IMG/VR virus record: IMGVR_UViG_3300020596_001154
Coordinates: 1 to 64,000 of that record
Source of the DNA: a virus
Length of the DNA stretch: 64,000 nucleotides
Strand: one strand, 5' to 3'
The position numbers were made by a program, and so were the translations under genes. Shown one piece after another: positions 1 to 64,000 of this stretch (position 1 is its first letter; each line of letters begins with the position of its first letter). The notes beneath the pieces were generated by a model that was not told the origin of the DNA, did not search any database, and saw only the letters and a program-made list of their open reading frames with translations.

Positions 1-1650
1 CTAGAACCGTTTCTTTCTTCGACCTATTAGATTATGAGATCGACTACTCTTAAGTAGTTTGTCGCTTGGGACAAAAGTGGTCATTTGAGCCACATTATGG
101 GTAGCTGCGAGTAAATGTAACCAACTCATCGGTATATCATCATGCGAGGTTTGGTTACTGATTCTACCATCCTCAGTCATAACTAACCCATTGAATTCTC
201 TAATGATTTCCTCAGTCTTTAATCTATCTTCTGCAGTCTTGTAAGGGAATTTGATCTTCCCATTTTCCATAAGAATACGTAAAGCAGGGATACCAGACTG
301 TAGGCTATTCTTCCCAGACCTAGTTACCACGTTAGACTTTAAAGGTAGGTTAGTCTTCTTTTTGAAGAAGTCTGAGTAGATCTTTTGAAAGGAGTTACTT
401 TCCAACATGCCAAGAGTTACGTTGAACTGTCTACAGAACCGTGAGATCGTCTCTATTTGCTTGTCTACGAACATATCTTGGTTTTCTGGGCTATCTCTGT
501 ACCGATCATAGTTTAACAGCGTGAGGGTGCCATTGCCGTCCATACGAGCGGTAGATATGACCGTGTAGTCTCCCTGATTAGTCCCAGGCATACTAAAGTC
601 AGCTCCCAAGAAGACCTTCTGGTTTCCATAGTAGTCTTTAACGTAGGAAGCGCGCTCATCTAGGCACTTCTCTAGGATGTAAAGGGGAAATAGGCTGAGC
701 TTATCGGACATAGGGTTATTCTGGAACTCTTTCTCAAAGGATACGATCCCGTAGGTCTTCCTGTAGTCCTCAAGTTCATGCTCAGGTAACTGTTCAGGCC
801 ATATGGATTCTGCTGTTTCTTCATCATATGCCTTTAATTTCAAGAACTTAAAGGAGCTGGAAGCTCCGAGTTTATGTAGTAAATCATCTTTATGCTGAGC
901 TGTCCCAACGAATAAGATCCTGGCATTCTTGGTAGCCATCGGCCTAATAGTCTGGGCATAGTAGTTAAACAGGTCTTCCCGTTGCTGTTTAGTCAAAGAG
1001 TTCTGGTTTGATAGAACATCGTCCAGAATGATAGAGTTTGGGTGATTCCCTCTTAACTTGGCTGTAAAGCTCTTTACCTTGATAATGCAATCATTCTTTA
1101 ACTTGACCTCGTTCTTGTTCCAAACGCTGTCCTTAGAGGTCTTCTCGATCATTAGAGCGTCCTTTAGGGCCTCATTATCTTCGATAATCTGCTTTATTTC
1201 TTCTAGAATCCGTTTTGCCTGATCCTCTGTTTCAGATAAGATCATGGTAAACTTGGACTTTTGGTAAAAAGCTAGCCAGATACTTAAACAAACGCTAAAG
1301 AAATGGGACTTGCCAACCCCCCGAGGTGCCAGGGTTATGGCCCGGTCGGCGTATACCTGTGCTGCGAACTTCCTATGGAAGTCCTTTACAGTGAAATGTA
1401 GTACTTGCTCAAAGAATAATAGGTAGTCAAATTCAGAGATTTCTTCAATAAAATCAGCACTTTGTAGGTAGTTTATATACTTTTCTTCAGTATTAAGCTT
1501 ATGTCGCTTAATCAAGTATTCTGAGACTTCTTTTGGCAGAGGTTTGGATAAAAGTGAATGATAATAGGCATTAGGGTCCCCTAGGAAATTCTCGTCTGGA
1601 GTATCCGGCTCTGGAGAAGAAGGGGGAATTTCCTTTTCATTGTCTGACAT
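1..1650 (-). CDS. terL: Terminase large subunit (TerL)
   Basis: ATP-driven DNA packaging motor that cuts concatemers and pumps DNA into proheads. The 549-residue protein has an N-terminal ATPase with a Walker A-like APRGVGKS at about residues 108-115, Walker B SIILDD at about 206-211 and a coupling-type segment VGTAQHKDD near 248-256. A C-terminal RNase H-like nuclease follows, with the first acidic residue in GADFSMPG (D351), an acidic ES pair further on and a late SHDDIP segment. Length is normal for the family. It is the only gene on the minus strand in the left part of the window and is divergent from the scaffold gene. The stop codon lies exactly at base 1, so the gene is complete. Confidence 0.93.
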   Translation of the reverse strand: MSDNEKEIPPSSPEPDTPDENFLGDPNAYYHSLLSKPLPKEVSEYLIKRHKLNTEEKYINYLQSADFIEEISEFDYLLFFEQVLHFTVKDFHRKFAAQVYADRAITLAPRGVGKSHFFSVCLSIWLAFYQKSKFTMILSETEDQAKRILEEIKQIIEDNEALKDALMIEKTSKDSVWNKNEVKLKNDCIIKVKSFTAKLRGNHPNSIILDDVLSNQNSLTKQQREDLFNYYAQTIRPMATKNARILFVGTAQHKDDLLHKLGASSSFKFLKLKAYDEETAESIWPEQLPEHELEDYRKTYGIVSFEKEFQNNPMSDKLSLFPLYILEKCLDERASYVKDYYGNQKVFLGADFSMPGTNQGDYTVISTARMDGNGTLTLLNYDRYRDSPENQDMFVDKQIETISRFCRQFNVTLGMLESNSFQKIYSDFFKKKTNLPLKSNVVTRSGKNSLQSGIPALRILMENGKIKFPYKTAEDRLKTEEIIREFNGLVMTEDGRISNQTSHDDIPMSWLHLLAATHNVAQMTTFVPSDKLLKSSRSHNLIGRRKKRF

Positions 1651-1690
1651 AGTGGGGATCTTTCTTTAAAGCCAGTATATCACAAGTCTA

Positions 1691-1720
1691 TGAAATATTT
1701 TCCAATATGTAAATATTTCA
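1691..1720. promoter_or_regulatory. Perfect inverted repeat in the divergent terL/scaffold gap
   Basis: Two 10-base arms, TGAAATATTT and AAATATTTCA, are perfect reverse complements around a 10-base centre. The element lies in the 127-base gap between two divergent genes, just upstream of a candidate extended -10. This placement suits an operator or bidirectional control site. There is no U-tract, and no ORF runs through it. Confidence 0.45.
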
Positions 1721-1729
1721 TGGTACACT
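1700..1729 (+). promoter_or_regulatory. Candidate extended -10 promoter for the scaffold/capsid operon
   Basis: TGG followed by TACACT (1721-1729) forms an extended -10 of the TGnTAnnnT type. The -35 region (about 1700-1706) matches consensus poorly, which is tolerated with extended -10 promoters. The sequence TTCATGGTA here recurs at 20623-20631 upstream of a fibre gene, hinting at a shared phage promoter element. Confidence 0.35.
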
Positions 1730-1777
1730 AAACTCTGGTTCTATTTAAACTTTTACAAGTTTACGAAAGGAAGATCA

Positions 1778-2407
1778 ATGAGTACTGAAAATAAAGACCA
1801 AGTAAAGCCCGAAGCTAAAGTTTCAGAAGGTTCTGAAAATTCAGCAAACGTAGCGGCTATTAAGAAAGAACTTGAAGAAAAGCTCGAATTAGAGCAAGAA
1901 TTGGCCCGAGCTAAAACTCGTGCTAAAGATACCGAGTCTAAGTTGCAAGAAACTGCAGACCAATTCAAGGCCCTTGCCCAACAATTTGATGACTTGAAGA
2001 AGAAATCAATGAGTAAGGAAGAACTAGAAGCTTCTGAAAAGAAACAACTTTCAGAAGAAAACTCTAAGTTAAAAGAAAAAGTTTCTGGCTTAGAAGTTAG
2101 CCTAAAGCAAAAAGGCATTGAGATTACTCGTATTAAAGTAGCTCATGAAGAAAGACTTCCTGCCGACCTAACCGATATGGTTACCGGAGACAGTGAAGAA
2201 GAGATTCGTGCCAAGGCTAAGAAATTAGCTGCACATCTTAGAAGTAATAGAGAGTCTGAGACTACTATTATTAATAAAGTTAGAGAAGTTGGTACTGAAA
2301 CAGGAACAAAAGAAGGTGTACAACCTCAAGGACAGCAAACGGGAAGCAAGAAACCTCAAAACTTTCAAGAAGCGAAAGACGCTCTCTATAAAAAGTTTGT
2401 CGGTTAA
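1778..2407 (+). CDS. Capsid scaffold protein
   Basis: Probable internal scaffold that directs assembly of the major capsid protein into proheads. The 209-residue product is highly charged and rich in Glu, Lys and Gln. A long predicted coiled coil spans about residues 27-112, followed by a polar C-terminal tail rich in Gln, Gly and Lys. It lies directly upstream of the major capsid gene, the usual scaffold position, and resembles GP20/DUF4355-type scaffolds in composition and layout. An AAAGGAAG ribosome binding site precedes the ATG. No protease domain is fused to it. Confidence 0.75.
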   Translation: MSTENKDQVKPEAKVSEGSENSANVAAIKKELEEKLELEQELARAKTRAKDTESKLQETADQFKALAQQFDDLKKKSMSKEELEASEKKQLSEENSKLKEKVSGLEVSLKQKGIEITRIKVAHEERLPADLTDMVTGDSEEEIRAKAKKLAAHLRSNRESETTIINKVREVGTETGTKEGVQPQGQQTGSKKPQNFQEAKDALYKKFVG

Positions 2408-2413
2408 TTCTCC

Positions 2414-2442
2414 TTGTACTTAATTGAATGTGCACTTATAAT
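2414..2442 (+). promoter_or_regulatory. Sigma70-like promoter of the major capsid gene
   Basis: TTGTAC (2414-2419), a 17-base spacer and a perfect TATAAT (2437-2442) lie 25 bases upstream of the capsid start codon. A dedicated promoter fits the very high dose of capsid protein needed, together with the strong terminator after the gene. Confidence 0.55.
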
Positions 2443-2467
2443 TATTAACTAAGGGAGAGGGACTAAT

Positions 2468-3505
2468 ATGTCAATATTACGCTTTACACCGAGTTCTGGA
2501 AGTATTCTTCCTGCACTTGGGGCGAACCGCGCTGAGCTTAACGATCTTTTCGAAGATGCAGTTACTAACCAGCTTAACGATGATAACTTACTTCGAACAC
2601 TTCTACCTGAATTACCTATGGTCGGAAACCCATACGGAATCAGGCTACGAACTGGTCGCAACGCTACCGCTGCAATGAAGGCAGAACCTGCTGATGGTTC
2701 GTTCTCACAAACAGACGCTAACTTCGGAAATCAAGACCGATTACGAGCTGCTGTTTTAGCTGAAATTGTACAAATCGGTATCCAAATTTCTGACTATATG
2801 ATGGCTTCGGCTTCCGGCGCAGGCGGGCTAGATATCATGGTAGAAGAAATTGAAGGCGCGACAATGGACTTCCGAGATTTGGAAGAAAAACAATTGTTTG
2901 CTATCAACTCTGGAACCATTGCTGGTGAAAGTGCACAAAACTTTACCGGACTACGACATATCATCCAAGATAGTACTCCTACTCCTACGGACACGGATAC
3001 TCTTTATGGACTTGATAGAACTGCTAGCACTGTTCTTTTCTCGAATGCCCAATACGGCGCAGTTCCTGGAACGCCAGAAGCTATTACACGACAAAAGTTA
3101 GATACAGCGATGCGTGACGTATTTACGGATGGAGCTCGTGGCTCTCTTTGGATTACGAAACCTGAGCAACTCGACAGTATCAATGACTTATTTTCCGCTG
3201 GACAACGCTTCATGAATGAAGTTGAAATCGAAGCCGGATTTGTAGTTCAAAGTTACCGTGGAATTCCAATCGTTGTGTCAGTAAACTGTTCGGATACGAA
3301 CGGTGCTACACTAGTAAATGACGCTGCCGGACCTGGCGATGTGTTCTTGCTTGATCGACGTTTTATCGAAAAGCGAGTTCTAAAATCTCCTTCCTTAACA
3401 GCTATTGCTAAAGATGGACCAACTGAGAAAATGTATCTTGAAGCTTTCGAAAATCTCGTAGCCAAGAAACCAAATGCTCACGCAGCTATCTACGACTTGA
3501 ACTAA
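2468..3505 (+). CDS. Major capsid protein (HK97 fold, SU10-like family)
   Basis: Main shell subunit. The 345 residues show an N-terminal arm, a long central helix-rich segment, and a C-terminal part with a Y-R-G-I-P-I-V strand (about 255-261) and a DVFLLDRR segment. These are typical of SU10/DUF5309-type HK97-fold capsid proteins. Evidence is fold-family pattern and position after the scaffold. Ribosome binding site GGGAGAGGG. The gene is flanked by its own promoter and terminator, suggesting an isolated high-level transcript. There is no obvious N-terminal protease delta domain. Confidence 0.88.
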   Translation: MSILRFTPSSGSILPALGANRAELNDLFEDAVTNQLNDDNLLRTLLPELPMVGNPYGIRLRTGRNATAAMKAEPADGSFSQTDANFGNQDRLRAAVLAEIVQIGIQISDYMMASASGAGGLDIMVEEIEGATMDFRDLEEKQLFAINSGTIAGESAQNFTGLRHIIQDSTPTPTDTDTLYGLDRTASTVLFSNAQYGAVPGTPEAITRQKLDTAMRDVFTDGARGSLWITKPEQLDSINDLFSAGQRFMNEVEIEAGFVVQSYRGIPIVVSVNCSDTNGATLVNDAAGPGDVFLLDRRFIEKRVLKSPSLTAIAKDGPTEKMYLEAFENLVAKKPNAHAAIYDLN

Positions 3506-3523
3506 TAGTTCGTTGAAAATTAA

Positions 3524-3559
3524 AGAAGTGGGGTGGTAAAATACCCCACTTCTATTTTT
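3524..3559 (+). terminator. Rho-independent terminator after the capsid gene
   Basis: A perfect 11-bp stem, AGAAGTGGGGT (3524-3534) with ACCCCACTTCT (3543-3553), has an 8-base loop and is followed by ATTTTT (3554-3559). It should cut or attenuate transcription from the capsid promoter into the neck and tail genes. Confidence 0.92.
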
Positions 3560-3575
3560 CTAGAAAGGACCTCAA

Positions 3576-3920
3576 ATGCTTCGATATGGTAAACAATCTC
3601 CTTCGTCTGATGAAGCGAGCCCTGATAAACTTAACCGAGAACGAATGGTTGAGAAAGCAGCCGCTAAATTTATCAGAAAACTTGAACTGATGGTAGAGTC
3701 TAAATTACCAAAAGAACATATTCTTGCTTCAGCAGCACAATATGGATTAGAGACAGCTGATTATTCTAAAAAAATATCTGACTATCTCGGCATTGTAAGC
3801 CCTGCTCCTGAAACAGTATCGAAGTCTCAGAAGCCGACTCACAAAAAATCTGAGTCGAAGAAAGAAGCTAAGACAGAAGAAGTTGTTGCAAAACAACTAG
3901 AGTCTTCTGAAGCTGAGTAA
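3576..3920 (+). CDS. Hypothetical protein, capsid-neck position
   Basis: Unrecognised 114-residue protein with a charged helical N-terminal half and a Lys/Ser/Glu-rich, probably disordered tail. Ribosome binding site AGAAAGGA. It stands first after the capsid terminator and before the neck genes, the usual place of head decoration or head-tail connector proteins, but nothing in the sequence identifies which. Confidence 0.7.
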   Translation: MLRYGKQSPSSDEASPDKLNRERMVEKAAAKFIRKLELMVESKLPKEHILASAAQYGLETADYSKKISDYLGIVSPAPETVSKSQKPTHKKSESKKEAKTEEVVAKQLESSEAE

Positions 3921-3945
3921 CAGTCGTGAAATCGAGGGGATTTAA

Positions 3946-4371
3946 GTGTTACAGCGGAAGACCACAATTACATACTGCAAAAATTCTGACCTAAGACTCC
4001 GTTTTCCAGATATCAAAAACTATCTCGATTCCAATTGGTCCGATCAAAATGTAGAGCACTACCTCAACGAAATGAGAAACCAATCTCATTTATGGATCAA
4101 CAATCAACTAGAAGCTTTTGAGCTTCAAACTTTCGCTTTAGATAACGACAAACGCATTATCGAAGCAGACTACTCAATATATTTAGTACTAAGAGGCTCT
4201 TCCAAAAGAGTTTCTCCAGATTTACTGGAAAGATTTCTTTCAGATTCCCGTAATGGACTTGCTGAAATTGAGAAGAAAAAATCATCCAGAAAAAACCTCA
4301 ATTCCCAAACGAGCCGCTTTTCCAGACAACGAACTAAGATGAAGGATTTCGGCAACTTAGGGGACCGTTAA
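3946..4371 (+). CDS. Putative head-completion/neck protein
   Basis: 141-residue protein starting with GTG. GAGGGGA lies 6-10 bases upstream, and no ATG alternative keeps the N-terminus. The N-terminal part (YCKNSDLRLRFPDIKNYLD) resembles the short adaptor proteins that bind beneath the portal (head-tail connector, gp6/gp15-like). The C-terminal third is basic and probably disordered. It overlaps the next gene by one base (TAATG), so it is translationally coupled. The function is inferred from position. Confidence 0.6.
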   Translation: MLQRKTTITYCKNSDLRLRFPDIKNYLDSNWSDQNVEHYLNEMRNQSHLWINNQLEAFELQTFALDNDKRIIEADYSIYLVLRGSSKRVSPDLLERFLSDSRNGLAEIEKKKSSRKNLNSQTSRFSRQRTKMKDFGNLGDR

Positions 4372-4892
4372 TGGTTAAAATCACTTTAAGTGGTAAAGCC
4401 GTTGAACAGAGCGGAGGCCTTGTTAATTTCATGCAAGATTTAACAAAGGCTATAAACAGGGCTATAAACAGGTCTGTTGAAGCTGAGTCACGTAAGTTGG
4501 CTAAAACTGTAGTTCGTACATTCGAAAATCAAGCCCTACCTCTACCTGCTTTAAACGCAGACTACAAAAAACAAAAGATAAAACAAGGTTTTGACCGACG
4601 CATTGGATTTAGGACTAAGTCTATGGTCAAAGCTATTAAATTCTTTAAAAATTCTAAGCGTAAATTCTTTGTCGGTGTCAGACGTCAAAATGCTTTGGGT
4701 AGAGCTAAGACTGTACAAAAGACCGCAATTCCTAAATACGCACGTTATTTTGAATTTGGAACGCCTAAACAACCGCCACGGGCTGTATATACCCCACTTT
4801 TAAAGGCATCCCTGCCTAAATACTCTAGAACGATTAAGCGTGAGATTAGAGTAGCTATACACGATGTTGTAACTATTTGGGGATGGATCTAA
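4371..4892 (+). CDS. HK97 gp10-like tail-completion/neck protein
   Basis: 173-residue basic protein. The segment YARYFEFGTPKQPPRAVYTP (about 123-142) matches the characteristic E-F-G-T ... P-R-P pattern of HK97 gp10-like neck proteins, which link head and tail. The N-terminal helix is rich in Ala and Asn. It lies between the connector-like gene and the tail terminator-like gene, in standard order. The family call rests on this motif and the synteny. Confidence 0.68.
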   Translation: MVKITLSGKAVEQSGGLVNFMQDLTKAINRAINRSVEAESRKLAKTVVRTFENQALPLPALNADYKKQKIKQGFDRRIGFRTKSMVKAIKFFKNSKRKFFVGVRRQNALGRAKTVQKTAIPKYARYFEFGTPKQPPRAVYTPLLKASLPKYSRTIKREIRVAIHDVVTIWGWI

Positions 4893-4895
4893 GTA

Positions 4896-5501
4896 ATGAA
4901 TGGTATGGACTCAAGCCCATTTCCAGACCTAGGCCCTAAAACTGTAAGTAAATTACTACAGAATAGGCTGTCAGATATCGTCATTAGAGATCGACACGTC
5001 CCAGTTCAGTGGGAAAGCCCTGAAAGTTCAGAGCTTAAAGAGACCTACCCATGTATATATCTTGAATTTTTAGACCTAGAACGTGCTGACGACCGGCAAT
5101 TTTCTGGTACAATAGACTATGCCTTTAACCAGTTATCTGATGGAACTTACGCAGATTCGGTTAGGATAAAACAGCCTGATGCATACTTTGCCTCCTTCAG
5201 TGTTCATTTGTATGCAGAGAGTGTTGATGATACAATAGAGTTGGTAACAGAGGTCAATAGAAGGATACCCTCTTTTGGTTACCAGTTTATACTAAACGAT
5301 GGAAAATACCGTTTAGCGGTTCAGAGACCTGAGCCAAGTATAAATGCGGATATTGTGGAAGATGTATTCTTTCATCGCATCTATACTTATCGGATTGAAA
5401 GCTACTTGTTTGACTATAGTTCACTAACAAGTCTTCCAACCCTAGATCAGAGTAATATAGACCTCAGCAAGGTCAACATAGAGGTAGTGGTAAAAGATTA
5501 A
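4896..5501 (+). CDS. Putative tail terminator/completion protein
   Basis: 201-residue alpha/beta protein with PCIYLEFLDLERADDR (about 53-68) and alternating strands and helices. This is in keeping with tail-completion proteins that cap the tube before head joining. It lies three bases after the gp10-like gene and two genes before the sheath. Assignment is by position and fold impression, with no diagnostic catalytic motif. Confidence 0.5.
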   Translation: MNGMDSSPFPDLGPKTVSKLLQNRLSDIVIRDRHVPVQWESPESSELKETYPCIYLEFLDLERADDRQFSGTIDYAFNQLSDGTYADSVRIKQPDAYFASFSVHLYAESVDDTIELVTEVNRRIPSFGYQFILNDGKYRLAVQRPEPSINADIVEDVFFHRIYTYRIESYLFDYSSLTSLPTLDQSNIDLSKVNIEVVVKD

Positions 5502-5504
5502 GAT

Positions 5505-5822
5505 ATGAAAATAAGACATCTAAAAAATCAAATTAGAAGTTTTAATCTTATGAGTGGTAAATCACTTTACTTGTACCCACTAGCCGAAAATATCGAAATT
5601 TCTGAGCAAGATTTTTACCTTTCTAAAAAATTACAGCGGTACGTCAAAGACGAAAGGGCTGTAATAATTCAGGAAGATAGAGTTTACGGAGAAAGTCAAG
5701 TTAATGCCTTACAGGGCTTAGAGACTTACGAAAGAGGTCAAGCTTTCTCAACTAGTGATAATAATTCTTTGAGTAGTAATTCGAAGAAAAATAAAAAGAA
5801 GCAAAAGTCTTCGGAGGAATAA
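5505..5822 (+). CDS. Hypothetical protein preceding the tail sheath
   Basis: 105-residue protein with a short beta-rich core (SLYLYPLAENIEISEQDF) and a Ser/Lys-rich tail. It is separated by three bases from both flanking genes, so it is part of the tail operon. The role is unknown. Small proteins at this place often help tail-head joining, but the sequence does not show it. Confidence 0.6.
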   Translation: MKIRHLKNQIRSFNLMSGKSLYLYPLAENIEISEQDFYLSKKLQRYVKDERAVIIQEDRVYGESQVNALQGLETYERGQAFSTSDNNSLSSNSKKNKKKQKSSEE

Positions 5823-5825
5823 AAA

Positions 5826-8264
5826 ATGGCAGCTCCTAAAGTCTTGATAAGAGAAGTTCAGTCAGGAACTAATACAATTGTTGGTGTAGGCACCTCAGTT
5901 GCTGGTTTTGTTGGCTTAGCAGACAAAGGCCCTATCGGCCAAGCTCAACTTGTAAGTTCTTTCGAACAATACACACAAGAATATGGCGATTTTAGATCGG
6001 ATTCATATTTGTCTCACGCTGTCTTAGGATTTTTCCAGAACGGCGGACAATCATGCTTCGTAGTTAGAACTGGACACTACAGCAATTTAGCCAATGGTAT
6101 TTTAGAAGTTACTGAAAATGCCAAGTCGACTGTAACTATAGTTGATAGAAATGAATCGGCTTCGATTCTCCAAGTAGACGCTCTTAGCGAAGGAGATCAT
6201 GGAAATGATCTAGCCATTAAAATTAGCAGAGCTTCAAATGAGTCTTCTTCTTTCAATAAAGTATTTGGTTCTGATGCGGGAGTATACACAGACAATACAT
6301 CAGCTGCTAGATCTGCCGCCCTTTTCAAGGCTATGGTAGATGATGGTGGATCTTTCTCAGATTCTACTGTTGCCGCTGCTACTGCAGGTGGCGGAACTCC
6401 ATTTAATGCATTAAGCGCCGCTCCTGCTATTGATGATGCTTTATATATTGGAGCTAAAGAACGAACTTTTGATTCCATGTATTTCGGAATCTCTACGCCG
6501 GCTACGACTGCGGGTGTTGCCCAATTAGAGTATTGGAACGGATCTTCGTGGCAATCACTAAGCCCTACCACTGACCAGATCACTTCTGGTGGAATCACTT
6601 TTGGAGCCGCAGTTAATGCTAATGCTTTAGTACAATTTAGTGTTCCAGCTGACTGGAAACGAGTTTCCATAAATAGTTCATTAGGTTACTGGGTTCGATA
6701 CAAAGTTACGACAGTGTTCAGCGGCACTGCCCCACAAATTAACAGAGTAAGCTTAAGTGAAGACAAACCTTTTGGTGCCTTCACAGCTGTAGCAAGTAAT
6801 GTAACTGAAACAGCCGCTGCCACAGCAGTCAATGATGTTATGTATCTTGGCTCTAATTCACCTTTCAAGTATGCCGTACTTTCGTTACTAACCCCTGGAG
6901 ATTCTTCAGGAATAGTAGCTTGGGAATACTGGAATGGTCAAAGTTGGTCTGCACTACAAAACATCACACAGACTGTTGCCAATGCACAACACTTACGAGC
7001 ATCTGGCACTGTTGGATGGGATTCCCCAAGTGATTGGAGAAAGACCTCTATCAACAGTAGCTCAAGCTTTTATTTTGTTAGAGCACGAATTACCACAGAC
7101 TATTCATCGGCTTATCCTTCATTAGACCACGCCTTACCCGCCTCAGACTTGTTTAAACTTTCAGTCTTGCTATCAGGTACTGAAGTTGAGTCTTTTGATA
7201 ACGTGCAAGTAGAAGACAGCTCCCTAGCTAGCTACGCAGAGTCTATTAATTCAGCACATGTAGCTGTTTCAGTATTGGCGAATGCAACTACTGCTCCTAA
7301 CAATCGACCTATCGAAGTTGTTTCAGCAAGTCTCTCTGGAGGCCTATACGTAACATCTTCCGTTAATGACAATGATTATGTTGGAAGTGAAGCTTCACTA
7401 TCTGGCCTAGAAGCCCTACCAGATGAAGTTAACGTTGTAGTTATCCCTGGGATCAGAACTGAAGCTGTATACAACGGTATGTTAAGTCACTGTGAGCGAC
7501 AAGCAGATCGAATGGCTATACTTGAAGCCCCTGGAGATAGTAGCACAGATACACCACTTGAATTAGTTGAACTAGTTCGTGATGAAGCTGCTTTAAATTC
7601 CAGCTATGGAGCTATTTATGACTATTGGATTTTAGTTCCTGATCCTGTAACAGGCATCAGAATCGCAGTCCCACCTTCTGGGCATCTAGCCGGTATGTAT
7701 GCCAGAGTAGACGAAGCTCGCGGTGTGTGGAAAGCTCCTGCTGGCGTCCAGGATGGACGACTTTTTGGAGCCCTTGGAGTAGTTCGAAAGACTTCTCAAG
7801 CTGAACGAGATTTGATGTATGATAACAAGATCAACCCGATCCGGGACCAAGCTGGTTTCGGAGTTTACGTTGATGGATCAATTACACTAGCTCCTTTAGG
7901 AACGGATTTTGATCGAGTATCGGTCCGAAGATTGTTCTTATTTGTTGAAGAAAGTCTACAAGACGCTTCTGAAGTTTATAAGCATGAGCCTATTGACAGC
8001 AAGCTATTTGATAAAATGCGATCAAGCTATTCTTCCTTTTTACTAGACCTTTGGAGAAAAGGTGGACTAAGAGGAACTAAAGCTTCTGATGCATTCTTTG
8101 TAATAGTGAATGATAGCAATAACCCACCTTCATCTGTTAATAAACGACAAGTGAATGTAAAGATTGGTCTTGCAGCTCTACAACCAGCGGAGATGATCGT
8201 CCTTGAGTTCACGGTCGACAAGAGAGCCTTAAACGCCGAACTCGCATCACAAGGTTTAGTATAA
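5826..8264 (+). CDS. Contractile tail sheath protein
   Basis: Forms the contractile outer tail cylinder. The 812 residues begin with a typical sheath N-terminus (PKVLIREVQSG ... GFVGLADKGPIG). The conserved C-terminal core has a VRRLFLFVEESL helix (about 699-710) and a final strand region that hooks neighbouring subunits. A large insertion, about residues 140-440, carries two related beta modules, each with an EYWNG(S/Q)SW motif. These probably decorate the outside of the tail. AGGAAT lies seven bases before the ATG. Followed directly by the tube gene. Confidence 0.93.
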   Translation: MAAPKVLIREVQSGTNTIVGVGTSVAGFVGLADKGPIGQAQLVSSFEQYTQEYGDFRSDSYLSHAVLGFFQNGGQSCFVVRTGHYSNLANGILEVTENAKSTVTIVDRNESASILQVDALSEGDHGNDLAIKISRASNESSSFNKVFGSDAGVYTDNTSAARSAALFKAMVDDGGSFSDSTVAAATAGGGTPFNALSAAPAIDDALYIGAKERTFDSMYFGISTPATTAGVAQLEYWNGSSWQSLSPTTDQITSGGITFGAAVNANALVQFSVPADWKRVSINSSLGYWVRYKVTTVFSGTAPQINRVSLSEDKPFGAFTAVASNVTETAAATAVNDVMYLGSNSPFKYAVLSLLTPGDSSGIVAWEYWNGQSWSALQNITQTVANAQHLRASGTVGWDSPSDWRKTSINSSSSFYFVRARITTDYSSAYPSLDHALPASDLFKLSVLLSGTEVESFDNVQVEDSSLASYAESINSAHVAVSVLANATTAPNNRPIEVVSASLSGGLYVTSSVNDNDYVGSEASLSGLEALPDEVNVVVIPGIRTEAVYNGMLSHCERQADRMAILEAPGDSSTDTPLELVELVRDEAALNSSYGAIYDYWILVPDPVTGIRIAVPPSGHLAGMYARVDEARGVWKAPAGVQDGRLFGALGVVRKTSQAERDLMYDNKINPIRDQAGFGVYVDGSITLAPLGTDFDRVSVRRLFLFVEESLQDASEVYKHEPIDSKLFDKMRSSYSSFLLDLWRKGGLRGTKASDAFFVIVNDSNNPPSSVNKRQVNVKIGLAALQPAEMIVLEFTVDKRALNAELASQGLV

Positions 8265-8279
8265 TAGGAGATATTTAAC

Positions 8280-8747
8280 ATGGCAAAAATGAATGCATCA
8301 GATGGCAGTCTACCTGCTTTTACATTTCGAGTAGTACTAGGCGACTTGTCAATCGGATTTTCCGAAATTTCAGGATTAAAACAGGAAACTGAAGAAATCC
8401 TTTACAGAAATGGCGACGAAGCAACTCGACAGCATAAACTCAGAGGCTTAACTACCTTTCAAGATGTAACCTTAAAACAAGGGTTACTTCGAGACGGAGT
8501 CGCTATACAAGAAGCTCTTACCACATTCAACATTGAATCTGGTACTGCACAAGCTTCCCAGTATGTTTATGGAGAAGTTCGAATTGTTCAAATGGACCAA
8601 AGCGGTGCCGATGTTCTTGAATGGACATTAGAAAATGCTTGGGTCAGTTCTGTTGAAATCGATTCTTATGATTCCAACTCTTCAGCACTACAGTTCTCTA
8701 CTTTGACTTTGAAGCATGAAGGCCTACGCTACGCCAAGAAGTCCTAA
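8280..8747 (+). CDS. Tail tube protein (gp19-like), copy 1
   Basis: 155-residue inner tail tube subunit of the T4 gp19/phage tail tube family. Visible features are a PAFTFRVVLGDL opening strand, GFSEISGLKQETEEI, and the C-terminal WVSSVEIDSYDSNSSALQ ... LTLKHEG typical of the family. A strong AGGAG precedes the ATG. It is probably the most abundant of the three related products because it alone has a strong ribosome binding site and follows the sheath immediately. Confidence 0.88.
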   Translation: MAKMNASDGSLPAFTFRVVLGDLSIGFSEISGLKQETEEILYRNGDEATRQHKLRGLTTFQDVTLKQGLLRDGVAIQEALTTFNIESGTAQASQYVYGEVRIVQMDQSGADVLEWTLENAWVSSVEIDSYDSNSSALQFSTLTLKHEGLRYAKKS

Positions 8748-8765
8748 CAGACCTTTCTAAATATT

Positions 8766-8809
8766 ATTGGGACAGAAAGACTCTATATTCTGTCCCAATC
8801 TGTCCCAAT
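8766..8809 (+). other. 12-bp hairpin plus direct repeat after the tube gene
   Basis: ATTGGGACAGAA (8766-8777) pairs perfectly with TTCTGTCCCAAT (8788-8799). TGTCCCAAT is repeated at 8801-8809, so two alternative pairings exist. There is no U-tract. It probably stabilises the 3' end of the tube message or partly attenuates read-through to the weakly initiated next tube gene. Confidence 0.6.
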
Positions 8810-8822
8810 TCAGTTTAACATC

Positions 8823-9302
8823 ATGCCTAAACTTACTTCTACAGTTCCTGGCGCAATTCCAGGTTTCATGTTCAGACTAGACGTACAAGGATTATCCATT
8901 GGACAAGCTTCCAAAATTGATGGACTTTCCAGTACGACAGACGTAGTTACATATAGAGGCGGAGCTGAGGGCGATACTCTTAGAAAACAAAAAGGGTTGA
9001 CCCAGTATGATGATCTAGTTATCGAACACATCTATAAAGCTGACTTTACTACATGGGCTTCGCTGGGATTAGTATTCGAACCCACCGCAGGTGCATTTGG
9101 AATATCATCCCCAATTTATAAATTTACTATTATAATCACTTTAATGGATCATGATGGGAACGACAGGGTTCAATTCTTTGTGAAGAATGCTTGGATTAAA
9201 TCTTATAAGATCAACAACTTAGATGCGAATACTTCAGCTTACGCAATCGAGCAACTCACTTTAGCTCATGAAGGTTTTTCTAGAATAGGTGTGGACATAT
9301 AA
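8823..9302 (+). CDS. Tail tube protein (gp19-like), copy 2
   Basis: 159-residue member of the same tube family: PGFMFRLDVQGLSIGQASKI at the start and WIKSYKINNLDANTSAY ... LTLAHEGF at the end. It shares the fold signature with copy 1 but has clearly diverged. No good ribosome binding site is visible before the ATG; only the hairpin region precedes it. Low dosage would suit a tube initiator, tube terminator or baseplate-tube junction protein. Overlaps copy 3 by one base. Confidence 0.78.
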   Translation: MPKLTSTVPGAIPGFMFRLDVQGLSIGQASKIDGLSSTTDVVTYRGGAEGDTLRKQKGLTQYDDLVIEHIYKADFTTWASLGLVFEPTAGAFGISSPIYKFTIIITLMDHDGNDRVQFFVKNAWIKSYKINNLDANTSAYAIEQLTLAHEGFSRIGVDI

Positions 9303-9841
9303 TGCCAGTATTCGAGACTTTCGATGATATAATTCCATCCTACAAATTCTTAGTAGAAATACCAGGATTTGGGTCCGTGAATTTCTCTGCCGTAGAAGGA
9401 ATGGGTTTTACCCACAGAGTCCAGAAGTACATCTCTGGAGGCACTTTCCAGTCTGCCGAATTGTATCTAGGAACAGACTATCATGATGTGACTCTTCGTC
9501 GAGGCATGAGTAGGTCAGCACAGTTATACGACTGGGCTAATCATGCCGTAGCTATCTATGACGAATATTCACAGCAAACTGAGTTTGGCCACCAATCTAA
9601 ACAACAAAGTGTAGTACTTCCACACACTTATAAGGTTGATGTAACTATTAGCCAGCTATCCGTAGCAGGCATTGTAATGAAAAAATGGGTGTTGACAGAA
9701 GCATGGGTAAAGGGTTACAATATCAGTAACTTAGATGCATCCCGTAGTGAACTAAGCTTTGAGTCTATCACACTATCATGTTCTGGAATTTTATCGGATT
9801 TCGCAGTAGACACTACCTCTCTTGCTGGAATTCTTGTCTAA
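9302..9841 (+). CDS. Tail tube/baseplate junction protein (gp19-like), copy 3
   Basis: 179-residue third member of the tube family, with PSYKFLVEIPGFGSVNFSAV at the N-terminus and WVKGYNISNLDASRSEL near the C-terminus. Coupled to copy 2 by TAATG. Divergent extra tube-like proteins in contractile systems commonly form the junction between tube and baseplate (gp48/gp54-like role or the Afp5-type proteins). That role is inferred. Confidence 0.72.
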   Translation: MPVFETFDDIIPSYKFLVEIPGFGSVNFSAVEGMGFTHRVQKYISGGTFQSAELYLGTDYHDVTLRRGMSRSAQLYDWANHAVAIYDEYSQQTEFGHQSKQQSVVLPHTYKVDVTISQLSVAGIVMKKWVLTEAWVKGYNISNLDASRSELSFESITLSCSGILSDFAVDTTSLAGILV

Positions 9842-9854
9842 GAAAGGAAAATAA

Positions 9855-10607
9855 ATGGAACCTATTTCACAATTATTTCAGTACCGAGAAAAGGAAGTTG
9901 AACTTCCCAATGGGTACTTAGATTCTGACGGAGTACTGCATAGAGCAGTTAACGTAAGAGAACTTTCTGGAGAAGAAGAAGATATCCTTTTAGATGAAAC
10001 TGAGTCAAAGAATGGCACCACAATCACTAATATTCTAAATAGAGTGTGTAAGCTTAAAGACAAACCCACACAGAAATTTGTCTCCGATTTATTAATGGTG
10101 GATCAACTGTATTTACTAGTACAGACCCGGTCATTGACATATGGAGATACATTCAAGTTTGATCAACTTTGTTCAAACCAAGCGTGCCAAAAAATTTCCA
10201 GAGTTAATCTAGAACTTAGTTCCTTGAAATTCCAAGGATCAAGTAACCCTAAATCACTTGAAGAGACTATAGAGTTACCAAATACCGGTGTTTCTGTCAG
10301 ATTCAAGAAGAATCAAGGAAAAGACCAAGGAAGTCTACAAAAGATTCAAAAGGGTGCCAAAGACAAAGTCTCGCAGTTACTCATGTACAGAATTATTGAA
10401 CTGACTAAAGAAGGTGTTGAATACCCTAAAATGGTAGTCAAATCTTTGCCGGGGGAAGACCGAAAATTTCTCCGTGAATTTATGAGAAAATCTGAGGGGG
10501 ATGCCGAAACAATGATAGACTTTAGTTGCTATCATTGCAGGCATGAAATGAAAATACAACTGCCGTTTGACCAGAATTTTTTTTGCTTAACGGAGGACGT
10601 AGACTAA
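9855..10607 (+). CDS. Tail assembly chaperone / T4 gp26-like zinc-ribbon protein (frame 0)
   Basis: 250-residue protein before the tape measure gene. It contains a cysteine pair FDQLCSNQACQK (about 111-122) and a second pair SCYHCRHEM near residue 225. Together these suggest a zinc-binding fold like that of T4-type baseplate hub assembly proteins. The last codons contain a run of eight T (10577-10584), and a downstream ORF in the -1 frame begins exactly there. The product is therefore probably made in two forms, short (250 aa) and frameshifted (about 322 aa). Confidence 0.72.
   Translation: MEPISQLFQYREKEVELPNGYLDSDGVLHRAVNVRELSGEEEDILLDETESKNGTTITNILNRVCKLKDKPTQKFVSDLLMVDQLYLLVQTRSLTYGDTFKFDQLCSNQACQKISRVNLELSSLKFQGSSNPKSLEETIELPNTGVSVRFKKNQGKDQGSLQKIQKGAKDKVSQLLMYRIIELTKEGVEYPKMVVKSLPGEDRKFLREFMRKSEGDAETMIDFSCYHCRHEMKIQLPFDQNFFCLTEDVD
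10577..10583 (+). other. Candidate -1 ribosomal frameshift slippery site
   Basis: The heptamer T TTT TTT is in the correct register: frame-0 codons are AAT TTT TTT TGC. A -1 slip makes TTG (10583) the next codon and opens a 79-codon ORF to 10822. The position, just upstream of the tape measure gene, matches the conserved tail-chaperone frameshift of phages such as lambda (G/GT), P2 and Mu. No clear downstream pseudoknot was identified by eye. Confidence 0.6.
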
Positions 10608-10822
10608 CGTCATCCGATTACGGGAAAGATACATACTCCCTTACACTAGATATGGGAGCTACGACTTTGGACAAGGCAGCTTTCGACATTTCTTACCACA
10701 TGCACACTCCCATAAGTGATGTCTATAAAATGCCCGTAAAAAAGCGGATGTTGTTCCAGGAATTTTTAAAAGAGCAAAAGACTTTTGAGAACCAGGAACT
10801 AAACAAAAGCCGTAAAAAATAG
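10583..10822 (+). CDS. Tail assembly chaperone extension (-1 frame)
   Basis: 79-codon ORF in the -1 frame relative to the preceding gene. It has no credible start: it begins at the slippery run with TTG, and the first ATG (10652) lacks a ribosome binding site. The product contains DMGATTLDKAAFDISYHMHT and a Lys/Glu-rich end, similar in size and style to the T domain of chaperones that bind the tape measure. It is most likely expressed only as a fusion of 243 upstream residues plus this segment. Confidence 0.6.
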   Translation: MLNGGRRLTSSDYGKDTYSLTLDMGATTLDKAAFDISYHMHTPISDVYKMPVKKRMLFQEFLKEQKTFENQELNKSRKK

Positions 10823-10836
10823 CAGGTGTATCAAAA

Positions 10837-12543
10837 GTGGAAAATCTAGAGCTTGGTATAAATATTACTATTAATGGCAACGTAAACCAAGCTGCCAACC
10901 AAGCCGCTCGCGCACTGGGGAATGCCTCCAATGCTGTAGACAGGCTGAAAAGATCCTCTGAGGGATCTCTGGGTAGTTTATTAGCCATACAATCATCACT
11001 ATTCGTCATAACTAAATTTGCAACTACTTTCGCCTCTTTGGGTTTTGGAATCGTAGGAGGGATAGTCGGTGCCTTCACTGCTGGTGTAAAATCTGCAGGA
11101 GAGTTTGAGAAATCTCTGGCCTTCTTAAGGGTTGCTACAGGAAAATCGTTCACTTTTGCAAAACAAGAAGTTAATCGCCTTGCTACATCTACGGACCTAT
11201 CTACACAATCAATTGTTGATATGTCCAGAAGATTACTTGGAGTAGGTCTAACTGCCGACCAAGTTTTCAAAAAAGTAAAGGGCGCACAGAATTCAGGGAT
11301 TGTAAATATTGCTGCGGCTATTTCCTCCCTATCCTCAATTGAACGTCCTAGAGCACTGGCCAGTATTGCGAACATATTTCAGGACTTAAGTTCTGTTAAT
11401 AGACTATTAAATACAACTGTGCCACAATCCATTAAAGATGCATTTTCCTCCGCAGCGAATGATGCTGAAAAATTTAATATAGTACTAGGATTTTTAGATC
11501 AAAGATTTGGCGGCATCTTCGGTCCAGAGGGCCTAGGTGGAAGTTTCGTGTTTATTGCCACTAGAGCTTTCCAAAACTTACAGGATTTAATAAACAGAGC
11601 ATTCTTACCTGCTCTAGAGAGTCTTACCCCTGTATTCCAGACTTTAGGAGCAGAGCTCACAAAGCTTAAAGACGACGAAAAATTTATTGCAGCTTTAAAC
11701 AAAACATTTGTCAGTCTTGCAAAAATAGCCAGTTCCGTTTTAAAGATCGTAGTACAAATCGGACTTGGCCTAGTAAAATTTATTGCAGCATTCCCAAATT
11801 TTACTACTGGAATTGTACTGACTACATTATTTGGGGGAGCACTTTTAGGTGTATTCGGCTTAATAATTTTCGGGGCGTCATCAGTAGCACTCCTCGGCCT
11901 ATCTGTAGGAAAACTGACTACTGGACTGGCTGCTGCAAGCTCAGCAACGGGCCTTTTCGCATTAAATTTAAAAATACTACAGGCAGCCACTAATCCAGCC
12001 AGTATTGCACTACTTGGACTTGCACTGGGCGGAATCTTAGGGCTTTTACTATCAATAAATGAACTCCCCCACTTTATGGATAGATTTGGACAAGGGGCTA
12101 AAATGCTAGGGGTTACTCTAGGGACAATTATAAACTCTTTAATCCTCATTGTTTCTTTAATTTCAGGAATTGTAGGGGCCGTAGCGGGATTTGCTCTGGG
12201 CGGTATCCCAGGAGCTATTGCAGGAGCTCTCGGCGGATTCGGCCTAACATTTGCTGGATTAAGTGGCCTAACAGACTCTGGAGAACAACTTCAGAAGAAT
12301 ACCCTGCCTGTACAGCAAGAAACTTCTTCAATGACAAGAGTTTCTGGAGAAAGTTCAATGAACAGTAGTCTACTAGATTTAGTAGATTCTTTTCAAGAAA
12401 TGCGCCAGGATCTTAATAAACTAGGCAACAGACCTATTGACATAAATAATAACGTCATGCTTGATGGTAAGGTTGTCTCAAACACAGTTAACCAAATAAA
12501 TAAGACAGAGACTGAACGACTCGGATTTATCCTACCGCCCTAA
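10837..12543 (+). CDS. Tail tape measure protein
   Basis: 568 residues with helical, Ala/Ser/Asn-rich N- and C-terminal parts. Several long Gly/Ala/Leu/Ile hydrophobic segments (about 50-90, 330-400 and 425-480) are typical of tape measures that sit in the tube and later enter the membrane. Starts with GTG; no ATG is available nearby. It follows the chaperone pair as expected. The length predicts a rather short tail for a myovirus. Confidence 0.85.
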   Translation: MENLELGINITINGNVNQAANQAARALGNASNAVDRLKRSSEGSLGSLLAIQSSLFVITKFATTFASLGFGIVGGIVGAFTAGVKSAGEFEKSLAFLRVATGKSFTFAKQEVNRLATSTDLSTQSIVDMSRRLLGVGLTADQVFKKVKGAQNSGIVNIAAAISSLSSIERPRALASIANIFQDLSSVNRLLNTTVPQSIKDAFSSAANDAEKFNIVLGFLDQRFGGIFGPEGLGGSFVFIATRAFQNLQDLINRAFLPALESLTPVFQTLGAELTKLKDDEKFIAALNKTFVSLAKIASSVLKIVVQIGLGLVKFIAAFPNFTTGIVLTTLFGGALLGVFGLIIFGASSVALLGLSVGKLTTGLAAASSATGLFALNLKILQAATNPASIALLGLALGGILGLLLSINELPHFMDRFGQGAKMLGVTLGTIINSLILIVSLISGIVGAVAGFALGGIPGAIAGALGGFGLTFAGLSGLTDSGEQLQKNTLPVQQETSSMTRVSGESSMNSSLLDLVDSFQEMRQDLNKLGNRPIDINNNVMLDGKVVSNTVNQINKTETERLGFILPP

Positions 12544-12551
12544 GAGGTAAT

Positions 12552-13217
12552 ATGGCATACGATTTTACAAAATATCCTGCAAACAAAGTGACGATTCAAC
12601 AAGTACCCTTGTCAGATATAACTCAAAAAGACCCGAGTGCTTTATCAATTGTTTGCTCTATTAACCCAGAGTCTATCAGTGAGTCAGTTGCGTTGAACAT
12701 AGATAAAGTTCAACTGATAAACAACAACTTGCCAAGATCTATTGTATCTGGAACAAAGGGCCGGACTGTGACTTTTACTCTACTGCTTCATGGGATGGCA
12801 AAGCCAGGTACAGCAGGGTTAAACTTTTCTGGTGGAAACTCAAGCACTTTCATATCTGCTGCAACATCTTTGGTGCCGTTTTCAGCCAATATAATAAGAG
12901 GCATACAGACTATCCAGGATGTAATAGGTAGTATATCGAGTAAACCAGAGTACCCAACTCCACAGCAAAGTACAAACTACCTAAACGTAGACAAACAAAT
13001 TTCAGACCTGTTTAAAATGCAAGTTCCTAAAGATGGAAATACTACACATTCACCAGTTAAGTTACTTGGATACCCTGTGTATGAAGGGATGAATTTTTAC
13101 ATAGAAAATATACAAGTAAACAAAAAATTCTGGGACCAACAACTCAGAACAATGTTTGCCGAAGTTCAAATTACCTTATTTCAAGTAGGCAAGAACAATC
13201 AATTCGGGAGATTTTAA
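12552..13217 (+). CDS. Baseplate/tube-associated protein (CIS tube or gp53-associated type)
   Basis: 221-residue protein. The segment SIVCSINPESISESVAL (about 31-47) followed by RTVTFTLLLHG resembles the NPxxxxxS ... tFtL pattern of contractile-injection-system tube-cap/LysM-linked proteins (Afp7-like). No LysM repeat is present here, but the next gene supplies a LysM-like domain, as if the two functions were split. Ribosome binding site AGAGG. Overlaps the next gene (TAATG). Confidence 0.6.
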   Translation: MAYDFTKYPANKVTIQQVPLSDITQKDPSALSIVCSINPESISESVALNIDKVQLINNNLPRSIVSGTKGRTVTFTLLLHGMAKPGTAGLNFSGGNSSTFISAATSLVPFSANIIRGIQTIQDVIGSISSKPEYPTPQQSTNYLNVDKQISDLFKMQVPKDGNTTHSPVKLLGYPVYEGMNFYIENIQVNKKFWDQQLRTMFAEVQITLFQVGKNNQFGRF

Positions 13218-13546
13218 TGGCACTTATATTTGAAGGCAGTCGGTATCAGTATAAACCGCTTGAACAAGACGGCCCTGTCGTGCGAATCCCTTATTTCAAG
13301 GTAATTCAAAAAACGGACTATCCTGATAATATAACTATCAGACTAAAAGACTCTGATCGATTAGATACCTTGAGCTTCAACCTTTATGGCACCTCACACT
13401 ATGATTGGGTTATAGCAGAATTCAACAATTTAAAACTGCCGTTTGAAGAATTAAAAAGCTTAGATACTATAATCGTCCCTTCCCCACAAACACTATTTAA
13501 CTCAATACTGCCATCGCTTAAGAATGATTTTGAGTCACTAAGATAA
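13217..13546 (+). CDS. LysM-like / gp53-like baseplate wedge protein
   Basis: 109 residues. RLDTLSFNLYGTSHYDWVIA (about 50-69) and the closing LDTIIVPSPQ match the LysM-like domain of tail protein X and T4 gp53-type baseplate proteins, which clamp the baseplate to the hub. Coupled by one-base overlaps to both neighbours. Confidence 0.72.
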   Translation: MALIFEGSRYQYKPLEQDGPVVRIPYFKVIQKTDYPDNITIRLKDSDRLDTLSFNLYGTSHYDWVIAEFNNLKLPFEELKSLDTIIVPSPQTLFNSILPSLKNDFESLR

Positions 13547-15063
13547 TGAGACCATATTTAGAATTATTAATTGGAAAAAATGCGAGTACTAATTCTAAAA
13601 ATATTAGAAAGTCACATATCTTTGGGGGCTCTGGTGGATCAATCTTAGATACCCGTCTGGTAAATTTTCGTTTCGAAGAAAGCGATGGAGATGATATCGA
13701 CAAAAATCGTAAGGGTAGAAAAGATATAGTATCCTTTACCTTCATCGATCAAGTCCCCGAGCTTCAAGGCTTTTTAAGTGATAGCAAGGAAATTGAAGTG
13801 GATGACCTCTTGTATATAAGGTATGGATGGATCATTGGCGACAAGGGCCAAAAAGTCCAACCAGACTTAGTGGAAAGAGAATTCAGAATTGTTAAGATAG
13901 AGCCCAAGTTTAATTCATCAATGAGTACCTTGACTGTTACAGCGTATGATCGGTCTGCTGATTTAGACAGATTCATAACATCCATACTGTTAGACACTAA
14001 ACTATCTGATGGAAGAGGAGCTGGTGCTGCTGAGAAAACACCTTTTAAAGCCGCACTCATGGAAATTGCCCGCATTGGGGGCCTTGAGTTAGATGAATCG
14101 GGAAGAGTTATTTTCGAAGACGCGCAAGGTAATACAATTGTTGAACTAGGCGGAAACTTAGCTATTCCCAGAGAGTCTTTAGCCTCATACCTCAAATATC
14201 TTGCCGAAGAAACGGGCAGTGTTTTTTATGTCGAAAACCGACGCTTATTTTTCGGAGCTCGGAAGATGCCTTCAAGAGATAAAATTGCCGCTACAATATT
14301 AAGAGGTTCTGATAAAACCGTATTTGATGTAAAGTCTAAGGAAGATTTAAGAGTGGTCCCGTTGTTAGATATGTCGATTCAGAGAAAACTTGCAGTAGAA
14401 GGTGTTGCCTATAAGGTCCCTACACAAGATAAAAGAACGGGAGTCGTAGATGTCAGCCAAGTTTTAGCTAGTGAGTTGAGCCAGATTTTACTTATATCAC
14501 TAGATATCGATTCAGGACAGCCGACTGTCCCTTTTAGACCGGCTCCTCTGTCCACAGAATACTCAAAACAATTGAACATACCAATTGGAAAAGCAGAGGA
14601 AGTTTTAAATGATGCTATCATAAGTGAACGAGTTGAGACTTTCTTTAGCAAACCCTCATTTTTCACACAGCAAGAAGTATCTACAATTCTACAACAGCCT
14701 TCACCTTCAGCAATGGAAAAAGCAGGCCAGGCTATCTTGAGACAAAAACTTACTGATTTGACGCTGAAAGAGACCACTGCAACTGTAAAGATTTTCGGTA
14801 ACCCATTGATACGACATGGTAATTTAGTTAACATAGCCGGTAATATGCCCAAAAACTACAGTGGCACTTGGTATGTACAGTCAGTGGAACACGATATTAC
14901 CCCGAATAATTACTTTACTACGTTAAAATTAATGGCTGCGTCACCAGAAAACCCATTCTTTAGATCAGACATTAAGAAATTTCAACAGAAAATTAACAAG
15001 ACACAACAGAAAAAGCCTAATAAACTAGGCCGTATAATACCTGATGTGGCGAAAGGCCGGTAA
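13546..15063 (+). CDS. Baseplate hub protein (gp27/gpD-like)
   Basis: 505 residues. Layout follows late-control D/T4 gp27 hub proteins: an N-terminal beta barrel domain with RLVNFRFEESDGDDID, a DRFITSILL insertion, and a C-terminal barrel ending in NPLIRHGNLVNIAGNMPKNY ... TWYVQSVEHDIT. These hub trimers hold the spike. It lies directly before the spike gene. Basic C-terminal tail. Confidence 0.82.
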   Translation: MRPYLELLIGKNASTNSKNIRKSHIFGGSGGSILDTRLVNFRFEESDGDDIDKNRKGRKDIVSFTFIDQVPELQGFLSDSKEIEVDDLLYIRYGWIIGDKGQKVQPDLVEREFRIVKIEPKFNSSMSTLTVTAYDRSADLDRFITSILLDTKLSDGRGAGAAEKTPFKAALMEIARIGGLELDESGRVIFEDAQGNTIVELGGNLAIPRESLASYLKYLAEETGSVFYVENRRLFFGARKMPSRDKIAATILRGSDKTVFDVKSKEDLRVVPLLDMSIQRKLAVEGVAYKVPTQDKRTGVVDVSQVLASELSQILLISLDIDSGQPTVPFRPAPLSTEYSKQLNIPIGKAEEVLNDAIISERVETFFSKPSFFTQQEVSTILQQPSPSAMEKAGQAILRQKLTDLTLKETTATVKIFGNPLIRHGNLVNIAGNMPKNYSGTWYVQSVEHDITPNNYFTTLKLMAASPENPFFRSDIKKFQQKINKTQQKKPNKLGRIIPDVAKGR

Positions 15064-15065
15064 CC

Positions 15066-16214
15066 ATGGCTGGGATAAGACAAGAAGGCAGAAGATATTT
15101 ATTCGGGCTCTACAAGGGACTAGTGGCTGTTAATACAGACCCAGAGTCCAGAGGCAGAATTAAAGTAAAGATTCCAACTATTTGGAACCAACAAGTACAC
15201 CCTACTTGGGCAGAACCTTCCTTTCCTAGTAACGAAGTATTTACTGTACCAACAGTAGGGTCTCAAGTATGGATTGCATTTGAGGAAGGAGATCCCAATT
15301 CTCCTATCTATATAGGATCGTTCTTGAAGTCTTCTGAGCCCCATGTGTCCGCTAAGAATGCCTCCCCTCTAAATAGAAGCATTAAAACTGCCAATAATTT
15401 AGAAGTAAGCCTCGATGATTCCATCAATGAAATACACATTCAAATCAAGGGAACTAATACCACTGCCAATGTTCTAGTACCAGGCCCTGCTACACTAGAT
15501 GCTAAAGGCGAAGCATTTATGAAACTAGAAGAGGGTGGTTTGAAGCTAAATGCATACCAGCTCACTGTAGGGGTTCACCCGAAAACCGGAGCCACTATTA
15601 AGGATGTATGGACAATTGGATATGGCCACACCGGGCCAGATGTATACGAAGGACAGGTTATTGACGAAACCCAAGCAGATGATTTGTTTGCTGTAGATAA
15701 GACAGACTTCGAGACATCTCTATCAGCTCTGGTGAAAGTACCGTTAAACCAGAACCAGTTCAATGCTCTAATGTCTCTGGTATATAATATCGGAATTCCA
15801 AACTTTGCGGAAAGTAACCAACTTAAGTTACTTAATGCGGGTAAGTATACCCAGTCTGCCGCTGAATTCGCTAGCTGGAGGCTAGCACGCGGGGTAGTTT
15901 CAAGGGGGTTAGTGGCTCGGAGAGCCCGAGAACTGGCTCTTTGGAACAGCCCAAGTGCCGCCTCAGAGTCCTCAGACCCCCCCATTAAGATAATCTTACG
16001 TAAGGATGGCAACAAAATCATCCTAGATGCAGAAGCCATAGAACTAGGTGAAGGCGCAACAGAGCCAATCGTTTTAGGGGATAGCTTCAAGAGCCTTTTT
16101 AATTCCCATGTTCATAATTATATTCCAGGAAGTCCGGGCCCTACAACCACTACATCACCTCCGACATCATCCATGGGGTCAGGGCAATTGAGCGATATCA
16201 GCAAAGTAAAGTAG
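15066..16214 (+). CDS. Baseplate spike with lysozyme domain (gp5-like)
   Basis: 382 residues in three parts. Residues about 12-100 form an OB-fold of gp5/gpV type (DPESRGRIKVKIPTIW, QVWIAFEEGDPNSPIYIG). Residues about 150-295 are a GH24-type lysozyme with MKLEEGGLKLNAY (catalytic Glu), TIGYGHTGPDV and NALMSLVYNIG. The end has an RKDGNKIILDAEAIELG strand and an HVH motif like the metal-binding tip of spikes. It punctures the envelope and degrades peptidoglycan locally. The Asp normally six residues before the Thr of TIGYGH is displaced, so catalytic geometry is uncertain. Confidence 0.88.
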   Translation: MAGIRQEGRRYLFGLYKGLVAVNTDPESRGRIKVKIPTIWNQQVHPTWAEPSFPSNEVFTVPTVGSQVWIAFEEGDPNSPIYIGSFLKSSEPHVSAKNASPLNRSIKTANNLEVSLDDSINEIHIQIKGTNTTANVLVPGPATLDAKGEAFMKLEEGGLKLNAYQLTVGVHPKTGATIKDVWTIGYGHTGPDVYEGQVIDETQADDLFAVDKTDFETSLSALVKVPLNQNQFNALMSLVYNIGIPNFAESNQLKLLNAGKYTQSAAEFASWRLARGVVSRGLVARRARELALWNSPSAASESSDPPIKIILRKDGNKIILDAEAIELGEGATEPIVLGDSFKSLFNSHVHNYIPGSPGPTTTTSPPTSSMGSGQLSDISKVK

Positions 16215-16240
16215 TAATATATGGTAGAATGGAGAGTATA

Positions 16241-16636
16241 ATGTCAATAAGCAAAGCTTTTTTAGGGAGAGGTCTCAAATACCCGCTAAGTGTTGGAAAA
16301 GACGGCGATTTCTCTAAAAACAGAGACAATACTGACCAGGTCAGAGACTCTATAATCTTCTTGCTACATACTAGGATCGGCGAAAGAGTCCATAGCCCAC
16401 TTATTGGGTCTAGATTGATGGACTTTAAACATGAATCTAATAGCCCCCAGCTAAGGTCATTACTAGCCCAAGAGATCCTCAGGACTGTGGAAACTGGGGA
16501 ACCGAGAATTTCAGACCTACAAGTAAACGTGGAATCGTCACCAAATAATGAACGAGTTGTTTTTATTAAAATCAGCTTTACTGTAATACCGGAAAACGTA
16601 GAACAAAATCTTGTTTTCCCATTTTACCTGGATTAA
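16241..16636 (+). CDS. Baseplate wedge protein gp25-like
   Basis: 131 residues with the gp25 pattern: FLGRGLKYPL, VRDSIIFLLHTRIGERVH (about 34-51) and a C-terminal VFIKISFTVIP strand. It is the conserved wedge component that connects sheath to baseplate. An in-frame ATG at 16229 exists, but GGAGAG at 16231-16236 sits correctly only for the ATG at 16241, so that start is chosen. Confidence 0.85.
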   Translation: MSISKAFLGRGLKYPLSVGKDGDFSKNRDNTDQVRDSIIFLLHTRIGERVHSPLIGSRLMDFKHESNSPQLRSLLAQEILRTVETGEPRISDLQVNVESSPNNERVVFIKISFTVIPENVEQNLVFPFYLD

Positions 16637-16638
16637 TT

Positions 16639-19332
16639 ATGTCAAATTTAATATTAAATTCTGAAGTAAACTTAAGCACTCGTGATTTCCAAGGGCTAAG
16701 ACAAGCGTTTTTCGAGTATAGTCAAGCTAACTTCTCGGACATTTGGAGTGACTATAACGAAGGTTCTTTCGCTGCTGCAATCGCAGAAATTGTAGCGTAT
16801 CTTGGAGATAACTTACACTTTTATATTGACAGACAAACACAAGATAATTTTCTGTCTACTACAAAAGATCGCCAAGCTGCCATTGAATTAGCGGCACTGA
16901 TTAATTATTTTCCTGGAAATCCTAGCCCAGCCACAGGAGAAATAACATTATCTCTAGATGTGGGCACGTTTGATTATGGAACTCCACTACTCAAAGGATT
17001 TCAAGTAAGTAACGGCAACGGAATTATTTTTGAAACTAACGACTCTGAGAGCATTTTATTTAATACAGCGAATATTACGCTCGATGTAACAGAAGGTGAA
17101 ACAATTGCAGAAACTACTTCTGGAATTGGCCCTCTAGCTATAGGCAGCGGCTCGCCTTTCCAATCATACACACTGAGTAGAAAGAATGTAATTTTATCTA
17201 GGACTATAGCCGAGATTAATGACAATAGTGAATTAGTTGTTACAGTTGACGGTGACTTATATGACGTTACCGCAACACTATCTACAGCCCAATCTACAGA
17301 CAAAGTTTATACGAGTAGGACCAGCGATTCTGATGAGACCGTCATTACATTTGGAAATGGCGAGTTTGGAGTAATACCAGGAGATGGATCAGTGATCCAC
17401 GCTACCTATAGAGTACTTGCTGATGAAGATCAGAGAGCTCTACAAAATAATGGCAACTTAAATATTGACACAGTAATACAACTAATCAGTTCTAGAACTG
17501 GAGTACTGGCTGTATCTAATGATTCCCAAATGACTGGAGGTGGCCCTAGAGAGTCTCTAGAAGAAATAAAGATTAATGCTCCAGCCAGCCTATCCGCTCT
17601 AAATAGAGCCGTGTCTTTGATGGACCACTCTATTCTAGCTAAGACTGTTACAGGAGTAGCAAAGGCTCTGGCAAGAGCCGGTGAAGGTAACTTTGATGTA
17701 GTAATACATGTTGCCCCAGACGGTGGCGGATTCCCAAGCACCACGCTCAAGAATTCCGTAGTTGCTTTCTTTGACGATAAAAAAATGGCAAAGACAACTA
17801 TTTTTGCTAAAGACCCAATATACCAGCCAGTTCAAATCTCCCTGAAAGTTTTTGTTGAAGATACATCCAAACAGTCTGAAGTTGTCATAGCTATTACATC
17901 GGCCGTAAACGATTTATTTGACTTTGATAATATGGAATTTGGCCGCCCAGTTTTATTAAAATCAACTGGGTTTGACAGCGACTTATTCGACTTCAATGAA
18001 TATCTAGAGAGTGTTGCAGGAATAAGTAAAGTTAAGATAAACAAATTTACTCTAAAGCCAGCTATGTATGAATTACTTGATTCAAATGCCGGTACCGCAC
18101 ACCTGAGTTCCAGAGGGACTGTCATCAGAAATCCAGCCAGGAACTATGAGTATAAGATTTTCATGCACACAGATACTGACTATATTTTACAAAAAGGTAT
18201 TATCGGAAACTCTGCTACATTAAATGACACAACTATTACCGACCCAAACCTAGATCTAACATTAGAGTCTGGCACAAGTACAGATGCAGGGTCAACTTTC
18301 TTACAAGACTCTAATCAATATTTCCAGCCTAACGTATTTGCTGGACAGACTCTTATTGATTCTGCAGGAACGTTCTTCCTCATTGCGTCTAACACACAAG
18401 ACACAATTACTGTAACCGCTGGAACTCCAGCTGACGGTGCTTATGAAGTAGTAGAGAGATTAGTCGGCTATAAATTAAATCCAAATACATTAAGAAGCGA
18501 TGTCTTTAATATTGTAGCCAATACTGGAAGCTCGGTCTCAGTAGCAAGTGGACTAGGCGCAGTGACTTCTGCGGGAGATGAGTATAGAATCTACCGACCT
18601 GAAACAAATCAGTTTGGCACTAACCCACTGGCTAACACAGCACCAGCAACTACGGGTACGATTACTTCCTATACCTACGGAAGTGGAACACTCAATAGTG
18701 TGACCGATTCAGCTCTAGCTGGCGTATACGCTGATGATGCGTTTAATGGATACCAATATATCTTAACTGATGGAAATGGACAGTACGAAGTGACTACCGT
18801 TCTAGACTACACTGGAGTATCGGGTATATTTACTCTTGGTGGACCTAGCTCTATCACTACAGAACCTTCAGCTTCAGACGCTTATATATGTTCTCCAAAG
18901 TATATAATGGGATCTGATTCTGCGGTGAACACATCTTTATTCCCCGCAACAAGTACGGAGTTTGAGTCGTCTCTACTCATTGGAAAGGGAGATGATTACT
19001 ACAATGGATCTGTCGTTAAATTCCTGACGGGAAGTAATGAAGGCATTGTCAGAAGAGTAAATGATTACGTCTCGGCCACAGGACACTTTACCGTGGATGG
19101 ACTTCCAAATGCTCCATCACATGATGATGAGTTTGAAGTATCTTTTAACTATGAAGATGACGCTGAGACGATTGTGTTTTCTACCGTAATAGATTCTAAC
19201 GGCGAAAATGGAGATGAGTTCCATTTTAATGTATCTGAATTAGTTGGAGACCTTATTCCTTCAGATATTCAGATTCTGCAGATCGACACAGACACAGATC
19301 TAGTGATTAATGCTATCGGGGGAACTTCTTAA
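16639..19332 (+). CDS. Baseplate J-like wedge protein (gp6-like) with C-terminal extension
   Basis: 897 residues. The first about 490 match baseplate J/gp6: FFEYSQANFSDIWSDYNEGS, FSSTKDRQA-type helix (DNFLSTTKDRQAAIELAAL), GGGPRESLEEIKINAPASL and a later FDSDLFDFNEYL. The remaining about 400 residues form repeated beta modules probably used for fibre attachment or decoration. Wedges of this kind form the baseplate ring that triggers contraction. Overlaps the next gene by one base. Confidence 0.85.
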   Translation: MSNLILNSEVNLSTRDFQGLRQAFFEYSQANFSDIWSDYNEGSFAAAIAEIVAYLGDNLHFYIDRQTQDNFLSTTKDRQAAIELAALINYFPGNPSPATGEITLSLDVGTFDYGTPLLKGFQVSNGNGIIFETNDSESILFNTANITLDVTEGETIAETTSGIGPLAIGSGSPFQSYTLSRKNVILSRTIAEINDNSELVVTVDGDLYDVTATLSTAQSTDKVYTSRTSDSDETVITFGNGEFGVIPGDGSVIHATYRVLADEDQRALQNNGNLNIDTVIQLISSRTGVLAVSNDSQMTGGGPRESLEEIKINAPASLSALNRAVSLMDHSILAKTVTGVAKALARAGEGNFDVVIHVAPDGGGFPSTTLKNSVVAFFDDKKMAKTTIFAKDPIYQPVQISLKVFVEDTSKQSEVVIAITSAVNDLFDFDNMEFGRPVLLKSTGFDSDLFDFNEYLESVAGISKVKINKFTLKPAMYELLDSNAGTAHLSSRGTVIRNPARNYEYKIFMHTDTDYILQKGIIGNSATLNDTTITDPNLDLTLESGTSTDAGSTFLQDSNQYFQPNVFAGQTLIDSAGTFFLIASNTQDTITVTAGTPADGAYEVVERLVGYKLNPNTLRSDVFNIVANTGSSVSVASGLGAVTSAGDEYRIYRPETNQFGTNPLANTAPATTGTITSYTYGSGTLNSVTDSALAGVYADDAFNGYQYILTDGNGQYEVTTVLDYTGVSGIFTLGGPSSITTEPSASDAYICSPKYIMGSDSAVNTSLFPATSTEFESSLLIGKGDDYYNGSVVKFLTGSNEGIVRRVNDYVSATGHFTVDGLPNAPSHDDEFEVSFNYEDDAETIVFSTVIDSNGENGDEFHFNVSELVGDLIPSDIQILQIDTDTDLVINAIGGTS

Positions 19333-20618
19333 TGAGCCTAATAATTACAAGAATTCCTGAGAATCTAGATCCATATTTCACACAAATAGAGACGATCTGG
19401 ACTGAAATTGAAGCTGCTGTAAATGATAGCGATGCACGTCTTCTATTCTTAGAAAACAACCCACCTCGCCACATTAAAGTAACTTTCATTGACCCAGTAT
19501 CAACATCACTACCCTCAGGACCATCTATCACTATTGACGATGTAGTAGCCTCAAACGGGGATCTAATCTTGTTCACTAACCTAAATAGTGGAAATAACAG
19601 GGTTTATCTACTCTCTGGTATTGGAGTTAACGCAGCCTGGAGTGCACAAGACTTCTTTGGCCCTAGCTCTACATTAGACGAAGACCCAACAGACGGAGAT
19701 ATGGTCACAGCTACAAAAGGAGCCTTCTTTGCCAATCAGACAGCACAGTTTGATGGTACTCAGTGGAAGGTTAATAATGTTGTTAGACTATTTAACGGCT
19801 CTAGCTTCTGGGAACTTGGTTCTATCCAAGCTCTTGATATCATTAATAATTTTGTCGGAGAGATCTTCTCTGTACCCTATGCTGGCAGTGAGCACATGAT
19901 TATAAACTTCTCTATTACTAGAGGAGCTACACATGAAACAGGTCAAATATTCATGTCTACGGATGGAACACTTGTAGATGTATCCGTAGCTAGTACATCC
20001 CCAGGAGCCTCTGGTATAGAGTTCCAAGGCAGTATATCTGGGTCTGATCTAGTCCTAGAGTACCTATCAGACAATTTAGGTCCAAACGGGAAGCTCAAGT
20101 ACTATACACAACGCTGGTCGGATACTATAGGTGGCCCTGCGGGCATTCCTAGTTATTCTGGAACTGGCGGAAATCTGCTTGCAGCAGCTGGAAATAATAG
20201 AGAAATCCAATATAATGATGATGGTGACTTTGCAGCAGACTCAAGGTTTCAGTGGAATGCAGCAGTAGGGGCTATTAATCTAAATGGCATGGAAATTCAA
20301 GTACTTAGCCCAGAAACACCACTTTTAGACAATCAAACATCTGCAGCGACCTTTCATTCGTATGACTCGTCTGACTATAAACATGTGTTTATGGACTACT
20401 CTTTAGAGAGAGATGGCGAGACTCAAGCTGGAACTCTGGTGGTTACTAACAACCAGATAGCCGCATCTGTTACAAATGACTTCAGTTCTACAGATAGTTT
20501 GGGTATAAATTTCTTTGCTGTAATAAACGGCAGTGATGTAAATCTACGATATACATCTACAAGTACTGGATTTAGCTCAATCTTGAGATTTGCAACCCGT
20601 AGATGGACCAATTCTTAA
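19332..20618 (+). CDS. Fibre/baseplate-associated structural protein with duplicated beta domain
   Basis: 428 residues. A helical N-terminus (about 1-45) is followed by a segment with FDGTQWKVNNVVRLF. Then come two related domains of about 85 residues (about 180-265 and 340-428), each ending in a YxxRRW-like or YTQRW motif. The same domain closes the next fibre protein. It is probably a short fibre or adapter attached to the J protein. No enzymatic signature. Confidence 0.6.
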   Translation: MSLIITRIPENLDPYFTQIETIWTEIEAAVNDSDARLLFLENNPPRHIKVTFIDPVSTSLPSGPSITIDDVVASNGDLILFTNLNSGNNRVYLLSGIGVNAAWSAQDFFGPSSTLDEDPTDGDMVTATKGAFFANQTAQFDGTQWKVNNVVRLFNGSSFWELGSIQALDIINNFVGEIFSVPYAGSEHMIINFSITRGATHETGQIFMSTDGTLVDVSVASTSPGASGIEFQGSISGSDLVLEYLSDNLGPNGKLKYYTQRWSDTIGGPAGIPSYSGTGGNLLAAAGNNREIQYNDDGDFAADSRFQWNAAVGAINLNGMEIQVLSPETPLLDNQTSAATFHSYDSSDYKHVFMDYSLERDGETQAGTLVVTNNQIAASVTNDFSSTDSLGINFFAVINGSDVNLRYTSTSTGFSSILRFATRRWTNS

Positions 20619-20622
20619 GCTA

Positions 20623-20663
20623 TTCATGGTATCATAAATAGGTACTTTACACAATCATATAAT
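20623..20663 (+). promoter_or_regulatory. Possible promoter elements upstream of the first long fibre
   Basis: TTCATGGTATCAT (20623-20635) has a TGG-TATCAT extended -10 arrangement and shares TTCATGGTA with the element before the scaffold gene. A perfect TATAAT lies at 20658-20663, but neither has a convincing -35. The gap is 64 bases and otherwise empty apart from the GGGG ribosome binding site. Confidence 0.3.
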
Positions 20664-20682
20664 CACATAGGGGAAAAATCTC

Positions 20683-22806
20683 ATGGCTAACGTACACAAG
20701 TTTCAGCAGCCTGTTAGGGTAGGCGTCAAAGCTTCAGATCCAACAGGAGAACAAGGTCTCATATACTACAATTCAACGGACAACGTATTTAGAATACGGG
20801 ATGATGCCGGGTATGCTACTATTGCTGATAGATCGTTTCTATCAAGCACTTCCTCTGGAGAAGGTGCTTCCCAAATCGGTATTTTCGATACCGCAGCCAG
20901 TTTCACTTCAACTGACGTTGAAGGCGCTTTAGCAGAACTTTACACTTTAGCTTCTGCTGGTGGGTCAAGCACTTTTGCGGACAACTTATTCAGAGTTCAA
21001 GATAATGGTGATGCCAGTAAAGAAATTGAATTCTCTTTAGGTGGCGCTACTGCATCGACCAAGATGACTTTAGTCAGTTCTCAAACTGCTAATAGATCAC
21101 TTACTTTACCTAATACCACCGATACTTTAGTTGCTTTAGCATTGGCTCAAACTCTTACTAACAAGACTATAGACGCTGATTCAAACACTATTACTAACAT
21201 TGAAAATGCTGATATTAAAGCTGGTGCAGCTATCGACGCTGCTAAGATTCATGATGGATCAGTAAGTAATACTGAATATGGCTATTTGGATGGAGTCACT
21301 TCTGCTATTCAAACTCAATTAAATGCCAAACAAACTACTACTTTAACCGATGGAAACATCCTAGTAGGTAATGCATCTAACGTTGCTACTAGTGTAAACC
21401 CTTCCGGGGATGTTGATGTTTCGAATGCCGGAGTATTCTCGATCAGTGCTGGCGTAATTGTCAATGCTGATATTAATGCTTCTGCTGCGATTGACGCTGC
21501 TAAGATTCATGATGGATCAGTAAGTAATACTGAATATGGCTATTTGGATGGAGTCACTTCTTCTATTCAGACGCAAATCACAGCAAGAGCTTTAGACTCA
21601 GCTGTCATTAAAAAAGATGGTTCAGTAGCTTTTACAGCAGATCAATCGATGGGCGGCTTTAAGTTAACTAATCTAGCTGCTCCTGCAATTAACGGTGATG
21701 CGCTTCGATTTAACCAACTAGGTGCAAACAATGGTATTGCAACACTAGACGGTGGCGGAAAAGTTCCTGTATCTCAATTACCCAGTTCGATCATGACCTA
21801 CGAAGGTGTTTGGAATGCAACTACTAATAGCCCTGCCCTTTCTGATGGAACAGGAGACGCGGGACAAGTTTATAGAGTCAGTGTAGCGGGTTCCCAAAAT
21901 CTAGGATCAGGATCTATTTCATTTGATGTAGGAGACTATGCAATTTACAATTCTTCTGGAACATGGGAAAAGTCTGATACGACAGATGCAGTAGCTTCTG
22001 TTAACGGACAAACTGGAATTGTAGTTTTAGATGCCGATGATATTGCTGAAGGAACTAATGTATACTTCACAGATGAACGGGCTCAAGACGCAATTGGCGC
22101 AATGGTTGCAGATAGTTCAAAAGTATCGCTAACTTATGTTGATGGCACGCCTTCACTCACTGCAGATATTATTGCAGGATCTTTAGTGAATGCTGATATT
22201 AACGCTTCAGCAGCTATTGATGCCGCAAAGATCCATAACGGTTCAGTAAGTAATACTGAGTTTGCATATCTTGATGGTGTTACATCTGCTATTCAAACTC
22301 AATTAAACGCCAAGGTAACAGGCCCAGCTTCCGCAACTGACAATGCTATTGCTAGATATGACTCTACCACTGGAAAATTACTACAAGACAGTACTTCTAT
22401 ACTGTCCGATGCAGGTGGAATGACTATTGCTGATCTCTGGAGAAGAGGCGATGGAAACTTAACTAATTATGTAGAAGAAGAATATAACCATTCTCAGACC
22501 CTTACTGCATCTACTACTGCTGTAGCATCAGCATTTACATTTGACAGTACTGTAGTTAAAGCAATTACAATTGAGTACACCATTCTTTCTGGAAACGAAA
22601 GAAGAGTTGGAAAGATTATGGTTGTTGGAGACAATCTTGTTTCTGTAGCTTCAGGCGCAACAAGCTTAACTGACGAAATGAGTGAAACCGATGATGTTGG
22701 AGTTACCTGGACTGCCGCTCTTAATGGAGGTGATGTAGAGCTCAGCTATACGACCAGCGCCGGGGCTAAAACAATGAGATCTGATATCAAACGATATCTT
22801 GCCTAA
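20683..22806 (+). CDS. Tail fibre protein 1
   Basis: 707 residues, beta-rich. Three internal modules of the common fibre repeat occur: NADI-type segment, AAIDAAKIHDGSVSNTEYGY and LDGVTSAIQTQ, near residues 175-210, 260-295 and 500-540. An NGQTGIVVLDADDI ... TDERAQDAIG segment follows the widespread fibre pattern. The last about 100 residues are the same domain that is duplicated in the preceding protein. Likely trimeric host-binding fibre. Confidence 0.8.
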   Translation: MANVHKFQQPVRVGVKASDPTGEQGLIYYNSTDNVFRIRDDAGYATIADRSFLSSTSSGEGASQIGIFDTAASFTSTDVEGALAELYTLASAGGSSTFADNLFRVQDNGDASKEIEFSLGGATASTKMTLVSSQTANRSLTLPNTTDTLVALALAQTLTNKTIDADSNTITNIENADIKAGAAIDAAKIHDGSVSNTEYGYLDGVTSAIQTQLNAKQTTTLTDGNILVGNASNVATSVNPSGDVDVSNAGVFSISAGVIVNADINASAAIDAAKIHDGSVSNTEYGYLDGVTSSIQTQITARALDSAVIKKDGSVAFTADQSMGGFKLTNLAAPAINGDALRFNQLGANNGIATLDGGGKVPVSQLPSSIMTYEGVWNATTNSPALSDGTGDAGQVYRVSVAGSQNLGSGSISFDVGDYAIYNSSGTWEKSDTTDAVASVNGQTGIVVLDADDIAEGTNVYFTDERAQDAIGAMVADSSKVSLTYVDGTPSLTADIIAGSLVNADINASAAIDAAKIHNGSVSNTEFAYLDGVTSAIQTQLNAKVTGPASATDNAIARYDSTTGKLLQDSTSILSDAGGMTIADLWRRGDGNLTNYVEEEYNHSQTLTASTTAVASAFTFDSTVVKAITIEYTILSGNERRVGKIMVVGDNLVSVASGATSLTDEMSETDDVGVTWTAALNGGDVELSYTTSAGAKTMRSDIKRYLA
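21235..21303 (+). repeat. 69-bp direct repeat in fibre genes, copy 1
   Basis: Identical at DNA level with 21493-21561 and 23235-23303, from GACGCTGCTAAGATTC to GATGGAGTCACTTCT. It encodes the DAAKIHDGSVSNTEYGYLDG segment. A fourth, synonymously diverged version lies at about 22218-22290. Confidence 0.9.
21493..21561 (+). repeat. 69-bp direct repeat in fibre genes, copy 2
   Basis: Same sequence as 21235-21303, in the same gene and reading frame, 258 bases downstream. Recombination between the two would delete one fibre module in frame. Confidence 0.9.
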
Positions 22807-22822
22807 TAAATTCTAAGAGTGT

Positions 22823-22847
22823 GGGCCTAGAAATTTATCTAGAGCCC
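22823..22847 (+). terminator. Weak hairpin between fibre genes
   Basis: GGGCCTAGA (22823-22831, approximate) pairs with TCTAGAGCCC (22838-22847) with one bulged base and a 6-base loop. The following sequence is only CTCCTTTG, so termination would be weak. It may attenuate rather than stop transcription. Confidence 0.3.
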
Positions 22848-22880
22848 TCCTTTGTGGAAATGGAAACGAAGGAGTAGACA

Positions 22881-25718
22881 ATGGCTAGTAATGATTTTTG
22901 GAAAGTCCGTAAAGGTATCGTAATCAAATCGACCCCCGCGGACCCCTCAACTCCTGACAATGGGAGTCTCTGGTATAATTCCACATTAAATAAATTCCGT
23001 AAAAGAGAGAATGGCGTAACAATTGATTTAGATGACTCTGGTTCTGATGTACATGGACCAGGAGCATCTACAGACAATGCTGTTGTTCGATGGGATGGTA
23101 CGACCGGCCAGACTACTCAAAACTCTACGGTCACTATCAGTGACGCAGGGATTGTGGCTGGAGCATCTATAGACGCTGACACCAATACAATTACTAACAT
23201 TGAAAATGCTGATATTAAAGCTGGTGCTGCGATTGACGCTGCTAAGATTCATGATGGATCAGTAAGTAATACTGAATATGGCTATTTGGATGGAGTCACT
23301 TCTTCTATTCAAACACAGTTCAGTAATAAAGTAACTGGACCAGCCTCAGCTACCGATAATGCAGTAGTTAGGTATAACTTAACTACTGGTAAACTGGCTC
23401 AAGATTCACTAGTAACTATTAGCGATACTGGTGCTGTAACTGGACTGACTACTTTAGTAGCTTCTGGTAGCGTGACTGCAGCTTCTTTGATTCCAACTAG
23501 TGCCACTATACCGGCAAATGGAATGTATTTACATGGTACCGGAGTACCAGGTATTTCTTCTAATAGCTTAGCTGCAGCTACTTTTTCATCAAATGGTACA
23601 GATACCTGGATAGGATTACACGCCACCTCCGGGAATAAAGGTATAATTCTAAATCAAGTAACTAATGGAGTCACCGCCATAACAGGTGGAAATAGCTCGT
23701 CGAGTGCGGGAAATATCCATCTCTATGGTCAAACACACGCAACAAAAGCTAATGATATTGAACTAAGATCTGCAACCGCCATAAAATTAGGCTGGGACGA
23801 TTCTGCAACACTATGGACAGCAACTGGAACATTTAATATTACACAAAATGCAGGTATTGGCGGCACGGCTTCCTCATCCTTTGTTTTAAGAGTGGGCGAA
23901 ACTAACCCTTTAACTGGAGCGACTCAAGTAGGTGTAGGAATACCGATAGCTGGCACATCCGCAGCAACAGGTTCTATAGAAGGTATCAGGGCTACTGCCA
24001 ATACTGGGGCAGCATTTACAGCTCCTTTTGTTTATAATTACTATAGTAATATTGCTACGAAGTTTGTAGGTTCTACGATTACCAGACGAATGGGGTTTGC
24101 TGGAGATCCAGTAACTGGCGGCACCAATAATGCTTTTCTTTCTGATAACTTTTCATTCACGGGTGACTGGTTCATTAACTCTACTAGTTCAAATGCCACC
24201 GGATTATCAGGTGCATTAGACTTAGCTCAAATTGCTAAACCTTCCAACCCTGCTGCTAGTAGAAATAGACTTTATTTCAAATCAGATGGAAACTTATATA
24301 AATTAGATTCAGCTGGAACGGAAGCTGGTAATATTAATAACGGTGGTAATACCTTCGGCGGTACCATTACAATTGGTACAAATGATGCCTTTCCTATTAG
24401 CTTCACTACAAATAGCATTGTAAAAGGAAGTATTACATCTGCGGGGGCTTGGACACTTGGAGCTGCTGCTGCCACCCAGGCGCATGTAATTAACGGCAGT
24501 CTTACTTCCACCTTATCTAACACTGCTGCGTCATTTATTCCAACTAGCTCGTCAATTCCAGCGTTGGGCATATACACAAGTTTCGCCAATCGAGTAACAA
24601 TTGCAGCTAACTCTATAAGAGCGGCGGAGATTGGCGAATCATCAGGTAATGGGTTTATTGTTTTAGGCACTTCATCAGGAGGCTCATCTTCTGTACTCAG
24701 CGCCGTAAACGACGGCTCTGTAGCTTACAGCAGTAGCGGTAGCTCCAATAGCGGTGGAAACCTACAAGTTTTCGGCCCTAGTCATGCGACACTACCAAAT
24801 CGAATAAACCTAAGACAAAGTTCGACAACTGTTTTGTCAGTAGCGGAAACAACTGGACTTATTACAATTGGGGCTGCTGCTTCCACCCAGGCGCATGTAA
24901 TTAATGGCAGTCTTTCAATTAATATCAATGCGGACACTACTTCTAGACTAACCTTAGGAAATTCCAACTCTGGCGCTTCATCGTTTACAAACTTGATATT
25001 AAACAACAGTGGGTCGATCGGTAGTCAAGTGTCTATAAATTCACTTCTATCTGGGGCGGCAGCGAGTGTTGTCATAGCCTCACCTGGTGGGACGACCTTG
25101 ACACGTTTTGGAAACACAACTACTTCAAAATATTGGATAGTAGGACAAGAAGCCAGTGCTAGCGATCAATTCGTAATCGCAAGAGGAACCGACATAGCGG
25201 CCAATCAATTTTTAAGAATTTCTGATGCTGGACTTATTACAATTGGAGCTTCCAGTTCGACGACTGTGGGAGTAGGCGGACAATTTAAAACAATTGTCGC
25301 TGAAGCGAATAACATCACCACGGCTGAAACGGATCTGCAGTCTTTCACCGTTCCCGCCAACATGCTCGTCAACAATGGAGACGCCATTGAGTTCGAATGG
25401 TTCGGTACGATGACGACTGCAACGAACAAGAGAATTAAACTTTTCGTGAATGGTGCGGCCAGTATCAATACAGGTTCCTTGGCGTTTGGATCGGCTCGTT
25501 GGAAGCTGAAGTGCTACCTGCATAAATCGGCTTCGGACGTCGTTAAAGGTTGGGCGGTTTTTGAATCCGACCAAGCCGTGCTGACTCAGACGGTAGTTTA
25601 TATCGAACAAGTGATTACTCTGAGTTCCAGCTTTATTGTAAAGATCACCGGAACCGGAACGAACACGAGCGATATTATAGGTCGTGGAGCTTACAGCCGG
25701 TGGTACCCGGCACATTAA
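22881..25718 (+). CDS. Tail fibre protein 2 (long fibre)
   Basis: 945 residues. The N-terminal about 30 residues (FWKVRKGIVIKSTPADPSTP) are probably an attachment region. One copy of the fibre module shared with fibre 1 follows at about 95-145. Long Ser/Thr/Gly-rich beta repeats come next, with ATQAHVINGSL and STQAHVINGSL at two places. The final about 145 residues (from about 25285) have noticeably higher GC and different codon choice, as if the receptor-binding tip was acquired separately. Ribosome binding site AAGGAG. Confidence 0.78.
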   Translation: MASNDFWKVRKGIVIKSTPADPSTPDNGSLWYNSTLNKFRKRENGVTIDLDDSGSDVHGPGASTDNAVVRWDGTTGQTTQNSTVTISDAGIVAGASIDADTNTITNIENADIKAGAAIDAAKIHDGSVSNTEYGYLDGVTSSIQTQFSNKVTGPASATDNAVVRYNLTTGKLAQDSLVTISDTGAVTGLTTLVASGSVTAASLIPTSATIPANGMYLHGTGVPGISSNSLAAATFSSNGTDTWIGLHATSGNKGIILNQVTNGVTAITGGNSSSSAGNIHLYGQTHATKANDIELRSATAIKLGWDDSATLWTATGTFNITQNAGIGGTASSSFVLRVGETNPLTGATQVGVGIPIAGTSAATGSIEGIRATANTGAAFTAPFVYNYYSNIATKFVGSTITRRMGFAGDPVTGGTNNAFLSDNFSFTGDWFINSTSSNATGLSGALDLAQIAKPSNPAASRNRLYFKSDGNLYKLDSAGTEAGNINNGGNTFGGTITIGTNDAFPISFTTNSIVKGSITSAGAWTLGAAAATQAHVINGSLTSTLSNTAASFIPTSSSIPALGIYTSFANRVTIAANSIRAAEIGESSGNGFIVLGTSSGGSSSVLSAVNDGSVAYSSSGSSNSGGNLQVFGPSHATLPNRINLRQSSTTVLSVAETTGLITIGAAASTQAHVINGSLSININADTTSRLTLGNSNSGASSFTNLILNNSGSIGSQVSINSLLSGAAASVVIASPGGTTLTRFGNTTTSKYWIVGQEASASDQFVIARGTDIAANQFLRISDAGLITIGASSSTTVGVGGQFKTIVAEANNITTAETDLQSFTVPANMLVNNGDAIEFEWFGTMTTATNKRIKLFVNGAASINTGSLAFGSARWKLKCYLHKSASDVVKGWAVFESDQAVLTQTVVYIEQVITLSSSFIVKITGTGTNTSDIIGRGAYSRWYPAH
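23235..23303 (+). repeat. 69-bp direct repeat in fibre genes, copy 3
   Basis: Identical to the copies in fibre 1, about 2 kb upstream. The upstream flank TTACTAACATTGAAAATGCT is also shared with copy 1, so identity extends further. It could recombine to exchange or fuse the two fibre genes. Confidence 0.9.
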
Positions 25719-25782
25719 GAGTGGCTAACAAAATAACCCTTGATTCGAGTTTTTAAGTAATAGTTGTATGCAATAACCTATG

Positions 25783-25811
25783 TTGACTAACTAACAGACA
25801 TTTGATAGATT
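25783..25811 (+). promoter_or_regulatory. Sigma70-like promoter after the fibre genes
   Basis: TTGACT (25783-25788), 17-base spacer, TAGATT (25806-25811), placed 22 bases before the start codon at 25833. The gap 25719-25832 holds no gene. It would restart transcription for the distal baseplate and fibre genes. Confidence 0.5.
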
Positions 25812-25832
25812 TACATAGAAAGGATACTAAAA

Positions 25833-26147
25833 ATGACTGAAAAAGAAACACCAAAAGAACCAGAATACGAGTCCAAGAAACTCTCAGAAACTCATGCACT
25901 TACAGTACAAAACATGAAACTGAGGGCAGAATTAAATAATGCCAAGATGCAAGACTTACAAAAAGATCTAGAATCTCTTAAGGGAGCTCTAGGTGCATAT
26001 GTAAATTCGATCAAAGGGGAATATTTCCCTGGAACTGATTCAGTAATGCTTAATGTAGAAGAAGGTCTTCTACTTAAGAAAATTGAATCAAAAGCAGAGC
26101 AAGAACAAGAAGTTGCAGAGACTTCCGAGTTAGCTGCTTCTAAGTAA
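25833..26147 (+). CDS. Hypothetical coiled-coil protein in the fibre region
   Basis: 104 residues, charged and mostly helical, with a heptad-like stretch at about 20-65 and a Glu-rich tail. AGAAAGGA precedes the ATG. Size, composition and location would suit a fibre assembly chaperone or small tail component, but no family is recognised. Confidence 0.65.
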   Translation: MTEKETPKEPEYESKKLSETHALTVQNMKLRAELNNAKMQDLQKDLESLKGALGAYVNSIKGEYFPGTDSVMLNVEEGLLLKKIESKAEQEQEVAETSELAASK

Positions 26148-26179
26148 ACTGTCTCTCTAGTTTGCTTTAATAGGATAAC

Positions 26180-28279
26180 ATGACAGAAATCACTTCATTT
26201 AGTGTTGAAACTAATTTTAAGCCGAATTCTATTAAAGCATCATGGTCTTTATCTGGAACTTTACAGGTAGATGAACGTGTGATAATCAGACGTGCATTAA
26301 CTACATACCCTAAGACCCCTGATGAAGGGACCTTAGTGCTTGATAGTACTGCAGATTCTGTAGTCACACTAGAGGATAATGACCTAGAAGAAAACCGCTA
26401 TTTCTATTATACGATTTTCATCAAAGACACAAGCACCGGACTATATACAGAGCAGACTGGATCAAACATCGGATTTGCTCTGTCGTACAAAGACTGGCAA
26501 TCAGCCAACTCAGTATACCAACTTTTCCCAGAAGAAACTAAGGCCTTAGATGAACAAGGATCTGGAGACCTAAACCGCCTTTGTCTGTCCATAGGGAATA
26601 TGATGGATCTATATAGATCTGAAGTATTTGTTATGGAGTACAACAGAAAGCCAGATAAGGCCCCAGATAATCTATTAGACTTCTTCTCAGAGAGTTTCGG
26701 TTTCCCAGCAGAACGAGGGATAGACTTAAATACCTTACGAAGAATCGGAGAAGGTATTGTATCTGTATACAAAAGAAAAGGCACTATCCCAGGTATTCAA
26801 GACTTTATAAAGCTTTTCACAGAGTTTGACAGTAAGATTATCGAGAGTGATACTCCAAATTTCTTATTGTACGATGATGTCTCAGAGCTATACAGAGGAA
26901 CCCTAACCTCTACTGGGATCAATTTCGCCACAGACAGCACACAGAACTGGGCAGTAGATCAGTGGCTTGGTGGTACGTTCCAAGACCAAGACCAAATTCG
27001 TAACTACAGAATTACTTCCAATAGCCTAGATACACTACAGTTAAATTCAGCCCCACCCGCTATTGTTTCAGATTCAGGTACTATCGGACAAGGCCTCGAT
27101 GATACCATCACAGATACCGCTGGAAACCTATCTCCAGTAACTGGCACAGCTTCAGGTGGACAGGTCAATGAACTAAGGTCTGTAAGCCTACTAGGTACTT
27201 TCCCAGACCAGTACTGGAATCTCTCTTATTGCATTATTACTTCAGGAGCTAATGCTGGACTAAGACAGATTGTAAACAGCTTTGACTCAGATACAGGAAC
27301 CTTGACTTTTGATGGAGACTTCCCAGCTCCTATCTCAGTTGGCGTTACATTTTCACTTCAACGGTATTTACATGTTTATATTCCAGGCCTTACAGGCCTT
27401 GATGACCATGAGCTTGCTGGCAGACTACTTACTGTAACTGCAGGCACGAATTTAGGCCAGGAAGCCAAGATTGCCAGGAACTGGGAGTTTGATGGAGGAA
27501 CTCAGATAGTTCTTTCTATACCATTCACTCTAGCCACAGACAATACTTCGGATGTAGAAATAGCCGACACAGGCATATTCTTTCAAGATACCAGCCAATC
27601 CTGGACTCCAGATGAATGGCGAGGCTATAAGATAACTATAGATGGGACAGATACCTTCAATATAGTAACTAACAATGCTGATACCTTGCAACTATCCCCA
27701 GTCCATAATAACCAAGGAAGTCCAGAGACTTACCAGTTTTTTAACCTAGCTGATAACTATCCTACAGCCACACACTCTTATGATATATACAACCAATACT
27801 TTGTGGCTAATGGAACACACAGGTTTATGGTCAGTGATCTAACTCCACCAAGCTTCTACGGCACTTCCAATGACCCAGGCCAATTCCTGTTTGGGGGTAC
27901 GACTAGAAGTATTGCTAGTATTGGCGGAGTAGGAGAATTTGAGTTGCCAATCGTCATCCTAGGTGCTATTGTAGAGTCTGGAAGATCGACTGACATTACT
28001 GTAAGTACTCTTACAGACAGTTCTGCGAACTTCCCAGTAAACGGATATGTAGGGTATAAATTAAACCCTAATGACCAGCAGATTTTAGATTTTGAGATTG
28101 TGTCTAACACAGCCACACAAATTACAGTAGTTGGAAATATTACCTTGGTTGCGCAAACTGCAAATAATTACTATATTATAAATAAGTCAAACTCAGCGAA
28201 GACTACACGATTGCATCAAACAATTTCACAATTTATGCCCTATAACTTAAAACCAATTATAACCCACGAGTTTTCTTAA
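26180..28279 (+). CDS. Tail protein I-like baseplate protein with beta extensions
   Basis: 699 residues. Residues about 110-225 match P2 gpI-like tail proteins: YQLFPEETKALDE, DLNRLCLSIGNMMDLY, NLLDFFSESFGFP and RRIGEGIVSVYKRKGTIPGI. This family occupies the baseplate wedge next to protein J and anchors fibres. An N-terminal fibronectin-like domain (about 1-100) and a long beta-rich C-terminal half are unusual additions. It is separated from the J gene by the fibre block rather than following it directly. Confidence 0.78.
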   Translation: MTEITSFSVETNFKPNSIKASWSLSGTLQVDERVIIRRALTTYPKTPDEGTLVLDSTADSVVTLEDNDLEENRYFYYTIFIKDTSTGLYTEQTGSNIGFALSYKDWQSANSVYQLFPEETKALDEQGSGDLNRLCLSIGNMMDLYRSEVFVMEYNRKPDKAPDNLLDFFSESFGFPAERGIDLNTLRRIGEGIVSVYKRKGTIPGIQDFIKLFTEFDSKIIESDTPNFLLYDDVSELYRGTLTSTGINFATDSTQNWAVDQWLGGTFQDQDQIRNYRITSNSLDTLQLNSAPPAIVSDSGTIGQGLDDTITDTAGNLSPVTGTASGGQVNELRSVSLLGTFPDQYWNLSYCIITSGANAGLRQIVNSFDSDTGTLTFDGDFPAPISVGVTFSLQRYLHVYIPGLTGLDDHELAGRLLTVTAGTNLGQEAKIARNWEFDGGTQIVLSIPFTLATDNTSDVEIADTGIFFQDTSQSWTPDEWRGYKITIDGTDTFNIVTNNADTLQLSPVHNNQGSPETYQFFNLADNYPTATHSYDIYNQYFVANGTHRFMVSDLTPPSFYGTSNDPGQFLFGGTTRSIASIGGVGEFELPIVILGAIVESGRSTDITVSTLTDSSANFPVNGYVGYKLNPNDQQILDFEIVSNTATQITVVGNITLVAQTANNYYIINKSNSAKTTRLHQTISQFMPYNLKPIITHEFS

Positions 28280-28306
28280 TTTGTATAAGATAACAGGAGA
28301 TAGATA

Positions 28307-30055
28307 ATGGCCAATTTCGATGATACTTATGATGAAACAAGGAATCTTGTTGAGGTTGAATTCCAGAATGGAAAAGAAATTAAGCCCAATGAACTTAACG
28401 AGGCCCAAAGGATTGAACGTGTAAGACGCAGAAGAACAATCCAAGCACTAAAGAATGGGCTTAATAGTTTTAACGGAGACGGTTTTAAAGTTGTTGAGAA
28501 TTCCCCTAATACCAACCAGATTAAACTGTCTGCTGGAACTGGTTTTGTTGGAGGAGAAATTATCAGCCTAGAGAACGACTTAGTTGTTACAGGACTTACT
28601 ACTCCAGGAGCACCTAGAGTAGATGAAGTTTACCTAGAAGTTAGAGAAGTTGAGCGAGACTCTACTACGTTTCCAGATACTGGAAATATTGCAATTGGAG
28701 AAACAACAACAAGATTACAACTTGTTGTTTCAGCTCAAGTAGCTGAAGGTGGTGTAACTCCAGCATCTACTGGAGAATTACATGTTGGCGGCATTGTTCG
28801 ATTCCACATTGCCACACTGAATCGAGATGCCAATAATACTGTGACTACAGCTGAAATTACTGACACACGACCTCTTATTGGAATTTCAGTTCCAGAAGGT
28901 GGTACAGGACAATCCTCATTCGACAACGGAAAACTTATTGTAGGTAATGGAGGAGTAAACCCACTAACTCAAATTGCGCAAGTATCTGATGGCAGAATTC
29001 TCAGGGACGAAGGTGCGGGTAATGACCCAAGCTGGGACACTGTTAATAATGTTCTCACAGACACTTTAGATAATTCAGGTATTGTAGCTATTCAAGCTTT
29101 AGATGGAGACCCTGATACAGTTCACGGATACAACATCGAAAGATCTGTAAGTGGCGGTGATTTAATAATATCTTTGAAGAATAATCTTGGAACTGATCCA
29201 TCTGCTAGTAACCCAGTCTACTATTCTTACAACACTTCTTTAGGAGCTTACGTAAAAGCTGCCGTCACTTCAGCTCTGTCTATAACGATTGTCGCCGCTC
29301 AAAGCTTTGGATACGATACAGTCGCAGACGCAGAACTTTTTGTGTACTTAATATACGACTCTGTCGATTTGACAAGTCGATTGGCTGTAGCTAGAAGATC
29401 TCACTATGATAATGGCCGATTCCATCAAGTGTTCCCACTTAATGTCAACACACTTGAAACGGAAATCACTAGTAATGTTGTCTCAGGTATTTCCGCAACT
29501 CCACGACTATTGTGCCGAATCCCAGTATCAAGATCAGGGGCCGCTTGGACTGGATTCTTTGAATCAACAACCTTGATGCGTGATATGGATATTTCGAATC
29601 CTTCTACCGCTACTGCTTTATATGTAGCACACAAAAGAGTACTAACAGCTAGCGGCGGTATCTTAGGGGCTGTAGCCATCAGCAGTTCTTCAGGAATCTT
29701 TCAGACATCTTCAAGCTCATATGTCAATGTCACAAACCTATCAGTGACGCTCACACGTTCGGGAAACCGACCCGTTAGAGTTGAACTACAGACTAGTGAT
29801 GTGTCAGATAACCAGACAGGGGTTTTTGGAGGAACAGGCATTGGTTACATAAAATTTTTAAGGGATGCAGTTGTTCTTGGAACTGTGTCCGTACAGCCGG
29901 CTGGTGATGCGAACGGGCCTCTAAACGGTGTGCCTTTGGCTACGATTGACGGCGGAAATCTGCCTTCAGCTACTCACACATATACAGTACAGGCGAGAGT
30001 AGCAACTGGAACTTTACAGATAATTCGATTGAGATTAATTGTCCACGAAATGTAA
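28307..30055 (+). CDS. Tail fibre protein 3
   Basis: 582 residues. The N-terminus has NELNEAQRIERVRRRRTIQA and FNGDGFKVVENS ... GFVGGEII, a baseplate-attachment type domain seen in fibres. VPEGGTGQSSFDNGKLIVGN (about 205-224) is the widespread GGTG fibre motif. The C-terminal about 130 residues are a probable receptor-binding beta domain. Ribosome binding site AGGAGA. Confidence 0.75.
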   Translation: MANFDDTYDETRNLVEVEFQNGKEIKPNELNEAQRIERVRRRRTIQALKNGLNSFNGDGFKVVENSPNTNQIKLSAGTGFVGGEIISLENDLVVTGLTTPGAPRVDEVYLEVREVERDSTTFPDTGNIAIGETTTRLQLVVSAQVAEGGVTPASTGELHVGGIVRFHIATLNRDANNTVTTAEITDTRPLIGISVPEGGTGQSSFDNGKLIVGNGGVNPLTQIAQVSDGRILRDEGAGNDPSWDTVNNVLTDTLDNSGIVAIQALDGDPDTVHGYNIERSVSGGDLIISLKNNLGTDPSASNPVYYSYNTSLGAYVKAAVTSALSITIVAAQSFGYDTVADAELFVYLIYDSVDLTSRLAVARRSHYDNGRFHQVFPLNVNTLETEITSNVVSGISATPRLLCRIPVSRSGAAWTGFFESTTLMRDMDISNPSTATALYVAHKRVLTASGGILGAVAISSSSGIFQTSSSSYVNVTNLSVTLTRSGNRPVRVELQTSDVSDNQTGVFGGTGIGYIKFLRDAVVLGTVSVQPAGDANGPLNGVPLATIDGGNLPSATHTYTVQARVATGTLQIIRLRLIVHEM

Positions 30056-30077
30056 TGATTTTAAGGTCTTATCCTCA

Positions 30078-30106
30078 TTGTCAAATCACCGTATATGTGG
30101 TAGAAA
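30078..30106 (+). promoter_or_regulatory. Sigma70-like promoter upstream of the metallophosphoesterase
   Basis: TTGTCA (30078-30083), 17-base spacer ending in TGTGG, TAGAAA (30101-30106), so also a TGnTA extended -10. It lies 43 bases before the gene in a 93-base gap that otherwise shows nothing. Confidence 0.45.
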
Positions 30107-30148
30107 GATAGTAATGAATATAAAACAAAATTGGACTAGGAGTTTTTC

Positions 30149-31447
30149 ATGAGCGATATGGCAGATAAAGCTAAACTAATTTCTAGTTTCAGAGCCCTTT
30201 GGGAGATCAAAGGATCTAAGCCTAACACTCGTGAGGCAGAAAAATCGGGCATTTCAGATCGACAAGTCAGAAAACATTTCGGTGGATGGACAGCACTTCA
30301 AGACCTCGCCGTCCCGGCAGCTTACGTTTTGCCACAAGATGGCACGATCATTGTTGGAAGATACAAAAGCCTTGCCAGGTCCGAGAAGAGAAAGAACGTA
30401 ATCCAAGCCCACGAAATCGAACAGTATTTTCAAGAACTTGGCGCAGCTCTTTTAAAACAAGAACTAAAGCCTGTAAGGCTAAATAAAAAAGACATCAAGA
30501 AACATTTGAAATCGCTTCAGTCTCCGACTAGTACAGAGAGGGAACTTATCAGTATCTTAAGTGATACACACTACGGGCTCAATGTATTCCCAGAAGAAGT
30601 TAACGGCAGAAATAGTTTCTCATGGAAAGAAGCTTGCAGAAGATCTGCTTTTTTCGCCAAAGAAATCAGCGAGTATAAACTACACCACAGAGACAGAACC
30701 AAAAAGTTACATTTCCTAGTTTTAGGTGATATTTTAAACGGCCAAATCCACGGAATTGGCGGTCTAGACAATGATCTAATGACAATTCAGATGTGTGGTG
30801 CTTACCACATTCTATTCCATATGATTTCATACCTGTTAAACCACTTTGATACTATTGAGTTCACAGGGATTACGGGAAATCATGAACGATTTCTACATAG
30901 AGATAAGGGTGGAAGACCTACGTCACAGAAGTGGGATAACTTTATTAACCCAATTTATTACACACTTTCAGCTCAGTTTAAAGGACGAGTAAAGTTTACT
31001 ATACCACGAGGCCACCAGGCCTTTGTCGATACCATCGGAGGCAGACTCTGTTGTGTGCACGGAGACACAAACTTTTCTGCAATAGGTAATCCAGGAACTT
31101 CTATCAACATGAAATCCCTATCCCATCAGGTAGAATCCTTCTCCAATGCGGAAGTTAAAGCTGGTAAACCTGCTATTAAAGCTCTCCTTGCAGGTCACGT
31201 CCATCAAGAGTTACAGGCACGTACAATGAATGGTATAGATGTAGTTGTGAATAGCTGCTTATCTGGCCTAGATGGATTTGCCAATAGCCTCACAATTAAC
31301 TCTTCTCTTCCTAGCCAGACAATTATTGAAGCTACTAAAGACTACGCGATCGGGGATGTACGAAGAGTCAGATTCACAGAAGAGATCGATAACAACAAAT
31401 CGCTGGACTTGATTATCCCAACATATAAAGGCGAGATAGTATTCTAA
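30149..31447 (+). CDS. Calcineurin-like metallophosphoesterase with N-terminal HTH-like domain
   Basis: 432 residues. The first about 60 resemble the small helical DNA-binding repeat found beside nucleases (NTREAEKSGISDRQVRKHFG ... W). The enzyme core shows all metallophosphoesterase motifs in order: SDTHYG, GDILNG, GNHER, HGD and GHVH. It probably hydrolyses phosphodiesters of nucleic acids or nucleotides. It lies among tail genes although it is an enzyme, and it has its own promoter. It is not the SbcD homologue, which is encoded at 52.2-53.2 kb. Confidence 0.82.
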   Translation: MSDMADKAKLISSFRALWEIKGSKPNTREAEKSGISDRQVRKHFGGWTALQDLAVPAAYVLPQDGTIIVGRYKSLARSEKRKNVIQAHEIEQYFQELGAALLKQELKPVRLNKKDIKKHLKSLQSPTSTERELISILSDTHYGLNVFPEEVNGRNSFSWKEACRRSAFFAKEISEYKLHHRDRTKKLHFLVLGDILNGQIHGIGGLDNDLMTIQMCGAYHILFHMISYLLNHFDTIEFTGITGNHERFLHRDKGGRPTSQKWDNFINPIYYTLSAQFKGRVKFTIPRGHQAFVDTIGGRLCCVHGDTNFSAIGNPGTSINMKSLSHQVESFSNAEVKAGKPAIKALLAGHVHQELQARTMNGIDVVVNSCLSGLDGFANSLTINSSLPSQTIIEATKDYAIGDVRRVRFTEEIDNNKSLDLIIPTYKGEIVF

Positions 31448-31515
31448 ATGAAACAGGTACTTACGACTACAGACAGTACTCAGAAACATGTTAAACTGAA
31501 CTGGGGGAGAATATA

Positions 31516-31671
31516 ATGGGCTTTGGTAACTGTCCCTTTGGGCAACACCCTTTTGGTCATGGATGTGCAACTGTAACTTTAGTTGACAATATCTTTATTG
31601 AAGGCTTTAAAGCCACTCTTGACACTGAGATCCCTAATCCCCCACGAGCCACAAAGGCTATAGAGGAGTAA
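31516..31671 (+). CDS. Small Gly/Cys/His-rich protein
   Basis: 51-residue ORF with a strong GGGGGAG ribosome binding site and stop one base before the next ATG. The N-terminus MGFGNCPFGQHPFGHGC is striking, with two Cys and two His that could bind a metal ion. The rest is a short beta-like segment. It resembles no family I can name. It could be a tip or clip peptide for the neighbouring structural proteins. Confidence 0.55.
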   Translation: MGFGNCPFGQHPFGHGCATVTLVDNIFIEGFKATLDTEIPNPPRATKAIEE

Positions 31672-31672
31672 T

Positions 31673-32575
31673 ATGTCCGCACTTATTACATGGAAACCGA
31701 ATGAAGATTCTGATAATATAACCTCCTATCATATTGAGCGGTCTATTGTAGGGGTAGAGACTTCAAACGTATCTCCCTATGCTATTACTGCTGGCCAGAC
31801 TATTCAAATACGTATAGACGGTGGGAACCTACTCACTATAGCTTTAAACGCTATTACAAGCGGCGCTGCAACTGCAGCCCAGATAGCTACCATTCTAGAC
31901 GCAGCCCTAAATGCTCACGGAGGCTCTACCAAAGTTAGCTCTAACGGAACGAAAGTTATTATCTACTCTAACCGACAGACAGATAGAGGTGGAGTTAATA
32001 TAAAGGGTGGTACAGCCCTTGCAGGGTTAGGAATCCTTGCAGGCATACGCAAGTTTCAATCAGAAGTTGTTGATATTGCTCAAGTTTCACATCCGACCGA
32101 TACTTATACAGATGAAGATGGTGACGCAGGATATCAATACAGACTCAGAGCTGAGAACTCTTCCTCGGCCCTTTCAGGGCCTACAGCATGGTTCTCCCCG
32201 TTCAAAGAGGTTATCCCAACTTCAGTGATCTACGGCTATTTAATTGACCCTGAAGGAAAGGCCCTGGAAGACACCAGGGTACAGTTTGGTCCTCCCATCA
32301 ACAAAAGACCCTCTGATGATGCACTAAGCGGCTTCCAGCCTAATTCCTCAGCCCAGGTAGGCATTTCCCTAGATCATAAAGAAGTTTACTCTGATGCAAA
32401 CGGTTACTTCCAGTTTGTAGTCCCAGCTAACACGCCTATACGGATTAAGATTGACTCCGTAGGCCATGACTTTGTATATAAAACTCCTACTGCTGGGTCA
32501 CAAAAAGACTTTACCGACCTAACAGAAGCTACCTCCTACGCAAGTTTTGCACTAGAAGGTGGATGGGGCATCTAA
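31673..32575 (+). CDS. Structural protein with fibronectin-like and carboxypeptidase-regulatory-like domains
   Basis: 300 residues. An N-terminal fibronectin type III-like unit (LITWKPNEDSDNITSYHIER) is interrupted by a 90-residue beta insert and resumes with YQYRLRAEN. The C-terminal region VIYGYLIDPEGKALEDTRVQ ... YSDANGYFQFVVPA is a carboxypeptidase regulatory-like beta domain. Such Ig-type domains decorate tails and fibres and bind cell-surface polymers. GAGGAG precedes the ATG. Confidence 0.62.
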   Translation: MSALITWKPNEDSDNITSYHIERSIVGVETSNVSPYAITAGQTIQIRIDGGNLLTIALNAITSGAATAAQIATILDAALNAHGGSTKVSSNGTKVIIYSNRQTDRGGVNIKGGTALAGLGILAGIRKFQSEVVDIAQVSHPTDTYTDEDGDAGYQYRLRAENSSSALSGPTAWFSPFKEVIPTSVIYGYLIDPEGKALEDTRVQFGPPINKRPSDDALSGFQPNSSAQVGISLDHKEVYSDANGYFQFVVPANTPIRIKIDSVGHDFVYKTPTAGSQKDFTDLTEATSYASFALEGGWGI

Positions 32576-32576
32576 G

Positions 32577-33350
32577 GTGAGTAACTTAAGTTTACAGTTT
32601 TTAGGCCCGATTAATTATAAAGCCGAGATTCCTGAATCCCGGCTGTTTTTTCCACAGACAGGGGTAGCTATGCAGATGATTGAACTAAGAAGAAACGACA
32701 AACGGAGCTTCAATGTTCTTGTTAAGGACAATTTCGCCCGAGTCGTAAACTTACAAGGGGCTAGTATAAAGTTCGTCCTTAGGTCCAGAGATGCTATCCT
32801 AGGCCCAGACGGTGAGAGAGTCATTGTTGCCACACAGGAAGCTGTAACTATCTATGATCAGCTATCTTATGAGCACATAGGCCAGTTCAATGTTGTATTA
32901 GGTGAGGATGCTACTGAGACTGCAGGACAGTATAGAGCAGAGTTTCAAGTACAACTCAAAGGCATTGCCCAGAACAGAAAGACCCCAGAGTATGCTCTAG
33001 CGGATGACCAGACCCTCGTTTTGCTCGTTGACGGTGAAGAGCAGACCATTACTTTTGACTCTAACGATTTTGTTGATATATCTAATGCCACAGCTGCAGA
33101 AGTCGTGGCGGCTATTAATGCCCAGATTACAGGAGCTATTGCTTACGTGGTCCGGGCTAATATATGTGATAGCTATATTTTGATCCATTCGACCTCAGAG
33201 AACGGGTCTATTCAGGCCCACAGCGGGTCTGCTATCGATGCTCTAGGGTTCAACACCCTACTTCAAAGAGACCAAACAGTAAGCTTGCCAGATGAAACAC
33301 TTATTGTTAATATCAAAGAAGATCTAGACGAGCAGGAAGTTATAGACTAA
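32577..33350 (+). CDS. Hypothetical virion-associated protein
   Basis: 257 residues. LRRNDKRSFNVLVKDNFARV and a first beta domain (about 1-120) resemble baseplate-proximal Ig-like modules. The second half repeats the insert type seen in the previous protein (TITFDSNDFVDISNATAAEV). A GTG at 32559 could add six residues, but GGGG at 32565-32568 suits the GTG at 32577, placed right after the upstream stop. It is the last gene of the structural block. Confidence 0.6.
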   Translation: MSNLSLQFLGPINYKAEIPESRLFFPQTGVAMQMIELRRNDKRSFNVLVKDNFARVVNLQGASIKFVLRSRDAILGPDGERVIVATQEAVTIYDQLSYEHIGQFNVVLGEDATETAGQYRAEFQVQLKGIAQNRKTPEYALADDQTLVLLVDGEEQTITFDSNDFVDISNATAAEVVAAINAQITGAIAYVVRANICDSYILIHSTSENGSIQAHSGSAIDALGFNTLLQRDQTVSLPDETLIVNIKEDLDEQEVID

Positions 33351-33366
33351 TAGAAAGTGTAGCATT

Positions 33367-33588
33367 ATGAAAGTACATTTAGTATTCACCCTGCCGGAAG
33401 ACAAAGCTGACCATAAATCGGCCCTGGAGGGGCCTTCTATGGCAATAGCTCTACAAGAGATTTACGATCAAATCATACGTAAGCGTCTGAAATATGGAGA
33501 GTTATCTGATTCTGACGCGAAACTTCTGGAAGAAATTAAAACAGAATTCTTTGAGATACTAGACCAACATGATCTGGAGCTATACTGA
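33367..33588 (+). CDS. Conserved-type small phage protein
   Basis: 73 residues: an N-terminal strand MKVHLVFTLPEDKADH, then helices with IYDQIIRKRLKYGELSD. This resembles a small protein found near replication genes of many tailed phages, of unknown function. It stands at the switch from structural to DNA-metabolism genes. Confidence 0.7.
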   Translation: MKVHLVFTLPEDKADHKSALEGPSMAIALQEIYDQIIRKRLKYGELSDSDAKLLEEIKTEFFEILDQHDLELY

Positions 33589-33787
33589 TGATGAAGAAGT
33601 CTTATATCTGAAACAAAGAATCTCTTTTCTTGAAGCTCAAATCAGCCTACAGAGTGCATTCAGATCTTACCCACTCAGATCTCAAATGCCCGAATGCCGG
33701 CATCACATATATGCAGGCCCGTCATCAAACTGTGTTAACTGTGGCATGCAGTGTCCTGTACTCGGGTTTACAGGCCACTTGACTTAA
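33569..33787 (+). CDS. Small putative zinc-binding protein
   Basis: 72 residues, overlapping the preceding gene by 20 bases in another frame. The C-terminal half holds ECRHHIYAGPSSNCVNCGMQ, a Cys/His cluster suited to one zinc ion. Its ribosome binding site is weak, so expression may depend on coupling. Function unknown. Confidence 0.5.
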   Translation: MIWSYTDDEEVLYLKQRISFLEAQISLQSAFRSYPLRSQMPECRHHIYAGPSSNCVNCGMQCPVLGFTGHLT

Positions 33788-33814
33788 ACACATCCACCTC
33801 GTATATTGTATGTT

Positions 33815-35311
33815 ATGAGTGAGATACCTCTTTGGCTTCAGTCTCCACCGCCCAATCTGAAGCTCGACCAATTTAAGCTTCCACTGTATCCATTCCAAAA
33901 TTCTGGGGCAATCTTCTTAGCACAAAACCCCAACAGCCTTTTACGGGACTCTGTGGGACTTGGGAAATGCCCACAATCTCTTGCAGCGTTTAATGCTCTT
34001 GTACGGAAACAACCCACCTTAAAATGTTTAATCGTAGTCCCGGCTTCTCTCATCCACCAGTGGAAAGACGAGATTGAGAAATTCACTACTTTCAAATCTA
34101 TTATCTATCGAGGTCAGAAAAAGACTAGAGATAATATAATGAAAACTTTTATAAGAGATCCAGAGATCCAGTGCCTTATAACTAACTATGAAATTGTCAG
34201 AAGGGACGAGGATAATTTCTTGGATCTACACCGTGAGTTTCCGTACATCATTATATTCGACGAGGCCCAGAAAATAAAGAACCACAGATCTAAAACAGCA
34301 CAGGCAATTAAGCTGCTATCAATGCGCTCTAGTGGAAATAAACTTCTTACAGCTACACCTGTATTCAATAACGTCCTAGATCTTTACGGACTATTTAAAA
34401 TAATTAACCCGGCAGTTTTTGGGACGTATGTAAACTTCATGAATAATTTTACTAATTATTATATGATGGATATGGGTAGTTACCAAATTCCTGTATACCA
34501 AGGCCCTAAAAATATCCCGCTACTTAAAGATAAAATCAAGGGCTATGTATTTGGCCGAGAAAAAAAAGACGTGTATAATCAACTACCTCCACTCACTTTC
34601 TCAGATAGATTTGTTGCCTTACCAGAACATCATCAAGAGATTTATGATGCACTTGAGCAAGAGAAGCTAATTGTGGATGATGTTGAAACTAAGGATATCG
34701 ACAGGCTGGCAGCTCTCACTCACATGCAGAGTTGTGCTGATGCTGTAGAGCATTTAAACACTACTGTAGCTCCTTCACACCCTAAAATAGACGAGTGTAT
34801 CCAGATCATTGAAGAAGAGTTTGATGACGACAAAATCATTGTGTACTCTAAGTTTACCCGGACAATAGACATTCTAAATGCAGAACTAAAGAAAAAGAAT
34901 ATCGCCCACTTTAACATTGACGGCAGAATAGACGCAGCCCAAAGAGATGCGAATAAGAAAGCGTGGGAAAATCATCCTGGAAAAGCCATCCTAGTTATCA
35001 GCTCTGCTGGTGGGGCTGGTTTAAATCTGCAAGCTGCTGGGACTATCATCTTTTTAAACCGACCCTGGTCTTACGGAGAGCTATTACAAGTTTGCGGACG
35101 TATCCATAGAATCGGGACTAAGCATGAGAAATTGCTGATCATTAACTTATACTGTGAAGGCACCATTGACGAAGACATAAGAGATACGTTAAAGTCAAAG
35201 GAAGCCGTGTTTAATCGCCTATTCATTCAGGGAGGAGAAAATCTTGCAGAAAAAGACTTCAGCAGAGAAATCTGGAACAAAGCCTATCAAAGAGCTACTG
35301 CAAAAATTTAA
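33815..35311 (+). CDS. SNF2-family DNA helicase/translocase
   Basis: 498 residues with a two-lobe SF2 helicase core: motif I DSVGLGKCPQS (about 45-55), motif II DEAQKIKN, motif III-like TATPVFN, motif V ISSAGGAGLNLQ and motif VI QVCGRIHRIGTKHE. Such proteins remodel protein-DNA complexes or replication forks. Motif I carries Cys52 where Thr or Ser normally follows the Lys. No strong ribosome binding site precedes the ATG; a TTG at 33806 is a weaker alternative. Its end overlaps the next gene by 68 bases. Confidence 0.87.
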   Translation: MSEIPLWLQSPPPNLKLDQFKLPLYPFQNSGAIFLAQNPNSLLRDSVGLGKCPQSLAAFNALVRKQPTLKCLIVVPASLIHQWKDEIEKFTTFKSIIYRGQKKTRDNIMKTFIRDPEIQCLITNYEIVRRDEDNFLDLHREFPYIIIFDEAQKIKNHRSKTAQAIKLLSMRSSGNKLLTATPVFNNVLDLYGLFKIINPAVFGTYVNFMNNFTNYYMMDMGSYQIPVYQGPKNIPLLKDKIKGYVFGREKKDVYNQLPPLTFSDRFVALPEHHQEIYDALEQEKLIVDDVETKDIDRLAALTHMQSCADAVEHLNTTVAPSHPKIDECIQIIEEEFDDDKIIVYSKFTRTIDILNAELKKKNIAHFNIDGRIDAAQRDANKKAWENHPGKAILVISSAGGAGLNLQAAGTIIFLNRPWSYGELLQVCGRIHRIGTKHEKLLIINLYCEGTIDEDIRDTLKSKEAVFNRLFIQGGENLAEKDFSREIWNKAYQRATAKI

Positions 35312-35498
35312 TGTTGTGATTTATAAATCACCTACAGGACTTCAGTATATAAAAGAAGATCATGGAACAAACCAACACCCTCCAGTAGTTTTGCTAAAAA
35401 GTATTTGGGAAGCCCTAGGCAAACACAAAGATTCTAAAGCAGCTTACAAGGCCTACCTAGCAGACAAGAAGGCATCAACAAAAGGAGAAACAAAGTGA
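35244..35498 (+). CDS. Hypothetical protein with a HEAT-array-like tail
   Basis: 84 residues beginning with TTG inside the end of the helicase gene; AGGGAGGAG lies eight bases upstream and fixes this start. The N-terminal 50 residues are unique. The C-terminus (LGKHKDSKAAYKAYLADKKA ... GETK) matches the end of the HEAT-repeat protein that follows. It therefore looks like a remnant or donor of that array. The ending AAAGGAGAAACAAAGTGA supplies the ribosome binding site of the next gene. Confidence 0.65.
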   Translation: MQKKTSAEKSGTKPIKELLQKFNVVIYKSPTGLQYIKEDHGTNQHPPVVLLKSIWEALGKHKDSKAAYKAYLADKKASTKGETK

Positions 35499-36805
35499 AC
35501 AAAGAATCGGAGATAAAGACAGCTGCTCTCATTAAAGCTCTCAAAGATAAAGATCGGGGTGTTCGCTTGTCTGCTGCCAAAGCCCTAAGCAATCACACAG
35601 ACTCTAAAGCTACCAACGCTCTCATTAAAGCTCTCGAAGATAAAAATCTACATGTTCGCTGGTATGCTGCCGTAGCTCTAGGCAAACACAAAGATTCTAA
35701 AGCTACCGATGCCCTCATTAAAGCTCTCAAAGGTAAAAATCTACATGTTCGCTGGTATGCTACCATAGCCCTAGGCAAACACAAAGATTCTAAAGCAGCT
35801 ACCGATGCTCTCATTGAAGCTTTCGAAGATCAAGATTCGGGTGTTCGCATGTCTGCTGCCAGAGCCCTAGGCAATCACAAAGATTCTAAAGCAGCTACTG
35901 ATGCTCTCATTAAAGCTCTCCGAGATGAAGATTGGTATGTTCGCAAGTCTGCTACCATAGCCCTAGGCACTCGCACAGATTCTAAAGCCGCTACCTATGC
36001 TCTCATTAAAGCTCTCGAAGATCAAGATTCGGGTGTTCGCTGGTATGCTACCATAGCCCTAGGCAAACACAAAGATTCTAAAGCCGCTATCGATGCTCTC
36101 CTTAAAGCTCTCAAAGATGAAGATCGGAGTGTTCGCTTGTATGCTGCCAAAGCTCTAGGCAAACACAAAGATTCTAAAGTTACCGATGCTCTCATTAAAG
36201 CTCTCGAAGATAAAGATTGGTATGTTCGCAAGTCTGCTGCCATAGCCCTAGGCAATCACAAAGATTCTAAAGCGGCTACCGATGCTCTCATTAAAGCTCT
36301 CGAAGATAAAGATTGGTATGTTCGCAAGTCTGCTATCATAGCCCTAGGCACTCGCACAGATTCTAAAGCCGCTACCGATGCTCTCCTTAAAGCTTTCGAA
36401 GATAAAGATTGGCATGTTCGCTGGTCTGCTGCCTTAGCCCTAGGCAATCACAAAGATTCTAAAGCTACCGATGCTCTCCTTAAAGCTCTCAAAGATGAAA
36501 ATCCGGGTGTTCGCTGGTATGCTATCGACGCCCTAGGCAATCACAAAGATTCTAAAGCCGCTACCGATGCTCTCCTTAAAGCTCTCGAAGATAAAGATCC
36601 GAATGTTCGCAGGTATGCTGCCATAGCCATAGGCAAACACAAAGATTTTAAAGCTACCGATGCTCTCCTTAAAGCTCTCAAAGATAAAGATTGGTATGTT
36701 CGCAGGTATGCTGCCAGAGCCCTAGGCAATTACAAAGATTCTAAAGCAGCACACAAGGGGTTCAATGCAGACGAGAAGGCTTTTAAAAAAGGAGAAACAG
36801 AATGA
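35495..36805 (+). CDS. HEAT-repeat protein with 13 near-identical units
   Basis: 436 residues built almost wholly of 13 repeats of 31-32 residues with the pattern DALIKAL-DxDxxVRxxAAxALG-H-DSKAA, typical of PBS-lyase-type HEAT repeats. These form a curved superhelix that binds proteins or nucleic acid. Repeats are nearly identical also at DNA level, pointing to recent expansion. Variable positions cluster at the turn (DW-Y, DS-G, NL-H), which would line one face. GTG start with AAAGGAG upstream and a GTGA overlap. No catalytic residues are visible; probably a scaffold or binding platform. Confidence 0.85.
   Translation: MNKESEIKTAALIKALKDKDRGVRLSAAKALSNHTDSKATNALIKALEDKNLHVRWYAAVALGKHKDSKATDALIKALKGKNLHVRWYATIALGKHKDSKAATDALIEAFEDQDSGVRMSAARALGNHKDSKAATDALIKALRDEDWYVRKSATIALGTRTDSKAATYALIKALEDQDSGVRWYATIALGKHKDSKAAIDALLKALKDEDRSVRLYAAKALGKHKDSKVTDALIKALEDKDWYVRKSAAIALGNHKDSKAATDALIKALEDKDWYVRKSAIIALGTRTDSKAATDALLKAFEDKDWHVRWSAALALGNHKDSKATDALLKALKDENPGVRWYAIDALGNHKDSKAATDALLKALEDKDPNVRRYAAIAIGKHKDFKATDALLKALKDKDWYVRRYAARALGNYKDSKAAHKGFNADEKAFKKGETE
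35519..36750 (+). repeat. Tandem 93-96-bp repeat array encoding HEAT units
   Basis: Thirteen direct copies with long identical stretches such as CACAAAGATTCTAAAGC and GATGCTCTCATTAAAGCTCT. Unit length alternates between 93 and 96 bases depending on one or two GCT codons at the unit junction. All copies keep frame, so copy number could change by recombination without breaking the gene. Confidence 0.92.
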
Positions 36806-36951
36806 CCAAAGAATCGGAGATAAAGACCGCCTACCTATCAGCACGTCATGCTTACGCTGGGGCTCGAAATAACTACTATGTAGCACGTGATGCTTACACA
36901 TTAGCAAGTGATGGTCTAGACCACTACGGCGAGTTAAACAGAAGAAAATAA
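36802..36951 (+). CDS. Small Ala/Tyr-rich protein sharing the HEAT protein leader
   Basis: 49 residues, ATGA-coupled to the HEAT gene and TAATG-coupled to the next. Its start MTKESEIKTA nearly duplicates the HEAT protein start MNKESEIKTA, also at DNA level (AAAGAATCGGAGATAAAGAC). The rest is helical with repeated A-R-x-A-Y elements. It is probably derived from the duplication that built the array. Function unknown. Confidence 0.55.
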   Translation: MTKESEIKTAYLSARHAYAGARNNYYVARDAYTLASDGLDHYGELNRRK

Positions 36952-37523
36952 TGAGCGAAAATAAAAAACTACACAGTTATGAAGGCGAGAAAGCCACAAG
37001 GACCGGAGCTTACTACGAAAAGCTCCTGAAGAAGTTCTGTGGCCCAGACTATCATAACTTACTTAGACCACAGAAGAGATCAGAAGTCCGACAGTTTCTT
37101 AGGTTTAGTAAGACTTCACTAGTCTACGGCATTCCCCAGGAAGTCAATTGCTTTCGAACCGAAGCTTTCAATATTATCGTACACAACCATTTAACTGCCG
37201 TTAGAACTAACGACACAGCCCTAGTCAAATTAAACTTCCATGAACTAGGAGAGTTACCAGACACCACTATTGAAAACAGCATGGAACTTTTAACCCCAGA
37301 TTTCCTTTGGCTAGATATCTGTACCACGAAAAATTCCTTCATCCCACATCAAATTATGTTGATAGTTAACATGCGAATGGAACAAGGCAAGCGTACAGTG
37401 ATCTACTCTCCAGCAGCGGATGACCGGGCTTGGCAGCGTCTATATGAATCAGACGTTTTCATTAAGTTCCTGAATAGGTTTAAAGAAAAGTCACAGGCTC
37501 TCGAAGTTAAGGGGTACGAATGA
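36951..37523 (+). CDS. Hypothetical protein, possible degenerate helicase loader
   Basis: 190 residues. The C-terminal half contains a strand-Asp segment PDFLWLDICTT (about 119-129) and a second strand KRTVIYSPAAD, similar in spacing to Walker B and sensor 1 of DnaC-like loaders. No Walker A is present. It lies directly before, and ATGA-overlaps, the replicative helicase gene. Function as loader or helicase partner is inference. Confidence 0.5.
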   Translation: MSENKKLHSYEGEKATRTGAYYEKLLKKFCGPDYHNLLRPQKRSEVRQFLRFSKTSLVYGIPQEVNCFRTEAFNIIVHNHLTAVRTNDTALVKLNFHELGELPDTTIENSMELLTPDFLWLDICTTKNSFIPHQIMLIVNMRMEQGKRTVIYSPAADDRAWQRLYESDVFIKFLNRFKEKSQALEVKGYE

Positions 37524-38866
37524 GCGAAGCAACACAATATTCCTATAACGTTCTTTCAGGCTTATTCTCTGATAGAGTAATTAAACTGAAAGCGCAGATC
37601 AAGCAGAGCTACTTCACAGACCCAGCTCAAATGCAGCTATACACTTTCTGCACTGAATTTTATGCGAGTACTAAAACTGTACCAACAGTTCAAGTTGTAG
37701 AAGATGCATTTAAAGATAAACTGTGGGACATCCAACAAGAAGTAAAGACAATTCTCGGCAAGCTCAATGTACTAATTGATGACGCCCTTTTCGAACACTC
37801 ACTACAGAATTTCATACAAGACCATAAGATTTCACTCCTGGTCAGTAACTCAAAAAAGGTCGCAAATGTACAGTCCATTGGCTTCGACAAAGTGCTAGAT
37901 GATACTCGTAAAGTCCTGAACACAATTACCGGCATTGAGAATTCAAAGCTCAATATCTACAACTCTGATATTAAAGATGATGTTGACTCCTTCTTAACGA
38001 GAACGTTCGATAAGACTATTGATACTCCGGGCATCCCTGTTAGAAATCCCATCATCAACAGAATTACTGGTGGTATGCAGCCGAAGCGCCTGTGGGTTAT
38101 AGCTGGAGCTTCGGGTGAATGTAAGTCTACCTATCTTAAAAATCTAGCGTACGATTCTTTAATCGCTGGCGCTAATACTTTCTACTGTACTGTGGAAGAA
38201 GACCAAGATCAGGTTCTTAGAGTACTAACTACTATTCACGTCTTTAGAAAGTATAGTGTTATCCTAGAATCTGCCAAATATAAAACCTACACTGCTGAGG
38301 AAGAAAAACTATTCAGACAAGCCCAAGAAGACTTCCTTAGCTTGAGCAGCAACATAACTATTTTTGAATTGCCGCAACGCTATAGCTACTCTAATTTTGA
38401 GAGCATGTTAACGCAACAGAACTCAATCAAAAAGATCGACGCAGTATTTCTAGATTACTTACTGCTCCTAAAGCCGGACAGTAAAAGATCTCAGCAGCAT
38501 GAAGAGAGTGAACAGCTCTACAATGAAGCTAGACAGCTGGCTAATGGATTCGACGGGGGCCGTGGTATATTTGTTTGTACCGCCCACCAAGTTAATCGAG
38601 AAGGCTGGAAGAAGGCTAAGAAACGTGGTCATTATGTAGCCGAGGATTTAGCCAAGACAGTAGCAGCACAACAAGCCCCAGATTTAGTTATTGCTAATTA
38701 TCTTGATCCTGAGCTTAGATCTCAAAATGAACTCAGACAAAACCTGCTAAAGAACAGAGGTGGAGAATTCTACAATGAACCTTGGATCTGTCCCATTCAG
38801 TTAGAGTGTGGAATTATCAACCCTCCTCTTGATATGGATGACATTCCAAAAGACCTTAAGCTATGA
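37520..38866 (+). CDS. Replicative DNA helicase (DnaB-like)
   Basis: 448 residues. A helical N-terminal domain (about 1-140), a linker, then a RecA-fold core with GGMQPKRLWVIAGASGECKS (about 184-203), Walker B IDAVFLDYLLLL and the arginine-rich end typical of DnaB/gp41. It unwinds the fork for the phage polymerase. Walker A reads GECKST instead of GEGKST: codon 201 is TGT (38120-38122) where GGT would give the standard Gly. Genes for a primase zinc finger and polymerase follow in the same operon. Confidence 0.85.
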   Translation: MSEATQYSYNVLSGLFSDRVIKLKAQIKQSYFTDPAQMQLYTFCTEFYASTKTVPTVQVVEDAFKDKLWDIQQEVKTILGKLNVLIDDALFEHSLQNFIQDHKISLLVSNSKKVANVQSIGFDKVLDDTRKVLNTITGIENSKLNIYNSDIKDDVDSFLTRTFDKTIDTPGIPVRNPIINRITGGMQPKRLWVIAGASGECKSTYLKNLAYDSLIAGANTFYCTVEEDQDQVLRVLTTIHVFRKYSVILESAKYKTYTAEEEKLFRQAQEDFLSLSSNITIFELPQRYSYSNFESMLTQQNSIKKIDAVFLDYLLLLKPDSKRSQQHEESEQLYNEARQLANGFDGGRGIFVCTAHQVNREGWKKAKKRGHYVAEDLAKTVAAQQAPDLVIANYLDPELRSQNELRQNLLKNRGGEFYNEPWICPIQLECGIINPPLDMDDIPKDLKL

Positions 38867-38988
38867 GTTTACGAGAAATATATAGTAGATTTGAACTAGA
38901 GTTTCACGTAGACTTACCCAGTGTATATTTTGGAGTTGTACATAACCACTTGGGGTTCAATCAATGGGTTTGGAGTATTCATAGATGA
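38863..38988 (+). CDS. Tiny aromatic protein, tandem copy 1
   Basis: 41 residues, ATGA-overlapping the helicase gene. It begins MSLREIYSRFELEF and has YFGVV and a C-terminal WVWSIHR. It appears related to the two following ORFs in length, start and aromatic pattern. The end of this gene encodes GGAGTATT, the ribosome binding site of copy 2. Confidence 0.45.
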   Translation: MSLREIYSRFELEFHVDLPSVYFGVVHNHLGFNQWVWSIHR

Positions 38989-39128
38989 GCGTTGACGAAG
39001 TATACAAGTGTTTTAACCTGCACTTTTACAGAGCCGATGATAACGCAGGTGGATGGTGTGGCCTCTATAACTCCGACAAATTCGGACCCAAATTCAGCTA
39101 TCTCTGGTGGATCGGAGTATTTAAGTGA
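38985..39128 (+). CDS. Tiny aromatic protein, tandem copy 2
   Basis: 47 residues beginning MSVDEVYKCFNLHF with a WWIGVFK end; ATGA-coupled to copy 1. It carries the same GGAGTATT near its 3' end, placed to drive copy 3. Rich in Phe, Trp and Tyr. Function unknown. Confidence 0.45.
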   Translation: MSVDEVYKCFNLHFYRADDNAGGWCGLYNSDKFGPKFSYLWWIGVFK

Positions 39129-39259
39129 TGAGCCTAGAAAGAGTACTGATTAGCTTTGGCCTAGAGTGCCGAGTCAACTATTTCTGGTTTGGAATACATC
39201 GAGTCACCGCACCAGTCTACACAATAATCTGGGATATGTCTTTGAGGCCAACCAAATGA
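39128..39259 (+). CDS. Tiny aromatic protein, tandem copy 3
   Basis: 43 residues beginning MSLERVLISFGLEC with NYFWFGIHR, close to the YFG...IHR elements of copy 1. It shares one base with the stop of copy 2 and overlaps the primase gene by ATGA. The triple arrangement suggests local tandem duplication. Confidence 0.45.
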   Translation: MSLERVLISFGLECRVNYFWFGIHRVTAPVYTIIWDMSLRPTK

Positions 39260-39702
39260 ATGGGCTTAAGTTTACACTACAAGTATTAAAAGACTACGGC
39301 TACGAGATCCCGCAGATCAATAGAAACATCTGCTGCCTTTTCCATGAAGAAACTCGTCCATCAGCCAGACTCTACGAAACAGGAAGCTACCACTGCTGGT
39401 CAGGTAAGTGTGGCGCACACTTCTCCGATGGCCTAGGCGCTATCATGCAGATTGAGGGCTGTCACTACAAAGACGCACTGACAATTGCTGGGAATAGATA
39501 CGGATTTCAAGTACCTGAAAAAGACATGGTATCTATGAAAGAGTTTTATTCACTAGAAGAGGCAATAGTAAAAAAGGTTATCGAACAAAAACCTATGCTA
39601 TTCTTGTCAGTCTACAAAACTTTAGATACAATCATATCAGAACGTGATTTAGATAAAATGAAAAAGCTTTATACAAAACTATCTCAAGGAGAAATTAAGT
39701 GA
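39256..39702 (+). CDS. Primase zinc-finger (CHC2-type) subunit
   Basis: 148 residues. The CHC2-like zinc site is visible as NICCLFHEETRPSARLY followed by SYHCWSGKCGAHFSDGLGAI (about 20-58), the DNA-recognition domain of DnaG primases. No RNA polymerase or TOPRIM domain follows; those are encoded separately at 53196-53765 on the other strand. The frame is open upstream, but ATG 39256 overlaps the previous stop and is preceded by GAGG, so it is preferred. GTGA-coupled to the polymerase. Confidence 0.75.
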   Translation: MNGLKFTLQVLKDYGYEIPQINRNICCLFHEETRPSARLYETGSYHCWSGKCGAHFSDGLGAIMQIEGCHYKDALTIAGNRYGFQVPEKDMVSMKEFYSLEEAIVKKVIEQKPMLFLSVYKTLDTIISERDLDKMKKLYTKLSQGEIK

Positions 39703-41732
39703 GTAAAGAGTGGATGAATTCATGCTCCTTTACTTTAGTAGACTCTAAAGAGAAGCTCACATACCTAAAGACTCAAATTGAGTCAGCTCAATTCGTAGGA
39801 TTGGATCTAGAAACTACTGGACTTGACTGGCTATCAGACTGGATTGTTGGCGTAGCTATTTCTACCGGAGAAGATCAAGGCTACTATATTCCTATCGACC
39901 ACAAAGATTCTAACAATCTCAGCATTGCTTTGGTAAAACAAGAGTTGCATGAGATCCTTCTAAAGAAGAAAGTTATCTACTTCAATGCCGCATTCGACCG
40001 AAGTATGCTTATCAAAGCAGATATGGATGTTCCTGGAGAAGATGCAATGCTTCTTATCTACCACAAAAATACAGAGAAGTATAAGGCAGTCGGTTTAAAG
40101 AAAGCCTCTAAAGAGTTCTTGAACCGGGAAATGATCGAGTTCAAAGACCTATTCACAGACGAAGAGAAGAAGCGGGTAGACCGAAAAGTTCCGAGCCTAA
40201 AGTTGAATAAAAAACCAGCCACAGATTGCCTAGCCTATGCCTGTAGCGATGCGATTAATACTTGGTTACTTTATAAGAAAGAGCGACATAGACTCCCGCC
40301 GAGAATGGAAAGTGTTTATGAGATCGACAATAAATTTATAGACTATATCTTAGCCATTCAAGATACAGGCTTCGATGTAGACCTCAAGTATCTTTCAGAA
40401 TTACGTAAGCGTATTCAAGGTAAGATATCGATGCTGCAAGATCGAATGAATGCCGCAGCTGGGTTTGAAGTGAACCCCAATGCCTCCGCATCTATTTGGA
40501 AAGCACTGACCTCCTTCGGTGTAGAGCCCACTAAGTTCACGGAGAAATCCAATAAGCCAGCCTTTGACGCAGATACTCTAGATGGAGTTGATCACCCGTT
40601 TGCTAAAGATGTTAGTGATTACAAGATCTTAACTAAGACCCTTTCAACCTACATAGACGCTCTAGAACAAGGTATCCATCCTAAAACAGGACGCTGCCAC
40701 TCCCTATACCCCTATACTTTTACCTCTACAGGCCGCCTCTCCTCTACTGCTATGAAGGATACTAACATGAAGAAGTTAGGTATCAATGCACAGCAGGTAG
40801 CTAAGATGATCATATCGGACTCAAAACATGAGTTCTTTCAAGAGTTTAAGTCTGATTCTATCAGAAAAGCAATCATCCCTCCTAAGGGTTATATCCTAGG
40901 CTCCTTAGACTGGTCAGCTGTAGAGCTCCGTATTGCAGCACACTTCTCCCAAGAACCCATCTGGCTAGAAGGGTTTAGGAAGAATGAAGACTTACATCAG
41001 AAGCTAGCAGATACTATTAACAATAAGCTAGGTCTAAACATAGATAGAACTAAAGCCAAGAATGCCCAGTTTAATATGTTATACGCTTTCTACTGGTCCA
41101 CCTTTGCTGAGAACCAAGGAATCTCTATGGAAGAGGCTGAGATGCTCTATAAGGCCTTCTTCAGCACAGTGGTATACTATGACCGCTGGAGAGAGAGCTA
41201 TAAGAAGCAAGCCTATACCCAGGGCTATTCAGAGACCATGTATGGACGTAGGCGTGTAGTGGGTAGCTATGCTGAAGCCAGAGATCTACAGAACTATCTC
41301 AAAAACTTAGATAAAAAGTATGAGAACTATAGCCGTGAGGAAAAGAGTCTGTACCGACAGTACCGTATGAAACGGTCTCAGGGAGACCGGGAAGCTATAA
41401 ACCATAGGGTCCAAGGGACTTGCCTAGACTTTATGAAGATAGCTGGGATTAAGATTTGCAAGGAAATGGCCCGGGAAGGGCTTTGGAGAACAGATGTAAT
41501 CCCAATGATGGTCGTCCATGATGAAGCCAACTTTGCAGTAAAGGGCGAGATATTGACTATTGACCGGTCCGGGACGGACCCTTTAGTTATAGTATCTCCT
41601 GAAGCCACGGCCAACCTAGCCAAGATCAAGAAGATCATGGAGAACGTAGCCCCCGCTAACTTTTCTGTACCCCTTGTTTGTGAAGTAGAAGCCGGTTTAA
41701 ACTGGAAAGAACTCTACAAACTTAAGGTTTAA
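39699..41732 (+). CDS. Family A DNA polymerase with 3'-5' exonuclease
   Basis: 677 residues. The exonuclease domain has VGLDLETTGLD (D36, E38), YFNAAFDRS and YACSDAINT. The polymerase domain has motif A SLDWSAVELR (D404), a motif B region RTKAKNAQFNMLYAFY and motif C MVVHDEAN (H607, D608). No 5'-nuclease domain is present, as in T7-like enzymes. It is the main replicative polymerase. GTG start, AAGGAG upstream. Motif B reads FNMLYA where KxxxFGxxYG is usual. Confidence 0.92.
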   Translation: MSKEWMNSCSFTLVDSKEKLTYLKTQIESAQFVGLDLETTGLDWLSDWIVGVAISTGEDQGYYIPIDHKDSNNLSIALVKQELHEILLKKKVIYFNAAFDRSMLIKADMDVPGEDAMLLIYHKNTEKYKAVGLKKASKEFLNREMIEFKDLFTDEEKKRVDRKVPSLKLNKKPATDCLAYACSDAINTWLLYKKERHRLPPRMESVYEIDNKFIDYILAIQDTGFDVDLKYLSELRKRIQGKISMLQDRMNAAAGFEVNPNASASIWKALTSFGVEPTKFTEKSNKPAFDADTLDGVDHPFAKDVSDYKILTKTLSTYIDALEQGIHPKTGRCHSLYPYTFTSTGRLSSTAMKDTNMKKLGINAQQVAKMIISDSKHEFFQEFKSDSIRKAIIPPKGYILGSLDWSAVELRIAAHFSQEPIWLEGFRKNEDLHQKLADTINNKLGLNIDRTKAKNAQFNMLYAFYWSTFAENQGISMEEAEMLYKAFFSTVVYYDRWRESYKKQAYTQGYSETMYGRRRVVGSYAEARDLQNYLKNLDKKYENYSREEKSLYRQYRMKRSQGDREAINHRVQGTCLDFMKIAGIKICKEMAREGLWRTDVIPMMVVHDEANFAVKGEILTIDRSGTDPLVIVSPEATANLAKIKKIMENVAPANFSVPLVCEVEAGLNWKELYKLKV

Positions 41733-41772
41733 TATAGTCTGCTGTATTTAACCTTAAATAGACCAGCCCCTG

Positions 41773-41801
41773 TTGACAGTAAAACTAATTATTGATAAGG
41801 T
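41773..41801 (+). promoter_or_regulatory. Sigma70-like promoter after the polymerase gene
   Basis: Perfect TTGACA (41773-41778), 17-base spacer, TAAGGT (41796-41801), in the 104-base gap. It would give the abundant ssDNA-binding protein its own transcript. Confidence 0.6.
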
Positions 41802-41836
41802 AAACTCAAGAGTTAACCATCCATGAAAGGAACTAT

Positions 41837-42844
41837 ATGACCATACAACCCAATTTCTCAGACGGTGAATTAGATCTAGACTCCCTTAATTCGGGAACGA
41901 AAAAGAAGTATGCCAAGATTATGTCTGTCCCTGCTGGGAAATCTACCTTTAGAATTTTACCCGTAACAGGGGGAAAGAAACCGTTTGTAGAGCATTGGTA
42001 TCAATGGTTCAAGTTTGTAACTACGACTCCGGATGGAGAGTCTAAGACTTTCTGGTCTACAGGGAAGACAGCTGAGTTCAATAACCCTATCAGAGTTAAG
42101 CTCCAAGCTATTGGAAAACGTAAGTCTGAATTAGAAAAGGCTCATGGAGAATCCGTTGTTAATAGCAATGGACAGACAAGCTTTAAAGTTAATGAAGAGA
42201 AGCTGCCTAAAGATATCCAAACTGAGTATCGAAAGCTTAAAGCAGCTGAGCGGTATTTGAAGTCTACACGTCACGTGTTCTGTAATGCAGCCACTTTAGA
42301 CGGAAGCCACACAGTTCTACGTATGCCTAAGACTGCTTATGAGTTAGTTAAGAATGAAGTTATTCGTTTGAAGAATGAAGGTGAAACTCTTAATGCTTTA
42401 AGTCTTTCAGATTCAACTACTGTTGCTGAAGGAAAAACTACACCGAGTTTTGGTGTATGGTTTGATTTTGATCGTACAGGAGAAGGACTTGGAACTAAGT
42501 ATGTTATTAAAGTTCGAAAGACTCGCACGAAAGTTGAAATTAATGGAAAGACTTTGATTGATGAGCAGTTTGACCACACCCCTCTTTCAGATGAAATTCA
42601 ATCTAACTATGCAAGCATGGTTGTAGATCTAGACACTCTTATCCCTTCTTACACCAATGAGGAACTCACCGAGATTCTTAAAGGCAACAAGAAAGTTGTG
42701 GATTTGAAGAATGGCTATACTCCTAAGGAAACTTCAGGAGCTAGCGAGCAGGAAGTATCTAGTGGAGATGCGCTGGAAGGACTGTCCTTGGATGATTCTG
42801 AAGTATCAGCCTTGCAAGATGATATTCCAACTATCGATCTTTAA
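41837..42844 (+). CDS. Probable single-stranded DNA-binding protein (gp32-like)
   Basis: 335 residues. A core with FRILPVTGGKKPFVEHWYQW and many aromatic and basic residues is followed by a strongly acidic C-terminal tail (EGLSLDDSEVSALQDDIPTI). This is the arrangement of T4 gp32-type proteins, whose tail recruits partners. It is placed between polymerase and recombinase genes with its own promoter, as expected for a highly expressed protein. The family is inferred from architecture, not a catalytic motif. Confidence 0.68.
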   Translation: MTIQPNFSDGELDLDSLNSGTKKKYAKIMSVPAGKSTFRILPVTGGKKPFVEHWYQWFKFVTTTPDGESKTFWSTGKTAEFNNPIRVKLQAIGKRKSELEKAHGESVVNSNGQTSFKVNEEKLPKDIQTEYRKLKAAERYLKSTRHVFCNAATLDGSHTVLRMPKTAYELVKNEVIRLKNEGETLNALSLSDSTTVAEGKTTPSFGVWFDFDRTGEGLGTKYVIKVRKTRTKVEINGKTLIDEQFDHTPLSDEIQSNYASMVVDLDTLIPSYTNEELTEILKGNKKVVDLKNGYTPKETSGASEQEVSSGDALEGLSLDDSEVSALQDDIPTIDL

Positions 42845-42879
42845 ACAGCCAGAGGCTTCATAACTGAAAGTACCTTTAA

Positions 42880-43413
42880 ATGAAATTAGATGAAATTTAC
42901 GGTGAGTTAATTAATCTTAATGAGATCTCTATACCTCCCGATGCGAAAGATCGCGGGTATGATTATATCTTTGAGATTGTAAGTCGGATTAGATCAGCAC
43001 AGGATTTCTGTACAAGGTATTTAGTTGACTGTAATCAGAAGCTTAGCGCATCTAAAAAGATATTACTTGCACGGCAAAGTGAAATTGATATGTATGTGTT
43101 TGAAGCCCTTAAAGTCAGGAAGTATTTAGAGCAGATCAAGTCTTTTCCAGAGAGAAAAGAAATGATTAAGCTAGAAGCTATTACTTCTATTGACATTAGA
43201 GGGGCTGAAGAACAGCATGATGCTCTATCTAATCTGAAGGATGCTCTTTCTAACACCCTTACTAATCTAAGGACAGCGAAGGAAGAACTCAACATGATTA
43301 TTGGATTACTTAAACAAGAGTTCAAAGACTCAAACTCGGGAGCTATGTGGAACAATCCACTACCTTCTAATAACCATGAAAACCCTCTCAAGGACATGGA
43401 GTTTTTAGAGTAA
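42880..43413 (+). CDS. Hypothetical helical protein
   Basis: 177 residues, almost entirely helical and charged, with coiled-coil-like stretches (about 50-75 and 100-150) and a short polar tail. It lies between the putative ssDNA-binding protein and a Cys-containing protein, and overlaps the latter by one base. No recognised domain. Confidence 0.68.
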   Translation: MKLDEIYGELINLNEISIPPDAKDRGYDYIFEIVSRIRSAQDFCTRYLVDCNQKLSASKKILLARQSEIDMYVFEALKVRKYLEQIKSFPERKEMIKLEAITSIDIRGAEEQHDALSNLKDALSNTLTNLRTAKEELNMIIGLLKQEFKDSNSGAMWNNPLPSNNHENPLKDMEFLE

Positions 43414-44135
43414 TGAACTTCAACGATGAACTAGATTTAGGGACATTAGATGCAGCTCCAGAGCTTGTACCACAAGCTGTAGTTGTTAACGAGACCTCTA
43501 AGGCAGTGAAGCTCGGTGGTAAACTAGGGCACTTTAATATTGTAGGTACGCACACCAATTTCAAATCGTTCACTGCTGTAGTCCTAGATGTAAAGACCAA
43601 ACGTATGTGGTTCATGGGAAATGGGACCTCTTACTTCTGCCGGTCTGATGATTCTAATAAACCTATCCAGTCAAGTTCTGAGAACTATAAACAACAGGCT
43701 CCGTCCTGCGGGATCTGTCCGAAAGCTAAGTGGAATGGAAGACAGAAGCCACCAGACTGTCAAAACTCTTTAGACCTAACCCTAGCCACTTTAACAGATG
43801 GTGTGCCTAAAGTTCTAGAAGTCTCCTTTAAAAGCTCTGGTATGAAAGAGATAAAGAATGCTCTAGAATACATGTCAGAGAACGGAGGGCTGACTTTCAG
43901 CAAGCTTAAACTAGAGACCCAGATAATTGAAGGGAGAAACTTCGATTATTTTACTGTTGCTGTGGGAGAAATTTCCCAATTGACAGATGAAGAGCGAGGG
44001 TCTATCCTACCTTTAGTGACTAAGTATTCCCCTAAAACTGAAACCATTCATTGGGAACAGCCCGCTGAGATTGAAATCACCAGTGATGAGGTTTCCTCTT
44101 TCAGCAGCAACTTAATTGAAATAGATTTGGAGTAA
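43413..44135 (+). CDS. Hypothetical protein with cysteine cluster
   Basis: 240 residues. A central segment with YFCRSDD, then APSCGICPKAKWNGRQKPPD and C, could bind a metal. The N-terminal 20 residues and the C-terminal tail (SSNLIEIDLE) are acidic, like the preceding ssDNA-binding candidate. It is probably another DNA-metabolism protein, but no family is recognised. GGAG lies upstream within the preceding gene. Confidence 0.65.
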   Translation: MNFNDELDLGTLDAAPELVPQAVVVNETSKAVKLGGKLGHFNIVGTHTNFKSFTAVVLDVKTKRMWFMGNGTSYFCRSDDSNKPIQSSSENYKQQAPSCGICPKAKWNGRQKPPDCQNSLDLTLATLTDGVPKVLEVSFKSSGMKEIKNALEYMSENGGLTFSKLKLETQIIEGRNFDYFTVAVGEISQLTDEERGSILPLVTKYSPKTETIHWEQPAEIEITSDEVSSFSSNLIEIDLE

Positions 44136-44138
44136 CCA

Positions 44139-44642
44139 GTGTTTAAAGTTTATCTAGTACAAGTATTTAACTTATTAATAGTAGTGCCAATTATCATAAT
44201 TACTGGACTAGGTGTGAATGCCTTACTCCCGAATGTAAATCAGGGAATTGTATTTGCTTTCACTGTGTTTCTCACAGCTGCCGTATTACTTGTTATCGAT
44301 GCAGCAACGGCAGAATTTATCAAGTGGAAGTCTATGAGGACACTAAAGCAATACGGGTTTAAGACTGCTGGGGAAGCAGAGAAAGTTATGAGAGACTACA
44401 CGGACTATCAGACACAGCTCTATCTCCTCCCACCTGAAGCTAAGAGAGAGATTATAGATAAGAGTAATAGAACTGAGCAGCTCATTAAAGATTATGAAGG
44501 AAGGCCCCCGTTCTTTTTCCAGAACTTAGGGATGACTAAAGAAGAAGCTATTGAACAAGTTAAGAATGATTGCACGACTTGGCTAAAGCAGAGAGGATAT
44601 CCAGTATGGGAATTTCCCCTAAAAAACCAGGACAAGTCGTAA
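44139..44642 (+). CDS. Two-span membrane protein
   Basis: 167 residues from a GTG. Two hydrophobic segments (about 4-29 and 36-58) are followed by a charged cytoplasmic domain of about 105 residues. Unusual among replication genes. It might tether DNA-processing proteins to the membrane, or be a cryptic lysis or exclusion gene. Overlaps the resolvase gene by 37 bases. Confidence 0.62.
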   Translation: MFKVYLVQVFNLLIVVPIIIITGLGVNALLPNVNQGIVFAFTVFLTAAVLLVIDAATAEFIKWKSMRTLKQYGFKTAGEAEKVMRDYTDYQTQLYLLPPEAKREIIDKSNRTEQLIKDYEGRPPFFFQNLGMTKEEAIEQVKNDCTTWLKQRGYPVWEFPLKNQDKS

Positions 44643-45325
44643 TAGGGTTAGACCTTTCTACTAAGCCGGGTTACGCAATCCTAGCTGACGGAGAAAGACT
44701 TGCCTCTGGGACTTCGAGACCCCCAAGCCCCCTGTCTAGTATGAAGGGTGAATACCCATTTACTTACGTAGGTTTTACCCAGTCTGTTGTTGAAAACTTA
44801 CTGTACAAAGTCATGACCCATATTCAGTTTTCTAAGTTACAGAATTCTGATGTAGATGTTATTGTGATTGAAGAGACAACTGCGAGTTCTCAAAACTACT
44901 CTCAAAAAATCTTAGAGTTTATTCACTATGAGTTTTTGAAGACAGTCACCGCTATATTCCCCGAAGCTAAAGTGGTCTATATACGTGATTTAGTTTGGAA
45001 AAAGGCCAATGATGCGCATATGAACGCTGAAGAAAAGAAAAATAATTTAAAGCTTAGTCGACTAAAGAAAAAGAAGGCGGAAGAAAATCCAAATCTGAAG
45101 AAGATTATAGTCAAGAAAGACACTGACGGAACCCCAATTAAAAAAGTATCCAGACAAGATGCTTACATAAGAAAAGCAAATGAAATATTCAGCTTAGATT
45201 TGAAATTAGAAAATGAGGACGAGGCAGCAGCGTTATTATTAGCGAGAGCTTATCTCACAGGCGCCCCCCATTGCAATGGGCGACTTGATGGAGGAGTATA
45301 TGTCAAAAAACCTGACGGGATTTAA
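44606..45325 (+). CDS. RuvC-like Holliday junction resolvase
   Basis: 239 residues of RNase H fold: first acidic residue in VIGLDLSTKPGYAI (about 11-24), second in VIVIEETTAS, and a C-terminal ENEDEAAALLLARAYL with the final acidic pair. It resolves branched DNA before packaging. A basic Lys-rich insertion (about 140-180) precedes the last motif. ATG 44606 with GAGAGG is preferred over a TTG at 44570. Confidence 0.82.
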   Translation: MGISPKKPGQVVIGLDLSTKPGYAILADGERLASGTSRPPSPLSSMKGEYPFTYVGFTQSVVENLLYKVMTHIQFSKLQNSDVDVIVIEETTASSQNYSQKILEFIHYEFLKTVTAIFPEAKVVYIRDLVWKKANDAHMNAEEKKNNLKLSRLKKKKAEENPNLKKIIVKKDTDGTPIKKVSRQDAYIRKANEIFSLDLKLENEDEAAALLLARAYLTGAPHCNGRLDGGVYVKKPDGI

Positions 45326-45443
45326 AATTAATACTTGGACATTTGAGTCTAAGTTCAACAAGTTACTCTGCAATGTTAGATGTTCTTGCGGACTTGTGTG
45401 GCAGCGCCAGGATAAAAACATTTTATATGGTAAATCAAACTGA
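45300..45443 (+). CDS. Small Cys-containing protein
   Basis: 47 residues starting inside the end of the resolvase gene, with a strong GGAGGAG five bases upstream. Contains CNVRCSCG, which could be half of a zinc knuckle. It ends inside the start of the resolvase fragment. Function unknown; the ribosome binding site argues that it is real. Confidence 0.45.
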   Translation: MSKNLTGFKINTWTFESKFNKLLCNVRCSCGLVWQRQDKNILYGKSN

Positions 45444-45735
45444 AAGGAAAAACAATGCAAAAATATCAAGGCTCAAAGCAAAGAAAAAAGCAACAAGCCC
45501 GGAAAAGAAACGGATTGTCATCAGGAAAGATAATGATGGCAACCCCATCAAAAGGGTTACTAGGCAAGATGCGTACATTCGTACTGCGAATGAGATCTTT
45601 GGCCTCGCGCTTACTCGCGAAAATGAGGACGAAACTGTGACGCTCTTAGTAGCAAAAGCTTATCTAATGGGCGCTCCTACCTACAACGGACTAATTACAG
45701 GAGGCCTGCTGCCCAAAAAAGGAGAAACAAAGTGA
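45427..45735 (+). pseudogene. Duplicated C-terminal fragment of the RuvC-like resolvase
   Basis: About 102 residues parallel the C-terminal part of the preceding resolvase: NNAKISRLKAKKKA, RQDAYIRTANEIFGL, ENEDETVTLLVAKAYLMGAP and YNG all align with it, but the first two catalytic regions are absent. The frame is intact, and the final acidic residues are kept. ATG 45427 is a weak start. An out-of-frame ATG at 45455 has a better ribosome binding site, so expression in this frame is uncertain. It may be a relic or a regulatory subunit. Confidence 0.6.
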
Positions 45736-46151
45736 GTGATGATATGTCCATGTCAGATACTTTTAAGACTTTGGGTCTTCATGTGCCTGCTCAGACTACT
45801 TCAAACGTAGACCTTGTGAAGCGGGAAAGAGATCTAGCTGTAGAAAAAATAGCTGAGAAATTAGAGAGTGTGAAGCTACAGATCGACAGACAGTTTAATC
45901 ATCTAGAATCACAATTGAATCAGAAACTAGCTGATGTAGGCATGAACGTAATGTCAGCAGAGATGGAAAACTTGAAAATGTTTATGCAAAATATAAATGT
46001 AAATGTTTACAGTGGCCCACAGTATTACAGCAAGATTAACGGGCTTTATGATTTCACTCCGATGAGTGACGACATTATATATCTGAAAAAAACTGTGAAT
46101 ATTTTAGCTAGAGTAATTCTCAAATACCATGGACAGGGTACAGGATATTAA
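45732..46151 (+). CDS. Hypothetical coiled-coil protein
   Basis: 139 residues from a GTG with AAAAAGGAGAAACAAA upstream. A coiled coil at about 27-85 is followed by VNVYSGPQYYSKI and a helical end. It lies two bases before the recombinase gene. Possibly a recombination mediator by position only. Confidence 0.6.
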   Translation: MSDDMSMSDTFKTLGLHVPAQTTSNVDLVKRERDLAVEKIAEKLESVKLQIDRQFNHLESQLNQKLADVGMNVMSAEMENLKMFMQNINVNVYSGPQYYSKINGLYDFTPMSDDIIYLKKTVNILARVILKYHGQGTGY

Positions 46152-46153
46152 TT

Positions 46154-47254
46154 ATGGCAAAGAAACCTAAAGACAAAAATGAAAAGCGTCCTGAGAATAC
46201 AGGACTAGCAGCTTTCAGAGAATACAATAAGAAAGTTGCTTCTGATGTGATTGAGGAAGAGTTAGAAGCAAAGACTTCCCAAGATGTAATCTCCTCTGGC
46301 TCCATCATAATTGACCATATTTTAGGTGTAGGTGGTTTCGTGAAAGGAACTATCCATGAAATTGCAGGAGAGCAGCACTCAGGTAAATCGACCATCTGTT
46401 TACAGACAGCACGAAATTCTCAGAGAGAAGGTAACTCTGTAGCCTACCTTAATACAGAACAATCTCTAGATAAAAAATATGCCCTGTCCTTAGGTGTGAA
46501 CATGGAAGACAAGAGTCTTTGGTATTATTCGACCCACAATAGTTATGAAGGCTTAGCCACAACGATTAACGGCCTTATAAATGTTGGAGATATCCGAACA
46601 ATTATTATAGACTCAGTCACAGGATTCGAGAAGAAAGAAGTTCTAGATGAAGACACATCTCATGGAGCTACCCAGATAGGGACTGCAGCAAGATTCTGGA
46701 GCGACTACCTTAAAAAGCTAGCCTCACTAGCCCACAAAAATAATGTTTTGATCTTAGCTACAAACCAAACCAGAGTAGCCAATATTGGAGTCTACGGCTC
46801 TAACCCCATTAAAGATACCACAGGCGGAAATGCTTTGAAGTACTGGAAGACAACATCTTTGCATCTTCAGGGATCTAAAGCCAAGGCTGAAGACAGTGTG
46901 GATGACTTCGGAGATAAATATTACCGGGTTAACGAAGACTACACAAAGGTTGTAGCCAAGGTAGACAAGAACAAGTGGGCACCATCCTATAAATCTGCCA
47001 TCGGAAAGATTGTACCGTACTTAGGCTATGATAACTATGAAGCTTTATTTAAACTAGCTACTACCAAAGGACTGGTTCAAATAGCAGGAGCTTGGATATC
47101 TTATAGAAATGAAGAAGACCCAGACCACTTTAAAGTCCAGGGCCGCCCAGCTGCTCAAGAAAGAATTAAGAATAGTCCCTCGATACTTAAGAAACTTATA
47201 GAGGATGTAGGCCTTGCAAACCCCGAAAATTACTTCCCGAACTCTAAGTTTTAG
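46154..47254 (+). CDS. RecA/UvsX-type recombinase
   Basis: 366 residues. RecA core with SSGSIIIDHILGVGGFVKGT, Walker A GEQHSGKS (about 72-79), a catalytic-Glu region LNTEQSLD, Walker B TIIIDSVTG and an L2-like region with ATNQTRVANIG. It carries out strand exchange for recombination-dependent replication and repair, working with the Rad50/Mre11-like proteins, resolvase and ssDNA-binding protein in this window. Confidence 0.9.
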   Translation: MAKKPKDKNEKRPENTGLAAFREYNKKVASDVIEEELEAKTSQDVISSGSIIIDHILGVGGFVKGTIHEIAGEQHSGKSTICLQTARNSQREGNSVAYLNTEQSLDKKYALSLGVNMEDKSLWYYSTHNSYEGLATTINGLINVGDIRTIIIDSVTGFEKKEVLDEDTSHGATQIGTAARFWSDYLKKLASLAHKNNVLILATNQTRVANIGVYGSNPIKDTTGGNALKYWKTTSLHLQGSKAKAEDSVDDFGDKYYRVNEDYTKVVAKVDKNKWAPSYKSAIGKIVPYLGYDNYEALFKLATTKGLVQIAGAWISYRNEEDPDHFKVQGRPAAQERIKNSPSILKKLIEDVGLANPENYFPNSKF

Positions 47255-47265
47255 AGAGGAACATT

Positions 47266-47682
47266 ATGTCCGACTGGAAGGAATCTCAAAAGCTAACTTG
47301 GAGGCAACTCTTTACCAAGCTAAAGCACACAATGGAATATATTGCTGTGTCGTTCGAGACAGTAAAAGACGAATTCTTTTCAGTTATCAGGGAATCTGGC
47401 ACGATACTAGTCTCTGTTTCCGGTTTTGGATGGAGTTTATTAGTAAAACCACGTAAGAATTTAGCTGAAACCCTCCTCATCATGACCCCGGCTGTAGTTC
47501 TTACAGCTGGGGTTTTTTACCTTAAGTTTTGGATATTTTTAATAGCTACCCTCATGTATTTAGCTGTCTTTTTTATCCTCATATCTATTAACCTCTATGA
47601 TCTGCCCGACCGCCTTGTCAAGTATGGCTACCTATGGTATGTATTAGGTATAGTGTCTTTGATTTTTAGTTTCTTCTTGTAG
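47266..47682 (+). CDS. Membrane protein with three hydrophobic segments
   Basis: 138 residues. A 60-residue polar N-terminal part is followed by three hydrophobic segments (about 67-82, 85-108 and 118-138). AGAGGAAC precedes the ATG. It contains a terminator-like hairpin within its coding sequence. Function unknown; holin-like behaviour is conceivable but not shown. Confidence 0.6.
   Translation: MSDWKESQKLTWRQLFTKLKHTMEYIAVSFETVKDEFFSVIRESGTILVSVSGFGWSLLVKPRKNLAETLLIMTPAVVLTAGVFYLKFWIFLIATLMYLAVFFILISINLYDLPDRLVKYGYLWYVLGIVSLIFSFFL
47484..47517 (+). terminator. Terminator-like hairpin inside a coding sequence
   Basis: ACCCCGGCTGTA (47484-47495) pairs with TACAGCTGGGGT (47501-47512) with a single G-T mismatch, a 5-base loop and TTTTTT immediately after. 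It is a textbook rho-independent terminator, yet lies within the membrane protein ORF downstream of the recombinase. It may limit read-through to the following small genes. Confidence 0.7.
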
Positions 47683-47692
47683 GAGATCAGTT

Positions 47693-47902
47693 GTGGAAAT
47701 GCCCGAAGGTTGGAAAAGATTCGATATTGCTACAGACAAAGATTCTGGTGAATGCTATAAACAATATGATTGCGAAATAGTACGAGATCTCATGAAAGAA
47801 ATGGCAGAAGCACTAGAGGCTATTGAATTGTGGCTCGTAGAGAAATACATTAACAATTATGAAGACTTAAAGATTAAAGAGAATGGGGATGTGTATGCCT
47901 AG
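47693..47902 (+). CDS. Hypothetical small acidic protein
   Basis: 69 residues, GTG start with TAGGAGA upstream (ATG 47699 is an alternative). Predominantly helical and acidic, no cysteine cluster. Overlaps the zinc-ribbon gene by eight bases. Unrecognised. Confidence 0.6.
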   Translation: MEMPEGWKRFDIATDKDSGECYKQYDCEIVRDLMKEMAEALEAIELWLVEKYINNYEDLKIKENGDVYA

Positions 47903-48131
47903 TTATACTTATTTATGCGCTGACTGCCGTGTACAGAGCCAGCTTATGCATGGACTGTCGAGTAAGACCGTCCCGGTCTGCCCTAAATGTGGGTCAGAAT
48001 GCCTAAAAAGGGTGCTTAGAGGCTCTGGATTTCACATTGCCGGCCCTGGTGTCTATCGAGAGGGATTCTCGCAGTATAGGGCTCCTCTGACTACCCCAGA
48101 CGGGGAACTATTTAAGGGAGATAAGAAGTGA
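47895..48131 (+). CDS. FmdB-like zinc-ribbon protein
   Basis: 78 residues with the FmdB-family pattern: MPSYTYLCADC at the start, VPCPKCG-like VCPKCGSECLKRVL in the middle and a Gly-rich GSGFHIAGPGVY segment. Four Cys probably bind zinc. An ATG 12 bases upstream exists, but the family begins with MP-Y-Y-C, and TGGGGA is well placed for 47895. Possibly a small regulator or adaptor. A second member is encoded at 53762-54199. Confidence 0.7.
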   Translation: MPSYTYLCADCRVQSQLMHGLSSKTVPVCPKCGSECLKRVLRGSGFHIAGPGVYREGFSQYRAPLTTPDGELFKGDKK

Positions 48132-48310
48132 AAAAGAAAAAATTAACGTATAAAATTGAGCCCAAACCACAGACATTTATCACACGACTAATTAGAAAGA
48201 TCATTAAATATGTAATTAAAAGGGGGTGGGCCGGGGAATTGAAAATACCTAGCGAGTTCTTCGAGAGTGTGAGTCTAAAAGGTCTTCTTAATCCTGGAAG
48301 GAAACTGTAA
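48128..48310 (+). CDS. Small basic protein
   Basis: 60 residues from a GTG that overlaps the previous stop. Very Lys/Arg-rich with an amphipathic helix (FITRLIRKIIKYVIKRGW) that could bind nucleic acid or membrane. Function unknown. Confidence 0.55.
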   Translation: MKKKKLTYKIEPKPQTFITRLIRKIIKYVIKRGWAGELKIPSEFFESVSLKGLLNPGRKL

Positions 48311-48571
48311 ATGAAAGAACTAGATACGTTACAAGCCCGCTATGCAAAGGTTGCAGACCGAATCAAAGAGATTGAGTTGGAAAATGCAATGAAGAAGAAG
48401 AAGCTTCAAGAAAACCGAGATGAAATCGTCAAGTTAGGCTTCGACCCGGACAAGTTAGACACCCAAATCCCAGCCATCAAACAAAAAATCCAAGCACGTT
48501 TACAGGAGATTGAAGTTCAGGTAGATTTACTATATGTGGAGCTTGGGTTAGGCAATGAAAAACAAGGATGA
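48311..48571 (+). CDS. Hypothetical coiled-coil protein
   Basis: 86 residues, helical and charged throughout, with AAGGAA upstream. Contains a conserved-looking FDPDKLDTQ loop between two helices. Overlaps the protease gene by 17 bases. Function unknown. Confidence 0.62.
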   Translation: MKELDTLQARYAKVADRIKEIELENAMKKKKLQENRDEIVKLGFDPDKLDTQIPAIKQKIQARLQEIEVQVDLLYVELGLGNEKQG

Positions 48572-49388
48572 TCTAGAAAATTATCTCGTCTACGGGATTC
48601 ATATTCAGAATCGAAAGATATTCTTTGGATCTCCCATGACTTCAGAAGATGCTGATGATGACTTCGGATCTTGTTCTGTAGCCATGGCCATCAGAGCCAT
48701 TGACCTAATGGTCAGCATGAACTCCAAACCTATTGAATTACATATAACAAGTTCCGGTGGCCTCGTATACCACATGATGGGCCTTAAAGATAAGATGCTG
48801 GAGAGCCCAGTGAAGTTTATATTTTACGGACGAGGTCTTATATCTTCCGCTGCTACATGGATTCTTGCGTGTTCAGATGAACGTTACTTAAGTCAAGACT
48901 GTACTGTCATGATTCATAACGGGGGTACTCACCGAGAGAATGAGTCTGGTACTACACGAATGACAGACCAGACCATTGATACTGAAGAAGATGAGCGACT
49001 CCAAGACAGACTGAACCAAATTTTCAGCGACAATAGTAGAATGCCTAAAAGCTTTTGGGATACCATAGTTCAACGGGATTGTTATCTGACAGCTGAAGAG
49101 GCTGTTATGCTGGGTTTAGCGGATGAAATCATTCCCTATAAAAAGAGACTAAACCTAAGACAAAAACGACAGTCACTATTAAAGGCCCACCCCACTAAAA
49201 GGCAGATGGAATTACTGGCCAAGAAATTACTTGCGCGAGTTCGAATGAACCACATGGCTAAGGATGTGCAAGTACAACTTCCTGTGGAAGCAGCTGAGGA
49301 ACTTCCAGCATACGATAGATCAGAATTAGAACTAGAGAAACTTAATGGAGATGGTAATGGAATCAAAACTGAACCTACTGCAGAGTAA
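48555..49388 (+). CDS. ClpP-like serine protease
   Basis: 277 residues. The ClpP fold is recognised by ELHITSSGG (about 61-69), the nucleophile region GRGLISSAATWILA (S97), the catalytic His in VMIHNGG (H121) and QRDCYLTAEEAVMLGLADEI with the catalytic Asp. It has about 75 extra basic then acidic C-terminal residues. Phage ClpP-like enzymes often mature proheads, but this one sits in the recombination operon far from the capsid gene. No obvious unfoldase partner is adjacent; the MoxR gene at 57.3 kb is a remote candidate. Confidence 0.82.
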   Translation: MKNKDDLENYLVYGIHIQNRKIFFGSPMTSEDADDDFGSCSVAMAIRAIDLMVSMNSKPIELHITSSGGLVYHMMGLKDKMLESPVKFIFYGRGLISSAATWILACSDERYLSQDCTVMIHNGGTHRENESGTTRMTDQTIDTEEDERLQDRLNQIFSDNSRMPKSFWDTIVQRDCYLTAEEAVMLGLADEIIPYKKRLNLRQKRQSLLKAHPTKRQMELLAKKLLARVRMNHMAKDVQVQLPVEAAEELPAYDRSELELEKLNGDGNGIKTEPTAE

Positions 49389-49965
49389 AATCTCGACCAA
49401 GTTAAGTGAGAAGAAGATTCTCTCCGATCAACTCTCTGACATAGATCGAGAGATTAAGAACCTATCTACCCGCACTATCAACTACAATAAGGCCGCAGCA
49501 TTCTGTGATGTACTCATTGAGAAAATGAATGCCGCTTCAGTAGAAGACATCGAGAAGCTAGTCACAGAAACTTTGCAGTTTATTTTTGAGAGACCTTATG
49601 AATTCACCATGAAGCCTCATGTAAGCCGGGGATCTGTTACGTATAACTTCGGTTTAAAGATTGATGATAGGGAAATAGACAATATTATGGATAGCGAAGG
49701 GGGGGGCATTGTCTCAGTCATCTCGATTATCATGAGGATTGTTACTATCTTAATCACAGACCCTCCCATGAATAGATTACTAGTGCTAGACGAAAGTCTC
49801 GGGATGCTATCAGCCCAGTACATTGATAACGCTGCTCGATTCATAAAGCAATTGGGAAGTAAATTAGGATTTAAAATAGTCCTCGTGACGCACCAAGAAG
49901 AGTTTAAGACCCACGCTGATGTGGTCTATGAAGTTACAAAGGGCGAAGTGAGGCTTACCAAATGA
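49357..49965 (+). CDS. Rad50/SbcC-like ATPase, C-terminal half
   Basis: 202 residues. A short coiled coil (about 1-55) leads to an ABC-type C-lobe: a signature-like DSEGGGIVSVI, Walker B RLLVLDES with the catalytic Glu, D-loop and H-loop VLVTHQEEF. There is no Walker A; it is encoded on the opposite strand at 51019-52125. The two halves should assemble into one SMC-like head. ATG 49357 is preferred because GGAG lies five bases upstream; earlier ATGs at 49345 and 49351 are possible. Confidence 0.78.
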   Translation: MESKLNLLQSKISTKLSEKKILSDQLSDIDREIKNLSTRTINYNKAAAFCDVLIEKMNAASVEDIEKLVTETLQFIFERPYEFTMKPHVSRGSVTYNFGLKIDDREIDNIMDSEGGGIVSVISIIMRIVTILITDPPMNRLLVLDESLGMLSAQYIDNAARFIKQLGSKLGFKIVLVTHQEEFKTHADVVYEVTKGEVRLTK

Positions 49966-50120
49966 GCTTGAGTGGAATACTAGGCGCGTTTAACCTCGAT
50001 CTTGAGTCTGACTCGACTCCTGTAAGCTGTAAGGCGGGGCCGGCCCACTACTTGAGTCTGTGGGAAATAACTGACAATAACTACAAGAGACTAGTTTGGC
50101 TTTTACATGGCACCAATTAA
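49962..50120 (+). CDS. Small hypothetical protein
   Basis: 52 residues, ATGA-coupled to the Rad50 C-half gene and overlapping the nuclease gene by 14 bases. No recognised motif; the C-terminus is aromatic (YKRLVWLLHG). Position suggests a co-translated accessory peptide. Confidence 0.42.
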   Translation: MSLSGILGAFNLDLESDSTPVSCKAGPAHYLSLWEITDNNYKRLVWLLHGTN

Positions 50121-50871
50121 AAAAGTAATTCTCAGTTACTCTAAAGTATCGACGTACAAGTGCCCTCGTAAGTACATGTATCAATATGTACAACGCATGC
50201 CTAAAAAAGACAATGGTCGATTCTCATTACCTGGTCGCGCAATACAAAAGCTCTTCGAATTATTTGTAAACTCGAAACAATTTAGCAATGGGTCTAAATG
50301 GCTTTATGAAAATGTGGCTGTTGTTTTCTACAATGAGTACAAACGGTATGAAGCCACTACAACTTTCTTAAAGGGTGAAGAGTATGAGGATGTTCTTCAT
50401 GAAGTAGTTGACATGATTCCTAATTGCTACGATTTATTTATTAAAAAGAAATGGAACTACGGGAAGATCTCTAGTGAGATTCGATTTCAAACAGACCTCA
50501 CTGGGTCTATATCTCTTATGGGGGATATGGACTTTCTGATTGAGACTAAAACTGAAACAATTTTAATGGACTTTAAGTCAACGGCCAAAGGTCTAAGTGG
50601 TATAGACAAAGAACAGCTTCTGATCTACAACCACCTTTATAAATCTAAGTACGGAAAGTATCCCGATCAAACCTATTTCTTTTTATGTCGTGATAATCAA
50701 CTAGTCAGAGTGACTATTAAAGACGATGAGATGGAAGCCCTGATTAGTAAGCTTGTTAAGGTAGGCGAGGGTATCCAGAATGAGGACTACCATAAGGTCC
50801 CAAGCAAAGAGAACTGCGGCTGGTGTCCGTACAAGAAGTCTTGCTTTGCACCGGAGAAACCACCATGGTAA
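50107..50871 (+). CDS. RecB/Cas4-like PD-(D/E)XK nuclease with Fe-S-type cysteines
   Basis: 254 residues. Conserved elements: LSYSKVSTYKCPRKYMYQYV (about 9-28), GDMDFLIETKTETILMDFKS with the D...DxK active site, the QLLIYNHLY helix, and a C-terminal NCGWCPYKKSCF cluster. Together with the early Cys, four cysteines fit a 4Fe-4S site as in Cas4/AddB. It is probably an exonuclease for end processing in recombination. It is the last substantial gene of the rightward unit. Confidence 0.8.
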   Translation: MAPIKKVILSYSKVSTYKCPRKYMYQYVQRMPKKDNGRFSLPGRAIQKLFELFVNSKQFSNGSKWLYENVAVVFYNEYKRYEATTTFLKGEEYEDVLHEVVDMIPNCYDLFIKKKWNYGKISSEIRFQTDLTGSISLMGDMDFLIETKTETILMDFKSTAKGLSGIDKEQLLIYNHLYKSKYGKYPDQTYFFLCRDNQLVRVTIKDDEMEALISKLVKVGEGIQNEDYHKVPSKENCGWCPYKKSCFAPEKPPW

Positions 50872-50966
50872 ATGAAGTGCTCACAAAATTCGGTCTGTAT
50901 TATATTGACTATGGTCAAGATTACCTTCAAGTCGGAGTGCTCCTCAGGTTTACTAAAAAAATTTAG
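50865..50966 (+). CDS. Tiny hypothetical ORF at the convergence point
   Basis: 33 residues, overlapping the end of the nuclease gene. No motif; coding status doubtful. The following gap (50967-51018) is T-rich with no clear hairpin and separates convergent transcription units. Confidence 0.25.
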   Translation: MVNEVLTKFGLYYIDYGQDYLQVGVLLRFTKKI

Positions 50967-51018
50967 ACTTTGAAATCCATCAAATTTTTCCTCGCCCAAT
51001 TTTTTTCAAAAAGGTTTT

Positions 51019-52125
51019 TTATACATTCTCAATAGATTTTTGAGTTTGTTCTGGCAATACCTGACCACACTCAGTGCAAGTGCTTGATAAATCATGTATT
51101 TTATGCTGTAATTCTAGATATTCCTTCTTTATAACAGAAACATCATCATACTGAACGTTTTTGATCAATACCCTGTACTTCTCTAGGTCAGCCATAAGCT
51201 CAAGAGCCCTCATCAACTTAGAAGTATCTGGAATATCCTGTACTACCCTAGACCCAACTGCCTCCAGCAGCTTTATTAACCTACTAGGATCTTCTGGCCT
51301 CTTATAGTCTGGCGTTAGCTGGCAATACTCAGACAAGATTATCAATTTACTAGGGTTTTCCGGTCTACTAGGTAAAGGTGTTAGCTGGCAATACTCAGAC
51401 AAGATTATCAATTTACTAGGGTTTTCCGGTCTACTAGGTAAAGGTGTTAGCTTATACTGTCGATTACTCTCTATAAGCTCTTCCACTCTACTTAAGTCCT
51501 TTGATAGCTTCTCAATCTGTGATCGACTCTCTAGGATGCTCTGTAAGCGACTATTCAACCCTTCAGGGTCTCCTAGATCCACTAACTTAGTTTGGATAGC
51601 CTCACGGTCAATCTGGCGAATAGAGAGTGTAGATGCCATCTCTGAGCTATCCTTGGCTATTCGAGACTTAGCTGATTTAACCTTCCCTGCCTGGGATAGA
51701 GAGGAAAGCAGCTTAGAGACTTCAGAATCACTAAAAGATACAAGAAAGGGTGAATCCCATTGCTGTGAAATGTTTACGTAATATTTCTTTTTATCTACCT
51801 CAATAGGCTGGAAGCCTAGGTCTGCAATTTGCTGCAGTTGATCTCTGCCGATTGCCCGAAGCTCGGGGCCGCCATTAATTGAGTATCCTGTGCTTGAATC
51901 TCGTAAGTACTTGATTTTATTGCCGTCATCCAGCTCTAGTTCGATTTCCAGGCTTTTGGCACCATGTCTTATAAAGCTTTTAGAGGGGATATTATAAAGT
52001 AGGGTCTTAAAGGCACGTACAATAGCAGTCTTTCCTGATGAAGAGTGACCGACTATCACAGTAAAGGGCTGTATGTCTAATACAGACTCTTTGTGGCTCT
52101 GAAAGTTTTTAAGTGTTAGTTTCAT
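51019..52125 (-). CDS. Rad50/SbcC-like ATPase, N-terminal half with zinc-hook-like end
   Basis: 368 residues. N-lobe: KLTLKNFQSHKESVLDI, Walker A GHSSSGKT (about 26-33) and a Q-loop region near NISQQWDSPFLVSFSDS. Then a helical arm, a Pro-rich segment of three 22-residue repeats (about 228-293) and a C-terminal CTECGQ (C350, C353), like the apex of the Rad50 zinc hook. It stops just after the hook; Walker B and signature lie in the separate gene at 49357-49965. ATGA-coupled to a tiny ORF linked to the nuclease gene. Confidence 0.8.
   Translation of the reverse strand: MKLTLKNFQSHKESVLDIQPFTVIVGHSSSGKTAIVRAFKTLLYNIPSKSFIRHGAKSLEIELELDDGNKIKYLRDSSTGYSINGGPELRAIGRDQLQQIADLGFQPIEVDKKKYYVNISQQWDSPFLVSFSDSEVSKLLSSLSQAGKVKSAKSRIAKDSSEMASTLSIRQIDREAIQTKLVDLGDPEGLNSRLQSILESRSQIEKLSKDLSRVEELIESNRQYKLTPLPSRPENPSKLIILSEYCQLTPLPSRPENPSKLIILSEYCQLTPDYKRPEDPSRLIKLLEAVGSRVVQDIPDTSKLMRALELMADLEKYRVLIKNVQYDDVSVIKKEYLELQHKIHDLSSTCTECGQVLPEQTQKSIENV
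51314..51445 (-). repeat. 66-bp perfect tandem duplication inside the Rad50-like gene
   Basis: Two identical 66-bp units (51314-51379 and 51380-51445) plus seven bases of a third. Each encodes 22 residues including LTPLPSRPENPSKL. A diverged third unit (LTPDYKRPEDPSRL) follows on the protein side. The duplication is recent and in frame. Confidence 0.93.
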
Positions 52126-52262
52126 ACTAAATTAATATAGTGCCCAATTATCCAAATATAGCTAGCAGAGTTTTCATCGTATAAGCCAAGACTTCTGGAG
52201 TCTTTTAGTTTCCAAGTTAAGTATTCTAAGTTAAAAATACGAAGTGTTTCAACTACCGACAT
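52122..52262 (-). CDS. Tiny ORF bridging the Mre11-like and Rad50-like genes
   Basis: 46 residues that fill the only gap between the two genes. GGAG lies upstream within the nuclease gene, the start overlaps the nuclease stop and the stop overlaps the ATPase start (ATGA). Aromatic C-terminus (SYIWIIGHYINLV). Likely real because of double coupling; possibly a clamp or regulator of the complex. Confidence 0.55.
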   Translation of the reverse strand: MSVVETLRIFNLEYLTWKLKDSRSLGLYDENSASYIWIIGHYINLV

Positions 52263-53199
52263 AAGACTCCAATATCTCTCGTACTTCAGGCTCAAGATCA
52301 GACTCTTTTATAAGAGTATTTATGTCTAGCTGTGTAGAATCCCGCATGGATTGAACTCGTTCTAAGAAACCTTTAAGCTCGTCTTTTTTCTCCGATTTAA
52401 TTTCCCTTTTCCAGTCTTTAAAGATGTCCGATTTTATTTGTATGGGTAAATACTCCGTTGAAATAGTGGATTTGCCGGCTGAATCCCATGCCACTGTTAT
52501 AAGAGTAATCTGAGGTACTCGGTCAATTTCTTCAGACGCTGTGTTTGTACGTCTGAAAGCTCCTGGCTGAACAAAAATCTGCCCTTTACTGTTTATCATC
52601 TGCGGGAGACTAGTGTGCTCATGCCCATTACAGAATAGATTTACGTTAGATTGTGTAAATTCCTCTATGCCTAGTCTGTCTTCACTGTAGAACTTGCCTG
52701 ACTTTAAACCTATCATCATATGTATGAGCCCTATAAGAGGCGCATCTTGTTCTGGGTTTATCGCAGAAAATCGACTCATATCAGTAGTGTACGAGTGGTC
52801 GAATCCCGCTATTCCGACTCTATTCTGGCCGTTTTGGGTTGATACATACTGTGGAATATTAGTTGCTCTAGTTAAAATCCCGGATTCAAACATAAACTTT
52901 AAAGGGTGATTGTCGATAGAGTTAAGGGAGGTATCGTGGTTTCCTGCGATTGCAAAAACCTGTAGACCAAGCAGTTTGATATGTTGTGCCGCTTTTATGG
53001 AAGTTTCATAAGAAATTTTGGTTCCATGCTTTGAGTCGAATAAATCTCCCGAAATTAAAACCGCAGCTACATTATACTGATCACAGTATTTCCTGACTTG
53101 CTGGAATTTGCCAGAAAGGGTCTCCATGATATCGTCTACCCGGTAACTGTTAGAACCCGTCCAGTGTATATCAGTCAAATGTACGAAACTTATTTTCAT
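52249..53199 (-). CDS. SbcD/Mre11-like nuclease
   Basis: 316 residues with all phosphoesterase motifs: LTDIHW (D10, H12), ISGDLFD, AGNHD (N87, H88), GLIHMM and NGHEH. It is the nuclease partner of the split Rad50-like ATPase, acting on DNA ends for recombination and degradation (T4 gp47 role). It overlaps the TOPRIM gene by a few bases (ATGA). The C-terminal 60 residues, charged and helical, would contact the ATPase. Confidence 0.87.
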   Translation of the reverse strand: MKISFVHLTDIHWTGSNSYRVDDIMETLSGKFQQVRKYCDQYNVAAVLISGDLFDSKHGTKISYETSIKAAQHIKLLGLQVFAIAGNHDTSLNSIDNHPLKFMFESGILTRATNIPQYVSTQNGQNRVGIAGFDHSYTTDMSRFSAINPEQDAPLIGLIHMMIGLKSGKFYSEDRLGIEEFTQSNVNLFCNGHEHTSLPQMINSKGQIFVQPGAFRRTNTASEEIDRVPQITLITVAWDSAGKSTISTEYLPIQIKSDIFKDWKREIKSEKKDELKGFLERVQSMRDSTQLDINTLIKESDLEPEVREILESYVGS

Positions 53200-53765
53200 A
53201 ACAAACCCTCTATAAACGAGTTTAACTGAGACTTTAGGGATTCGTCAAGACCCTTTTGAAGCATTCCGTTCGGGTCTTTTTCACCCTTTAGCCGAAAGTT
53301 GTAGATATTGTATCTTAGGCCAAATTTCTCTAGCACTTTCTCAGCTGCTTTCTGACCCGCTTGGTCGTTATCAAAGAACAGTACAAATTTATCAGTATAT
53401 CTGCTGAAAATCTTTAAGTGGCTCTCATTCAACCGAGCGGAAAGAACTGAAAAGGATAGGAATCCCAATTTCTCTAGTGATAACGTGTCGATAGGCGCTT
53501 CTGTAATTACAATAGGCTTACCAAAGAAGGCTTGTTTTAGGTTCTCTGCATTATAAATAGCGGGGCTCTCAGCTTCTTTTAAAAGGTATATGTACTTAGG
53601 GTCTTGGCCTGGACGGTACTCTAACTGCCCTCTGAAATGACTGTATTCATCCTTCAAGGGGATGCTGATACAGAATCTGGACGAATGGTAGACGATCTCA
53701 TGCCTTTTTAGCTGGTCTTCGTCTAGTTTTCGGTCGTTTATTAGATGTAGAAGCTGTTCGTTCAT
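53196..53765 (-). CDS. Primase TOPRIM subunit (DnaG-like)
   Basis: 189 residues. The N-terminal 70 match part of the DnaG RNA polymerase basic subdomain (ISIPLKDEYSHFRGQLEYR ... KYIYL). The TOPRIM domain has VITEAPIDTLSL with the Glu and LFFDNDQAGQKAA with DxD. No zinc finger; that is encoded at 39256-39702 on the other strand. The two products together would form a functional primase. The small size suggests a minimal polymerase domain. Confidence 0.8.
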   Translation of the reverse strand: MNEQLLHLINDRKLDEDQLKRHEIVYHSSRFCISIPLKDEYSHFRGQLEYRPGQDPKYIYLLKEAESPAIYNAENLKQAFFGKPIVITEAPIDTLSLEKLGFLSFSVLSARLNESHLKIFSRYTDKFVLFFDNDQAGQKAAEKVLEKFGLRYNIYNFRLKGEKDPNGMLQKGLDESLKSQLNSFIEGLL

Positions 53766-54199
53766 TTCTTCTTGTCTTTAAGCTTTTGCCTGGCTTTGTC
53801 TTGGGCATTTCTAAAATTCTTATATAATTCGGGGTTAGTCTGCTTAACCTTCTCAGCCTTTACTCTTGCCGCTTCTTTTTTGGCCTCTTTGCCGGCATCG
53901 AAATCCTTCTTAAGATCTAGGTCTGCTGCGCTGATAAAATACTCCGGTGGTTTCGTAAACTCTCGTGACAGCTCATATTCAGAAGGCATACCTAACTCAG
54001 CGTTTGACTGCGGAACATCATAATTATTCTTAAACGCTGCACCTTTTATAACTATACCGGGAGCTGCGTACACACGCTCTGTTTCCACACCACATTGCGT
54101 ATCAGCATTTCTACATATGGGATTAGCCTTCGGCTTCATAGCAGAAATGATCTCTATTTGATCAGAGCACACGATACACTGGAACGTAAACTTAGGCAT
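53762..54199 (-). CDS. FmdB-like zinc-ribbon protein with long basic tail
   Basis: 145 residues. The first 60 follow the FmdB pattern (MPKFTFQCIVC, a second Cys pair around ICRN-DTQCG, then VYAAPGIVIKG). The rest is charged and rich in Lys, Glu and Ala. It overlaps genes on both sides, so it is co-translated with the primase subunit. Role unknown; second zinc ribbon of this kind in the window. Confidence 0.7.
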   Translation of the reverse strand: MPKFTFQCIVCSDQIEIISAMKPKANPICRNADTQCGVETERVYAAPGIVIKGAAFKNNYDVPQSNAELGMPSEYELSREFTKPPEYFISAADLDLKKDFDAGKEAKKEAARVKAEKVKQTNPELYKNFRNAQDKARQKLKDKKK

Positions 54200-54530
54200 T
54201 TTCCGCAGACTCTGCCTTAGCTTTGCGAGGTTTTTTAGAGGAGATTGAGACTGGCTCGTTAGCTGCTTCTTTTACAGGAGCTAGAGCGGGAGTAAACTTG
54301 TCTTTTAGTCCTGAATTTCTAATCTGTGCTCTAAGAGAGTCCATAGTTGTAGGATTATAGTCTTGTCGGCCCAGTAATCGGTTCATCATATTCGAAAGCT
54401 CGAAAATATTGGGCAGTGAATCCTTTAGTCCAGGCGAGAGTAAAAATAATTCTACGAACTCAGCTATAAGTTTATTCACATCTGCTGATGTCAGTTCGAC
54501 CGTGTAGTTAATGTGTTTTTCACCGTTCAT
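54192..54530 (-). CDS. Hypothetical protein
   Basis: 112 residues with a helical N-terminal domain (ADVNKLIAEFVELFLLSPGL) and a basic Ala/Lys-rich tail (SKKPRKAKAESAENA) that may bind nucleic acid. Overlaps the FmdB-like gene by eight bases. Unrecognised. Confidence 0.65.
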   Translation of the reverse strand: MNGEKHINYTVELTSADVNKLIAEFVELFLLSPGLKDSLPNIFELSNMMNRLLGRQDYNPTTMDSLRAQIRNSGLKDKFTPALAPVKEAANEPVSISSKKPRKAKAESAENA

Positions 54531-54712
54531 TTATTACCTCCTGGGTTATAGTACTTACTCGCAATAAAATTAATGTTCATCACAGCAAAGAATATGGCCA
54601 GTGTGAATAGTATTACCCATCCAGTATTACCGACAGCCAGGTTTATAAGAAGAAAGGGGGCTGTGATCATTAACACAAATATGTTTAAGTTTAAAATCAA
54701 TCTTTTGTTCAT
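54527..54712 (-). CDS. Small two-span membrane protein
   Basis: 61 residues with two hydrophobic segments (about 7-27 and 30-52) and a basic N-terminus (MNKRL). Overlaps both neighbours by four bases. Could be a holin-like or exclusion protein; nothing decides. Confidence 0.55.
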   Translation of the reverse strand: MNKRLILNLNIFVLMITAPFLLINLAVGNTGWVILFTLAIFFAVMNINFIASKYYNPGGNK

Positions 54713-55380
54713 GGTTTCTCTTTTCTAAAAAGTTCGTACAGACTCTTGTCTAGCCTGTGGTTAAAAGTAACTCCAATTGAGTCTAGCTTCTTCTCAACTT
54801 CTTTAATAGCGGTCAGAGCCACTTCTTCGGACTCCCACTCTTCTTCAGGATCGGCTTCTACTTCAATGAACCGGCCCACTTCTTTGAAGTCCTCATTGTA
54901 GCAAATATAATAAACTAGTACCACATTATTTTTAAGCCAGTAGATCCAACACATCTTATAGATTTGAAAGTTGAACCAGTAGCCTTTCTCTTTTGCATCA
55001 GAAAGTACCTTATCTAAATCCACTGTCAATTCAATAGCAGCATTTGAAGGCTCTTTGAGTAAAGACCCCTTGTCCATTCCAATCATCTTAAGGAAGGAAT
55101 TATAAGTATCAATATCAGACTTCCTACTTAAATTTATCTCGGTTCTCTCAACATTATTAGACGCGACAGTTTTGGCTTTAGATGTCAGCTCTCTTTTTGC
55201 AGAAGTAGAGCCGCTTCGGTCTCTAATAAACTGATCCTTGTTTGCAGGGTCAGTATAGTAGTGATCCCATGATCCAACTTCTAAGAATTTTTTAATCGGA
55301 AACTCTTCGAAAATCTTCTTGACCTTCAACAGACCAAGCTCATTTTTCTGATACTTAAATTCTATCTCTTTGAATTTCAT
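54709..55380 (-). CDS. Hypothetical protein
   Basis: 223 residues, alpha/beta, with a central NNVVLVYYICYNEDFKEV segment and many charged residues. No motif is recognised. ATG overlaps the following membrane gene by ATGA. The N-terminus is lysine-rich and not a signal peptide. Confidence 0.68.
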   Translation of the reverse strand: MKFKEIEFKYQKNELGLLKVKKIFEEFPIKKFLEVGSWDHYYTDPANKDQFIRDRSGSTSAKRELTSKAKTVASNNVERTEINLSRKSDIDTYNSFLKMIGMDKGSLLKEPSNAAIELTVDLDKVLSDAKEKGYWFNFQIYKMCWIYWLKNNVVLVYYICYNEDFKEVGRFIEVEADPEEEWESEEVALTAIKEVEKKLDSIGVTFNHRLDKSLYELFRKEKP

Positions 55381-55411
55381 AGTTTTATTCTTACCTAACT
55401 AGGGCCTTCTG

Positions 55412-55786
55412 TCAATTCATCAGCGGGTTTTTGATATCCTTGTGGGTCACAAACGTAGTTTTATGAGTCTTTTCAAGTACTAAGGGCTGCTGATCTACGC
55501 GGAGGTTTTGCTCCATATAGAGGGAAGTTATCAGGAATTGGTCGATATAGGACTCTATATCTAAGTTCTGTAGCTTAGCGAGGTGCTTAGTGAACTTAGG
55601 GAGCTGTAATGTAATTGTCGTACTGAAGGTATCCGCGTCTTTCAAGGATAGATGCGGGAACTTCATGGGCTGCATCTTCCCAAGCTGATATAGTTCCTTT
55701 GCGTAAGAAAATTTTCGCTTCAATGGATTTAATTTTTGAAGGAATTTAAACATTAAAGATACCTTACTTTCTCTAAAGTGAGCCAT
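55412..55786 (-). CDS. Hypothetical protein downstream of the VWA gene
   Basis: 124 residues. An open frame extends upstream to 55843, but that would overlap the VWA gene. ATG 55786, 11 bases after its stop with GGTGAG upstream, is preferred; ATG 55753 with AAGG is also possible. Contains a short helix rich in Lys and a DADTFSTTITLQLPKFTK beta segment. Unrecognised. Confidence 0.58.
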   Translation of the reverse strand: MAHFRESKVSLMFKFLQKLNPLKRKFSYAKELYQLGKMQPMKFPHLSLKDADTFSTTITLQLPKFTKHLAKLQNLDIESYIDQFLITSLYMEQNLRVDQQPLVLEKTHKTTFVTHKDIKNPLMN

Positions 55787-55796
55787 GGTTTCAGAC

Positions 55797-57077
55797 TCAC
55801 CAAGACTCGCCCTTCTTATTAGGCATATGGATAGTGACTCCATAGGGAGCTTTAGCCCTTGAGTTCATTACCCATAGACTCTGATAGGTCACAAGGTCTT
55901 TGTTTGGGAAGTCACCATAACCGTCTGTGAGCATGATTACAGCGTTAAACCGCCCTTCCAGGGCCTTCTCATGCACAGGCACGAAACTCGTGCCTCCTGA
56001 GGTTGATCTGGCCCGATGGAAGCCGTTGAATTTATAGTAGTTTGTAATCCTTGTATCAAAAGCAGCTACCCATATCTCTACACCTTGGCCATGGATCGCG
56101 TAGATCTCGTTCATTGCTTCCGCCCACTCACCATCTGTATAGGAGCCGGACTCATCAAGACCCACTAGGATCCTAAGCTTCGGCTGCTTCTTAAACCCTG
56201 GTAGTTCTCCTGGGAATCGTCTATTGACCTTCTTCCAGTTATTGTGGCGGTCTGTGGATATAAGGCTATGTACAAACTGTCTTAATATAGTAACCCAAGG
56301 CAAGGCTTTCTTCTTTTCAAGATCTACCATGAAGGCTGTGATCTCGCCTGGAAGGCGTCCTCTGGTTCGACTCTCAGCTTCTTTCAGAGCATTATACACA
56401 ATATTATCAACTAGATCTGGATCTTTTAGGCTTTCCTCAAAGTAACTGTGATCACTCTCAACAAGAGGACCACCACCACTTCCAGTGGAATTCATCCCGA
56501 GATTTTCCATCAACTCACTGTTCGATATAAGGGATATATAGTACTTGATCCAATCCTCGCCTTGTTTTTGGTCGAAAAATTCTGGGAATACAAAGCCACC
56601 ACTCTTAAGAATCTCTTCCAATTTACCAGACAACTCCTTTTTGGCGTCTTCTGTCTTAGCAGTCTTAATCTGGTCCATAACACCCTTAGCTGCCATTACA
56701 GTGCTAAGACCTTGTTTAGGATCATCTTTTAAGGCTTGGTTGAAGCTATTAATCTCTGCGTCTACCGCGTAGTTAAACACCATCATGTTAGCTGGCTTTT
56801 TGAGCTTCGAGGAATATTGTTCATGAGCTTTTTGCTGAAACTGTTGGATATGTCTTCGTACAATATGTTGGAATTCATGTTCAATTACGCCAGCTTGAGT
56901 CTTTAGAGGCATTTCAGAAAGCATCTTCTGATTCAGGACCATCTCTAAAGTGTTCTTGACTAGTACACAGGCTGGGTATTCGATCTTATTATCTACCCTG
57001 ATTTTGCAGCTTCTAAACAAGTTAGCATAGAAGGGGCTTCTTTTTAGGAGTTCAAACGCGATTTCATCGACAAACAT
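55797..57077 (-). CDS. Metallopeptidase-like/VWA protein (DUF2201 type)
   Basis: 426 residues. The N-terminal domain has a zincin motif HEFQH (residues 67-71) within VIEHEFQHIVRRH, followed by NYAVDAEIN, as in putative metallopeptidases joined to VWA domains. The C-terminal domain has a MIDAS-like LDESGS (about 305-310) and later VIMLTDGYGD. Such proteins act as substrate adaptors for MoxR ATPases, and a MoxR gene lies just upstream. GGAGGG lies before the ATG. Confidence 0.83.
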   Translation of the reverse strand: MFVDEIAFELLKRSPFYANLFRSCKIRVDNKIEYPACVLVKNTLEMVLNQKMLSEMPLKTQAGVIEHEFQHIVRRHIQQFQQKAHEQYSSKLKKPANMMVFNYAVDAEINSFNQALKDDPKQGLSTVMAAKGVMDQIKTAKTEDAKKELSGKLEEILKSGGFVFPEFFDQKQGEDWIKYYISLISNSELMENLGMNSTGSGGGPLVESDHSYFEESLKDPDLVDNIVYNALKEAESRTRGRLPGEITAFMVDLEKKKALPWVTILRQFVHSLISTDRHNNWKKVNRRFPGELPGFKKQPKLRILVGLDESGSYTDGEWAEAMNEIYAIHGQGVEIWVAAFDTRITNYYKFNGFHRARSTSGGTSFVPVHEKALEGRFNAVIMLTDGYGDFPNKDLVTYQSLWVMNSRAKAPYGVTIHMPNKKGESW

Positions 57078-57090
57078 ACACCCTCCAGCT

Positions 57091-57279
57091 TTAAAAATCG
57101 TAGGTCTTTTTAAGAACTACTTTCTTTTCTTTCCCGCATTTCACACAAGAAAGATTCCTCGTTTCGTGCAGAACTTGGGAGGTTCTAGAGCCATTTTGCA
57201 CTCTAGAAAAACCTCCCTTCTGCTTATATAGATGACGACATAAGGAGCGGCTCAATAGAAACATGAATCCAGTCCACAT
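57091..57279 (-). CDS. Small zinc-finger-like protein between MoxR and VWA genes
   Basis: 62 residues, starting at the last base of the MoxR stop codon (TAATG). The C-terminal NLSCVKCGKEKKVVLKK offers one CxxC and a basic tail; an additional Cys lies in the N-terminal half. It may be a bridging factor for the MoxR/VWA pair. Unrecognised. Confidence 0.5.
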   Translation of the reverse strand: MWTGFMFLLSRSLCRHLYKQKGGFSRVQNGSRTSQVLHETRNLSCVKCGKEKKVVLKKTYDF

Positions 57280-58577
57280 TAAACGCCCTTTTGAGCATTT
57301 ATAAAGGAGTCGATTTCAGAAGATTCTTCTTGAATTCTCCCATATAGGTTCATGTGAGTTGTAGAAACATTGCCCCATAGATATAGCATAACTAATTGAT
57401 GGGCGTTAGCTCTGTCTAGATTATCCTTCACAGAAGCTTCGTTAACGATGATCTTATGGGTCATATAGTTATACGAGAACTGATAGAAATAATCTTTAGG
57501 TAATTGACCTAAGAAGTCGATTAAATTCGAGAACTTAGTCTTATCTAGTAGTCGTTCAAAGTGTTCTTTTACTTCGGCAACTCTAACCTTTTTAAGCGTG
57601 GAATCTTCACTGTCGATATCATTTACGTAACCTGTAAAGGTTATTTGAGTTCTCAGTTTTTCAACTAAGCCAATGATTCCAGTCAATATAGTATTAACAC
57701 TCTGTGAGACTAGATCTTCTCGACCTTCTTTACGAAACTCAGCAAACTTAGTCTTATTCTGGTCCCAAGAATCGAACACATCTTCGAAAGATAGTGGCTT
57801 CTCTTGAGAGTCCATAAAAGCTAGATAACTTGCAGCTGCTTCTCTTCCTAAAGTCGAGGACAAGATATCACTAATGATCTCAGAGTCAGTTAATGACTTA
57901 GGATCAATAAGCTCGGCAGCTCTAAATAACTTAGACGCCATTTCCTGTGTTCTAGGCGTAGGTTCGATTGGAATGCCTGTCTCTAATTTCTTAGATAATC
58001 CCATATGTTCATTTTGAAATTCCATGAACCGTAATAAATCTTTATGGAAAATACCTGATTCTTTTCCGTATCTTAGAACTTCTTCAGCCTGAGGTTCAAA
58101 CGGAATGATAACAAATCGTTTAATAAAGGCAGAACTCATGACGTTAGCAGTGGTGTACTCAGAAGTACTAGGGTTAATAGCTGCTATGACTACTGAATCT
58201 TGGTGTAAATAGTGATTATGAACACGTTTCTCATACACTAATTGAAATAGAGCAGACTCTACATCTCTGTTGGCCTGATTCACTTCATCTAGGAAGAGTA
58301 CGATAGGGCCTTCTAGCATCCACTCAGGACGTGCCCACTTAGTGTTCTTCTCATTACTGTTAACTTTAGTGGATTCAACTAGGTAGGGGAGTCCGATAAG
58401 GTCTCCGATATCCTGTTGAGATGCCATCAACTTAATGACCGTATGGTTAGGTAGTATAGACTTGGCCGTCTGTTCAACTACAGCACTTTTACCAATCCCT
58501 GAATGCCCAATAAGCAATGCAGGAACGTTACCTTTCATGCAATACTCAAGTAGTCTTTGTGTTCTTTTGATATTCAT
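57279..58577 (-). CDS. MoxR-family AAA+ ATPase
   Basis: 432 residues. Walker A GHSGIGKS (about 24-31), Walker B VLFLDEVNQA, sensor 1 AAINPSTSEY and an AFIKRFVIIPF arginine-finger region are as in MoxR ATPases, which remodel proteins together with VWA partners. It forms an operon with the zinc-finger protein and VWA protein. AGGAGAG precedes the ATG. Possible jobs are virion maturation, host takeover or defence against other elements. Confidence 0.87.
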   Translation of the reverse strand: MNIKRTQRLLEYCMKGNVPALLIGHSGIGKSAVVEQTAKSILPNHTVIKLMASQQDIGDLIGLPYLVESTKVNSNEKNTKWARPEWMLEGPIVLFLDEVNQANRDVESALFQLVYEKRVHNHYLHQDSVVIAAINPSTSEYTTANVMSSAFIKRFVIIPFEPQAEEVLRYGKESGIFHKDLLRFMEFQNEHMGLSKKLETGIPIEPTPRTQEMASKLFRAAELIDPKSLTDSEIISDILSSTLGREAAASYLAFMDSQEKPLSFEDVFDSWDQNKTKFAEFRKEGREDLVSQSVNTILTGIIGLVEKLRTQITFTGYVNDIDSEDSTLKKVRVAEVKEHFERLLDKTKFSNLIDFLGQLPKDYFYQFSYNYMTHKIIVNEASVKDNLDRANAHQLVMLYLWGNVSTTHMNLYGRIQEESSEIDSFINAQKGV

Positions 58578-58627
58578 CGTCTCTCCTCGTCATCTAATAG
58601 TCTATCGAATTCAAACTCTATGCTTAA

Positions 58628-58656
58628 ACCGTATCATGCAGTTCGAGAATAGACAA
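58628..58656 (-). promoter_or_regulatory. Candidate promoter of the MoxR/VWA operon
   Basis: On the minus strand TTGTCT (58656-58651), 17-base spacer, TACGGT (58633-58628) preceded by TGA, giving an extended -10. It lies 51 bases upstream of the MoxR start codon in the intergenic gap. Confidence 0.4.
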
Positions 58657-58663
58657 GGGGGTC

Positions 58664-58933
58664 CTAGAAAATATTTGGGAGATGTTTAGTTTGCTTTTTG
58701 TGGCGGTATCTGCTGAGAGCCCGTTTGAATTCGGGGTTTCTAATGCGGCTTAGTTCTTCGTCCACTCCTTTGACAGTGGAAAGACTGCAGCTAAAGCAAG
58801 CCTTTAGCACTTCCCTTGCTTCTTCATACTCAAAGCCGTAGACAGCCTTAAATTCTAGTTCGCCTGTTATAGGGGTGTTTAGAGCGTCTAGCTCCTTGGT
58901 TTGAACGTGAATATCCCTCTTTAATTTGCTCAT
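58664..58933 (-). CDS. Hypothetical protein
   Basis: 89 residues, good AAAGGAAG upstream. A helical core with YEEAREVLKACFSCS and a basic C-terminus (RALSRYRHKKQTK). No family recognised. It may be the last gene of the leftward accessory unit before the MoxR promoter. Confidence 0.62.
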   Translation of the reverse strand: MSKLKRDIHVQTKELDALNTPITGELEFKAVYGFEYEEAREVLKACFSCSLSTVKGVDEELSRIRNPEFKRALSRYRHKKQTKHLPNIF

Positions 58934-59012
58934 TTTCTTCCTTTCCAGTTAATTACAACACTTACTAAAAAACGGTGTTAGAGGTCAACAGTACTGGGAG
59001 GCAACTGCTAAA

Positions 59013-59255
59013 TTAACTATCCTCTGGTGACTCGCCCTCTGAAATACTCATAACTAGGTCCAACTCTTCAGCAAAAACTTGTTGCACCCATGCTCTGATA
59101 GCATCGGTTTGTGCTAATAGCATAGCCTTTCTAAAAACATTGTTATTAGGAAAAGCCATATCCATTGCCCTTGAGATAAACATAATCTTTGATGCGTCTG
59201 TTTGAATAGACTGTGTTAGTTCTTTGTACTCTTCTAATGTTTTTTCTTCACTCAT
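59013..59255 (-). CDS. Hypothetical acidic protein
   Basis: 80 residues, helical, with acidic ends (ISEGESPEDS). It overlaps the upstream 54-residue gene by ATGA. No motif. The gap 58934-59012 that follows shows no gene. Confidence 0.6.
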   Translation of the reverse strand: MSEEKTLEEYKELTQSIQTDASKIMFISRAMDMAFPNNNVFRKAMLLAQTDAIRAWVQQVFAEELDLVMSISEGESPEDS

Positions 59256-59416
59256 AAATCGCCCTTGATCTTTTTGATTGAAATAATTAGGTCATCCACA
59301 ATTAAGTCTGTACCTTCTGCCAGTTCTTGTCTAGACCAGTGACGAGTTTGTAGTTTCGTGTTGATCTCCACTTTTCCATCTTCAGAAGTTAAAATCGCTA
59401 TGTATTCTCTGCTCAT
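59252..59416 (-). CDS. Small hypothetical protein
   Basis: 54 residues, ATGA-coupled at both ends (to the lipoprotein gene before it and the 80-residue gene after it). Alpha/beta with HWSRQELAEGTDLIVDD. The double coupling supports it as real. Function unknown. Confidence 0.58.
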   Translation of the reverse strand: MSREYIAILTSEDGKVEINTKLQTRHWSRQELAEGTDLIVDDLIISIKKIKGDL

Positions 59417-59706
59417 TTAATGATCTCCGGCTTATCTTGTTTTGGAATAGCCCACTGCTTAAGTTCAAACTCTTCCATCTGACGGTTTAATCTGACATCA
59501 CAGTTTCTGAAAACGTGCACCATTCTATAAGTCTCGCCATCAGGAGCCTTGTTAATAATCTGGCCGCTCTCAATGCATACATTACCTTTTAAATTTACCA
59601 GGTATTGGTCTTTCTCTTTAAGAAAAAGCGTTGCGTTGACTGTCTTTGACGTGCAGGCACTCAAGAATATTAAAGTCAAAACCAATACTGCTAATAAGAT
59701 CTTCAT
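59413..59706 (-). CDS. Small lipoprotein
   Basis: 97 residues with a lipoprotein signal: MKILLAVLVLTLIFLSAC, lipobox LSAC, Cys18 as acylation site, so a Gram-negative envelope lipoprotein. The mature part has two further Cys (NVCIESG, FRNCDVRL) that could form a disulphide. Could be an outer-membrane spanin or an exclusion lipoprotein; no inner-membrane spanin partner is evident. Overlaps the upstream exported protein gene by one base. Confidence 0.75.
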   Translation of the reverse strand: MKILLAVLVLTLIFLSACTSKTVNATLFLKEKDQYLVNLKGNVCIESGQIINKAPDGETYRMVHVFRNCDVRLNRQMEEFELKQWAIPKQDKPEIIK

Positions 59707-59996
59707 TAAAAGTCAAATCCAACGCTTAGAAGTAAATTACCATTTGTGTGTGCCTCTACACCTAGAGCTACTTCGTCAGAAACTTTTCTTTCGTAGCCAA
59801 TGCCGCCTACTGCACCTCTATTGATAGAGATTGTATTGGCATTATGGTTAAGCTCATTGTTAGGTCCAATACCGAATAAGCCTCGAATCCTATTCTTCTT
59901 AGAAGCTGAAGACTTCTCAGCCTGAGCGGATTCGTTTGCAAAGGTATCGCCCATTAATGGCGTAGCTAAAAGTATTAAAATCAAAAATAGTTTCAT
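59706..59996 (-). CDS. Exported small outer-membrane-like protein
   Basis: 96 residues. The signal peptide ends around residue 20 (LLATPLMGDTFA). The mature part has short strands and ends in LLLSVGFDF, with the terminal Phe typical of BAM-recognised barrel proteins. With only about four strands it cannot form a barrel alone. AAAGGAG precedes the ATG. Possibly a fragment or oligomeric surface protein. Function unknown. Confidence 0.6.
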   Translation of the reverse strand: MKLFLILILLATPLMGDTFANESAQAEKSSASKKNRIRGLFGIGPNNELNHNANTISINRGAVGGIGYERKVSDEVALGVEAHTNGNLLLSVGFDF

Positions 59997-60007
59997 TGTC
60001 GTCTCCT

Positions 60008-60709
60008 TTATGGTTGGAATACATTTCCAAATTGGTCGGTTAGAACGTTTGAGTTGTTTACACTAAATGAACAGCCAGAGCCATCAGTCGTGGTGAAACT
60101 CCCAGCAACTAGTTTGCTTAGACGTACTGTGAGTGCGCTGCCATTTTGGGAGAAGGAACTCACTAGACTGCCATTTTCAAGTCTTAGAATAACTTCTCTG
60201 AAAGCTGTTACAATACTGGGACAAGGAGTGATTAACTCTTTGATTTGATACTGTGATGAACTTCCTGGAACTCCTTGATTACCCTGAACTCCTTGATCAC
60301 CCTGAACTCCTTGATCACCCTGAACTCCTTGATCACCCTGAACTCCTTGATCACCCTGAACTCCTTGATCACCCTGCTGGCCTTCGTTTCCATCACATAC
60401 GACACTTGCGCTTGTGACTTCAGAATCTTGTAGACTACCATCTCTGTTAAGGTCTGGTCCTGACTTAATAAGGGCCCCCGATTCAGATGTACAGACGCTA
60501 GAATCTGCAGTAAATCTTGCAGAACTAATGAGGCTGTTTTTACCACTAGAGCCATCTAACCCATTTACTCCTGCAGCTCCTGCAGCTCCTTGAAGCAGGG
60601 TGTAGGTTTCGTCTCCACATCCTACTAAAAATAGGGTTGCCGATGCACAAACAGCGGAAACTAAAATTAATTTTGCTGCTCCGTACATTACTAGTTTAAC
60701 TGGGTCCAT
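60008..60709 (-). CDS. Collagen-like lipoprotein
   Basis: 233 residues. Signal with lipobox LVGC (Cys about 31). A short GAAGAAGVNGLDGSSG run precedes a SGPDLNRDGSLQDSEV segment with two Cys (calcium-loop-like, seen in deltaproteobacterial surface proteins). Then a Gly-x-y tract with five GDQGVQ units, and a beta-rich C-terminal domain with two Cys. It is likely displayed on the outer membrane of the infected cell. It looks like an acquired host-type gene; a role in surface masking or superinfection exclusion is a guess. Confidence 0.75.
   Translation of the reverse strand: MDPVKLVMYGAAKLILVSAVCASATLFLVGCGDETYTLLQGAAGAAGVNGLDGSSGKNSLISSARFTADSSVCTSESGALIKSGPDLNRDGSLQDSEVTSASVVCDGNEGQQGDQGVQGDQGVQGDQGVQGDQGVQGDQGVQGNQGVPGSSSQYQIKELITPCPSIVTAFREVILRLENGSLVSSFSQNGSALTVRLSKLVAGSFTTTDGSGCSFSVNNSNVLTDQFGNVFQP
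60268..60375 (-). repeat. 18-bp tandem repeat encoding the collagen-like tract
   Basis: Six copies of GAACTCCTTGATCACCCT (first with one change, GATTACC). Each encodes six residues, so copy number can vary by slippage without frame loss. Confidence 0.92.
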
Positions 60710-60725
60710 GATATTGTCCTTTCTA

Positions 60726-60771
60726 AAAATGGGCCGAAGCTACAAAGAGGGGGTAAGTTTGCAGCCTCGGC
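60726..60771 (-). terminator. Rho-independent terminator upstream of the lipoprotein gene
   Basis: On the minus strand GCCGAGGCTGCAAA pairs with TTTGTAGCTTCGGC (14 bp with two wobble pairs) around an 11-base loop, followed by CCATTTTTA. It ends transcription from the PilZ/beta-barrel unit, so the lipoprotein unit probably has its own promoter. Confidence 0.75.
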
Positions 60772-60805
60772 TTCCGGCTTTCCTAACGGGGAAGTATAGG
60801 AAATT

Positions 60806-61306
60806 CTATTTAAAATTAATCCTAAGTCCACCTATAAAAAATGTTACCACATAGTTTGAGTTAGCGCCAGCCTCTATAGAAATATTCTTCGTGATAGGAA
60901 TGTCTACATAAGCGTTGGCCACTACTGTGGGTACAATCTCTACCACACTATTTCTAATAGACCCTGGAAATTTGTCTACTTTGTTAGTAGTTTCACGTAC
61001 ATAGAGTCCGGCAGCTGCTCCCAAATGTAGGTGTGAAAAATATGTCCACACTGGACCGGCCATCAACGTACCAGCATTTTTACCGAACGAGTCTTTAAAG
61101 TACACTGCAGCACCTTGGAAATTCTTATGGCGGTAAAGGAAGCCCAAAGCTGGGTGAAAGGTCCAAGTCCCATCTTCAGATAGTTTATAAGGCATGGCAT
61201 CTCTAACCGTATCATCCACATTCAGAATCCCATGCAATGTTACTGCTACTGGACTGATTGTCAGCGAGTGGCCTATAACTGCTGCGTATAGTAGAACTGA
61301 AATCAT
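60806..61306 (-). CDS. Predicted exported beta-barrel-like protein
   Basis: 166 residues. A short hydrophobic N-terminus (MISVLLYAAVIGHSLT) may serve as signal. The rest alternates hydrophobic and polar residues with many Gly, Tyr and Phe (LGFLYRHKNFQGAAVYF, GAAAGLYVRE) and ends IGGLRINFK, as in small outer-membrane barrels. No enzyme motif. Starts directly after the KTSC gene stop. Confidence 0.58.
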   Translation of the reverse strand: MISVLLYAAVIGHSLTISPVAVTLHGILNVDDTVRDAMPYKLSEDGTWTFHPALGFLYRHKNFQGAAVYFKDSFGKNAGTLMAGPVWTYFSHLHLGAAAGLYVRETTNKVDKFPGSIRNSVVEIVPTVVANAYVDIPITKNISIEAGANSNYVVTFFIGGLRINFK

Positions 61307-61525
61307 TTATTTCTCGATTTTAGTATAAGAGTAGCCACCGTTTCGGACTCTTTTAAAGAAGAAGCTCCCTTTAGATTCTGCAGACTGGAAGTCTTCATAT
61401 ATATCTAGAGGCACATCCTTATATTGATAGACAATCCCGCTTTTAAAGCGTACTTCTAAAACCTTCTCGGTTTTCTTATACCCAATAGAGGCAATATTTG
61501 TTGAATCGACAGCAGTTCTTCTCAT
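61307..61525 (-). CDS. KTSC-domain protein
   Basis: 72 residues matching the KTSC family: VDSTNIASIGYKKTEKVLEV then FKSGIVYQYKDVPLDIYEDF and A-S-K-G-SFFFKRVR. The domain is found in phage and bacterial proteins, sometimes fused to nucleic-acid enzymes; its exact function is unknown. ATGA-coupled to the PilZ gene, with GGGAGAA upstream. Confidence 0.8.
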   Translation of the reverse strand: MRRTAVDSTNIASIGYKKTEKVLEVRFKSGIVYQYKDVPLDIYEDFQSAESKGSFFFKRVRNGGYSYTKIEK

Positions 61526-61929
61526 ATAGAGGTTCTCCCTTTGTTCATTTCATTTAGTATTCGCGTGGCTACAGCTGAAATCTGTTTGTTTCTGAGATAT
61601 ACGCAATAAGCAGATAGAATTTGAGTGTGACTTTTTGTCATTGCATCAAATACACAGCTAAAGCCGAGGTCTTTTTTCAGCTTCTTTTTAGTAGAAGCCC
61701 AGTTCACGAACTTAACTTTACCCTTAAGTTTTAGAAGACCTAATCCTGCCGGCAATTCGAAAGTAACTTCTATTGGAGTATTTGGAAGTAGAAGCTCTTC
61801 ACTATATATGAAGACTCCTTTTGAAGAGATATCCCTCAAATTTTTATTCATATAGGAGTCATCTAATAATTTAAGAGTGGCTCTTTCAGATATTAACGGT
61901 ATGCGAATTTCACTTCGTCGTTCTTTCAT
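61522..61929 (-). CDS. PilZ-domain protein, predicted c-di-GMP binder
   Basis: 135 residues. Both halves of the PilZ ligand signature are intact: RxxxR in RRSEIR (R5, R9) and DxSxxG in RDISSKG (about 33-38), followed by beta strands FELPAGLGLLKLKGKVKFVN as in stand-alone PilZ domains. A helical C-terminus (about 100-135) is an add-on. It would bind host cyclic di-GMP and alter motility, adhesion or life-cycle decisions, or sequester the messenger. Cytoplasmic. Overlaps both neighbours by four bases. Confidence 0.8.
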   Translation of the reverse strand: MKERRSEIRIPLISERATLKLLDDSYMNKNLRDISSKGVFIYSEELLLPNTPIEVTFELPAGLGLLKLKGKVKFVNWASTKKKLKKDLGFSCVFDAMTKSHTQILSAYCVYLRNKQISAVATRILNEMNKGRTSI

Positions 61930-62261
61930 TTTGTTATCCCTCTCGTAACCTTATTGAAGTTTACGTATTCATATGTATAGTAGTCACCAGCTTTAGGATC
62001 ATTCAAGTATTCAGCCTCTGAAATATTTTCCCCGTCCGCTCTACTATAGCCGGTCACTTGCTTGATTTCCCCTTCAATATCTAGGCTAACTCCACTTAGA
62101 GAGATGCCTCTAGTTTGCGCAAAGATTTCCAAGGCTTTTTCAATTGCTTCTTCTTCGGAGTGTGCTTTCACTTCAATAGGCTCTAAGTTAGTTCCACAGT
62201 TAAGGCCATTAACGCTATCGCAATCTATGCCGTGGTAGGGGGTAATCGTATATAGGTTCAT
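61926..62261 (-). CDS. Hypothetical protein
   Basis: 111 residues, acidic, with AHSEEEAIEKALEIFAQT, an element seen in small phage proteins with a beta-helix-beta fold. Coupled by ATGA to the PilZ gene and to the gene before. No function inferred. Confidence 0.62.
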   Translation of the reverse strand: MNLYTITPYHGIDCDSVNGLNCGTNLEPIEVKAHSEEEAIEKALEIFAQTRGISLSGVSLDIEGEIKQVTGYSRADGENISEAEYLNDPKAGDYYTYEYVNFNKVTRGITK

Positions 62262-62467
62262 GATATAAGCCTTTCTAAAAATCTAATCAACTTGTCTATA
62301 TATAGGACCTTGCTTTTTTCAGCCGCGTCATTGCTGCCTTCAAGTTGTTCTTTGTCCGCTATGAGTTCATCTATATAGGTTCGGATCTTAGAAGCTGGGA
62401 TGAGTCTACTTGAAAGTTCAATTCCCATAAGTTTTTCAACTTCCTTAATCAATTTAATTTCTTCCAA
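62258..62467 (-). CDS. Small helical protein
   Basis: 69 residues, all-helical and charged, containing VEKLMGIELSSRLIPASKI. Overlaps genes on both sides. Unrecognised. Confidence 0.58.
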   Translation of the reverse strand: MEEIKLIKEVEKLMGIELSSRLIPASKIRTYIDELIADKEQLEGSNDAAEKSKVLYIDKLIRFLERLIS

Positions 62468-62676
62468 TGATTTAGGTTTATTACTTTTTCAGTTCGTAAC
62501 TTTATCTTGGTGCCTGCTTTGATATCCCAAAGTTTTCTAGTCAAAGCGCCCATTTCTTCACAAGTTCTCTTATAGATCTCGATAGATTCTGAATCCTTTG
62601 GGTTTAAAGTCTTAAGTTTAAAACTTAAAGTCTCTAATTCACACTCAATCGCTGCTTTTGAAAACGAATTAGTCAT
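62449..62676 (-). CDS. Hypothetical helical protein
   Basis: 75 residues, charged and helical with a basic end (NLNHWKKLN). Overlaps the next gene by 19 bases. One of a run of small early-type genes. Function unknown. Confidence 0.6.
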   Translation of the reverse strand: MTNSFSKAAIECELETLSFKLKTLNPKDSESIEIYKRTCEEMGALTRKLWDIKAGTKIKLRTEKVINLNHWKKLN

Positions 62677-62933
62677 TAATTTCCTTCTCCGTTTCGGTCA
62701 GCTACTTCAAAGTATTCGAAAAGTGTATTCGAGGCGATATCTAGTACGTTAACTCCTCGACTCACTGAAGCTAGATGGTTAAAGTCTTCAGATGCTGGAT
62801 TGGTTTCTTTGGCAAGACCATTAGCATAGATTTCTGCTTCCTCATATTTTCTGAAGGAAACGAGCTGGTCTATCATACCGTCATTAGTCTGGATCACTGT
62901 ATATAGTAGAGTCTGTTTTTCTTTAGTTCCCAT
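62676..62933 (-). CDS. Hypothetical protein
   Basis: 85 residues. The frame is open further upstream to a TTG at 62972, but CAGGGAGG lies six bases before ATG 62933, which is preferred. Alpha/beta, with LVSFRKYEEAEIYANGLAKE. Unrecognised. Confidence 0.62.
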   Translation of the reverse strand: MGTKEKQTLLYTVIQTNDGMIDQLVSFRKYEEAEIYANGLAKETNPASEDFNHLASVSRGVNVLDIASNTLFEYFEVADRNGEGN

Positions 62934-63093
62934 TTTTGCCTCCCTGTATTCTATTAAGTTCTTTATTTGCAAATTCTAAATTAGATCTCAAATTCGTGTG
63001 CTCCTCTAAAGAGAGGCTCAGATTTTTATCTTCTAGTAAAGACTCTATTAAAGTCTTTTGAAGCTTCAGCATAATCGCGACTGGGTCTTTCAT
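62923..63093 (-). CDS. Small coiled-coil protein
   Basis: 56 residues with AAAGGATTGAGAGT before the ATG. Strongly helical and charged, with heptad-like leucines. Overlaps the following gene by 11 bases. Function unknown. Confidence 0.55.
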   Translation of the reverse strand: MKDPVAIMLKLQKTLIESLLEDKNLSLSLEEHTNLRSNLEFANKELNRIQGGKNGN

Positions 63094-63097
63094 ACTC

Positions 63098-63217
63098 TCA
63101 ATCCTTTCTACACACTTGAATTCGCGTCACTTCAGGCATATCAAATGCCTTATCTACATTATGGAACACAACTGGGGAAATGTCTATGCCCCCCGTGCAA
63201 ATTTCAGGCATATTCAT
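63098..63217 (-). CDS. Tiny hypothetical ORF
   Basis: 39 residues with weak upstream signal; contains MPEICTGGIDISPVVFHN. Its end carries the ribosome binding site of the next gene. The stretch 63218-63319 upstream holds only a 24-residue ORF (63242-63316) and nothing else recognisable. Confidence 0.3.
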   Translation of the reverse strand: MNMPEICTGGIDISPVVFHNVDKAFDMPEVTRIQVCRKD

Positions 63218-63319
63218 ATATCTAATCCAATACAGGTCTAATCATTTCACCAAACACGCCTTTCCATCAAAATTAATTTGAAAGATCTTAAGACGTTGCT
63301 CAAGTTCTTTTATCATCGA

Positions 63320-63484
63320 TTATTTTCCGTGCAAAGTAATAGTTACTATATCTCCTTCTTTGGCCATTTTAAGTTCTTTATCCTTTGGAAGCTTAAACGT
63401 TGCTTCACTTCGAAGCCACCAAATACTATCTTTATTTTCTAATATGACACTATTGTCATTTACCTCTAGGACTTGGCATTTCAT
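63320..63484 (-). CDS. Small hypothetical protein (beta-rich)
   Basis: 54 residues, ATGA-coupled to the preceding gene. Alternating strands (MKCQVLEVND, SIWWLRSEATFKLP, DIVTITLHGK) suggest a small barrel, possibly nucleic-acid-binding. Unrecognised. Confidence 0.55.
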   Translation of the reverse strand: MKCQVLEVNDNSVILENKDSIWWLRSEATFKLPKDKELKMAKEGDIVTITLHGK

Positions 63485-63810
63485 TTGATTTCCCTTTCAG
63501 TTAATACTAATGTAAATTCTGGAGTAATATGAGAAGCTATCATAAATATAGGCTTTTTATACATTGGAGATCCTTTTTTCTGCAGTTTCTTAATACTTTT
63601 GGCTCTATTTTTAGCTTCCTTTAAAATGTTTTCAAGTTCGTTAAACCTTAATATATAAGTAAAGCATTCTTCCCCCAATGCGGTTACTTCTTTCATCCAT
63701 ATACGTCTACTAACTACTTCTAATTTTTTAATATATATCTTCCCATCGCCTAATTTCTTCAGTTCTTTTTTAGTATACTTTTTCAACACCTTTGAATTAA
63801 TAACGGCCAT
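63481..63810 (-). CDS. Hypothetical basic protein
   Basis: 109 residues, Lys-rich, helical centre (FNELENILKEAKNRAKSIKK) and C-terminal strand TPEFTLVLTERE. AAAGGAAC lies before the ATG, and a TATAAT-like element (63833-63828, minus) lies upstream. First gene of the leftward run inside the window. Function unknown. Confidence 0.6.
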   Translation of the reverse strand: MAVINSKVLKKYTKKELKKLGDGKIYIKKLEVVSRRIWMKEVTALGEECFTYILRFNELENILKEAKNRAKSIKKLQKKGSPMYKKPIFMIASHITPEFTLVLTEREIK

Positions 63811-63890
63811 ATAGTTCCTTTCAATACATTATACTAATTAAATCTAAAAATCCTCCTGAGCGGGAACACAGGGACATATATGAGCGCAAA

Positions 63891-63932
63891 TTGACATCGC
63901 AATAGATTTTGCGCTATATTTAATTTATAGCG
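63891..63932 (+). promoter_or_regulatory. Sigma70-like promoter with overlapping dyad symmetries
   Basis: TTGACA (63891-63896), 18-base spacer, TATATT (63915-63920). CGCTATA (63912-63918) and TATAGCG (63926-63932) form a perfect inverted repeat over the -10. GCGCAAA (63884-63890) and TTTGCGC (63908-63914) form another that encloses the -35. Operator-like control is suggested. The gap 63811-63935 has no gene. Confidence 0.45.
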
Positions 63933-63935
63933 TAA

Positions 63936-64000
63936 TTAATTCCTATCAAAATCAAACAGATCATCTTTTAAAATACTATCAAAATCAGGTTCATACAATG
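63936..64000 (-). CDS. C-terminal end of a gene entering from the right edge
   Basis: The minus-strand frame is open from the right border to a TAA at 63938-63936 and reads LYEPDFDSILKDDLFDFDRN, an acidic-aromatic tail of the type that ends phage proteins. Only 20 codons are visible, so it may be chance. Confidence 0.35.
   Translation of the reverse strand, partial: LYEPDFDSILKDDLFDFDRN

What the first reader, a model, noticed from the sequence alone, without database searches (positions are those of the whole stretch)
61522..61929. Phage-encoded PilZ protein with intact c-di-GMP signature
RxxxR and DxSxxG are both present with proper spacing, followed by the expected beta strands. PilZ proteins are bacterial c-di-GMP receptors controlling motility, polymer secretion and, in predatory bacteria, life-cycle switches. 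A phage-borne copy beside envelope proteins suggests interception of host second-messenger signalling.
Basis: partly seen in the sequence, partly recalled or inferred. Interest (0 to 1): 0.66.

Follow-up and report, generated by a model that had tools for sequence, protein, structure and literature searches.

The report
Phage gene for a PilZ receptor
An uncultivated tailed phage carries, tightly packed among its own genes, a small protein of the bacterial PilZ family with every sequence feature needed to bind the bacterial messenger molecule c-di-GMP; such proteins are ordinary in bacteria but no other phage copy was found in the collections searched, so it may be a tool for hijacking host signalling, which remains untested.

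Summary
The minus-strand ORF at 61522-61929 (135 aa) is a single-domain PilZ protein: Pfam PF07238 E=1.7e-7, 32 bits against a cut-off of 22.5, matching profile positions 1-100 of 102. It keeps the full c-di-GMP signature RxxxRhxh (R5-R9, RSEIRIPL) and DhSxxG (D33-G38, DISSKG). The motif pair alone is not significant in this window; the whole-domain match is. The contig is a 64,847-base IMG/VR virus record from a myovirus with terminase, capsid, sheath, baseplate and replication genes. The pilZ gene overlaps both neighbours by 4 bp, has a good ribosome-binding site and phage-like codon usage, so it is not an obvious host fragment. It shares a run of small genes with a KTSC protein, two predicted lipoproteins and two predicted exported barrel-like proteins. 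No PHROG family matches it or 18 bacterial PilZ domains, and no credible phage copy turned up in INPHARED or IMG/VR, but those DNA-level scans are insensitive. Binding and target are untested; host and structure are unresolved. Most likely it is a c-di-GMP-dependent effector on host motility or surface machinery; a c-di-GMP sponge is the main rival. "Interception of signalling" is plausible but unproven.

The parts
61522..61929 (-). Single-domain PilZ protein, 135 aa; c-di-GMP motif R5-SEI-R9-I-P-L and D33-I-S35-S-K-G38
   Evidence: Pfam PF07238 E=1.7e-7, 32 bits > 22.5; independent profile 33.6 bits; hhalign 96.4%; motif
61307..61525 (-). KTSC-domain protein, 72 aa, start overlaps the pilZ stop by 4 bp
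   Evidence: Pfam PF13619 E=6e-21; related short proteins in Vibrio, Caulobacter and Colwellia phages; overlap
61926..62261 (-). 111-aa protein of unknown family; its stop overlaps the pilZ start by 4 bp
   Evidence: no Pfam match; overlap
60806..61306 (-). 166-aa predicted exported protein (hydrophobic N-terminus; beta-rich, barrel-like by eye), starts directly after KTSC
   Evidence: sequence; no family match
60008..60709 (-). 233-aa predicted lipoprotein (LVGC) with DUF7151 domain and collagen-like GDQGVQ repeats
   Evidence: Pfam PF23657 and PF01391; 18-bp tandem repeat x6
59706..59996 (-). 96-aa predicted exported, barrel-like protein ending in F
   Evidence: sequence; weak OMP_TP0733 match E=0.006, below cut-off
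59413..59706 (-). 97-aa predicted lipoprotein (LSAC)
   Evidence: sequence
57279..58577 (-). MoxR-like AAA ATPase of a phage family, marks this arm as phage
   Evidence: phrog_1297 E=1e-43
55797..57077 (-). DUF2201 metallopeptidase/VWA-like protein of a phage family
   Evidence: phrog_1314 E=3e-47; Pfam PF13203, PF09967

Best explanation
The gene encodes a stand-alone PilZ-domain c-di-GMP receptor carried by a myovirus. Shown by sequence: complete PilZ domain, intact c-di-GMP signature, phage genome, tight packing among phage genes. Inferred: during infection the protein is made with its neighbours, binds host c-di-GMP through R5/R9 and D33/S35/G38, and the loaded form docks on a host machine that PilZ proteins commonly control (flagellar motor, type IV pilus or polysaccharide export), shifting the infected cell's surface or motility state. 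Together with the co-encoded predicted lipoproteins and exported proteins it would help lock the cell surface, for example against superinfection.
For: Pfam, profile and hhalign support for PilZ. The motif fits the extended form RxxxRhxh/DhSxxG quoted from Galperin and Chou in PMC8203827. Size and domain-only layout match MotL (144 aa), a stand-alone PilZ that regulates the lateral flagellar motor. Profile relatives of solved structure include the c-di-GMP receptors Alg44, YpfA/MotI and VCA0042. Ribosome-binding site, 4-bp overlaps on both sides and codon usage in the range of the phage's own genes argue for a kept, expressed gene. Precedents for phage interference at this node: YIP peptides raise c-di-GMP through YfiN (PMC9145820); Zip acts through the host PilZ (PMC11656802).
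Against: No binding or phenotype data. No target-binding extension beyond the domain other than a C-terminal stretch of about 25 residues. No orthologue in any other phage found, so conservation of the binding residues in phages cannot be shown. Host unknown. The right arm of the contig (beyond 45.3 kb) is covered by one assembly only. No confident structure.
Confidence: 0.45

Rival explanations
1. c-di-GMP sponge: the protein's job is to soak up a cyclic dinucleotide, either c-di-GMP to collapse host signalling or a related CBASS/STING-type signal, rather than to act on a target.
For: Small, single-domain, complete binding signature; phages use sponge proteins (Acb2, Acb4, Tad1, Tad2) against nucleotide signals and Acb4 arose from a common bacterial domain (PMC11722364).
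Against: Acb4 does not bind housekeeping c-di-GMP, which suggests sponges avoid it; no defence-related context beside the gene; PilZ proteins usually signal on to a partner.
Confidence: 0.27
2. PilZ adaptor that acts on a host partner without c-di-GMP, the motif being a relic.
For: Several bacterial PilZ proteins, such as the type IV pilus PilZ itself, work as adaptors (PMC11656802); no phage orthologues exist to show the motif is under selection.
Against: All motif residues including the flanking hydrophobic positions are kept, unlike non-binding PilZ proteins, which typically lose the arginines (established knowledge).
Confidence: 0.13
3. Passenger or artefact: recently captured host gene with no phage function, or an assembly chimera joining host DNA to the phage.
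For: Single assembly for this arm; no match to the right-arm genes tested in other viral contigs.
Against: Phage-family genes on the same strand nearby, gene overlaps throughout the arm, phage-like codon usage, no bacterial housekeeping gene seen.
Confidence: 0.1

Closest known systems
MotL of Shewanella putrefaciens (stand-alone PilZ; PMC8203827)
   Same: Domain-only PilZ of about 140 aa with intact RxxxRhxh and DhSxxG
   Different: Bacterial, encoded beside motAB; target system known. Here the gene is in a phage and the target is unknown
Alg44 PilZ domain (PDB 4rt0, 4xrn)
   Same: Best solved-structure match of the PilZ profile that includes this protein; c-di-GMP receptor fold
   Different: Part of a membrane alginate polymerase complex, not free-standing; the single phage sequence alone finds no PDB match
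YIP peptides of PB1-like Pseudomonas phages
   Same: Phage-encoded, perturb host c-di-GMP signalling
   Different: They bind the cyclase YfiN and raise c-di-GMP (PMC9145820); this is a receptor-type domain
Zip of Pseudomonas phage JBD26
   Same: Phage protein at a PilZ node, affects surface structures and superinfection
   Different: Zip binds the host PilZ protein (PMC11656802); it is not described as a PilZ domain
Cyclic nucleotide sponges Acb2, Acb4, Tad1, Tad2
   Same: Small phage proteins that bind nucleotide second messengers
   Different: Described as structurally distinct families; Acb4 does not bind c-di-GMP (PMC11722364)

Membership tests
PilZ domain family (PF07238) | Full-length match above curated cut-off | tested here: met
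   32 bits vs 22.5, profile 1-100 of 102; hhalign 96.4%
PilZ domain family (PF07238) | Six-stranded beta-barrel fold with C-terminal helix | tested here: inconclusive
   Single-sequence AlphaFold2 model pLDDT 36, uninformative; no admissible homologues for an alignment
c-di-GMP-binding PilZ receptor | RxxxRhxh motif near the N-terminus | tested here: met
   R5 S E I R9 I10 P11 L12
c-di-GMP-binding PilZ receptor | [D/N]hSxxG motif after the first strand | tested here: met
   D33 I34 S35 S K G38, aligned with 18 bacterial PilZ domains
c-di-GMP-binding PilZ receptor | Measured c-di-GMP binding | not testable with these tools
   needs purified protein
TIGR02266 (Myxococcus/Geobacter paralogous PilZ type) | Score above curated cut-off 68.7 | tested here: not met
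   22.4 bits, partial match
YcgR/FlgZ/MotI flagellar brakes | N-terminal YcgR domain before PilZ | tested here: not met
   PilZ begins at residue 3; no other domain
Phage cyclic nucleotide sponges (Acb/Tad) | Match to a known sponge or defence-related family | tested here: not met
   only PilZ in Pfam, no PHROG, no PADLOC model
Phage sponge (function) | Sequesters the signal in infected cells | not testable with these tools
   needs infection or expression experiment

The most novel reading that the evidence does not exclude
A phage has turned a PilZ domain into a counter-signalling tool: a phage-made c-di-GMP receptor or sponge, expressed with surface proteins, that overrides the host's c-di-GMP programme or absorbs a cyclic-dinucleotide defence signal. 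As far as the searches here show, it would be the first PilZ-based phage effector.
Probability: 0.3. Interest if true: 0.72.

Novelty: new member of a known kind. Interest (0 to 1): 0.42.

Why it matters
PilZ proteins are the classic c-di-GMP receptors of bacteria. Phages are known to disturb c-di-GMP through other means (YIP, Zip), but no PHROG family matched any of the PilZ domains tested and no described phage-encoded PilZ receptor was found in the papers held. A functional one would show that phages read or soak up the messenger directly and would link surface control, superinfection exclusion and nucleotide signalling in one operon.

Tried and rejected
Only relative from the bacterial genome scan (L016, Ktedonobacterales) is an Hsp70 gene sharing NTPIEVTFEL, not PilZ. 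Profile and pattern scans for PilZ in viral contigs: 34 and 3 pattern matches, none confirmed; the three pattern records have no PilZ. YcgR as control hit one unannotated 2.3-kb 'phage' record at 71%, probably host DNA. Single-sequence fold failed; a second fold with alignment was not run, because the only PilZ homologues in hand came from a source outside those the tool names as admissible. Promoter and terminator matches at background level. Sample names gave no paper.

Full report
What is there. The minus-strand ORF at 61522-61929 starts with ATG and gives 135 aa. Pfam assigns a nearly full-length PilZ domain, E=1.7e-7, 32 bits against a cut-off of 22.5. I built a profile from 18 bacterial PilZ domains taken from genomes in the phylum of L016 (Ktedonobacterales), found by PF07238 and aligned without the phage protein. 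It scores this protein 33.6 bits, the next best of 326 window ORFs 4.5, and 2000 shuffles at most 10.7. hhalign gives 96.4% for this protein and 1.5% for the neighbouring ORF. The signature is complete: RSEIRIPL fits RxxxRhxh and DISSKG fits DhSxxG, the forms quoted in PMC8203827.

Is it phage? The window is part of a 64,847-base IMG/VR virus record. It carries a terminase, a major head protein, a tail sheath, baseplate proteins, an endolysin-domain protein, a DNA polymerase, DnaB-like and other helicases and a UvsX-like recombinase, so it is a myovirus distant from named phages. Near-identical contigs from other metagenomes cover the left part: one is colinear from the window start to base 45,340, another adds 4.9 kb beyond the window start, so the record is not the whole genome. 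The right arm with pilZ is seen in one assembly only; scans with four right-arm proteins found no second copy. Against a chimera: phage-family genes (phrog_1297, phrog_1314) lie a few kb away on the same strand, many genes along the arm overlap by 1-4 bp, and pilZ codon usage is in the range of the phage's own genes.

Context. pilZ overlaps the upstream 111-aa gene and the downstream KTSC gene by 4 bp each and is preceded by GAGAGGGATAACAAAATG. Next come a predicted exported 166-aa protein, a predicted lipoprotein with DUF7151 and collagen-like repeats, a 96-aa predicted exported protein and a second predicted lipoprotein (signal features read by eye). This suits a module that alters the cell envelope and suggests a diderm host, but the host is not established.

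How unusual. No PHROG family matches this protein or any of the 18 bacterial PilZ domains. No phage or plasmid record matched by tblastn, nor did PA4608 match a phage; YcgR matched only one unannotated 2.3-kb record. Scans of viral contigs gave no confirmed relative. These scans miss distant PilZ proteins, so rarity is likely but not proven. Literature searches found phage interference with c-di-GMP or with host PilZ (YIP, Zip) but no phage-encoded PilZ receptor.

Mechanism. Shown: domain, motif, phage context. Inferred: c-di-GMP binding (about 85% likely in my judgement) and biological role. I favour an effector acting on host motility or surface machinery (0.45), as domain-only PilZ proteins such as MotL do, over a sponge (0.27), a ligand-independent adaptor (0.13) and a passenger or artefact (0.10). 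The structure could not be tested: the single-sequence model has pLDDT 36.

Verdict. A real PilZ gene in a real phage, a new member of a known protein family in an unusual place. The signalling-interception idea is reasonable and testable, not demonstrated.

Noticed in passing
35495-36805 (+): 436-aa protein made almost entirely of about 13 similar 32-aa HEAT (PBS-lyase-type) repeats, encoded by a 96-bp tandem array at 84% matches, lying between a helicase and the DnaB-like gene; looks like recent repeat expansion in a phage.
   Followed up: partly
44570-45325 and 45343-45735 (+): Adjacent genes share a stretch (about 67% DNA identity over 165 bp), which looks like a partial tandem gene duplication.
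   Followed up: no
48555-49388 (+): ClpP-like protease (PF00574, E=7e-20) in the replication/recombination region rather than the head module.
   Followed up: no
55797-58577 (-): MoxR-like AAA ATPase plus DUF2201/VWA metallopeptidase-like pair in a phage.
   Followed up: no
60268-60376: 18-bp tandem repeat x6 coding GDQGVQ collagen-like repeats in a predicted phage lipoprotein with DUF7151.
   Followed up: partly
51314-51452 (-): Perfect 66-bp tandem duplication (2.1 copies, 100%) inside the SbcC-like gene, very recent or an assembly effect.
   Followed up: no
L004:11651-16565: 4.9 kb beyond the window's left end in a second assembly, with repeat-containing tail-fibre-like ORFs; the record G000 is therefore incomplete.
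   Followed up: partly
20683-22806 (+): Putative tail protein with a segment up to 72% identical to minor tail proteins of Gordonia phages although the rest of the phage looks unrelated to them; likely domain exchange.
   Followed up: no
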